30,975 nucleotides of DNA from a virus. Positions 1-30,975 of this stretch are shown here, one piece after another; position 1 is the stretch's first letter, and the number at the start of each line of letters is the position of its first letter. The translations under genes and the position numbers were made by a program. The notes beneath the pieces are model-generated. The model had not been told where the DNA came from. It saw only the letters and a list, made by a program, of their open reading frames with translations, and searched no databases. The stretch spans positions 1 to 30,975 of IMG/VR virus record IMGVR_UViG_3300025280_000109, one strand, 5' to 3'.

Positions 1-2131
1 TGCTGTCGTCATCGCCACTGATCGTATCGACGGCTATGTCGCCTACGTTGGTGATGTTCTGCTCGTTATTACTGAACCCGCTCGTAAATGTCGCAGCTTG
101 CGGAAACGTCACACCACCACCATCAGCTATCGTTATCGCGTTATCACCATCTGTGTAGCCGATATTGGCAGTTTGTACTTCACCACCAACTTTCAGGTCA
201 CCAGATACGTCTACTCGCGTCGAAGCATTAAGGTCAATGATTGCCTCACCATCTATACGCAGTGTGCCATCTGCTGACTGCTGGACAAACGATGCAGCAT
301 CGCCAAAGGTCAGCTTGTTAGTGGAGTTAAGCGTTAGACCCGTGCCATCTGTATGCGTTAGCGTCGTATCCAGATCCGCGCCGAACTCAAGCAATGCAGA
401 GTCAGATTTAAGCTGGACATCATTAACAAATATGGCATTACCTTCGTCGCTACCGTCGAGCGTTAGCGCCGTGACGGCTGACCCGCCATCGTCAACTTTA
501 AAGATTACATCAGCATCGTTGGCTTGAGCATCCAGCGTAATATTACCACTCGTTGTTTCTATGCTAACTGCTCCATCACCAGCAGAAATATCATCCGCAG
601 CAGTCGAACTTCCTGAGCCAGCAGCTCCGATGTCACTGAGTACCTGAGATCCTGTGCGATAGTCTACATTCCCACTACCATCAAGCACTAAGAACTTATC
701 AGTATCTGAGCCTGCAGCTGCAACAGTGCCAATAGTCAACGTACCTGACGTAGTAACTCCTCCACCGTCAGCAATAGTAATGGCATCGTCGCCATCGGTG
801 TAAGCGATTTTCGTAGTCTGGACTTCGCCTGGAACATTAATACCAGCGGCAGCATCCAGGATCTTCATGTTCGTAGCATCACCATTATCGGTGAATACTA
901 GATCCTTACCATTAGTAGCGAGCTTAACTGTAACATCACCACTATTGCCTTCCGTGAACCTTAGTACTTCACTGCCGGCATCTTTAAAAACAAACACACC
1001 AGTATGAGCATCGAGCGTTAGTGCAGCACCCGAGTCTACTATAATAGGATTAGCAGCAATCGTAACTCCAGTAGTGCCATCGTGGGTCAAGGTTGCATCA
1101 CTATCTACACCTAGTGATAATACAGCAGAATCAGTTAATAATTTAAGGTCATCACCTACGATAACGTCTAATGCTACACTTAAACCGCCATCCGTCTGCA
1201 ATGATCCATCAGTAGTACTTGTAGCATTTGTGGTATCCTCAGTCTTCAAGATTCCATCAAATGTACCTGCGCCACCAGTAGTAATCGTAGCTCCTGACGA
1301 CCCAGTACCACCCCCAAACGTAGCAGCTGCGGTACACACTAAACTCGCTAGCGTAGACGCACCTGCACCTAGGGTACCTGTGACAGTAAGGTTATCTGCT
1401 ACAGTAGTCTCAGACGTAGTATGGCCAATAGTAACCGCTATCCCCGAGGTCTCAGTAGCGAGCTTAAGGGCACCTTCAGAATTTGCAATATAACTATTGC
1501 TGCCGTCGTGATACACCTGCAAATCATCACCATCACCCAGGAGCAACTTGTCACTGTCACCTATGTCAAACGCACTAGCTCCAGCTACCGTCACACCTCC
1601 AGTAACAGTAAGATTCCCGCCTACCGTTGCATGTCCTACAATCGCAGTAGTCGAGCTTGCTGCCGTAGAATTAGGCGTTAGCGTAAGTTGGGTAACATAC
1701 GTACCTTTAGAGGCAATATCATTCCCTAGAGTAATCACACCTCCATCAGCAACATTAAGTTTCCAAGCGTCACCTGCATCGTCACCTTGATCGGCTTTAA
1801 GCACCATCGCCAACGCTGCACCTTCGACACCTGTATCAAACAGCAACGCATTGTCAGTGCCTTCATCATATTGAACCTTAATGTCACTATTTGTGCCAAA
1901 TATAAGATCAATATCATCGGCCATAGTTACAGTACCAGAATGCGTCCTAGTACCCGTGATGGTCTGGTTAGCGTTCAACACACTAACACCATCAGACGAA
2001 GATGTATCTACATTATTCGTGTCTAACTGCCCATTCACGAGAGTAAAAAGCTGATCTATGTCAACATTCCATTCACTCTCAGTGGGCTTCTCGCCAGATA
2101 CAAATGAATGAGATCTAGTTATTGAACCCAT
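1..2131 (-). CDS. Tail fibre or spike protein, 3' part cut by window edge
   Basis: An open frame runs from an ATG at 2131 to the left edge without its stop, so at least 710 residues are present. The start follows the stop of the upstream gene directly (TAA then ATG) and has a GAGGAG-type ribosome-binding site inside that gene. The N-terminus (MGSITRSHSFVSGEKP, then an EWNVDIDQLFTLVNG segment) resembles the virion-anchoring start of many phage fibres. The rest is rich in G, D, S, T, A and N, with recurring short blocks such as DGDNAITIADGGGV, GNITLD, TLTH(T/D)GTG and LKSDSALLEFGADLD, the pattern of a beta-structured trimeric fibre shaft. It is last in the virion operon after three large proteins, where a receptor-binding protein is expected. 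Assigned from composition and position; the receptor-binding tip is outside the window. Confidence 0.72.
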   Translation of the reverse strand, partial: MGSITRSHSFVSGEKPTESEWNVDIDQLFTLVNGQLDTNNVDTSSSDGVSVLNANQTITGTRTHSGTVTMADDIDLIFGTNSDIKVQYDEGTDNALLFDTGVEGAALAMVLKADQGDDAGDAWKLNVADGGVITLGNDIASKGTYVTQLTLTPNSTAASSTTAIVGHATVGGNLTVTGGVTVAGASAFDIGDSDKLLLGDGDDLQVYHDGSNSYIANSEGALKLATETSGIAVTIGHTTSETTVADNLTVTGTLGAGASTLASLVCTAAATFGGGTGSSGATITTGGAGTFDGILKTEDTTNATSTTDGSLQTDGGLSVALDVIVGDDLKLLTDSAVLSLGVDSDATLTHDGTTGVTIAANPIIVDSGAALTLDAHTGVFVFKDAGSEVLRFTEGNSGDVTVKLATNGKDLVFTDNGDATNMKILDAAAGINVPGEVQTTKIAYTDGDDAITIADGGGVTTSGTLTIGTVAAAGSDTDKFLVLDGSGNVDYRTGSQVLSDIGAAGSGSSTAADDISAGDGAVSIETTSGNITLDAQANDADVIFKVDDGGSAVTALTLDGSDEGNAIFVNDVQLKSDSALLEFGADLDTTLTHTDGTGLTLNSTNKLTFGDAASFVQQSADGTLRIDGEAIIDLNASTRVDVSGDLKVGGEVQTANIGYTDGDNAITIADGGGVTFPQAATFTSGFSNNEQNITNVGDIAVDTISGDDDS

Positions 2132-4243
2132 TTAACGATTCTCCTCTTGTTGTAGACCGACAGACGCTTGAGGTGCGTGTTGTGCATTGTACCTTTGAAT
2201 TTGTTCCAGTACAGTCCCTACGGACCATATAGTACGTTTTTGATCGCCTAATACTTTTCCCACAGGATGATTTAGCATATGACGCGTAAGTGCTTTACCG
2301 TAGTCCGCAGCACGTTGGCCTAGCCCTATAGTTTGCAGTATTTTACCTGTAAATCTAGGACTAGAAAAAGGTATAAACATAAAAAATAACGGGTTAAATG
2401 CAGCACCCGCTGCACCTACGGCTACTGTACGCTGCAAAGCACTAACAGCAGATCCACGAGCTACAAGTGACGATGGAGTCCATCGACGTGAAATTAAACC
2501 TGCAATCCCAGCGTGAATTGACTCACCTGTAACTTTTTCTACTTCATCTATAAGTTGTTTTTTAATTGGATCTGATTGTAATGCTTTGATATAAGACTTT
2601 AGTATATCACTATCTCCTGTACCGGACTCCTTAAATGCACTATATGTTCGTGCTAAATCTTCGCGAATATTTTCATGCCTTATAATACGAGCCCACATAT
2701 TATCTTGACTCATAGGATCATCAAGAAGCTCACGTAAACTGCCAGATTTAGGCAGTAAGTCATTTATGCTATACTGACGTCCTGTATCTAGCGTAGTTGT
2801 AAGTTCATCTAAAGAGTCACGTAGTGTATCGTAAAATGCATCCAAAGTAGGAGCATTGCCTGGGCGATACCTATGAGCAAGTAATTGTTGAATAACTCCA
2901 GGAGTATCTGTAAGGGAATCTCCTATAAGAGCTTTCTTCATATTAGGTAATTGAGTTAAATCTCCGTTTATTTGATCACGTATCCAAGTTATAAGTTGAC
3001 GAGCCTCTGACCCAGGTATATAAACACCTGTATCTACAGGTATATAATCAACTTTACCAGTTTCACGATCATGTTTAAATTTAATTCCTACACCTGCAGA
3101 TTTTAATTTAGTATTAAGTTTAGATACAAAATTAGTCTGAAATGCCATTGAATCGGCTATTAATGGAATAGTTGTAGCAGTACCTTGGATAGCTCCGCCA
3201 CCTTTGGCTCCTCCAAAATATCCTTTAGACCTTATATCTGAAAATGTATCTCCATCTAACCATCCTCTAAATATTTTTTCCATCAACCCATCAGCTTCCT
3301 GCAGAATTATATTTGCATATTGTTGGTTAATAGCTGAAATATGACCCACTGTAGCTGCTTCATCACGAAATCCTCCCGCAATATCAGGATCAGTACTACG
3401 CGCCCGTCTGAAATGTTCCGTTGGAGTTTCTCCAAATTGCCGCTTAAGGTCAGGATCGTCAAACCTACCAAGCCAATGCAATGGATTAAGACCTGCAATA
3501 TCCATCTGAGAATCGGTAAGTCTACCTGCACGTTGCATAGCTTCCAAAGATTGCACGGGCTCGCCAGTTATAAATTCAAGTGCTATACGTCCAAGTATTC
3601 CTGTACCACGCATAAGTGATGCTGTCCCTTTTACTGCTACACTTCCAACCGCTCCCACAGGATCCATGACCATATCTACTATAGGTTGGCCCACATTACG
3701 GGTAACATCCGCAGCTAAACCTGCCGCAGGTCTTACAACACTTCCAACTTTAGGAGAAAGTCCCTCAAGCGCACCCCCAACTCCACGACGCGCCATAGCG
3801 CCTGCTTTTTGAACACTTTGCAATCTGCCCATAGCTCCAAATCCAGGAGCTACTACAGTAGCTTGCCCAAAAGGATCTGTAGCTATAGTACGTTTTATGC
3901 TTTCCCAAGATCCATACTGGTCTTTAAGCGCATCAACTGTTCCATCTAATCCAAGATCATACAAAGCTTCAGCTGTATCTATTGGATTAAATATCATATC
4001 TGCTATTCCAGTAAGTGTGGTTACAAACGATGGAACAATATTACTAGCGAGTTCTGCTCCATACTCACTAGAAAACATATCCATCTTACCTGGATCTTTG
4101 GCCGTTATATTAACAAAATCATTTCTATAACGGGATTCTCCAAAAGTTTCCAGTAAACGCTTAGTTTCTTCAAGCTCCGATACAGTATAGCGAGCTCGTA
4201 ATTGTTGAGGCGTTAATGAGAAATCATTAGGTGATACTGCCAT
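2132..4243 (-). CDS. Large virion protein, possible ejection (internal) protein
   Basis: The product has 703 residues and is not confidently recognised. The N-terminal 130 residues are mixed-charge and helical. A stretch rich in G, A and V follows (about 130-230, with VVRPAAGLAADV and GAVGSVAVKG), then a long polar helical middle. Residues about 605-632 form a hydrophobic segment (VAVGAAGAAFNPLFFMFIPF) that could insert in a membrane. The tail end is glutamine-rich. It is the third of three consecutive large proteins between the tail-hub genes and the tail fibre. In P22- and T7-type phages that place is held by proteins ejected with the DNA; a membrane-active segment would fit. The 11-bp gap to the upstream gene indicates one transcript. 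Function is inferred from position. Confidence 0.5.
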   Translation of the reverse strand: MAVSPNDFSLTPQQLRARYTVSELEETKRLLETFGESRYRNDFVNITAKDPGKMDMFSSEYGAELASNIVPSFVTTLTGIADMIFNPIDTAEALYDLGLDGTVDALKDQYGSWESIKRTIATDPFGQATVVAPGFGAMGRLQSVQKAGAMARRGVGGALEGLSPKVGSVVRPAAGLAADVTRNVGQPIVDMVMDPVGAVGSVAVKGTASLMRGTGILGRIALEFITGEPVQSLEAMQRAGRLTDSQMDIAGLNPLHWLGRFDDPDLKRQFGETPTEHFRRARSTDPDIAGGFRDEAATVGHISAINQQYANIILQEADGLMEKIFRGWLDGDTFSDIRSKGYFGGAKGGGAIQGTATTIPLIADSMAFQTNFVSKLNTKLKSAGVGIKFKHDRETGKVDYIPVDTGVYIPGSEARQLITWIRDQINGDLTQLPNMKKALIGDSLTDTPGVIQQLLAHRYRPGNAPTLDAFYDTLRDSLDELTTTLDTGRQYSINDLLPKSGSLRELLDDPMSQDNMWARIIRHENIREDLARTYSAFKESGTGDSDILKSYIKALQSDPIKKQLIDEVEKVTGESIHAGIAGLISRRWTPSSLVARGSAVSALQRTVAVGAAGAAFNPLFFMFIPFSSPRFTGKILQTIGLGQRAADYGKALTRHMLNHPVGKVLGDQKRTIWSVGTVLEQIQRYNAQHAPQASVGLQQEENR

Positions 4244-4254
4244 TTTTATATCCT

Positions 4255-6657
4255 TTATCTACCGTAAGAAGGTACAGGAGTGTATCGCCCGCCTGCGCCT
4301 GTATAACGTCCGACAGCTTGACCTGCCTGCACTCTTTGCCAATCTCGTCCATGCTGTTGTTGTAGAAATGCTTCTGCCGATCTACTTGATTGTACGCTAC
4401 CTCTAGGATCAGGAATAAGGTAATTAGACCGCTGAGTATAATGTGATGCTACGTTAGAAAATGCATCATAAACAGGCCCAAGTCCAAGTCCTCCAAAGAA
4501 TCTACCTTTACCTTCTTGCGCGGAGAAGTTTCCAGTTCCAGGAGCAATATTACCCATAGCAGGATTCCAAGTTTCCTGAAGTCCAGGATACGTATTCTTT
4601 AAACCCCAAGCATAATTAGAATCTAGTATATCAGTTTGCATACTATGCAAACCCGCTTTAATTGCACGAGGATTAAGTCCAAAATTTAATAAAGATTTAC
4701 GCGTCAGCTCAAATAATGGATTATCAGATGCAGGTCTAAATTGTTCGCTATGTATAACATGTTTCTTAGCGGCTTCCAATGTTGAATCAGATATTGCCCT
4801 AGCATCTCCCTTGACCCAACTATCAAGAGTAGGATCCCAATGGTAAGTCCAAGGCAACAGCCTAGGCTTACTTAATTGTTTAGGCGACGAAGGCCAATCT
4901 AAAGGTTGGGAGGGAAAATCACTAAACTTAGGATATTTTACTCTCCACTCATTTAATAATTGTGCATTTTGAACGCTACCCCCATATCCACTTCTCTCTA
5001 CTTCTTCAAAAGTGGTTTTTAGCGCATTTTGTGCATCTTCATATTCTGCATTTGTATATAATAATTTCTTAACAGATGGTGGTACTATGCCCTCTACTTC
5101 GCCTTCAGCATCTACTCCAAGAGCTCTATTAACAACACCTAATGCGATTGATTTACCTGTCTCAGGCGCGAATGCTCGAGCTTGTCCAGGCTTATACTCA
5201 GGCATATAAATCGGTAGTATTGATGCATCTAAATGTTCTATTGCTTGGTCTATACTTGAAAAACCTATAGCATCAATATTATTATAAATCTCACCAGCTA
5301 CAGTAGTAGTACCTTTAAAAGGTTGTAATGCACCTGCAACAACATCTCCTATAGCTGTATACATAACAGAAGATTGGTGCTCTTTTTCTGCCTGTAAAAC
5401 ATTTAACATACCTGCAAGATTCTTATTAGTAAGAAACCGTTTGTGCAAACCTACAGTATCAACAGTTAATTCATTGCCATCAGCAATATCCATAATACCT
5501 TGGCGAAGATTATCAGCAGTAATATGCCACGATTCTCCAAGATTATTAAAATTATCTGTTAAACGTAGCATATCATCACGCATAATAGCTTCGTCACTAC
5601 CTACACGTAATACGCGTTTTAGTAAATTCTCAAATTGAACTGCACTAATATTAGGATTACCCTCTACTATCCATCTTAGATCCTCACCCTGTTTTATAGA
5701 TTTTCTAATGTCAGGACCTTCTAATACCATTGCGAAAGTAGAATCAATATTATTACGTTTTTCTAATGCTTGGCCGTATACAGAGCCAGTATCTCTAAGT
5801 TCTGTATGTATAGACTGATTTACTGCAATCTGACTATTTCGACGGTTATTAACAAGCTCTGTAATATTCTTTTGTTTTATTAACTCTTCTTGGGCTGTAG
5901 TTGAGCGCAGCTTAAGATCCCACATTCGATCTTGATGAGCTGTAGATATACGAAGTGCGCGATCAGATGCCTCCCGATCCCTTTGATCAGATATAGCATT
6001 AAACAATTTGCCTTGATAATCACGTTGCAGCGTACCTATAGATGTATTGTAACCTCGGTCAAACGCTTCTGCACGCGCATCTGCAAACCAACCACTAAAT
6101 ACAGGAGCATCTTTAGCTCTTGTACCAAGATTTCCTAATACATCACTGAAATGCTCTACAGGCTGAAACTTAGAAGTAAATTCAGGTGCAGTAGCAGCTA
6201 CAAAACCACTTTGATCTGCAATTTCCGCATAAGCAGGCCTAGATTCTGATACTGCACTTGTAAGTCTCGCAGCACCTTCTTTCGCGCCAAGTGCTTCAGC
6301 CTGCGAAATCATCGTATTACGAATTGTATCATACGCACTTACAGCAGTAGAAGCATACCCAAGTCCAGTACCTAAGCCTCTCCAAAGTTTTCCTGCTCCT
6401 GAAGACTCATAAGGATCTATCTCAGGCTCTTCTTGGTACACAGGCTGCATTGGAGCACGTCCACCAAGCCCAAAGAAAATATTGGCCATGCCAGCTTTAC
6501 GCTCAGCCCCTCTCCGCCTACGCTGAGCCTCTTGCTGCATCTTAGTAACGCGATTATAGTACTTTTCTTGGTTTCTCCCTTCGAGGTAATTGCCAATTCC
6601 CGAAGAAACCATGCTACCTGCTTGAAGTGCAAACGGTAGCCAAACTGGAGGAGCCAT
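4255..6657 (-). CDS. Large virion protein, possible ejection (internal) protein
   Basis: The product has 800 residues. The start ATG at 6657 has AAGGAA about 8 bases upstream. The N-terminus is a hydrophobic, possibly amphipathic segment (WLPFALQAGSMVSSGIGNYL), followed at residues 30-60 by a strongly basic stretch containing RRRR. The body is mostly polar and helix-forming with many Q, N, E and R, and the last 60 residues are rich in G, Q, R and Y. No enzymatic motif was found. As second of three large proteins before the tail fibre it is a candidate internal or ejection protein. A structural protein of the tail hub is the main alternative. Confidence 0.5.
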   Translation of the reverse strand: MAPPVWLPFALQAGSMVSSGIGNYLEGRNQEKYYNRVTKMQQEAQRRRRGAERKAGMANIFFGLGGRAPMQPVYQEEPEIDPYESSGAGKLWRGLGTGLGYASTAVSAYDTIRNTMISQAEALGAKEGAARLTSAVSESRPAYAEIADQSGFVAATAPEFTSKFQPVEHFSDVLGNLGTRAKDAPVFSGWFADARAEAFDRGYNTSIGTLQRDYQGKLFNAISDQRDREASDRALRISTAHQDRMWDLKLRSTTAQEELIKQKNITELVNNRRNSQIAVNQSIHTELRDTGSVYGQALEKRNNIDSTFAMVLEGPDIRKSIKQGEDLRWIVEGNPNISAVQFENLLKRVLRVGSDEAIMRDDMLRLTDNFNNLGESWHITADNLRQGIMDIADGNELTVDTVGLHKRFLTNKNLAGMLNVLQAEKEHQSSVMYTAIGDVVAGALQPFKGTTTVAGEIYNNIDAIGFSSIDQAIEHLDASILPIYMPEYKPGQARAFAPETGKSIALGVVNRALGVDAEGEVEGIVPPSVKKLLYTNAEYEDAQNALKTTFEEVERSGYGGSVQNAQLLNEWRVKYPKFSDFPSQPLDWPSSPKQLSKPRLLPWTYHWDPTLDSWVKGDARAISDSTLEAAKKHVIHSEQFRPASDNPLFELTRKSLLNFGLNPRAIKAGLHSMQTDILDSNYAWGLKNTYPGLQETWNPAMGNIAPGTGNFSAQEGKGRFFGGLGLGPVYDAFSNVASHYTQRSNYLIPDPRGSVQSSRSAEAFLQQQHGRDWQRVQAGQAVGRYTGAGGRYTPVPSYGR

Positions 6658-6703
6658 AGATTTATTCCTTCACAATGTGAATTAATGGGCTTGGTATGTT
6701 AAA

Positions 6704-9700
6704 TTAATCCCAATCCGAAGGGATAGGTTCATTAGGAAAAATTGTTGAATATTGATTAACCCATGCATTATAACGAATTAAATCTTCAGATAGATTGGTA
6801 GTAAGGGGCTCTGTGGGCTTTGGATTATCCCTCAGCCAGTTATCCCTTGTTTGTGCAGGAGTAGCATATGGATCATCAGTAGCCGTAAAGCGCTCATGCA
6901 CATCATAAGCTTCTCGCTGATTTTTTACATTTTGCCATTCACGTGTCGCTTTTCTCCACTCAGCTACTCCCGCATCTCCTTCAGGAAAATCTAAACGTTC
7001 AGGTGCAGGATTACGTTGCTCCCACCCTTCTGCCGTTGGGGCTTTATAATTAGGATCTAAACTACGAGCTAAAAAATCTTCTTCACTAATACTAAATCTA
7101 CCTCCAACAGCTTCTTGCGCCCTTCGGGCTCCAAACACATCCATTTGACGTTGCCATTCACGATCTTCATCACGCATACGACGATCAGTCTCATAATCTT
7201 GCCTTGAAGTGTCGTATCGTTCTGCTTCAAGTGCTGTAGCAGCATCATAACGCTGATCTTCTAGGGCATAACGATCTTGACGTTCGGTTCTACTTTGTCT
7301 AGCCTCTCGTGATGCAAATGTATCACCTCTACGTTGACTCGTTCCATAAAGTTCTTCTTCGGCAAGCTGATTACGAAACGCTTCACGTTCTCCAGCGTCA
7401 CGTGCTAATCCAATACGTTCTCCCTCGTAACCTAAACGCTCACGTTCAAATCCTGCGGCTCGATCGGCGTGCCGCGAAGCGAGGGTTCCTCGACGTGGGT
7501 CTACATCAACTCCTCCATATAATTCTTCCCTAGCCAACGCACGCTGAAGTCTATTCTGATCTTCTCGAGAAGTAATATCCCTTGCTGCTAAACCTTCTCG
7601 AGATCCTATTTCAGCAGCACTTAAACGCCCACGCAAAGCACGCTCTTGGGCGGCCATGTCTTCGCGTGAAGTTAGTTCTTGCCCAAATTGCTCGCCTCGT
7701 TGAGCAAGTTCTTTAGCAGCTACTGTACTCGGGCCCCCACGTCCCGATGCTATCATGCCACGTTCAGCTTCGCTCAACTCACGACCGTATAGATTAATTT
7801 CCTGAAGTCGTGATTGCTCAGTAGTACCTTCACGGGCTAAAGTACGATCTAAAGCAGCTTGTTCTTCTCGTGAAGTTATTTCACCTTCTGCCAATTTTTC
7901 CCTAGATCCTATCTCAGCAGCGCTTAGCCTCCCTCGTAATGCACGTTCTTGTGATGCCAACGTTCCGCGTTGTTCACGTTCAAGCGCAGATTCACCACGC
8001 GCAAACCTTCGCGCTGCATCAGCCTCTCTTGCAGCAAGCGTACCTCGGCGAGGATCTACGTCAACACCACCATATAGTTCTTCGCGGGATAAAGCACGTT
8101 GCAATCGAGCTTGATCCGTGGTCAATTCTCGGTCTAACGCAGCTTCGCCTTTAGTAAGTGCTCGGTCTAATTCTGCTTGTTCTCCCGTAAATTCTCGACC
8201 TACCCGAGATTCGCGAGCTGCTAAAGTTTCACGACCCCTGATAGAACGTCCACCTGTGACAGCTGCTAATTCATCTTGCGAAGGTTCACGTCCTAGTTGC
8301 TGCTGTAATGCCTGCCGAATTGCAGTATCTCGACCCACAGCCATTTCAAGTCCAGGATCGATATTTAATGTATCTAGCGATATCTCTTCTGCGCCTCCAT
8401 ACATTTCTTGCTCAGCAAGGGCCATACGACGACGTTCTTGAGCAACCTGATCTCTACGTGCCGCCTCAGTAACTCCAACTCTACGACCTTCGAAGCCTTC
8501 ACGAACTAAAGCCGAACGTTCTATCTCTGCCTGCTGAGCGAGAGCAATCTGACGCTGTGATAGCCCAGCCGTTTCCATCTCATCGAGTCTACGCCTTTCA
8601 GCTGCTATTTGCGCTCTTTGACCTGTAGATGCTAGCGTACGGTCCCATTCCATAGGATTCGCAGACCCGTACAACTCTTCACGGGCTAAAGTTCTAGCAA
8701 GCGCAGCTTGTGAAGTTTCCTGGCCAAACTGAGCTTGTTGCATACCTTCCCGAGATTCCCGTTCACGTCTTCCCTCAGCCTCAGTTAAGCGCCTCTGAGC
8801 GCCTGCCTCTCTAGCAGCTAAAGTCTGTTCTCTACGTCCATCAATTTCCCTAAATCCCATCAACTCTTCACGAGCTAAATCTCGCCCAAGGCCTGCCTCA
8901 GTCGCACGAGCTTCACGTTCTAGAGCAGCCTCTCCAAACTGAGCAGCTTGCATATCACTAGCTGCTCGCCGATCTAGACTAGCTTGACTACTCCGTAAAT
9001 TACGCTCTGCCAGGCCTTCAGTCCTACGCAACCCACGTTCCATAGAAGCCTGTAGAGCTTCTTGCTGAAGAGCATCACGGGCTAGAGTATCTTGACTGCC
9101 AATTTCCCCTAAAGCCAGTTGTGCGGCTAAGGTCCGTTGACGATCCTCACCTACTCGGCCCGTAGGCCCAACCTCACCTAACAATTCCCCACGACGAAGA
9201 TCTAATTCTTGCTGCTGCATAGTCTGTGCAGCACCTCTAGCAGCATGTTTCGTCCCATACAACTGTTGAGCTGCTAGTGTCCGATCTCCTGCCCACTCTC
9301 CCATAAGCCCTGCGTGTTGATATAACTCTTGCTGCTTACGTTGTGCACGAGCTTCAGTTTGTCGTGTTACATCATCACCGCCAAGATCAGTGCCAAATGT
9401 CTGAGCTAAGCCTAGCCTATAAGATAGATCCTGTCTCTGCTGATCAACAGTACGCTGTCCATCATACTGCCCTACTATACCAGCACGTTGAAAACCTTCC
9501 TGGACTTGTGCAGCTCTTTCAGCTTCACGCTGCCTATCACGATTCAAAGCATCCTGGGACAAATACTGCCTAGTGCCCAAATCACGAGAGAATCGGCCCA
9601 TACGTTCAGCTTCAGACTGCTGCCTGCCTGCAATTCCCATCTGACCCGTTGTGCCATACATCCCTATGCCCTGCTGTATGGCCTGACTTACACCGGCATC

Positions 9701-9961
9701 ACGCTGAGCCTCAAACTGTGCTCCTATAGCCTGCTGCCCTCGAAGTACCCCAGACTCAAACTCCCCAAACTGACTAGCAGTTTTCCCACTCCCTCGCAAC
9801 ACACCAAGTCTATTTAGACGCTCTGATAGATCCTGACGCGCCTTCTCGGCCTGTGCTTGATAGTCAGCCTGAGCAGCTTGTTGACGTTTCTCATATGGAT
9901 CAGCAGTAAGACGCTTAGATATAGCACCTTCTAACTGTCCTCTGAAACTTCCTATAGCCAT
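6704..9961 (-). CDS. 1085-residue Q/E/R/A-rich repeat protein, candidate internal virion protein
   Basis: This is the longest gene in the window. Residues 1 to about 930 are almost entirely A, R, E, Q, L and G and predict as nearly continuous helix or coiled coil. Degenerate repeats recur, built around ELYG, then TLAxRE(A/S), then an arginine-rich helix. Two long units are nearly identical: LYGGVDVDPRRGTLA occurs twice, and so does ERALRGRLSAAEIGSRE. The last 150 residues differ, being richer in P, W, D and N (for example PAPERLDFPEGDAGVAEW), and may form a separate domain. The stop of the upstream gene overlaps its ATG as TAATG. Length and helicity recall tape-measure or ejection proteins. 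In the context of a short-tailed phage an internal core protein is more likely. Residue bias is extreme, and no catalytic motif is visible. Confidence 0.6.
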   Translation of the reverse strand: MAIGSFRGQLEGAISKRLTADPYEKRQQAAQADYQAQAEKARQDLSERLNRLGVLRGSGKTASQFGEFESGVLRGQQAIGAQFEAQRDAGVSQAIQQGIGMYGTTGQMGIAGRQQSEAERMGRFSRDLGTRQYLSQDALNRDRQREAERAAQVQEGFQRAGIVGQYDGQRTVDQQRQDLSYRLGLAQTFGTDLGGDDVTRQTEARAQRKQQELYQHAGLMGEWAGDRTLAAQQLYGTKHAARGAAQTMQQQELDLRRGELLGEVGPTGRVGEDRQRTLAAQLALGEIGSQDTLARDALQQEALQASMERGLRRTEGLAERNLRSSQASLDRRAASDMQAAQFGEAALEREARATEAGLGRDLAREELMGFREIDGRREQTLAAREAGAQRRLTEAEGRRERESREGMQQAQFGQETSQAALARTLAREELYGSANPMEWDRTLASTGQRAQIAAERRRLDEMETAGLSQRQIALAQQAEIERSALVREGFEGRRVGVTEAARRDQVAQERRRMALAEQEMYGGAEEISLDTLNIDPGLEMAVGRDTAIRQALQQQLGREPSQDELAAVTGGRSIRGRETLAARESRVGREFTGEQAELDRALTKGEAALDRELTTDQARLQRALSREELYGGVDVDPRRGTLAAREADAARRFARGESALEREQRGTLASQERALRGRLSAAEIGSREKLAEGEITSREEQAALDRTLAREGTTEQSRLQEINLYGRELSEAERGMIASGRGGPSTVAAKELAQRGEQFGQELTSREDMAAQERALRGRLSAAEIGSREGLAARDITSREDQNRLQRALAREELYGGVDVDPRRGTLASRHADRAAGFERERLGYEGERIGLARDAGEREAFRNQLAEEELYGTSQRRGDTFASREARQSRTERQDRYALEDQRYDAATALEAERYDTSRQDYETDRRMRDEDREWQRQMDVFGARRAQEAVGGRFSISEEDFLARSLDPNYKAPTAEGWEQRNPAPERLDFPEGDAGVAEWRKATREWQNVKNQREAYDVHERFTATDDPYATPAQTRDNWLRDNPKPTEPLTTNLSEDLIRYNAWVNQYSTIFPNEPIPSDWD

Positions 9962-10272
9962 TAGTGTACTCCCAGTTTTCTAACTGTTTCAGGTCCAATA
10001 GGCTTGTACATCAGCATAGAACGACGAACAGTAATAGGCTGATCTAAGGAACTATTCTCATATCTTATCTGCGACACAGGGCTATAACCATGCAGATCTG
10101 TGTCATTTACAAAAGCCGTAGTTGACGATCGAATTGCAGAAACACCAATAATAAACTCTGTTACTAGAGCATCCGTAGGATCACCTACATCAAATATATC
10201 CGACTTAGTGATAATCCCAGGACCAGTCTGAAATACCGAAGTATTATACAGCATTGAACTCATGCCGAGCAT
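9961..10272 (-). CDS. Hypothetical 103-aa protein in the tail-hub cluster
   Basis: The frame is open from a TTG at 10296, but that start lies deep in the upstream gene and lacks a good binding site. The ATG at 10272 (MLGMSSMLYNTSVF), with GGTGG close upstream, is preferred; ATGs at 10263 and 10254 are also possible. The protein contains DVGDPTDALVTEFIIG and a C-terminal RRSMLMYKPIGPETVRKLGVH-type end. It has no signal peptide or clear membrane helix. It overlaps the 3' end of the tail-hub gene by about 29 bases and its stop overlaps the next start as TAATG, so it is translationally coupled on both sides. Its slot corresponds to that of a tail needle or minor tail protein in P22-type gene order, but it lacks the coiled coil of a needle. 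Function unknown. Confidence 0.6.
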   Translation of the reverse strand: MLGMSSMLYNTSVFQTGPGIITKSDIFDVGDPTDALVTEFIIGVSAIRSSTTAFVNDTDLHGYSPVSQIRYENSSLDQPITVRRSMLMYKPIGPETVRKLGVH

Positions 10273-11464
10273 ACAACCACCGTACTCTCGTGGCAATACT
10301 AATAGGTGGAGTAGCTGCGGTAGTTGCTTTTACAGTAAATGCTGAGGTATTATCATTAGTACCAGTATTATGTTTAAATAGCAATCCATCATCGTAACCT
10401 CCTAGATGCGGAAGATCATCAAAATAAGCTCCTGAAACACGTGTATTTCCAGTATACACCCCTACCCATTGACGGAGCTTATAGTTCCAGATCAACGCAT
10501 AATTCATATACTGCTGATTCGCCCCATAAGGTACCCAGAACCAAATCTGGTCATCGGAAGTAACCAAATGAGCAAAACTATGAATTAACCTATCTTTGTT
10601 TAAGTTATCCCAGAACTCTGAACCATCGAAATTCCCAGATACCTTTACAGGCGGCTCAGATCCACCCCATTCATATATTCCATCACGGCGCATAAACAAC
10701 TGATTACCAAATTCATCAGTTATAACACTACGTCTAGCGATCGTCCCTCTGTCTGCACGGCGTTGAATACTATAAGGTATGTCTGCATTACCAGTTGGGA
10801 ACAAACCGTAGATGCCATTTTCGTTATGCAATCCTAAGAAACTCTTAACAGGCGCAGCACCAGTGATCTTTTCGTCAGTTATATAATAATCATTTGCACC
10901 AAAAGACTCAATATCAGTAGTCGATGAGTAATGAGCTAATCGCTCACCTTGGTTCGTAGACACATACCAAAGTCTATTATCCCAGAATATAGGCAAATCC
11001 GCAGAAGTAACACTCGAAGATCCCATTCCGGCTGCGGCTATATTACCTGCTGCTGCTGTCCACTTTATTGGAGCATTATTTCCAATACCATTAGTTCCGA
11101 CTAAGGTACCTCCAGCATTAGTAGTCATCCAGTACTTATCTACATGATCCGTGATCGAGATCGACGCTGTACGATCAGTCCATGTTCCACTAACATCCTC
11201 AAAAAACTTATCACCAGCAATTACAAACACCGCGCTAGATGACGCAGTGAACCTTTGTTTTCCTACACCTACTATAGACGGAGTACCACTAAGTGCTCCA
11301 GAGATATACTTAGCAGTACCCCGCCTAGTATTCAACGATCCTGCATTATCGAGAAACATATTCTCGATTGCAGCTAATACGTTTGGTTGTAAGTCAATAG
11401 CAGGCACAGAGTAATTAATTGTCTGCCAAGGACCGTACTGTATTCCTTCAGCTTGTATTGCCAT
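10244..11464 (-). CDS. Tail-hub / DNA-stabilisation protein, P22 gp10-like (tentative)
   Basis: The 406-residue product is rich in W, Y, G, N and D and reads as repeated short beta strands. Examples are DNRLWYVSTNQGERLAHYSS, FGNQLFMRRDGIYEWGG and DQIWFWVPYG, the pattern of a beta-propeller-like hub. N-terminal features include LDNAGSLNTRRGTAKYISGA, which resembles the 'stabilisation protein' (gp10) and tubular protein B families of short-tailed phages. It directly follows the gp4-like adaptor gene with a TAATG overlap, as in P22-type order. In that system the protein would close the portal channel after packaging and hold the fibre and needle. Assignment rests on sequence character and position. 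Confidence 0.55.
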   Translation of the reverse strand: MAIQAEGIQYGPWQTINYSVPAIDLQPNVLAAIENMFLDNAGSLNTRRGTAKYISGALSGTPSIVGVGKQRFTASSSAVFVIAGDKFFEDVSGTWTDRTASISITDHVDKYWMTTNAGGTLVGTNGIGNNAPIKWTAAAGNIAAAGMGSSSVTSADLPIFWDNRLWYVSTNQGERLAHYSSTTDIESFGANDYYITDEKITGAAPVKSFLGLHNENGIYGLFPTGNADIPYSIQRRADRGTIARRSVITDEFGNQLFMRRDGIYEWGGSEPPVKVSGNFDGSEFWDNLNKDRLIHSFAHLVTSDDQIWFWVPYGANQQYMNYALIWNYKLRQWVGVYTGNTRVSGAYFDDLPHLGGYDDGLLFKHNTGTNDNTSAFTVKATTAATPPISIATRVRWLYARHEFNAV

Positions 11465-12171
11465 TAGGAAGCTACCTGTAATGATCCTTCTTGGACAACA
11501 AAGTCAAACTGACCAGGTATAGAATCTCTACGTCCCATACGGAACTTACGATCCGACGATGTAGTTCTATTATACATTAAGCCAGTTTGTACATAGTTAT
11601 TCTTGTAATTGTTTTCTTGCGCGGCTCCTTGCGGATCACCTTTCTCAGAATGATATTGTTCTGAGACTCCATACAGCACCGCAGCTTGGAACCACACAGG
11701 TGCATAGGCATCGAAATCAGTAGTTAGATTCGATTCTGCGAAATCAGGCACATGAGCAACATATTCATACGTCACAGTTGCAGTTGAGTCTGGAGTAGGA
11801 TATAACGTGATCTGCATTGCACCTGCCGAGCTTTCATTTACTCCACTATGAAACAAAAACCTAGCATTTCCAGTCTCAGACCTATCTATGTCAAGTTCGT
11901 CAATATAACTCTCTGTAACAATCTTTACAGGATTATCATTAGTAGTGTCTTTAACATGTCGTAGATGTGCTACATCAGACGCTAAATCATACTCTGCTGT
12001 ACTACTAGACGTACTAAACGTACCAGTCTTATGCCGAAAGACCCACGGATGAGACAATATCTCAGCCATAGTCATATTAGCATATTCTATCGCATTTTCA
12101 CGATAGGTACTGTTACTATACGCTAGACCAGCTCTTCGCAGAGCCATGTCTAATATAGTTTGCGGAGTCAT
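11464..12171 (-). CDS. Head-to-tail adaptor, P22 gp4 / tubular protein A-like
   Basis: The product has 235 residues. The N-terminal half begins with helices (TPQTILDMALRRAGL, then NAIEYANMTMAEILSHPW), followed by a beta-rich part with TAEYDLASDVAHLRHV and a C-terminal helical segment around AVLYGVSEQYHSEKGD. That layout is typical of the adaptor proteins that bind under the portal in short-tailed phages (P22 gp4, T7 gp11 type). It lies downstream of the capsid genes and directly upstream of the tail-hub gene, which supports the role. A long-tailed phage head-completion protein is the alternative. Confidence 0.6.
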   Translation of the reverse strand: MTPQTILDMALRRAGLAYSNSTYRENAIEYANMTMAEILSHPWVFRHKTGTFSTSSSTAEYDLASDVAHLRHVKDTTNDNPVKIVTESYIDELDIDRSETGNARFLFHSGVNESSAGAMQITLYPTPDSTATVTYEYVAHVPDFAESNLTTDFDAYAPVWFQAAVLYGVSEQYHSEKGDPQGAAQENNYKNNYVQTGLMYNRTTSSDRKFRMGRRDSIPGQFDFVVQEGSLQVAS

Positions 12172-12172
12172 A

Positions 12173-12556
12173 TTATTCCTGCGCGGTTAGAGCCAAAGCC
12201 TCGAAATCTTCGTCGTATTCAACACCCGTGCTACTTACCTGATTACCGTCTTTCCATTTCTGTTGCCACAGCTCTACAGCACGATCACCTTTAAGTGCAA
12301 TCGCTTCTGGAGCTACAGGAACAAAATCCTCTCCATGATATGCTTCTCCAAAAGTACGCATATTCTGAAGCGCATCAATATTACCCTTACGCCGCTTCTT
12401 AGTGACCGTCGATACACCAAGAGCTTTAGCCATAAGACTCTTAGTTTCATCAGATGACCCCTGGATCAGCTTTACCAACGCATCCGCAGTAAGTGCATCC
12501 TTGGGCACTTCCGAATCCGTAACAGGCTTTGCAGTAGTACTCGCAACCTTGTTCAT
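12173..12556 (-). CDS. Hypothetical 127-aa protein between capsid and adaptor genes
   Basis: Not recognised. Residues 1-55 are acidic and polar (PVTDSEVPKDALTADALVKL). A short basic stretch TKKRRKGN follows at about 52-59, and the C-terminal half has FGEAYHGEDFVPVAP and an acidic end YDEDFEALALTAQE. The ATG overlaps the stop of the small basic gene upstream as ATGA, and the stop lies one base from the adaptor start, so it is embedded in the virion operon. No membrane segments or enzyme motifs are present. A minor virion or assembly protein is likely. Confidence 0.6.
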   Translation of the reverse strand: MNKVASTTAKPVTDSEVPKDALTADALVKLIQGSSDETKSLMAKALGVSTVTKKRRKGNIDALQNMRTFGEAYHGEDFVPVAPEAIALKGDRAVELWQQKWKDGNQVSSTGVEYDEDFEALALTAQE

Positions 12557-12681
12557 TTTGACTTTCTCTTAGGTTTAGCCTTACGCTTAGTTACAGCCTT
12601 CCCTGTAGCCTTCGCGTAGGACTTAGCGGCCTTCTGGCCCGCCTTAGAATATGAAAAATGCTTACCATTAACTTTAGGCAT
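12553..12681 (-). CDS. Small lysine-rich 42-aa protein
   Basis: Short frame starting MPKVNGKHFSYSKAG and ending KRKAKPKRKSK; about a third of the residues are K or R. The start follows the stop of the upstream gene by two bases, and its stop overlaps the downstream ATG (ATGA), so the coupling supports real translation. Small basic proteins of this MPKV-G-KHF type are often found beside capsid and head-tail genes in phages; their role is not established. Nucleic-acid binding or virion association is inferred from charge only. Confidence 0.7.
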   Translation of the reverse strand: MPKVNGKHFSYSKAGQKAAKSYAKATGKAVTKRKAKPKRKSK

Positions 12682-12683
12682 GA

Positions 12684-13100
12684 TTAATCTCTTCTCATCC
12701 GATTCATATCATCACGACTAATAGCTTCGCCCCTAGATCCTGGACGGGGCATCTGCGTAACCCGCCCCGTGCTGGGCTCAAGTATGTATCGCACACTACC
12801 CATGTCCGCGAATCCATTCTGCTTCAACTCCATTTCCTTCTCAGCAGGAAGTCCGGGGGTACCTGTAGTTCCGCTAAATTGCCTACCGGCATAATCGGGC
12901 CTTGTTGGAGGCAACCCTTGCCCATGTTGTGGAATTGGCGAAGCGTTGCTAATAGTGCGCACTGTAGATGGTGCCGGTCTCTGAGACATCTGATATCCAT
13001 ACTGACTGCCTCTGCCCTGCCCAGCACGTTCTTGCTCGGTTTTATACATTGCAGCATCTTTATCTACTGATTTTCTATATCTCTGTTGTTGCTTAGCCAT
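12684..13100 (-). CDS. Hypothetical proline/glutamine/arginine-rich 138-aa protein
   Basis: The ATG at 13100 has AAGGAA upstream. The N-terminus is polar and basic (MAKQQQRYRKSVDKDAA). The middle is rich in G, Q, P and S and looks disordered (RPAPSTVRTISNASPIPQHG), and the end is RGEAISRDDMNRMRRD. No domain is recognised. It is the first gene after a stem-loop terminator in the virion operon, so its transcripts must read through that structure or begin elsewhere. It may be a minor virion protein. Confidence 0.6.
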   Translation of the reverse strand: MAKQQQRYRKSVDKDAAMYKTEQERAGQGRGSQYGYQMSQRPAPSTVRTISNASPIPQHGQGLPPTRPDYAGRQFSGTTGTPGLPAEKEMELKQNGFADMGSVRYILEPSTGRVTQMPRPGSRGEAISRDDMNRMRRD

Positions 13101-13115
13101 GACAGGTTCCTTGGT

Positions 13116-13149
13116 AAATAAAGTGAGGGCACCGCCTCGATGCCCCCAC
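13116..13149 (-). terminator. Stem-loop terminator inside the virion operon (minus strand)
   Basis: On the minus strand GTGGGGGCA pairs with TGCCCTCAC (9 pairs including one G-U) around a 9-base loop, followed by TTTATTTACC. The wobble pair works only in minus-strand RNA, which supports that orientation. It lies just after the decoration-like gene. It may reduce transcription of the tail genes relative to the capsid genes. Confidence 0.65.
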
Positions 13150-13162
13150 CTTAGTAATATTA

Positions 13163-13948
13163 CTAATCCAACAGCCCGTTTAGCATAATCGGCCCATACT
13201 CGGTCGATGCTACAACAGCCAAAGCATAACCTACAATCGGCTCAGTTTGAGCGTCTTTAGGTTGCACAGCCCCGGCGGTACCGTCAGACGTTGTTAGCTG
13301 CTGACCTACTGCCCATGCGTTGTCGGCCAAACATGTAGCAATACCCTTAGTCTGAATCCATCCAAAATACCCAGATGTCATACTAACCATAGTCACACCA
13401 GACACCAAATAATCAGTGCCAGCCGTAGCAGCATGAACATTATTAAATGGACCAGGCGTAAGAGCAAAATCAGTAGCACCAGAAGTAAGTGCAGTTATAA
13501 TAGGATCGTAGAGCGTAAACTCTACAGCATCACTACTAGCTGCACCATTAGTTTTAACTCTGTAAGTAAAACCTTCGCCGGCATCATCAGTAATGTGCAA
13601 GTACGAACCTGCATAATCATTAGCTGACACACCTTCAAAATCAGCAGGAGGGCCAGAAGAGCCGGATGCAGTCAAAGTGACTACCGATGACCCAGCTGTT
13701 CCCGTAGCAATAGTGCCGTCTGAAATTTCAACAGCACCACCGGTGGAGAAATCTGGACCTACAAGTTTACCTACAGTGCAGGCAGCGTCAAAATTGGCGT
13801 AACGGAAAACACGTCCGTCAATCAATTCCAACCTCTGCCCTAGCGGATATTTAGCAGTTGAAGACTCTTCATAAATACCCTGATTGCCTTCAGCTGATCC
13901 ACCTATAGTTCCGCCAACTTCAAAATTAAGGTTATCATTACGCGACAT
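13163..13948 (-). CDS. Head decoration-like protein
   Basis: The product has 261 residues and is rich in G, A, T, S, V and D, with few charges and no long helices. It begins MSRNDNLNFEVGGTIGGSAEG and contains RVFRYANFDAACTVGKLVGPD and GTAGSSVVTLTASGSSGP. The FRYAN(F/A)...VGKLV pattern is common in capsid decoration or head-fibre proteins encoded just after the major capsid gene, as here. AAGGAAG lies upstream of the ATG. It is followed by a terminator. The role on the outer capsid surface is inferred from position and composition. Confidence 0.55.
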   Translation of the reverse strand: MSRNDNLNFEVGGTIGGSAEGNQGIYEESSTAKYPLGQRLELIDGRVFRYANFDAACTVGKLVGPDFSTGGAVEISDGTIATGTAGSSVVTLTASGSSGPPADFEGVSANDYAGSYLHITDDAGEGFTYRVKTNGAASSDAVEFTLYDPIITALTSGATDFALTPGPFNNVHAATAGTDYLVSGVTMVSMTSGYFGWIQTKGIATCLADNAWAVGQQLTTSDGTAGAVQPKDAQTEPIVGYALAVVASTEYGPIMLNGLLD

Positions 13949-13982
13949 CTTAATTCTTCCTTTCCCTATGGGCAGGGCTAAA

Positions 13983-14000
13983 CCTCCATTGGCTTGGAGG
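13983..14000 (-). other. Small stem-loop between capsid and decoration genes
   Basis: CCTCCA and TGGAGG form a perfect 6-bp stem with a 6-base loop in the 60-bp gap after the capsid stop. No T-run follows, so a strong terminator is unlikely. It could stabilise the end of the capsid message or be a processing point. Confidence 0.35.
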
Positions 14001-14008
14001 CAGGATTA

Positions 14009-14974
14009 TTAGGTCAACGCAGTAGCGACACCGTGGCGCCGTGCGTTGTTGATAACAAGCTGGCAACCGAATACGATGTATGCAACCATCGCAAACTGAT
14101 TTACCGGCTCCTTGAACGCCGTCTTCGCAAAGTTCTTACCCTGCTGTATCTTCAACTTCAGATACTTGCTATTGATAAGATATGCGTGCTGCGACGGACA
14201 ATCACGGTCATACTGGATCGTGGCACCACGGAATATGGGAGAACCCGCATCCGCCTTACCAGTCTCGCCAGCAGCCAATCGAGCATACCCAGTACCTTCG
14301 AAAAGGTTCTGCATATCACCGAACACCGTCAGAGTAGTAAAGATATGCGAAGGCGTATCATTACCCTCAGAGCAGCTATTCCAGACAGCACCCAAACGCT
14401 GAGTACCGACATTGATGTTGCTCGAAATGCTATCTACATCCGAAGACGTAGTATCAGCCTGATTCCTCCACCAAGACTCATTAGCACGATTAATACCCAT
14501 GACCGTGCCACTCGTCGGCGCATCAGCAATCAGATCCTGGAGACCAAGCGTGGCCTTACCAGTTTGTGCGCTGAAGAACGCCGCGTTAACGGCATCACGA
14601 GCAGTCAACATAGACTGCTGAGTCTTAGCTTCAAGAATCTTCTTCGCAGCATCACTCAGACGACCTTCATCACGCTCAGTCATCGAGATAGTAATGGGAG
14701 TAGCAGTGTATCGCCAGGGTGCGTATCCCATCGTGATACCATCAACAGCATCTGTGTTGACCGTATCGTAACCATCAAACCAGGTGGCAGAGTTCTTACC
14801 ATACAGCAAGTCCTCTTGGATCTCCTTACCACCGGTTTCTACTTCCGCATTCGAGGACAGCATCTTCAACAACGGATACTCATCAAAGATATTATCCGTC
14901 AAACGCTTCCGCTTGGAACGCATCGTGAGAGTCCACGCAGCATCCCAAGTTTCAGTGGTGCTAGTAGCAGCCAT
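14009..14974 (-). CDS. Major capsid protein
   Basis: The product has 321 residues, starting MAATSTTETWDAAWTLTMR at an ATG with GAGG upstream. The N-terminal part (RKRLTDNIFDEYPLLKMLSS) and the following EIQEDLLYGKNSATWFDGYD resemble the N-arm and E-loop region of HK97-fold coat proteins. It then contains ITISMTERDEGRLSDAAKK, SHIFTTLTVFGDMQNLFEG and PIFRGATIQYDRDCPSQHAY. The last type of block (replacement of a surface by 'I(Q)YD..CP....Y.IN..YLKL') is typical of the C-terminal part of such coat proteins. It sits directly after the scaffold gene and before the decoration-like gene, the normal place. Fold assignment is by pattern; the position makes the role fairly safe. Confidence 0.82.
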   Translation of the reverse strand: MAATSTTETWDAAWTLTMRSKRKRLTDNIFDEYPLLKMLSSNAEVETGGKEIQEDLLYGKNSATWFDGYDTVNTDAVDGITMGYAPWRYTATPITISMTERDEGRLSDAAKKILEAKTQQSMLTARDAVNAAFFSAQTGKATLGLQDLIADAPTSGTVMGINRANESWWRNQADTTSSDVDSISSNINVGTQRLGAVWNSCSEGNDTPSHIFTTLTVFGDMQNLFEGTGYARLAAGETGKADAGSPIFRGATIQYDRDCPSQHAYLINSKYLKLKIQQGKNFAKTAFKEPVNQFAMVAYIVFGCQLVINNARRHGVATALT

Positions 14975-14985
14975 TTGTAATTACC

Positions 14986-15642
14986 TCACTCAAATCCTAG
15001 TTTCTTGAGACCCGACAAAACGTCAGAATCAGACAGTGCCCCTTGGCTTTGTCCCATTCCTCCACCTCTCGGTGCGACGCTCTGTTGAGCATTGCGAATT
15101 AAAGTTCTAGAATTACCAGATGCCTCCGATCGGCGACCTGACACCAACTCGAATGCCGATAATACTGTGTGAGGTTGGCCGGTCTCACGGTTAGGCATAC
15201 CCCTAAGTCTAGAAATTTCCTCATGATAATCCTGCAAAGCCTCACGACTATGGCCAGAGGAGATAGCTTCCTGGATTTCTCCAGAAACTTTATCTTCAAC
15301 TCTAGTTTGTTCTCCACCGCTTAGATACTGAACATTTTGCTGCATGTGCCCAAGTTCATCTTGTAATGCATGAACTTGTTGTAGTAGAGGATTAACAACG
15401 GCATTTGCTATTCCTTCTACTACCACTGCTTCGTCATACCCGTTTTGTCCGGGCGCGAATCCAAATTGCTCGAGTACTGAAGGCGAAGTAGTCTGTGGTT
15501 GCTGTGCAGGCTGTGCGTTTTGTGGAGTACTGTTTTGTGGAGTACCATTCTGTGTGTTATTTATCTGTTGCGATGCGTTAAGTGCGTTGTTGTATTGTTG
15601 TGTAACATCTTCCATTTGCTTTTGTGTATCACGTAGATCCAT
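14986..15642 (-). CDS. Scaffold protein (main C-terminal part)
   Basis: The 218-residue product is glutamine-rich and helical. It starts MDLRDTQKQMEDVTQQYNNA, has a Q/N/T/P-rich linker (about 25-55), a helical middle with VNPLLQQVHALQDELGHMQQ, and a charged C-terminal helix ending SDVLSGLKKLGFE. This is the usual scaffold layout, with the C-terminal helix contacting the coat protein. It lies directly before the capsid gene. The ATG has no ribosome-binding site and sits two codons after an amber stop in the same reading frame as the upstream acidic ORF. It may therefore be made by reinitiation, or be joined to that ORF by read-through. Confidence 0.72.
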   Translation of the reverse strand: MDLRDTQKQMEDVTQQYNNALNASQQINNTQNGTPQNSTPQNAQPAQQPQTTSPSVLEQFGFAPGQNGYDEAVVVEGIANAVVNPLLQQVHALQDELGHMQQNVQYLSGGEQTRVEDKVSGEIQEAISSGHSREALQDYHEEISRLRGMPNRETGQPHTVLSAFELVSGRRSEASGNSRTLIRNAQQSVAPRGGGMGQSQGALSDSDVLSGLKKLGFE

Positions 15643-15648
15643 ATTAGT

Positions 15649-15873
15649 CTATATATTACGCATTGTACGTAATTGCGGCTTCCATTCATCGGGAACTTCT
15701 TCCTCGCGAACAGTAGACCAATTTACGGAATGTGGATCAAACTCTTGAGACGCTTCAGACTGAGCTGGCATCGCATCGGGAGAATCCTCTAGAAGACCCG
15801 AAGTGTCCTCAGTAAGATCATTCCCTACTATACCTAGTTCCTCCTGTTCTGGAGCATCAGTCATTTCTGACAT
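15649..15873 (-). CDS. Acidic 74-aa ORF, probable N-terminal part of a split scaffold gene
   Basis: The product starts MSEMTDAPEQEELG and is strongly acidic up to residue 45. It then has EFDPHSVNWSTVREEEVPDEWKP-type sequence, a pattern (D-x-x-S-V-N/D-W ... VP-E) often found near the start of phage scaffold proteins. It ends at TAG 15649-15651. The next gene is in the same frame and starts two codons later. Reading through would give a 295-residue protein of ordinary scaffold size with a continuous sequence. The two could be a natural two-gene arrangement, a recent nonsense mutation, or a sequencing error. Confidence 0.6.
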   Translation of the reverse strand: MSEMTDAPEQEELGIVGNDLTEDTSGLLEDSPDAMPAQSEASQEFDPHSVNWSTVREEEVPDEWKPQLRTMRNI

Positions 15874-15884
15874 ACATCACCTCG

Positions 15885-16034
15885 TTATGAAGCTATTCGC
15901 TCTCGAATAGCAATGATTTTAGCAGCCTGATCCGCAGTTCGTGTAGACGCCACAAGATTCCCTGCGTCATCATACACTTTATACGGACGTTGCTGCTTCT
16001 CAACAACTCTGACCTCAAACTTAGCTGAATCCAT
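15885..16034 (-). CDS. Hypothetical 49-aa protein
   Basis: The ATG at 16034 is preceded by GGAGAAGAAG at good spacing, and the gene overlaps the end of the zinc-ribbon gene by 14 bases. The product begins MDSAKFEVRVVEKQQRPYKV and ends AAKIIAIRERIAS. It looks like two short strands (EVRVVE, YKVYDDAGNLVAST) followed by a helix, the shape of a small alpha-beta domain. Longer frames starting further upstream lie inside the zinc-ribbon gene and were not used. Function unknown. Confidence 0.55.
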   Translation of the reverse strand: MDSAKFEVRVVEKQQRPYKVYDDAGNLVASTRTADQAAKIIAIRERIAS

Positions 16035-16437
16035 GCTTCTTCTCCAGTGATTTAAGATCCTCGTCTCCATTAATAAACTCTGTATGGTTCTCGGTATTCT
16101 TCTTACGGGGCTTGTAGCCCTCGGGACCGTGATCTGGACCTTGGTACTCTTCAGGATACTCATGAGTCTTCGATCCACCTACGGCATCCGCGGCTTCTAT
16201 ACAATTATACTTCTTGAGCAATCTCTGCTTGTGTGAATAACTCTCTACTACTTCACCAAACCCAGGATGATACTTGCCGTACATACCAGGATTATGCGGG
16301 TTAAAATCCACGATTCCTGTAATACGACCATAATGAATCTTCATATCTTTACCGCATTTACACACAGGAGTCTTAGCTACGACTTGATCGGTCAGTTCGC
16401 AGCCACACTCACAGTAATAATCATGATTAACAGCCAT
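16021..16437 (-). CDS. Zinc-ribbon protein next to the portal gene
   Basis: The product has 138 residues. The N-terminus carries C9, C11, C13, then C26 and C28 (YYCECGCELTDQ, PVCKCGKDM), a probable zinc ribbon. The middle has PHNPGMYGKYHPGFGEVVES and the C-terminal part is charged and probably disordered. Small proteins with this ribbon are common beside the portal gene in environmental phages; some resemble the FmdB regulator family. The ATG overlaps the portal stop as TAATG. Whether it is structural or regulatory cannot be told. Confidence 0.65.
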   Translation of the reverse strand: MAVNHDYYCECGCELTDQVVAKTPVCKCGKDMKIHYGRITGIVDFNPHNPGMYGKYHPGFGEVVESYSHKQRLLKKYNCIEAADAVGGSKTHEYPEEYQGPDHGPEGYKPRKKNTENHTEFINGDEDLKSLEKKHGFS

Positions 16438-18509
16438 TAGCCTGTCATACCTCCTTGACCTGTCAGTGTTGCTACATCGGCAGTAGCTGCTTGCTGAGTT
16501 TTCTGAGCATTAGATCTAACTTGACCTATGATACCTTCTTGACTATTCAATAACCTGCCATCTACTGAAGGCTGGCTTCCGCCCCCCGCTCCTCCGCTAG
16601 CCATAGCAGACTGCATCATTTGCTCATGCATTGCCATATGCTGCTGCACTATCTGTAGTATCTGCTGTTGCTGTTGTGGTAACATCTGCTGGAGCTGAGG
16701 TAGACCCATAACAACATCAGGATTCTGTTGTTCCATATGAGCCATATGATCCATGCCTTCTTCGACAGGAGCCATTTGACCCTGAAGCATAAGGCTAAGT
16801 TCTAGCTGAATCAACGCATTCAAATCACCATCAGCGCCCTTGAATAGTCTTTCTACCGAACGCTTCCTAAAGGACTTAATCAAATCCCTAGTTACTTCAG
16901 TCTGGTCTATCATAGGATTACCAACAAGGCGATCATACAACAGCACCGAGTTCTCCTGCTCTAATTCCTCCACCAATGGATGCATAGAACCAGCGTCTAG
17001 ATCTAACATAAAATCAAAGTTAAAATCTTCACTGGTAAGTACCCGGTATTCTACACCTGAAGGGTCTTTAGCGACATTCAGCATAAACGTCTGGGGGATA
17101 TAACGTATATCCTGGAACATCCTAAATAGATTCCCTACAATGGTAGTATAAACACCTGCTACTTTTGCTTGCATCCATTGGCGGTTGAGAGAACCTTGAG
17201 ACGCTATGAGTGCACTTTCTGTAGCAGTCTTTCGGCCCTCTGAGCCTCCCGCAAGATCACTTACATGGAGACTCTGTTCTTCGTAACCTCGTGCGTCGTT
17301 CTCGATACCTAGCTGATCCGAAGGTATGTTTCCCCAGGAAGCCTCACGGATACTTGCGATATCATGAAGTCCGATTACATCGCCGTCTTTTGCATCCCTG
17401 ACGTTATCTACAAGATTCGGATTCCGCTGAATCTCTGCTTCATTAGCCCATACAACACGCGGGAATCTTCGCAGAATATCAACACGCCGACTCAAGGACT
17501 CCACAATAATATTCTGAAGATCCTCTACATACTTCATAGGAGGCTCAGGAAAGAACGAACTTTCTACAGTGTCGAACTTCACTGGAATATACTGAAACCC
17601 CTTAGACATTATGAACCCAGGAGCTTCTTCAAGACCTACGAGATCTTGGCCATCATAGATCGATCGAGTCTTAATGAATGGATGAGACTCCGCATGGATC
17701 TCGTTCTCGTGACCATCTAGGAACGTAATAAGTCTACGGTTCAGCCTATCGTGGACTTCATACAACACCACCATGTCACGCTCGGCTTTGGCACCCTGCA
17801 CATGCTCGTCTGCGTTATCCGCATCATACTCATCGCCATAGTTTAGCAACGCAGTATCTGTAGCTGATGTGTACTCTGACGATCCTGTGAAATCCCGAGG
17901 AATCTTGTATCTTGGGTCACTCTTCAAGATCTCGAATGGTACTTCAATACGCTCAATTATGTATTCTGCGTAACCCAAGTTCTGGGGAGGACACTTAGGA
18001 TCTACAAAAACATTAAAAGGCCTAACACGCATGACACAAGGAAAATCATCTTTGAATGCATCGTTAGTTACATACGGAGGCATCGAATCGTCACCAGAGG
18101 GATTATATCCCATCTTGATCCAACCTACACCACAGAACAACGCATCAAACATCGCCTGATGGATCTCAGCCTTTGCATCCATTAAGTCCAATGCGTTATT
18201 AGCTGCGCGTTCCATCACAAGCGAGATACCTTCGAGTTCCCCTGCCACACGTTCGATATTAGGCTTAGCATTCACAAACACTTCGGGGTAATGGAATGCC
18301 ACTGACGATATGATCTGGCGTACTAATGGATACATCCTAGACACATGAATGATCTCATCTTTATCGAGACCTGGGATATCTAGCTTTAGCTCGTAAGCCG
18401 CTAGTAATTTCTCCCATGACCGATGCTTAGGTTCCATGACCCTTTGCACTCGATCAATCGTCTTACGCCAATACTCACGATCTTTATTATTTAATTTAAT
18501 ATCGGCCAT
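16437..18509 (-). CDS. Portal protein
   Basis: The product has 690 residues and a typical size for the portal of short-tailed phages. It starts with YWRKTIDRVQRVMEPKHRSW and includes RMYPLVRQIISSVAFHYPEV, then the core with GVGWIKMGYNP, DFPCVMRVRPFNVFVDP and EYIIERIEVPFEILK. It also has the long stem helix PPMKYVEDLQNIIVESLSRR. The C-terminal 100 residues are rich in Q and M (LQQMLPQQQQQILQIVQQHM), a probable helical barrel or disordered tail. It sits one base after the large terminase stop, as in most phages. It should form the dodecameric ring at one vertex through which DNA is packaged and released. Confidence 0.85.
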   Translation of the reverse strand: MADIKLNNKDREYWRKTIDRVQRVMEPKHRSWEKLLAAYELKLDIPGLDKDEIIHVSRMYPLVRQIISSVAFHYPEVFVNAKPNIERVAGELEGISLVMERAANNALDLMDAKAEIHQAMFDALFCGVGWIKMGYNPSGDDSMPPYVTNDAFKDDFPCVMRVRPFNVFVDPKCPPQNLGYAEYIIERIEVPFEILKSDPRYKIPRDFTGSSEYTSATDTALLNYGDEYDADNADEHVQGAKAERDMVVLYEVHDRLNRRLITFLDGHENEIHAESHPFIKTRSIYDGQDLVGLEEAPGFIMSKGFQYIPVKFDTVESSFFPEPPMKYVEDLQNIIVESLSRRVDILRRFPRVVWANEAEIQRNPNLVDNVRDAKDGDVIGLHDIASIREASWGNIPSDQLGIENDARGYEEQSLHVSDLAGGSEGRKTATESALIASQGSLNRQWMQAKVAGVYTTIVGNLFRMFQDIRYIPQTFMLNVAKDPSGVEYRVLTSEDFNFDFMLDLDAGSMHPLVEELEQENSVLLYDRLVGNPMIDQTEVTRDLIKSFRKRSVERLFKGADGDLNALIQLELSLMLQGQMAPVEEGMDHMAHMEQQNPDVVMGLPQLQQMLPQQQQQILQIVQQHMAMHEQMMQSAMASGGAGGGSQPSVDGRLLNSQEGIIGQVRSNAQKTQQAATADVATLTGQGGMTG

Positions 18510-18510
18510 A

Positions 18511-19914
18511 TTAGTTTAAAGCGTGATAACGTCCACTATGTGCAGGTTTCCCAGGAAGTGCATCTAATATATCCTGCCCGCTACCCATAATCGGGTCATC
18601 CTTGTGTTCTGCATGACGATACATATGTACCATCCCATATCGCCACTCATCAGCCGCATGATCTTCTGCGTGAGTATCTACATCCTCGGGGTTCTTATCC
18701 GCGCGAGGCAATGCAGGTACAGTACGCATGAAATCATCGTTCCAACCCTCGAATGCATAGAACTTCTCATGGAGTAGTGCGTCTCGACATATACGCCAAC
18801 CATTCACACGATCGTTATTAGCGCGAGTTATCGGCAACTCAAAATCCGAAAACACATCTGCCGCACTCTTAGTCATCTGCTCCGTGAGCCTACGCTTCAC
18901 CCACATACTAGGATCAGAATAAATCATAATGGGCATCCGACCATTTGTATACGGAAACCCTGAGATCCTTTGTACTATCTCTTCTGCGTGCTGTGATGCT
19001 GTACGATCACCCTGGTAATATCCCATCAGACGATAGATGTTATAGTCAAAATCTATTGCGTAAAGCCCAAAGCTCGTAGGTGCTGATTCACCGTAATCTA
19101 GTGCGCCATACAATGCCCACGATGCTGGGATCTCAAAACTCTTCGTTAAGATCTTATGCCTATTCCACTGTGTAAAGAACTGACCTTGGTATATGTCCCA
19201 ATCACCATTTAAGTATGCTCTACGTAATGCTTCGTCTTTGATATTCTTTAGTGATTCTACGTACCTAGGGTCAGCTTCCATCAGAGCTGGATTGTCGAAC
19301 ACTCGGGCAGAAATAAACTTATAGTCCTTTGGGTTCTCTGCTTCCTCGTGCATCTGATCAATCCACAATCTCTTGCTCCATGCATGACCTACACCACCAG
19401 GGTTTCCCGTAGCCCACATCACAGGCTTAATGGCTTTGTTCGAGGTTCGGCACGAACTCGATATGTACTGCCACTGGAACTCCGTGAACTGTGTGACCTC
19501 TTCTACTGCTACGAAGTCAAACTCCTGTCCCTGATAGTTAAACACATCGTCTTCGTGTTCTGCATGACCGAACATCAACTCACTGCCATTAGGCAAGTAC
19601 ATTACGCCTTCGCTCTTGTTGTACCAGTTTCTGATCTTTGGAAACTGCCTAAACAAAGGACGAATGTGATTACCATCGAGCTGCTTGAATGTCCTACGAA
19701 TCAATAATCCTGTTGACCCAGGATTCTCCATGAGCATGATGAGCATTATGATTCGTGATGCGTAGCTTTTCCCCCCACCCCTAGCGCCGCCATAAAAAGG
19801 ATACCGCACACCATTACGCACAGCTTCTAATAGCTGAAACTGCTTAGGTTGTAGAGCTACATTGAACTCTAGGTCTTCTAAGCTCTCTGTATGGACCCTA
19901 CCGCGTGTCGGCAT
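18511..19914 (-). CDS. Terminase large subunit (packaging ATPase and nuclease)
   Basis: The product has 467 residues. A Walker A motif lies at about 42-50 (GGARGGGKS), followed by IIMLIMLMENPGSTGLLIRR. Walker B with the catalytic acid is at 131-138 (FDFVAVEE), and ATGNPGG at about 167-173 suits the coupling motif. The nuclease part shows D272 in ALDYGES, D333 in MIYSDPSMW and D417/D421 in EDHAADEW, the three acidic sites of an RNase H-like fold. It drives DNA into the procapsid and cuts concatemers. It precedes the portal by one base and its start overlaps the end of the 217-aa gene. Confidence 0.93.
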   Translation of the reverse strand: MPTRGRVHTESLEDLEFNVALQPKQFQLLEAVRNGVRYPFYGGARGGGKSYASRIIMLIMLMENPGSTGLLIRRTFKQLDGNHIRPLFRQFPKIRNWYNKSEGVMYLPNGSELMFGHAEHEDDVFNYQGQEFDFVAVEEVTQFTEFQWQYISSSCRTSNKAIKPVMWATGNPGGVGHAWSKRLWIDQMHEEAENPKDYKFISARVFDNPALMEADPRYVESLKNIKDEALRRAYLNGDWDIYQGQFFTQWNRHKILTKSFEIPASWALYGALDYGESAPTSFGLYAIDFDYNIYRLMGYYQGDRTASQHAEEIVQRISGFPYTNGRMPIMIYSDPSMWVKRRLTEQMTKSAADVFSDFELPITRANNDRVNGWRICRDALLHEKFYAFEGWNDDFMRTVPALPRADKNPEDVDTHAEDHAADEWRYGMVHMYRHAEHKDDPIMGSGQDILDALPGKPAHSGRYHALN

Positions 19915-20551
19915 TTTTCTTAGTCACAGACGCAAACGATGTTTGCAAGAATCTACCCATAGCTTGTTGTTTACGGGCAGTGTTATCGTATTGTGGTAAT
20001 ACTAATAGTTCTATGTCGGGCTCTGATATTCCTATGCTACGCTCACCGCTCGCTATGTTCTTTGCTAGCTCAATAGCCAATTCTGGTTCTATGTTTAGCA
20101 TATCAAGATACGGCAACGCTTCTGCAGACATCATCCATGCTACAGGATCATGCCTCCAATCTTTATCGTAGTCATAGTACAAATCTCTAAGTTCTAAAAC
20201 TGGCATATCCCGGATCTTTGCTAAGTCATTAAACGATAACTCTTTTGATTTTATCTGTTTGTAATCTTCGTGTAACCAGTCGTGGGCTTTCCATTTGTAG
20301 AACAACTCTATTATGTTGTTAAGACTCTGCATAAATACCACGAATGCTAGTCTTTTGTATGCGTTAAAGTTCCATTCGTGCTCTGCGTCTATAGTTTTAT
20401 TCAGAGTCCCAGGGTGTAAGTCTACCGAGACCCCGTCTGACATATCACCTACAGGCGGAATTGGTATTTGCTTACGATGTTTCCGCGGCTCGGGCTTCTG
20501 TGTGTCCAGGCCCTGTAGAGCTTGGAATATGTCCTGTAACTCGCTCGACAA
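19898..20551 (-). CDS. Hypothetical 217-aa protein between terminase genes
   Basis: The frame opens with a TTG at 20551 (SSELQDIFQALQGL), inside the upstream gene, giving an 80-base overlap. An ATG at 20443 (MSDGVSVDLHPGTL), with AGGTG just upstream, would give a 181-residue product without overlap. The basic linker KPEPRKHRKQIPIPP lies between the two choices. The rest is helical with AYKRLAFVVFMQSLNNIIEL, RDLYYDYDKDWRHDPVAWMM and a C-terminal QQAMGRFLQTSF. No known domain is seen. Position suggests a part in packaging or an accessory to the terminase. The start is uncertain. Confidence 0.6.
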   Translation of the reverse strand: MSSELQDIFQALQGLDTQKPEPRKHRKQIPIPPVGDMSDGVSVDLHPGTLNKTIDAEHEWNFNAYKRLAFVVFMQSLNNIIELFYKWKAHDWLHEDYKQIKSKELSFNDLAKIRDMPVLELRDLYYDYDKDWRHDPVAWMMSAEALPYLDMLNIEPELAIELAKNIASGERSIGISEPDIELLVLPQYDNTARKQQAMGRFLQTSFASVTKKNADTR

Positions 20552-20978
20552 CTTCTTCTACCTCTATAGCATTAGCAGAATCCTCTGAACCTTTGAAGCT
20601 CGTGATGTTTACTACGAACTGAGGCTTGGATTCATCTCTGGTTTCTACTCGAACTAGCTTGGTTTCCTCACGTGCTGCATGCAGAGTCTTCAAGCACGTT
20701 CCGAAATCTCCTAGTTGTTCATTAGCTTTATAGATCTGTTCAAGTCTGCTAAGTCGAGTAGCGAAGTTTGCTATGGGTATGTGTGCTACTAGAGCGTGAC
20801 GTTTTTCCTGTGCACTGTCAATCATTTCCTGGACACGAGGAGACTCTAGGTGTTCGATGATCTTAGGACGAGTTGTATTAAGACTCTTAGCAATCTCGCC
20901 TGCGGTCTTACCCTCGTATATCAACATGCTTACTACACGGGCAGAGTCTAGTGCCCGATCATTTACTAACCCTGTCAT
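20472..20978 (-). CDS. Probable terminase small subunit (helix-turn-helix)
   Basis: The product has 168 residues. Residues about 10-50 form a helix-turn-helix (ARVVSMLIYEGKTAGEIAKS, LNTTRPKIIEHLESP), as in DNA-recognising small terminases. A long helical region follows (IANFATRLSRLEQIYKANEQ, then FGTCLKTLHAAREETKLVRV) suited to oligomerisation. The C-terminal tail is low-complexity (GHIPSSTGPGHTEARAAETS). It is two genes upstream of the large terminase and overlaps the 551-aa gene by ATGA. A transcription regulator is the alternative, but the position favours packaging. Confidence 0.65.
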   Translation of the reverse strand: MTGLVNDRALDSARVVSMLIYEGKTAGEIAKSLNTTRPKIIEHLESPRVQEMIDSAQEKRHALVAHIPIANFATRLSRLEQIYKANEQLGDFGTCLKTLHAAREETKLVRVETRDESKPQFVVNITSFKGSEDSANAIEVEEVVERVTGHIPSSTGPGHTEARAAETS

Positions 20979-22630
20979 AAGTTAAATCCTAGGGTACCTG
21001 GGTCGAAAAGTTTACCTTGGTCTGCACGTAAGCGTTCTTTAATAGTACCCGAAATCATCTTATACAAATCCTCTGCCATAGAACTAAGATTACGCTTACT
21101 TGGATACTGCGACGCCAAAGTCAATACATCACCTAACATACTTAGTTCTTCTGTATTTACAGGATGCCTGGGATTCCCCATACGATTTATAAAACCGTTA
21201 ATGTCGAATGTACCTTCCGCACCTGCTCCAACATCAGGGAATATCCACTGATTACGCTTAGTACTAAATTGAGCTTTAGCTAAGAGATCTGTGACCTCAG
21301 CCCCGAAATCTGCATCACCTGTAAAACCTTCTATACCGTGAGCTACAGGCCAGCCTGCATCAGGTTCTCCTGCGCCTTCAGCTTTCATTTGATCTAGCTT
21401 CGACATTTGCTTCTTAGCGCCTGCGGAACCTCCACCAGATTCACGTCTACGTCTATGACGCTCAGCTACGAGTTTTTCTAACTCAGTCTTAAATTGCTGT
21501 TGGTCTTTTTGTACATCTTTACGATCTGCATCTAAGATGTCATCTCTATCTAAAAATTTTTGTTGGTCATTAATTGTCCAATTAGATTTACGTATTTCTA
21601 AGTCTAAAGATTCATCTGTTAAATCTCTAATCATAGAATCAGGTAAAGGTTCTATTTTACCTGAATCAAGCCCTTCATGCTCAGCTTGCCATTCTGCCTC
21701 ATCTTTATCTGTCCATTTACTCTCCCCTCTCGGCACCATCGCGGGATCTACGTTTTCGCCTTCTACGTAATGTACACCTTCAATCCCGTGCTCTATTTCA
21801 TTATCATCTAGAAATGCTTTATATTCAGGACTATCTCCGTCAGGATCCCAAGGTGCTTGTTGAGGAGTTGCACGCGCTCCAGTCACTCCTATAGCGTCTT
21901 GCTCCAAGATCATTTTTGCTTCGCTAGGAGTTGCCAATGGTCCCTGAGTTGCATCTGCACGAACACCACTTAATACCCCACCTGCTGGAGGATCTCCTGG
22001 AGGATTAACCATTCCTTTGTGTGTAGGAGTCACAGGCTTTACAATATCTTTACCTATAAGTTTTCCGGTAATTCCTGCGGCTCTGCCAGCAGGCAAGAGA
22101 GCGCCTAAACCTCCAAAATCCTCAGCTGCTGCTAGAGGTCCATCTTCACCGCCATAACGCTCTTTCATAGCATGCCCTAAGCCTCTAAGGAGTTCGCCTT
22201 GAGCTTCGGGGTCACTTTGAAGTTGTTTAAATGCACGAGCTACTCTGGCTAAATCCTCCGGGGTCATACCTAGTGCCTGGCCGATGTCCTCGAATGTATT
22301 ACCAGTCCAGGTTCCTATGAGACCTCCTACACGATCTATGCTTGACGGATCGTGCTTGCCTTTAGTGATTGCTCGGTCTTGTGCTACAGTGGTACCACCT
22401 CCAGATGCTACGTCTACGATCATGTTGCCAAGTTCTTGCAACTGATGGCCTAGTGCGGGATGTATGGGAAACACCATGCCTAGAGCTTCGTATAATGCTT
22501 CGGTGTTTTGCTGCTGACGCATCCTGACCCATTCATTATTATATGGGTCTATTGGGCCTAATGACCCACCACCCACTACCCGACCACCACCCTCACCCCT
22601 ACTTGTAAAATCATATATTGGTTGGGTCAT
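20975..22630 (-). CDS. Unknown 551-aa protein heading the virion operon
   Basis: The ATG at 22630 (MTQPIYDFTSRGEGGGRVVG) with GAGGGTGA upstream is chosen over a TTG at 22651. The first 80 residues are glycine- and glutamine-rich. Residues about 110-190 are helical (FEDIGQALGMTPEDLARVAR). A long charged helical part follows (QQFKTELEKLVAERHRRRRE). The C-terminal 120 residues look like a compact domain (GTFDINGFINRMGNPRHPVN through SSMAEDLYKMISGTIKERL). The short motif HGIEG appears twice, about 180-190 residues apart. No enzyme motif was seen. As first gene of the packaging/virion block it may be a virion protein. Confidence 0.6.
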   Translation of the reverse strand: MTQPIYDFTSRGEGGGRVVGGGSLGPIDPYNNEWVRMRQQQNTEALYEALGMVFPIHPALGHQLQELGNMIVDVASGGGTTVAQDRAITKGKHDPSSIDRVGGLIGTWTGNTFEDIGQALGMTPEDLARVARAFKQLQSDPEAQGELLRGLGHAMKERYGGEDGPLAAAEDFGGLGALLPAGRAAGITGKLIGKDIVKPVTPTHKGMVNPPGDPPAGGVLSGVRADATQGPLATPSEAKMILEQDAIGVTGARATPQQAPWDPDGDSPEYKAFLDDNEIEHGIEGVHYVEGENVDPAMVPRGESKWTDKDEAEWQAEHEGLDSGKIEPLPDSMIRDLTDESLDLEIRKSNWTINDQQKFLDRDDILDADRKDVQKDQQQFKTELEKLVAERHRRRRESGGGSAGAKKQMSKLDQMKAEGAGEPDAGWPVAHGIEGFTGDADFGAEVTDLLAKAQFSTKRNQWIFPDVGAGAEGTFDINGFINRMGNPRHPVNTEELSMLGDVLTLASQYPSKRNLSSMAEDLYKMISGTIKERLRADQGKLFDPGTLGFNL

Positions 22631-22689
22631 TACTTCACCCTCGAATCTCAAAATTTATGTATTGTACCGCTCAAATGATACGCGGTACT

Positions 22690-22770
22690 ACTTGGTACTA
22701 AGTGGTAGTGCCCCCCAGTTACTTGGTATTACTTAGTACAATAGTGACCGTACTTGGTACTACGTAGTAC
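22690..22770. repeat. Octamer array ACTTGGTA, cluster 1
   Basis: ACTTGGTA starts at 22690, 22721 and 22752, a spacing of exactly 31 bp twice (three helical turns). The third copy runs into a perfect 14-bp palindrome GTACTACGTAGTAC at 22757-22770, ten bases before a sigma-54-like promoter. Variants (ACTTAGTA, AAGTGGTA) lie between them. This looks like a set of protein-binding sites on one DNA face; the protein is unknown. Confidence 0.6.
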
Positions 22771-22779
22771 TTTGTAACG

Positions 22780-22796
22780 TTGGCACGGTTTTTGTA
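22780..22796 (+). promoter_or_regulatory. Sigma-54-like promoter A (one mismatch)
   Basis: TTGGCACGGTTTTTGTA matches the -24/-12 consensus YTGGCACGRNNNTTGCW except that the -12 GC is GT. GG and GT are ten bases apart, the fixed spacing of this class. Predicted start would be near 22807, about 90 bases before the ATG at 22896. A sigma-70-like promoter overlaps just downstream. Confidence 0.5.
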
Positions 22797-22817
22797 GCGA
22801 AAAACATAAAAAAAGTC

Positions 22818-22852
22818 TTGACTTCTCAGGGCTTATTCGGTATCTTTATAAT
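22818..22852 (+). promoter_or_regulatory. Sigma-70-like promoter for the first plus-strand genes
   Basis: TTGACT at 22818-22823 is followed after 17 bases by TATCTT (22841-22846) and directly by TATAAT (22847-22852, 23-bp spacing). The 17-bp pair is the likely one. It stands 44 bases ahead of the start at 22896, so the TTG frame opening at 22818 is promoter DNA rather than coding sequence. Confidence 0.55.
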
Positions 22853-22895
22853 GTTGGCGGCAATGAAGCCTAACCAACAACTCAGGGAGAGTAGC

Positions 22896-23126
22896 ATGGT
22901 ACAGTCGCACGAATCACCTTATTCAGCCTCAGAGAAGCTGAAACGCTTCAGCGAGGCAGTCGGTCCGAACAAATTGTTCGGCACTGGCGAAAGTGTCATC
23001 CGGGCTTTTCGGATGATGAGCAAAGGGCACGCCGTAGAATCGCATCATATCTCGGAAGTGCTCGATGTTCTGGACGCTGGCATCGCGCTGGCACTCGAAG
23101 ATAGCTTCAAACAACCCCAAGACTAA
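22896..23126 (+). CDS. Hypothetical 76-aa protein, first plus-strand gene
   Basis: The ATG at 22896 has AGGGAG seven bases upstream and replaces a TTG at 22818 that lies in the promoter. The product is a mostly helical protein (SPYSASEKLKRFSEAVGPNK, SVIRAFRMMSKGHAVESHHI) ending in SEVLDVLDAGIALALEDSFK. No known domain. As first gene after the divergent regulatory region, with promoters of two types before it, it is probably expressed early or under special control. It is more GC-rich than the genes from 24.5 kb on. Confidence 0.65.
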   Translation: MVQSHESPYSASEKLKRFSEAVGPNKLFGTGESVIRAFRMMSKGHAVESHHISEVLDVLDAGIALALEDSFKQPQD

Positions 23127-23127
23127 A

Positions 23128-23170
23128 AAGGAGCAGGGAGGGCGCTATCACAGGCCCTCCCAAACATATC
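23128..23170 (+). promoter_or_regulatory. Hairpin between ribosome-binding site and start codon
   Basis: AAGGAG lies at 23128-23133, 37 bases before the ATG at 23171, and no closer purine-rich site exists. A perfect 8-bp hairpin (GGGAGGGC at 23136-23143, GCCCTCCC at 23154-23161) fills the gap. When folded, only about 11 unpaired bases separate AAGGAG from the ATG. A bridging hairpin of this sort is known from phage T4 gene 38. There is no T-run, so it is not a clear terminator. Confidence 0.45.
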
Positions 23171-23389
23171 ATGAAAGACATAAAGTGCTACTTCGACAGC
23201 GGTCATAAATGCTTAGGCACCATAGATAATTTCTACGGGGACTACTATGCAAATGAATATCTAACACTCCCCGAAGGGTTCGATCCTATCGGAAAACAGT
23301 ATAGCGAATTGCTCCAAGTTGAAGCTGTAGAGCGATCCGCAAGGTTGGACAAAACACTCGATGAACTAAACGCTTCATGTAACCAATAG
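23171..23389 (+). CDS. Hypothetical 72-aa protein
   Basis: The only start is the ATG at 23171; no standard ribosome-binding site is adjacent. The product begins MKDIKCYFDSGHKCLGTIDN and has aromatic-rich NFYGDYYANEYLTLPEGFDP, then a helical C-terminus (SELLQVEAVERSARLDKTLD). The cysteines C6, C14 and C70 do not form an obvious metal site. It forms a two-gene unit with the gene before it, closed by a strong terminator. Function unknown. Confidence 0.6.
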   Translation: MKDIKCYFDSGHKCLGTIDNFYGDYYANEYLTLPEGFDPIGKQYSELLQVEAVERSARLDKTLDELNASCNQ

Positions 23390-23404
23390 CCCTCCCTGGG
23401 GCCT

Positions 23405-23444
23405 GGGCGCTGGGTGTCATCCCCGACATCTGGCGCCCTTTTTT
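23405..23444 (+). terminator. Strong rho-independent terminator
   Basis: GGGCGCTGGGTGTC pairs with GACATCTGGCGCCC (14 pairs with three G-U) around ATCCCC, followed by six T. It lies 15 bases after the TAG at 23387-23389 and ends the first two-gene unit. Confidence 0.9.
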
Positions 23445-23476
23445 AATTCACATCCTGAATCAATACTACCCCTACA

Positions 23477-23512
23477 TATACTTTACTTTATACTTTACTT
23501 TATACTTTACTT
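23477..23512. repeat. Three perfect 12-bp tandem repeats
   Basis: TATACTTTACTT is repeated three times without change (23477, 23489, 23501). They run straight into the ACTTGGTA array. They may be part of the same regulatory block or a slippage-prone AT tract. Confidence 0.8.
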
Positions 23513-23516
23513 TATT

Positions 23517-23674
23517 ACTTGGTACTATGTAGTTTGAAGTATACTCGGTACTAAGTAGTTTAACTTTGTACCATGTATACTCGGTACCATATGGTTTAGC
23601 GTATATTCTACTTGGTACCACTTAGTACTTTGTAGTATTACTTGGTATTACTTGGTACTACTTTGTACTTTATA
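23517..23674. repeat. Octamer array ACTTGGTA, cluster 2
   Basis: Exact ACTTGGTA starts at 23517, 23610, 23640 and 23650. One-base variants occur at 23543, 23579 (ACTCGGTA), 23563, 23627, 23660 (ACTTTGTA) and 23620 (ACTTAGTA). Several steps are 10 bp or multiples near it. The array ends four bases before sigma-54-like site B. Two inverted copies (TACCAAGT) follow at 23833 and 23874. The whole stretch 23445-23999 holds no gene. Confidence 0.65.
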
Positions 23675-23677
23675 GTA

Positions 23678-23694
23678 TTGGCACGGTATTTGCT
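23678..23694 (+). promoter_or_regulatory. Sigma-54 promoter B (exact consensus match)
   Basis: TTGGCACGGTATTTGCT fits YTGGCACGRNNNTTGCW at every fixed position, with GG and GC ten bases apart. It is preceded by the octamer array and points toward the gene at 24000. Predicted start near 23705. Such promoters need RpoN plus an ATP-driven activator bound upstream. Confidence 0.65.
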
Positions 23695-23712
23695 TGCATA
23701 CCATATGTAGTA

Positions 23713-23729
23713 TTGGCACGATTCTTGCT
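23713..23729 (+). promoter_or_regulatory. Sigma-54 promoter C (exact consensus match)
   Basis: TTGGCACGATTCTTGCT also fits every fixed position of YTGGCACGRNNNTTGCW. It stands 35 bp after site B in the same direction. Predicted start near 23740. Tandem sites of this quality within 52 bp are unlikely by chance. Confidence 0.65.
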
Positions 23730-23920
23730 ATACCACTACATATTGTGCATAAAACCGTAGTATTAAGTAACATTATAAGGTATTGTGCGGTATAATATGA
23801 TACTTTTCTGCCCATCTATGAATATAGCTTAATACCAAGTGGTTGTCAAGGGGCACATGTGTGCACTACATGATACCAAGTAACACTACATAAAAAACTT
23901 CACAAAAGTAAAAATAAAGC

Positions 23921-23948
23921 TTGACATTGACTGTGAATGTATTATATT
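23921..23948 (+). promoter_or_regulatory. Sigma-70-like promoter before the 169-aa gene
   Basis: TTGACA at 23921-23926, 16 bases, then TATATT at 23943-23948. The ATG at 24000 is 51 bases beyond. The spacing and -10 are like those of the promoter at 25299, suggesting a shared early class. Confidence 0.65.
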
Positions 23949-23999
23949 TAAGTATAGTAAATTTAGACATTGAAACACAACAAAAAAGGATCGCGCAAA

Positions 24000-24509
24000 A
24001 TGAGAGGAAAGCTCCAACATAGCAATATAGGGACTATGTTGAGGGACTCAAATTCTATCCCTATAGAGAGGTATCGAAAGATGCCATCATACGAAGAGCT
24101 GGACTTAGTAGGTAGTGGTGAAGGTTTTGAGATCCGCGCACATAGTGTCAACCGTCAAGATGCGAACAAACCATCTTACGATTGGCCCAAGGTAAGGATC
24201 TTCGAGACGCCAGACTGGAACACATTTTTATATGAGTGGTTCAATCTGGTAGGTGGAGACGCAAACGGAAGTCTGGAAGATCTCATTCAGAATGGATTAA
24301 ACCACGCAATTAGTGTGGTCAAAGATCCATCGAGAGAAACGAGCGATCCAGCAATAAAAGAGTTCAAGAGCAATTTCCGTAAAGCTCTTGGAGCTGGTGA
24401 CGCAGAAACCCTGGCCGAGCTCAAAGCTCAAGATGCAGACCTTTTTAATGATCTACGAAACGCCCACATTGAAAAGGAAGCAAAGAAAGCGGCTGCATTG
24501 AACATCTAA
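24000..24509 (+). CDS. Hypothetical 169-aa protein with its own promoters and terminator
   Basis: The ATG at 24000 has AAAAGGA upstream; a TTG at 23970 would give 179 residues but lies too near the promoter. The product starts MRGKLQHSNIGTMLRDSNSI. A central part contains YDWPKVRIFETPDWNTFLYE and GSLEDLIQNGLNHAISVVKD, and a charged helical C-terminus contains FKSNFRKALGAGDAETLAEL and EKEAKKAAALNI. No known domain; the alanine/lysine tail could be a helix for DNA or protein contact. It is a one-gene unit preceded by tandem sigma-54 sites and a sigma-70 promoter and closed by a strong terminator. That isolation suggests a product needed in large amount or at a special time. Confidence 0.75.
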   Translation: MRGKLQHSNIGTMLRDSNSIPIERYRKMPSYEELDLVGSGEGFEIRAHSVNRQDANKPSYDWPKVRIFETPDWNTFLYEWFNLVGGDANGSLEDLIQNGLNHAISVVKDPSRETSDPAIKEFKSNFRKALGAGDAETLAELKAQDADLFNDLRNAHIEKEAKKAAALNI

Positions 24510-24521
24510 GAAAGCCTAAAG

Positions 24522-24551
24522 GGTGAGGGGAGAAATCCCCTCACCTTTTTT
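24522..24551 (+). terminator. Strong rho-independent terminator
   Basis: GGTGAGGGG pairs perfectly with CCCCTCACC around a six-base loop, followed by TTTTTT. It ends the 169-aa gene's transcript 13 bases after the stop. Confidence 0.92.
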
Positions 24552-24566
24552 ACATAAGGAAACAAA

Positions 24567-24707
24567 ATGAAAATAACAATAGAAATAAGCGCCGAAGATT
24601 TAGAATTACTTAGAGATATGCGTAATTGCGTGCCCGAGCCTACAACCATAGAAGATACTTTAGTAAATAGTTTGTTAGAAAACATACTACAAAACAGCGA
24701 GGAATAA
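24567..24707 (+). CDS. Small acidic 46-aa protein
   Basis: The ATG at 24567 follows AAGGA by six bases. The product starts MKITIEISAEDLELLRDMRN and ends NSLLENILQNSEE. A short strand followed by two helices would fit a small ribbon-helix-helix-like or antitoxin-like fold, but this is weak. It lies directly after a terminator, so it depends on read-through or an unseen promoter. Confidence 0.5.
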   Translation: MKITIEISAEDLELLRDMRNCVPEPTTIEDTLVNSLLENILQNSEE

Positions 24708-24719
24708 AAACAAAAACAT

Positions 24720-24914
24720 ATGAAACATTCAGAATACTTAGAGTCACGTGAACATAGTTTAAGTTCCAGCGCTTTACAGCATTTAGGAGATTATGCCTTA
24801 CGAATAGATGAAGAGTTTAAAGTAGTATCAAATTGGACAGACATAGCAAGTAGAACTCGCCCGCAAAGAAACGCCCTAAACCCAGACAGTTGGATCGGGA
24901 TTTTAAAGAAGTAA
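24720..24914 (+). CDS. Hypothetical 64-aa protein
   Basis: The product starts MKHSEYLESREHSLSSSALQ and includes LGDYALRIDEEFKVVSNWTD and RPQRNALNPDSWIGILKK. It is 12 bases after the 46-aa gene, with AGGA about 17 bases upstream. No known motif. It is the last frame before the origin-like noncoding region. Confidence 0.5.
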   Translation: MKHSEYLESREHSLSSSALQHLGDYALRIDEEFKVVSNWTDIASRTRPQRNALNPDSWIGILKK

Positions 24915-24936
24915 AAGTAAGAGAAGGGGTAACATA

Positions 24937-25235
24937 CTTCTACGCCCTAAATGGTTGTTTTTATTGAGTTTAGATCAAACTTATGCACAAACTTCTACCA
25001 AACTTCCACACTTAAACCCTTTAAAAACAATATGTTAGAAACTTCTACAAACTTCTACACCCCCCTTGCCCCCACGCAGCCAGAGAGGGAAAATAATATA
25101 TATAAAATATATATATATAAAAATACCCCTTCGTCGGCGAGATCCCAAGGGGCATGTAGAAGTATGCAGAAGTTTGCTAAGTGCTTTAAAAACAAAGACT
25201 TAAGGTGTAGAAGTATGGTAGAAGTTTGGTAGAAA
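24937..25235. other. Candidate replication origin: inverted arrays of GTAGAAG iterons around an AT core
   Basis: CTTCTAC occurs at 24937, 24992, 25042 and 25052 (with CTTCCAC at 25003). The complement GTAGAAG occurs at 25156, 25207 and 25218 (with GCAGAAG at 25166 and GTAGAAA at 25229). Neighbours are spaced 10 or 11 bp, so they lie on one helix face. Between the arms is a run of alternating A and T (25092-25125) and a hairpin CCCCTT/AAGGGG (25126-25152). This is the layout of an iteron origin with an unwinding element. The frames visible in it on both strands are by-products of the symmetry; 24915-25393 holds no convincing gene. Confidence 0.55.
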
Positions 25236-25298
25236 TTTGCATAAGTTTGCTTTAAGTACAATAAAAACAAGGACTTAAGACATGGGAAAAATCTTCCC

Positions 25299-25328
25299 TT
25301 GACTTCCCCCCTAATTGTATTATATTAT
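25299..25328 (+). promoter_or_regulatory. Sigma-70-like promoter of the small-gene operon
   Basis: TTGACT at 25299-25304 is followed after 16 bases by TATATT (25321-25326) or after 18 by TATTAT. The first gene starts at 25394. An operator-like palindrome overlaps the expected transcript start. Confidence 0.6.
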
Positions 25329-25337
25329 ACTATACAA

Positions 25338-25356
25338 TTACACCTTTTAGGTGTAA
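25338..25356. promoter_or_regulatory. Operator-like palindrome 1
   Basis: TTACACCTTTTAGGTGTAA has 8-bp arms and a 3-bp centre, and lies 12 bases after the -10 box, at about +6 to +24. A second site with the same arms is at 26110. A bound repressor here would block the promoter at 25299. Confidence 0.6.
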
Positions 25357-25393
25357 ACATACACCACACCCTACATAACGAAGGAGCATCCAT

Positions 25394-25579
25394 ATGGATG
25401 GCATCGACAGACTAGACGTCAGAGTAATAAAAGCATTGCTCGCGGACTTAGCAGTAGAGCTAGACAGCATCAAGGAAACCGTAGAGAGCTTAGAACAAAA
25501 CAACGAAAACATAGATGTAAAACTAAGTGACATAAGTAGTAGCCTAGACATACTTTTAAACAACGCGGAGCTAGAATAA
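25394..25579 (+). CDS. Small coiled-coil protein, 61 aa
   Basis: The ATG at 25394 follows AAGGAG (25381-25386). The product is one long heptad-like helix (RVIKALLADLAVELDSIKET, then VESLEQNNENIDVKLSDISS) with leucine, isoleucine and valine at regular steps, ending LDILLNNAELE. A dimeric coiled coil is likely. It opens the run of small genes, and its stop overlaps the next start as TAATG. Function unknown. Confidence 0.7.
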   Translation: MDGIDRLDVRVIKALLADLAVELDSIKETVESLEQNNENIDVKLSDISSSLDILLNNAELE

Positions 25580-25875
25580 TGAGTAAAACCATAGGAGCAT
25601 TCGAGATAGCGTATCATAAAAATGGAGTAGAGTTCACACGTGAGAGTATACACAGCGGAGAAAGAAACAGCATGGTAGTAGGACTCCCTATGATGCAGTT
25701 TACCCTGGCACTTCAGAAGTGGATCAAGCGTGAAGGATTTATCCAAGACATATTCCCCACATTAGACGCAGACACTAGGGAGTTCATACAGACTGGTATA
25801 ACCCCTAGCGAGTGGGCTGAGATATTTGCACCAGAAGAAACAGACACCGAGCTTAACAACGCAGAGGTGCCATAG
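25579..25875 (+). CDS. Hypothetical 98-aa protein
   Basis: Coupled to the coiled-coil gene by TAATG. The product starts MSKTIGAFEIAYHKNGVEFT and includes LPMMQFTLALQKWIKREGF and an acidic C-terminus (AEIFAPEETDTELNNAEVP). No domain recognised. It directly abuts the next gene (TAG then ATG). Confidence 0.65.
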   Translation: MSKTIGAFEIAYHKNGVEFTRESIHSGERNSMVVGLPMMQFTLALQKWIKREGFIQDIFPTLDADTREFIQTGITPSEWAEIFAPEETDTELNNAEVP

Positions 25876-26010
25876 ATGTTGTGTGCATATGATCGGTGGA
25901 AATTAGCATATCCTCCGTGGTGGGACGATCCGCCAGAGCTATGCGAACATTGTGACGAAGAGCTAGAAGAGTGTACATGTGAAGACGAGGAAGACGAAGA
26001 TGAGCTCTAA
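25876..26010 (+). CDS. Tiny acidic cysteine protein, 44 aa
   Basis: The start abuts the preceding stop. The product contains PPWWDDPP, then CEHC at residues 23-26 and CTC at 34-36, and ends in an all-acidic tail (EDEEDEDEL). The four cysteines could hold one zinc ion. An acidic tail with a metal knuckle suggests DNA mimicry or binding of a basic host factor, but that is a guess. Confidence 0.5.
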   Translation: MLCAYDRWKLAYPPWWDDPPELCEHCDEELEECTCEDEEDEDEL

Positions 26011-26128
26011 AGTAGAATCCGCCCCAACCATAGAGGAAAAACTAACTCTCATAGATAGCATCAGTGATAAACATAAGCAAGCCTTACACCTTAGATTTTA
26101 CATTCACAATTACACCAATTTGGTGTAA
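26000..26128 (+). CDS. Tiny helical protein, 42 aa, paralogue of the 26504 gene
   Basis: The ATG overlaps the previous gene by 11 bases in another frame. The product contains LIDSISDKHKQALHL, which aligns with KIDSIINKHKEAIEL in the gene at 26504. Its last codons and TAA lie in the palindrome at 26110-26128, so binding there would act on the following genes. Function unknown. Confidence 0.45.
   Translation: MSSKVESAPTIEEKLTLIDSISDKHKQALHLRFYIHNYTNLV
26110..26128. promoter_or_regulatory. Operator-like palindrome 2
   Basis: TTACACCAATTTGGTGTAA is a perfect 9-bp inverted repeat with one central base and has the same TTACACC/GGTGTAA arms as the site at 25338. A half site TTACACC also occurs at 26084. 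No clear promoter was found beside it. It precedes the gene at 26165. Confidence 0.55.
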
Positions 26129-26164
26129 ACTACACAATCACCACAACCGCGGAGACCACCACAA

Positions 26165-26380
26165 ATGAACAATATAAGGACACGATTAGCATTATTTACC
26201 GAGAATTTTAGCATAGTCTATGACGAAGCTGACATAGAGAAAGGAGAAAATCCTCGCAGTGGTTGGGATATTCGACTGGCCCACAGTAACAATATTAAAC
26301 CAAAAGATTTAGAAGAGTTCACACAGATAATAAAAACCTTCGCACAGGTAATAGAAACCTTAGACGAAAAAGGAGAATAA
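26165..26380 (+). CDS. Hypothetical 71-aa protein
   Basis: GGAG lies ten bases before the ATG. The product begins MNNIRTRLALFTENFSIVYD, contains NPRSGWDIRLAHSNNIKPKD and ends with a helix (EFTQIIKTFAQVIETLDEKG). It could be a small alpha-beta fold. First gene after palindrome 2. Not recognised. Confidence 0.55.
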   Translation: MNNIRTRLALFTENFSIVYDEADIEKGENPRSGWDIRLAHSNNIKPKDLEEFTQIIKTFAQVIETLDEKGE

Positions 26381-26381
26381 A

Positions 26382-26507
26382 ATGGACAGCATAGAGAGAT
26401 ACGATAGACGCGTACATACAGAAGAAATTGAGAACATACGCGAAAAAGTAGTGAAAAAGGAAGACAATAACGATAACGAACTAAGCGAGGAGCCAGGATC
26501 AGAATGA
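26382..26507 (+). CDS. Tiny charged protein, 41 aa
   Basis: AGGAG lies inside the end of the previous gene and the ATG is two bases after its stop. The product is nearly all charged (MDSIERYDRRVHTEEIENIR, then EKVVKKEDNNDNELSEEPGS). One helix with a disordered tail. Its stop overlaps the next ATG (ATGA). Confidence 0.45.
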   Translation: MDSIERYDRRVHTEEIENIREKVVKKEDNNDNELSEEPGSE

Positions 26508-26662
26508 TAGCAAAGAATTTAAACTGTAAAACAATAGCGGCCATAGAAAAAATAGATAGCATAATTAATAAACATAAAGAAGCAATAGAATTAATGGAGA
26601 AACTAAAAATCAGTACAATTAAGAAAGACATAGAAAAAAGGAGAGCTGAAGATGACTCGTAA
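26504..26662 (+). CDS. Tiny helical protein, 52 aa, paralogue of the 26000 gene
   Basis: Coupled by ATGA to the gene before and overlapping the next by 11 bases. The core KIDSIINKHKEAIELMEKLK matches LIDSISDKHKQALHL of the 26000 gene at most positions, so the two are probably a tandem duplication. The end is lysine-rich (IKKDIEKRRAEDDS). Function unknown. Confidence 0.5.
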   Translation: MIAKNLNCKTIAAIEKIDSIINKHKEAIELMEKLKISTIKKDIEKRRAEDDS

Positions 26663-26843
26663 GGACTATGTAGTAATCGCAGAAGCAATAGCAGAGCTCT
26701 ACAAAGAAGAAATACGAGATCAACAAAGCACAAAACACACCAGTAAAGTAGAAGAAATTATCAGCAGACACTTAAACCAAAACTATAGTAATTTTAATAC
26801 CTCAAAGTTCGGAGATTATGTTGCGAAGAAAGCAGGCATCTAG
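26652..26843 (+). CDS. Hypothetical 63-aa protein
   Basis: AGGAG at 26638-26642 is nine bases before the ATG. The product starts MTRKDYVVIAEAIAELYKEE and contains VEEIISRHLNQNYSNFNTSK and FGDYVAKKAGI. The MTRKDYxxIAEAI start is one often seen in short phage proteins of unknown role. Helical throughout. Its TAG overlaps the GTG of the next gene. Confidence 0.65.
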   Translation: MTRKDYVVIAEAIAELYKEEIRDQQSTKHTSKVEEIISRHLNQNYSNFNTSKFGDYVAKKAGI

Positions 26844-27259
26844 TGCTTGTAAGTACATTAGAAGAAAAGATTAGGGTCTTACGCGTAGAAGAAATACAAA
26901 TAAGACAGCGGCGTTGGGAACTAGAGTGCGAACTAACAGCGCGCACTACAGATCCTAGATGGACCGTAGGAGACATAAAGATCTGGCGAGCCATAGACCG
27001 CCACGAAACAAAACACATAAAGATAGTAGAAATCATAGCAGAGCGTGACGGTTGGAAGTATAGAGTCCAGTACGCGCTTAGCAACGGGGCAGAAATAAGC
27101 CCTACAACATTAGCACGAGAGGAGGATTTATATCCCACAAAAGATCCCAATAAGTATTACGCAAAGAAGAAACCTCGTGTTAAGTTAAAAGCTACAACGC
27201 GCAAGGAAAAAACCTCGCGGAGTAGTAAAGAAATACTGGATTTACTAAACAGCATATAA
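26843..27259 (+). CDS. Hypothetical 138-aa protein with shared C-terminal peptide
   Basis: Starts with GTG at 26843, overlapping the previous stop as TAGTG. The N-terminal 35 residues form a charged helix (LEEKIRVLRVEEIQIRQRRW). A middle part with WTVGDIKIWRAIDRHETKHI and WKYRVQYALSNGAEISPTTL looks like a small beta barrel. A basic linker (KKKPRVKLKATTRKEK) leads to the end SSKEILDLLNSI. The same end occurs in the gene at 27530 (SSKETMDLLNSI). The beta part and basic linker could bind nucleic acid. Confidence 0.65.
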   Translation: MLVSTLEEKIRVLRVEEIQIRQRRWELECELTARTTDPRWTVGDIKIWRAIDRHETKHIKIVEIIAERDGWKYRVQYALSNGAEISPTTLAREEDLYPTKDPNKYYAKKKPRVKLKATTRKEKTSRSSKEILDLLNSI

Positions 27260-27313
27260 GCGTAAACATATCGCAGTATTAATTCAGAAAGTAAATTAAT
27301 GGAGCTTGGATAT

Positions 27314-27388
27314 ATGGATGGACTAGATCTCTTCTTATTACTAGCATTCTTTAGTATCGTATACTTTGGGCTAAAAAAGAAATCATAA
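27314..27388 (+). CDS. 24-aa single-pass membrane peptide
   Basis: The ATG at 27314 is preceded by GGAG (27301-27304), and its TAA overlaps the next ATG as TAATG. The peptide MDGLDLFLLLAFFSIVYFGL is followed by KKKS: a hydrophobic span with a positive end, so the N-terminus would face outward. Size and form fit a small membrane effector such as a holin-like or superinfection-blocking peptide, without proof. Coupling to a convincing gene supports translation. Confidence 0.5.
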   Translation: MDGLDLFLLLAFFSIVYFGLKKKS

Positions 27389-27570
27389 TGAAACGACTGT
27401 ACGTAAATCTCAGCCCGGAGCTAGACGCTAAACTCCAGGCATACCTCAACGCCCACGGAAACCACTTCGGCCTACGGGCCGAGGTGCTCCGTAGGGCTTT
27501 ACACGAATACCTAGAAAAGGAGCGTGCCCATGAGCTTAGATCCAGGCCAATACGTATATTGGAACGGTGA
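27388..27570 (+). CDS. Ribbon-helix-helix DNA-binding protein
   Basis: The product has 60 residues. KRLYVNLS (2-9) gives the strand, PELDAKLQAYLNAH the first helix and RAEVLRRALHEYLEKE (30-45) the second. This is the Arc/CopG/MetJ pattern, with K2, L4 and V6-type side chains directed to DNA. The end is basic (RSRPIRILER). Such dimers bind short palindromes and often repress their own operon. The TTACACC palindromes at 25338 and 26110 in the same operon are possible targets, which is inference only. Confidence 0.72.
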   Translation: MKRLYVNLSPELDAKLQAYLNAHGNHFGLRAEVLRRALHEYLEKERAHELRSRPIRILER

Positions 27571-27874
27571 AATAAGACAAATAGCAGAGCCAGCAGACGA
27601 AACTCATACATGGCTCCAAGGCAAACCCGGAGATCCCAACCGAGCCTTCGCACCAAGCTCAGACCTAGAGCCAATCCCAACAGACTACGAGCTCTTAATA
27701 CGAGACATACGAGAGCTAAGCGATAGCGAACTTAGCGAGGCTTTAGACTTCCTAGAAAACGCAAAGCTAAACAACAGTGATAGGCCACAAGCAAAGAAAC
27801 GGAAACATGAGAAAACAAAAGAAGAAATACGCATGAGCAGCAAAGAAACCATGGATCTACTAAACAGCATATAG
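27530..27874 (+). CDS. Hypothetical 114-aa protein with shared C-terminal peptide
   Basis: ATG at 27530 with AAGGAG seven bases upstream; a GTG at 27524 is less well placed. It overlaps the ribbon-helix-helix gene by 41 bases. The first 45 residues form a small beta domain (LDPGQYVYWNGEIRQIAEPA, then RAFAPSSDLEPIP). A helix follows (LLIRDIRELSDSELSEALDF), then a basic linker (RPQAKKRKHEKTKEE) and the end SSKETMDLLNSI, shared with the 138-aa protein at 26843. Both have a beta domain, a basic linker and the same tail. Confidence 0.65.
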   Translation: MSLDPGQYVYWNGEIRQIAEPADETHTWLQGKPGDPNRAFAPSSDLEPIPTDYELLIRDIRELSDSELSEALDFLENAKLNNSDRPQAKKRKHEKTKEEIRMSSKETMDLLNSI

Positions 27875-27888
27875 AAAAGGATAGGAAC

Positions 27889-28122
27889 ATGCCCATAACA
27901 CTAGCATTCAGCTACCAAAGCGAAGATTTCAACGAGCCCTACATAGTAAGCGTACTCATAGAACCAGGAACATCCGCGAGCCTCGAAGATCCTGGATATC
28001 CTCCAGAGGCCATAATAGAGGCAGTAACAATAGGAACAAAAGGCATAGACTTACTGGCATTTCTCAGCGGCGAGTTGCTAGATGACCTACGCGAATACGC
28101 TCTAGAGGAGACTCACAAATGA
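27889..28122 (+). CDS. Hypothetical 77-aa protein
   Basis: AAAAGGA precedes the ATG. The product starts MPITLAFSYQSEDFNEPYIV and has SVLIEPGTSASLEDPGYPPE and a C-terminal helix (LSGELLDDLREYALEETHK). Its stop overlaps the nuclease start as ATGA, so the two are translated together. No domain recognised; an accessory to the nuclease is possible. Confidence 0.6.
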   Translation: MPITLAFSYQSEDFNEPYIVSVLIEPGTSASLEDPGYPPEAIIEAVTIGTKGIDLLAFLSGELLDDLREYALEETHK

Positions 28123-29015
28123 AAACAGGAATCTACAAAGACGAGCACATAATAAAAGTAGATAACTACGCACTAAGCGAATTTCGCACGTGCCCGCGAA
28201 AGTTCCAACATCGCATCGCACAAGCTCTCGTACCTGGTGGTATGGCAGTTTCGACAGAATCCATAAAGATCCCAGACAGCCCATTGTTGTTCGGCATCGC
28301 AGTTCACAAAGCCCTGGATACCTTATTCATGGAGGAACACTTACCATCAGCACTCGACACATTCCTAGAAGCATACCAACCCGTACCAGAAGATCCCAAA
28401 CGCACACCAGGCCGTGGCGTACGTTTAATAGAAAACTACGCAAAGCGTTGGATGAAAGAAGATGACATATACAACACAGTAGACAGCGAGTTGTATTTTG
28501 AATCAAACCTAAGCACAATAAAAATAGATGGTACAGAGTGGCAAGTACGATACGGAGGACTCATAGATAAGATCCTAAGCGACAACACAAAACTCGTATG
28601 TATGGATCACAAAACCTCCACATGGGAATCGCAATACTTAGTCCCGAGCTTTGCTCTCAGCAACCAGTTCATAGGATACGTATGGGCAGCTCAGCAAATT
28701 CCAGAATACAGCAAAGTCCAGGACTTCATAGTAGACGTACTACTGGTATCACCTAAGAATGACTCGTTTTATAGATCTTCGTTATCAATAAATGAAACCA
28801 TAATCGCAGAGTGGAAACGTGGCATCGAAGTAACGTGTGCTCAGATCCTCCGCATGTACTATGATAACTTTTATCCCATGTACGGCAAAGACGCATGTAC
28901 ATCATGGAATCGCTTATGTCCATATTTCGATATATGCAGCGCATCACACGGATTCAGACAAACAGTCATGAATGCACAATACTCCAAACTGGTTTGGGAT
29001 ACAGCAGCCAGATAG
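28119..29015 (+). CDS. Cas4/RecB-like PD-(D/E)XK exonuclease with four cysteines
   Basis: The product has 298 residues. It shows LSEFRTCPRKF (C25), a GxxxH motif at 59-63 (GIAVH, H63), D150 in GLIDK, D163-H-K165 in the catalytic MDHKTS, and QxxxY at 183-187. These are the conserved sites of the RecB/Cas4/AddB nuclease family. C25 with C260, C267 and C273 (CTSWNRLCPYFDIC) would hold an iron-sulphur cluster as in Cas4 and AddB. In phages such enzymes resect DNA ends for recombination or replication. It is followed by a RecA-like ATPase and a probable binding protein, fitting a recombination set. No other CRISPR gene is present. Confidence 0.85.
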   Translation: MKTGIYKDEHIIKVDNYALSEFRTCPRKFQHRIAQALVPGGMAVSTESIKIPDSPLLFGIAVHKALDTLFMEEHLPSALDTFLEAYQPVPEDPKRTPGRGVRLIENYAKRWMKEDDIYNTVDSELYFESNLSTIKIDGTEWQVRYGGLIDKILSDNTKLVCMDHKTSTWESQYLVPSFALSNQFIGYVWAAQQIPEYSKVQDFIVDVLLVSPKNDSFYRSSLSINETIIAEWKRGIEVTCAQILRMYYDNFYPMYGKDACTSWNRLCPYFDICSASHGFRQTVMNAQYSKLVWDTAAR

Positions 29016-29036
29016 AAAGGTGAGAGAGGTAAAAAT

Positions 29037-29771
29037 ATGCCACAGCATTTAGACATGGCGAAAAAACGAGACGACGCGCCCAAGAAAACCCTGATCTATG
29101 GTGATGTAGGAAGCGGTAAGACCTTCTGTTTACGAACTTTACCGGAGCGTGCTTTGCCCGCATTCATCATAGACATAGACGAGGGTTCAGAAGCCTTGGA
29201 AGGTGATTTCCTAGAAGGTAGCTTTAGAGGTATCATACCAGATCGCTTAGCCAAGAACAAGAACGGTAAAGAAACTCCAGTAGCATACGATCAAATCAAA
29301 GATGCTTTGCAACGCTTACATAAAGCAGATCCAGAATGTCAACCGAAAACAATAATCATAGACTCCATGACAAGACTCTATGGTGCCATTATGGATCACA
29401 CTATGGCATCGAACAATAAAGCCCTAGATGCCGCACCAACACAACCAGATTACGGCATCGCAATGAGACTTACGATAAAGTTCATCGAGGCATTAATCAT
29501 GATGCAGAAAAATCTCATCATAGTGTGTCACGAGGACTCGAAAGAAAACGAAACCACAGGCATCGTAAAGATAGTACCTAGTCTCACTGGAAAGCTCGCC
29601 GGAATAATCCCATCGTATTTCGACTACGTACTTCACGCAATCGTAAAAGGTAAAGGAGACAAAGCATCTTATATATGGCAAACCCGTCCAAGCGGAGTAT
29701 ACACCGCACGAGTCCGCAACCCTAACCTTGAGGCAGAAATGCCTCAGAACTTTGACACACTATTGCCATGA
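29037..29771 (+). CDS. RecA/Sak4-like ATPase
   Basis: The product has 244 residues. Walker A is GDVGSGKT at 22-29 and Walker B TIIID at 105-109. A further strand NLIIVCHED (159-167) follows, as in the AAA_24 / Sak4 group of phage recombinases. It contains AFIIDIDEGSEALEGDF after Walker A and ends RVRNPNLEAEMPQNFDTLLP. Such proteins act with a single-strand DNA-binding protein in annealing or strand exchange. The ATG has AGGTGAGAGG upstream, and it lies 21 bases after the nuclease. Its stop overlaps the next start (ATGA). Confidence 0.82.
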   Translation: MPQHLDMAKKRDDAPKKTLIYGDVGSGKTFCLRTLPERALPAFIIDIDEGSEALEGDFLEGSFRGIIPDRLAKNKNGKETPVAYDQIKDALQRLHKADPECQPKTIIIDSMTRLYGAIMDHTMASNNKALDAAPTQPDYGIAMRLTIKFIEALIMMQKNLIIVCHEDSKENETTGIVKIVPSLTGKLAGIIPSYFDYVLHAIVKGKGDKASYIWQTRPSGVYTARVRNPNLEAEMPQNFDTLLP

Positions 29772-30019
29772 ATCCTAAGAAAGACTTTAATCTTCTTGGC
29801 AACATCAACAAAGGATATGCTAAAATGCCAGAAGATACAGTATACATACCCATCACAGAAGAAGATGGGTATTTGCTACAAAGAATATTAATAGACAATA
29901 TAGCTAAAGCTCGATCTGTAGGCTTTAGCGAAACTGTCGAAACACTTACCCGTGTCAATATTGCTCTTCAACACAGCCTGTCAGCGGCATCAGAGAAAGG
30001 AGCTTCAGAAGAGCACTAG
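29768..30019 (+). CDS. Hypothetical 83-aa protein between recombination genes
   Basis: Coupled to the ATPase by ATGA. The product contains NKGYAKMPEDTVYIPITEED and a long helix (YLLQRILIDNIAKARSVGFS, then ETVETLTRVNIALQHSLSAA). The C-terminus is polar. Not recognised; it may assist its neighbours. Confidence 0.6.
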   Translation: MNPKKDFNLLGNINKGYAKMPEDTVYIPITEEDGYLLQRILIDNIAKARSVGFSETVETLTRVNIALQHSLSAASEKGASEEH

Positions 30020-30087
30020 AGACCTTTATGTAGCTGACACATCATAACATTCACTTTTCATAATCTTAACTAAGGATAACACTTCTC

Positions 30088-30570
30088 ATGAGTGAACTTT
30101 ATCAAGACCTCGAATTTGGTAGCCTCGAAAACGAAAAGAAGAAGCTAGACCGTACACTCGATCCTGGAACCTACGAGCTTATGTTCAATAAGTGGACGTA
30201 CCGTGAGTCGAGAGCTTCCGAAAAGCCTGGCATCAATTTCGAGTTCAAGGTCATTAACGCTGAGAATCCAGACGATAATGGCTTCACGGTATTTCACTGG
30301 TGTTCGTGGGGTTCGTGGTTCTTCAACCAGGCCACTACTGCGGTATTCGCAGACAGACTCTCTGAGCTTAACGATCTCGATCCGGACAGCGACGAGTATG
30401 AATCCCGCAAAGTAAAGTTGAATTTTGAGGACATCCAGAATAATATCTCCGAGGACTTAGACGAAGCTATTGGTAACGAAGCTACAGCTAAGATTAAGTC
30501 TGAAGAATGGTCTAACGAGACTACTGGTAATTCAGGAACCTCGATCAAGATCGAAAGATTTATTGTCTAG
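30088..30570 (+). CDS. Probable single-strand DNA-binding protein (DUF669-like, tentative)
   Basis: The product has 160 residues. AAGGA lies 10-11 bases before the ATG. The N-terminal half has LDPGTYELMFNKWTYRES and PGINFEFKVINAENPDDNGF, then VFHWCSWGSWFFNQATTAV: a strand-rich pattern like an OB fold with exposed aromatics. The rest is acidic (LNDLDPDSDEYESRKVKLNF), then TGNSGTSIKIERFIV. Proteins of this form beside Sak4-like ATPases often bind single-stranded DNA. Assignment is by pattern and context. Confidence 0.55.
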   Translation: MSELYQDLEFGSLENEKKKLDRTLDPGTYELMFNKWTYRESRASEKPGINFEFKVINAENPDDNGFTVFHWCSWGSWFFNQATTAVFADRLSELNDLDPDSDEYESRKVKLNFEDIQNNISEDLDEAIGNEATAKIKSEEWSNETTGNSGTSIKIERFIV

Positions 30571-30696
30571 CACACACAGCAGGGTTTCAAGTAGAGAGCC
30601 AGAAGTAGCATAACTCTCTAGTCTTGAGCTTTTGTAGTTAGATCGTAAGGGGATCGTCCCCTATCATACCTCCTTGTGGGATGAGGATCTGACTAT

Positions 30697-30743
30697 AGGG
30701 CGTGGGTAAGTTTTTAAGGGAGCTTACCCACAGCCCTGTTTTT
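30697..30743 (+). terminator. Rho-independent terminator after the binding-protein gene
   Basis: AGGGC and TGGGTAAG pair with CTTACCCA and GCCCT across a small internal bulge, loop about 12 bases, followed by GTTTTT. Upstream, AGGGGA/TCCCCT near 30648 forms another small hairpin. It separates the recombination genes from the next gene; 30571-30696 holds nothing else. Confidence 0.75.
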
Positions 30744-30759
30744 ATTTAGGAGTAATTTT

Positions 30760-30975
30760 ATGGATAACATAGAAAGCGAGCAGTGTGAGCAGTGTGATCC
30801 TCTCAAGATCCGTATCCCCATGACACGGCAGCGTAAAGAGTTTGCACCAAACAAAATACAAGAACTCGCAGATAGCATCCACGAAGTAGGGCAGATCCAA
30901 CCAATCGTAGTAGACACAAACTTTGTACTAATAGCAGGAGAACGCAGACTCAAAGCAGTCAAGCATATTATACAC
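30760..30975 (+). CDS. ParB-like N-terminal domain protein, cut by window edge
   Basis: ATG at 30760 with TAGGAG upstream; 72 residues lie in the window. After CEQCDP (C9, C12) comes IRIPMTRQRKEFAPNKIQEL, then ADSIHEVGQIQPIVVD and LIAGERRLKAVK. The I-x-x-L-A-x-S-I ... G-Q-I-Q-P-I-V and GERRLxA motifs are those of the ParB/Srx fold. In phages these may be DNA-binding or nucleotide-hydrolysing proteins, or the N-terminal part of a methyltransferase. The rest is missing. Confidence 0.75.
   Translation, partial: MDNIESEQCEQCDPLKIRIPMTRQRKEFAPNKIQELADSIHEVGQIQPIVVDTNFVLIAGERRLKAVKHIIH

Follow-up and report, generated by a model that had tools for sequence, protein, structure and literature searches.

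The window (the whole stretch of viral DNA analyzed, 30,975 nucleotides) carries a minus-strand open reading frame at 6704–9961 that starts with ATG and encodes 1085 residues, confirming the repeat-containing ORF picked out in the sequence-only reading. The surrounding module runs in the order terminase, portal, capsid, SU10-type adaptor, nozzle, the 1085-residue protein, two large genes and a putative fibre, the last assigned by position alone, with no family match.

Genes and features of the virion module

18511–19914, minus strand: large terminase (family search)
16437–18509, minus strand: portal (PHROG portal, 1.7e-6; P22_portal just under its cut-off)
14009–14974, minus strand: major capsid protein (phrog_9953, 3.9e-39)
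11464–12171, minus strand: adaptor, tubeA (Pfam SU10_adaptor, 49 bits against a cut-off of 27)
9961–11464, minus strand: nozzle gene, tubeB, split here by a frameshift into ORFs 10244–11464 and 9961–10296 (in relatives intact, at 504 aa)
6704–9961, minus strand: 1085-aa predicted helical repeat protein (from ORF and composition)
9317–9961, minus strand: conserved N-terminal region, residues 1–215 (dN/dS about 0.15 against the relative L002)
9614–9907, minus strand: family core, residues 19–116, containing LNRLGVLRGSGKTASQFGEFESG; the part detectable in distant lineages
7112–9094, minus strand: repeat zone, residues about 290–950, with predicted helices between TLA-like and LYG motifs and loops from LYG to TLA
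8246–8392, minus strand: non-repeat island, residues about 524–572, the best-modeled stretch of the full-length model
8033–8086 and 7478–7531, minus strand: doubled 18-mer REELYGGVDVDPRRGTLA, copy 1 (residues 626–643) and copy 2 (residues 811–828)
7898–7951 and 7595–7648, minus strand: doubled 18-mer QERALRGRLSAAEIGSRE, copy 1 (residues 671–688) and copy 2 (residues 772–789)
6704–7111, minus strand: variable C-terminal region, residues 951–1085 (dN/dS about 0.7 against L002, from 75 alignable codons counted from residue 941)
4255–6657, minus strand: second putative internal virion protein, 800 aa (by position; no family match)
2132–4243, minus strand: third putative internal virion protein, 703 aa (by position; no family match; apolar segment near residue 606)

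The nozzle assignment draws on a ten-sequence profile that matches the solved "nozzle gp16" entries 8zkk (E = 0.0041) and 8zkm (E = 0.022) collinearly over positions 80–337; the value of 0.0041 is modest, since with a shallower nozzle profile the CRISPR protein 5wti scored 0.0014, a match taken as chance. Matches to phrog_3287 ("virion structural protein," 5e-15 to 8e-24) occur in six of the seven nozzle-place proteins, and matches to phrog_511 ("internal virion protein"; E-values 1.4e-9, 9.8e-6 and 1.2e-4) in three nozzles; the nozzle of the distant relative L060 weakly matches phrog_5107, the family of phage Mx9 (0.00032). Between the nozzle proteins of the window group and the Mx9 group hhalign gave no significant match, though one alignment spans 331 columns. 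No tail-tube or tail-chaperone gene was recognized in the window; three ORFs lying between capsid and adaptor lack a family match. A tubeB gene with candidate ejectosome genes behind it has served to recognize podoviruses (PMC10386132). Judged from its gene content, the window probably comes from a short-tailed virus of bacteria, and the 1085-aa gene lies between the nozzle and putative tail-fibre genes, where podoviral ejection proteins are encoded.

The residues A, R, E, Q, L and G are indeed abundant in the protein, at 71% of the first 900 residues and 66.6% of the whole, although the earlier description "nearly all" overstates their share. A hydropathy scan found no membrane-type segment (best 19-residue value, 0.29). 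Searches of Pfam, PHROGs and PDB sequences for named families were empty or insignificant, and no sequence or profile homology to known ejection proteins was detected.

Age and spread of the repeats

The repetition is dispersed and seen at the protein level; Tandem Repeats Finder (minimum score 40) listed no array within the gene. As the sequence-only reading had noticed, units are doubled in different codons: the two REELYGGVDVDPRRGTLA copies share 78% and the two QERALRGRLSAAEIGSRE copies 80% of their DNA, with identical amino acids. Because L002 has both units in both copies, and because motif spacing is strongly non-random, the repetition is more than chance. Sister copies within one genome are 72–80% identical in DNA and orthologous copies in the window and L002 are 89–96% identical; the doubling therefore predates the split between the two, ruling out recent DNA duplication as the sole source of the repeats, the contrary case that the same reading had raised. 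Sister copies are separated by 10–14 synonymous and 1–2 counted nonsynonymous steps at 18 codons, so that synonymous change is saturated or near-saturated while the residues are identical. These comparisons support the view that the doubled units are old and under purifying selection, in agreement with the earlier proposal that the protein is selected while its codons drift. Against L002, divergence is fastest in the C-terminal region and conservation best at the N terminus, with a dN/dS of about 0.3, in part alignment noise, in the repeat zone.

Complete clade proteins number seven, counting the window's, and span 792–1178 aa. Distant relatives were found via the major capsid protein, with gene order inspected in 37 of 79 capsid loci; eight complete counterparts at the equivalent place span 690–1620 aa. 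A core of about 95 residues joins clade and distant counterparts, whose repeats appear dissimilar. Of the 12 distant panel loci, 10 had their positional gene detected with the own-clade profile; that of L104 was missed but was found by another lineage's profile (6e-4), and that of L087, truncated where its contig ends, went undetected. In L060, L093 and L104 about 390–1080 residues, partly Pro/Gly/Gln-rich, precede the core. The L055 counterpart and Mx9 p88 both end in Peptidase_S74, "chaperone of endosialidase," a domain linked to trimeric fibres. The L112 counterpart matches a tape measure PHROG weakly (0.0056), and a match of L104 to PF21009, above its cut-off, was taken as composition. No relative was found in the phages collection or in one scan of genome_contigs. 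Aligned with seven relatives, the window protein mostly keeps its segment order while parts are gained, lost or replaced; module reordering is not claimed, as off-diagonal matches stem mainly from shared motifs.

Predicted helical geometry of the repeat segments

Segments from TLA to LYG have lengths quantized in helical turns (at 3.6 residues, R = 0.81 for 27 non-redundant helices; none of 20,000 jittered sets was as regular), after 13 of 58 segments longer than 70 residues were dropped and the remaining 45 were reduced to 27 at 60% identity. Just two of the helices of at most 70 residues (53 and 48) come from the window protein itself. The regularity is lost when the loop is added (R = 0.30, p = 0.057), and loop length by itself shows some (R = 0.52, p = 0.0003). 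Among close relatives, length shifts of 7 and 44 would fit whole turns and one of 45 would not. Whole-turn spacings recur in two of three other repeat types. All motif expressions were composed after viewing the sequences, and those for lineages B and C were later widened (before widening, the scan had intervals of 131 and 135, a motif being skipped). All 42 intervals in lineage C (L104) are 7, 11, 18 or 29; the L055 type conforms in part only, its spacings including 5, 12, 13 and 37 beside 7, 11 and 18.

Across eight proteins, hydrophobic lags of 5, 9, 11, 18 and 29 are enriched and those of 3, 4 and 7 are not, ruling out a heptad coiled coil. A single helix held by E/R salt bridges was also rejected, as four window-lineage zones show no E-to-R enrichment at i+4. 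The wheel analysis was confined to helix interiors, because motif ends inflate the signal via the conserved LAREE ending. It reveals two opposite hydrophobic stripes (0 of 1000 permutations); a one-stripe term is significant too (R = 0.26, p = 0.004), one stripe being stronger. Lineage C (L104) has one hydrophobic stripe at 3.6. The repeat segments thus appear to behave as α-helices whose lengths change by whole turns, so that each helix face would be kept while modules are gained and lost.

Single-chain AlphaFold2 models are weak (pLDDT 54.7 and 71.2, pTM 0.22 and 0.33), with blocks 531–570 of the full-length model at pLDDT 80–86. The helix is broken at five of six LYG sites; in the full model the helix runs on through the LYG-type site at residue 369 and a break without LYG falls near residues 692–697. 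Fold searches brought up nothing in BFVD or PDB that reached E = 0.001. The long rod proposed earlier is therefore supported as regards long α-helices (turn-quantized lengths, AlphaFold2 secondary structure) and not as a classical coiled coil, there being no heptad signal.

Proposed role in the virion and comparison with known systems

By sequence, the protein has a conserved core of about 95 residues and, behind it, many segments with an α-helical spacing and face pattern; its place and function in the virion are inferred. The reading we favor, at about even odds, places it first among three large ejection-type (internal-virion) proteins of an uncultured podovirus, where it would be an unusually long version assembled from repeats. 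The earlier suggestion of a rod within the head or crossing the envelope is plausible because the gene sits behind the nozzle gene; such a rod may vary in length and precede the DNA into the cell. Helices could pack side by side via their two stripes, as hairpins within a chain or with neighbors in a ring; the rod would be stored in the head or neck, exit via the nozzle ahead of the DNA, and line or extend a conduit across the envelope. Module number could tune its length, much as 11- and 18-residue helical repeats do in the tape measures of long-tailed phages.

The main rival reading casts the protein as a tail needle of giant size or a central tail fibre: helical chains would form an oligomeric stalk, plugged into the nozzle by the conserved N-terminal region and bearing a variable tip that meets the host. 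We consider this unlikely. The gene does lie directly behind the nozzle, as needle genes do (P22 gp26, SU10 gp18), and P22 has the same order, needle after nozzle. SU10, of the same adaptor family, by number has needle gp18 after nozzle gp17, with ejection proteins at gp20–24 (PMC9509320). The Peptidase_S74 ends of L055 and the positional counterpart Mx9 p88 would suit a fibre, and the fast-diverging C terminus and well-conserved N terminus a tip and a plug. Yet the window lineage has neither the heptad pattern of those needles nor a single hydrophobic stripe, though lineage C has one; several hundred helical residues would far exceed the 260 Å of the SU10 needle (PMC9509320) unless folded back, and the long extensions before the core in L060, L093 and L104 would be odd for a plug.

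A flexible, low-complexity head or scaffold-like filler, in which composition matters and repeats are incidental slippage, would account for the extreme composition, the fast divergence of the repeat zone and the low model confidence. It is nonetheless improbable, given whole-turn quantization that vanishes when the loop is included, two further repeat types with whole-turn spacing, two-stripe helix faces and doubled units whose residues are identical despite saturated or near-saturated synonymous change. A further alternative, in which the gene encodes an ordinary tape measure protein and the phage has a long tail after all, is very unlikely: the adaptor is SU10-type, the preceding gene is collinear with solved proteins named nozzle, and no tail-tube or tail-chaperone gene was recognized, even if one could hide among the three unmatched ORFs between capsid and adaptor. 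The 11- and 18-residue repeats in tape measure proteins of several phages (PMC5099701), periods also present in lineage C, and the weak L112 match speak for it.

Returning to an ejected rod, a bolder and rather unlikely extension would make it a podoviral analogue of the tape measure, with interchangeable whole-turn helix modules, module number setting the reach of a trans-envelope conduit and stripes joining copies into a tube. If true, one genomic position would have been filled in at least three lineages by differing repeats, each a solution of its own. Few virion components are as poorly understood as podoviral ejection proteins, down to how their length fits the cell envelope; the family offers a natural length series (792–1178 aa within the clade and as long as 1620 aa outside it), the whole-turn rule predicts which deletions would be tolerated, and the core motif lets annotators tag large nozzle-adjoining genes in metagenomic podoviruses.

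Among known systems, the phrog_6121 proteins (Mx9 p88, Stenotrophomonas phage BUCT555, Bradyrhizobium phage ppBjS10J-1), labeled "virion structural protein," come from phages whose capsid is distantly related to the window's; there, the adaptor-place gene, the nozzle-place gene and a single small gene precede them. At 282–451 aa they are shorter than the 690–1620 aa seen here, and Mx9 p88 ends in Peptidase_S74 while the window protein has no Pfam domain. The core looked alike by eye, but no homology was detected (hhalign probability 0.2%, no significant hmmsearch match among 985 ORFs), and the 1085-aa protein has no profile match to phrog_6121.

The TP901-1 tape measure is described as largely helical, with repeats of 11 and 18 residues, its authors holding that helical periodicity outweighs side chains; swapping one repeat for six or eleven alanines had little effect, and length there is therefore not strictly locked to whole turns (PMC5099701). 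The window protein shares lags 11, 18 and 29 with such proteins, and lineage C 7/11/18/29; unlike a siphophage tape measure, it sits in a podovirus-type module, matches no tape measure family and has no membrane-type hydrophobic regions. In the φX174 H pilot tube, hendecad and heptad helices form a DNA conduit with a lumen mostly of Gln, Asn and Arg (PMC7354561). The window protein is likewise R- and Q-rich with two-stripe helices; unlike H, its helices are broken by LYG-to-TLA loops and it has no PDB sequence match. First ejection proteins of the gp14 type are reported at 181–240 aa with 4–5 predicted membrane helices in nearly all (PMC8954989); ours, at 1085 aa, is 4–6 times longer than such outer-membrane pores of about 200 aa, lacks membrane helices and shows no detected homology to them. 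Sf6 gp12 forms a decameric channel (PMC4755594), and gp15- and gp16-like ejection proteins vary widely in size (PMC8954989). Like the T7 gp14/gp15/gp16 set, the window has three large genes behind its nozzle.

Doubled units of the repeat protein

The repeat protein is encoded directly behind the putative nozzle gene, in a window of 30,975 bases that constitutes one entire IMG/VR virus record:

6704-9961, minus strand: repeat protein, 1085 aa
9961-11464, minus strand: putative nozzle gene (tubeB)

Over its first 900 residues, 71% are A, R, E, Q, L or G. The sequence-only reading had reported one long unit doubled with differing codons and a second unit also doubled, and two 18-residue units, REELYGGVDVDPRRGTLA and QERALRGRLSAAEIGSRE, are indeed each found twice in the protein, in differing codons; the TRF output contained no tandem array within the gene. 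Both copies of both units are also present in the relative L002. For REELYGGVDVDPRRGTLA, the DNA identity between window and L002 is 94% (copy 1) and 89% (copy 2), compared with 78% (window) and 72% (L002) between sister copies; the corresponding values for QERALRGRLSAAEIGSRE are 96% and 94%, compared with 80% and 76%. As orthologous copies are closer in DNA than sister copies, the doubling is older than the window/L002 split, and recent DNA duplication only, which that reading had named as what would refute its proposal, is not what the copies reflect. Synonymous change between sister copies is saturated or nearly so (proportions 0.71–0.92) with identical amino acids, the 1–2 nonsynonymous steps counted being probably artefacts of the path taken through six-codon residues. 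The units are therefore under purifying selection, as had been proposed. Across the gene, dN/dS between window and L002 is ~0.15 in residues 1–215; it reaches ~0.30 in residues 216–940 and ~0.7 in the C-terminal region, both of these higher values including alignment noise.

Family core and lineage-specific modules

IMG/VR scans for relatives returned 4 and 15 loci. Seven distinct complete clade proteins, including that of the window (1085, 1062, 946, 792, 1178, 1055 and 937 aa), are strongly conserved in their first ~215 residues; beyond this, modules are gained, lost and replaced, in mostly collinear order. A capsid scan gave 79 loci, and in the 37 examined for gene order a large gene (or its start) lies behind a ~500-aa nozzle gene wherever the contig extends enough. 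The eight complete distant proteins that were read have 842, 1204, 1357, 1184, 1163, 1620, 690 and 993 aa; the positional ORFs of L072 and L079 have 393 and 360 aa from the first ATG (the L072 frame is open for 730 aa). A profile of the ~95-residue core (residues 19–116), built from the window clade alone, was run on a panel of 1391 ORFs; of the 12 distant loci, 10 gave the gene at this position, with E from 5e-10 to 4e-4, and no further ORF scored below 0.4. The repeats behind the core look different from lineage to lineage.

Post-core repeat modules, judged by eye
Window: LYG/TLA modules
L060, L082, L088, L092: LIN/QTER modules
L102, L104: RGQD modules
L055: LGRGQL-type modules

Peptidase_S74 lies at the end of the L055 protein (7.5e-9) and likewise of Mx9 p88. 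EF-hand/dockerin-like loops were seen in the N-terminal parts of L068:7071-7595 (EF-hand_1 at 0.0006, below Pfam's cut-off) and, by eye, of L104:8705-13564 and L112:8782-11760; some distant counterparts have long Pro/Gly/Gln-rich N-terminal stretches.

Helix-turn quantisation and helix faces

In ten clade proteins, a TLA-like motif and the LYG that follows it lie 27, 31, 34, 38, 42, 45, 48/49, 52/53, 56 or 63/64 residues apart (the 45 of 58 segments that span ≤70 residues, of which the window contributes 53 and 48 only), with steps mostly of 3 or 4, one α-helix turn. At a period of 3.6 residues, the 27 non-redundant segments have a Rayleigh length of 0.81, a value attained in 0 of 20,000 sets jittered by ≤5 residues. 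The best period is 3.63, with 0.68 at 3.5, and counting distinct lengths once gives R = 0.76 (p = 0.0002). The control LYG-to-LYG distance, loop included, gives R = 0.30 (p = 0.057, n = 32); loop length alone carries a weaker turn signal that is not fully explained (R = 0.52, n = 29, p = 0.0003). Spacings in two further lineages are also whole-turn numbers: LIN-to-LIN in lineage B is 55, 58, 62, 66, 69 or 73 in all 23 intervals across four related proteins, with R = 0.95 overall and 0.89 (p = 0.002) when each distinct value is counted once, and RGQ spacing in lineage C is 7, 11, 18 or 29 in all 42 intervals across two proteins, with R = 0.96 by either count (p = 0.01 on distinct values). Those of L055 are mixed (7, 11 and 18, plus 5, 12, 13 and 37).

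Hydrophobic residues in eight proteins are enriched at lags 5, 9, 11, 18 and 29, with no enrichment at 3, 4 or 7. When 22 non-redundant helices (582 residues) were anchored at the LYG end and their conserved ends excluded, hydrophobic residues formed two stripes on opposing sides (second-harmonic R = 0.43, 0/1000 permutations, best pitch 3.60–3.62) and alanine occupied the two faces between these stripes (R = 0.27, 0/1000). Such helices can each accommodate two neighbours, which can be consecutive hairpins within a single chain, where the LYG..TLA loop would make the turn, or adjoining chains of a sheet or barrel. L104 of lineage C has one hydrophobic stripe (z = 27 at 3.6), and a 5.5 signal is present in two of three lineage B zones and absent from the third. 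AlphaFold2 modelled the full protein poorly (pLDDT 54.7, pTM 0.22), with long helices that are broken at 5/6 LYG-type motif-search sites and unbroken at residue 369. Residues 575–880 were modelled better (71.2, pTM 0.33), as helices of 51, 50, 28, 9, 69 and 45 residues with breaks at LYG sites and one extra near residues 692–697. Fold searches gave no match at E = 0.001 or better.

Gene order, proposed virion role and known systems

In the module, large terminase and portal come first, then a scaffold-like gene (labelled from position) and the capsid gene, which matches phrog_9953 at 3.9e-39. Next are three ORFs and an SU10-type adaptor, scored at 49 bits against a cut-off of 27. A ~504-aa protein and the repeat protein come after it, followed by an 800-aa protein, a 703-aa protein and a putative fibre. 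The ~504-aa protein is, from profile comparisons, most likely the nozzle: a ten-relative profile matched 'nozzle gp16' (8zkk, 521 aa) over positions 80–337 at E = 0.0041 and, at E = 0.022, 'nozzle of release VP1' (8zkm). The first of these values is modest by itself, as a shallower profile hit a CRISPR protein at 0.0014. When seven nozzle-place proteins were compared with PHROGs, six matched phrog_3287 'virion structural protein', with values of 5e-15 to 8e-24, and the one from L002 gave no match. A passage of PMC10386132 describes such podoviruses as marked by tubeB then candidate ejectosome genes, with internal virion genes and next fibre genes to the right.

In the window, a frameshift near 10244-10296 breaks the nozzle gene in two. 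Relatives have the gene whole (504 aa), and a single frame (358 aa, 2250-3326) spans the place in the near-identical contig L003, so the record probably contains an error here. L003 itself looks misassembled, its pieces overlapping by ~61–136 bases at three joins when aligned to the window, with broken reading frames. The family phrog_5107 is labelled 'amidase', yet its member Mx9 p86 (L034:18089-19699) stands at the nozzle place, and the L060 nozzle shows a weak match to the family; the label is possibly wrong. In L004, the 881-aa second internal protein (5329-7974) matches Glucosaminidase weakly and below threshold (0.077) where its counterparts are gapped or badly aligned, and a cell-wall enzyme domain may have been swapped there. 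Elsewhere in the window, the stretches 24976-25059 and 25207-25239 contain short repeats around CAAACTTCTACA and, farther along, the reverse complement GTAGAAGTTTG and might mark an origin or regulatory site, and tandem arrays of a 12-mer (×3.6, 23477-23520) and a 10-mer (×6.2, 23608-23669) lie near the switch from minus- to plus-strand genes.

The comparisons demonstrate a conserved core, phase-locked helix-like modules, varying module number and selection on doubled units. The main rival to the preferred reading is that the repeat protein is a giant tail needle, which we regard as unlikely but retain because an excerpt of PMC9509320 has the SU10 protein numbered next to the nozzle as the needle. 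A long-tailed phage is very improbable; no tail-tube gene was recognised, but one could lie among the three ORFs before the adaptor, for which family searches gave no match. The L002 counterpart of one of them matches a head protein family (3.5e-5). On the preferred reading, the repeat protein would be an internal virion protein, ejected ahead of the DNA, that would extend or line the DNA conduit. No protein of this kind was named in the titles and abstract openings that literature searches returned.

The repeat protein is likened to tape measures and pilot tubes by its mode of working, with membership in neither claimed. It may work as do the pilot tubes of hendecads and heptads described in part of PMC7354561, and likewise as do tape measure proteins, with their 11/18-residue repeats; in an excerpt of PMC5099701, helical periodicity is judged to matter more than side chains, although substituting six or eleven alanines for one repeat changed little.
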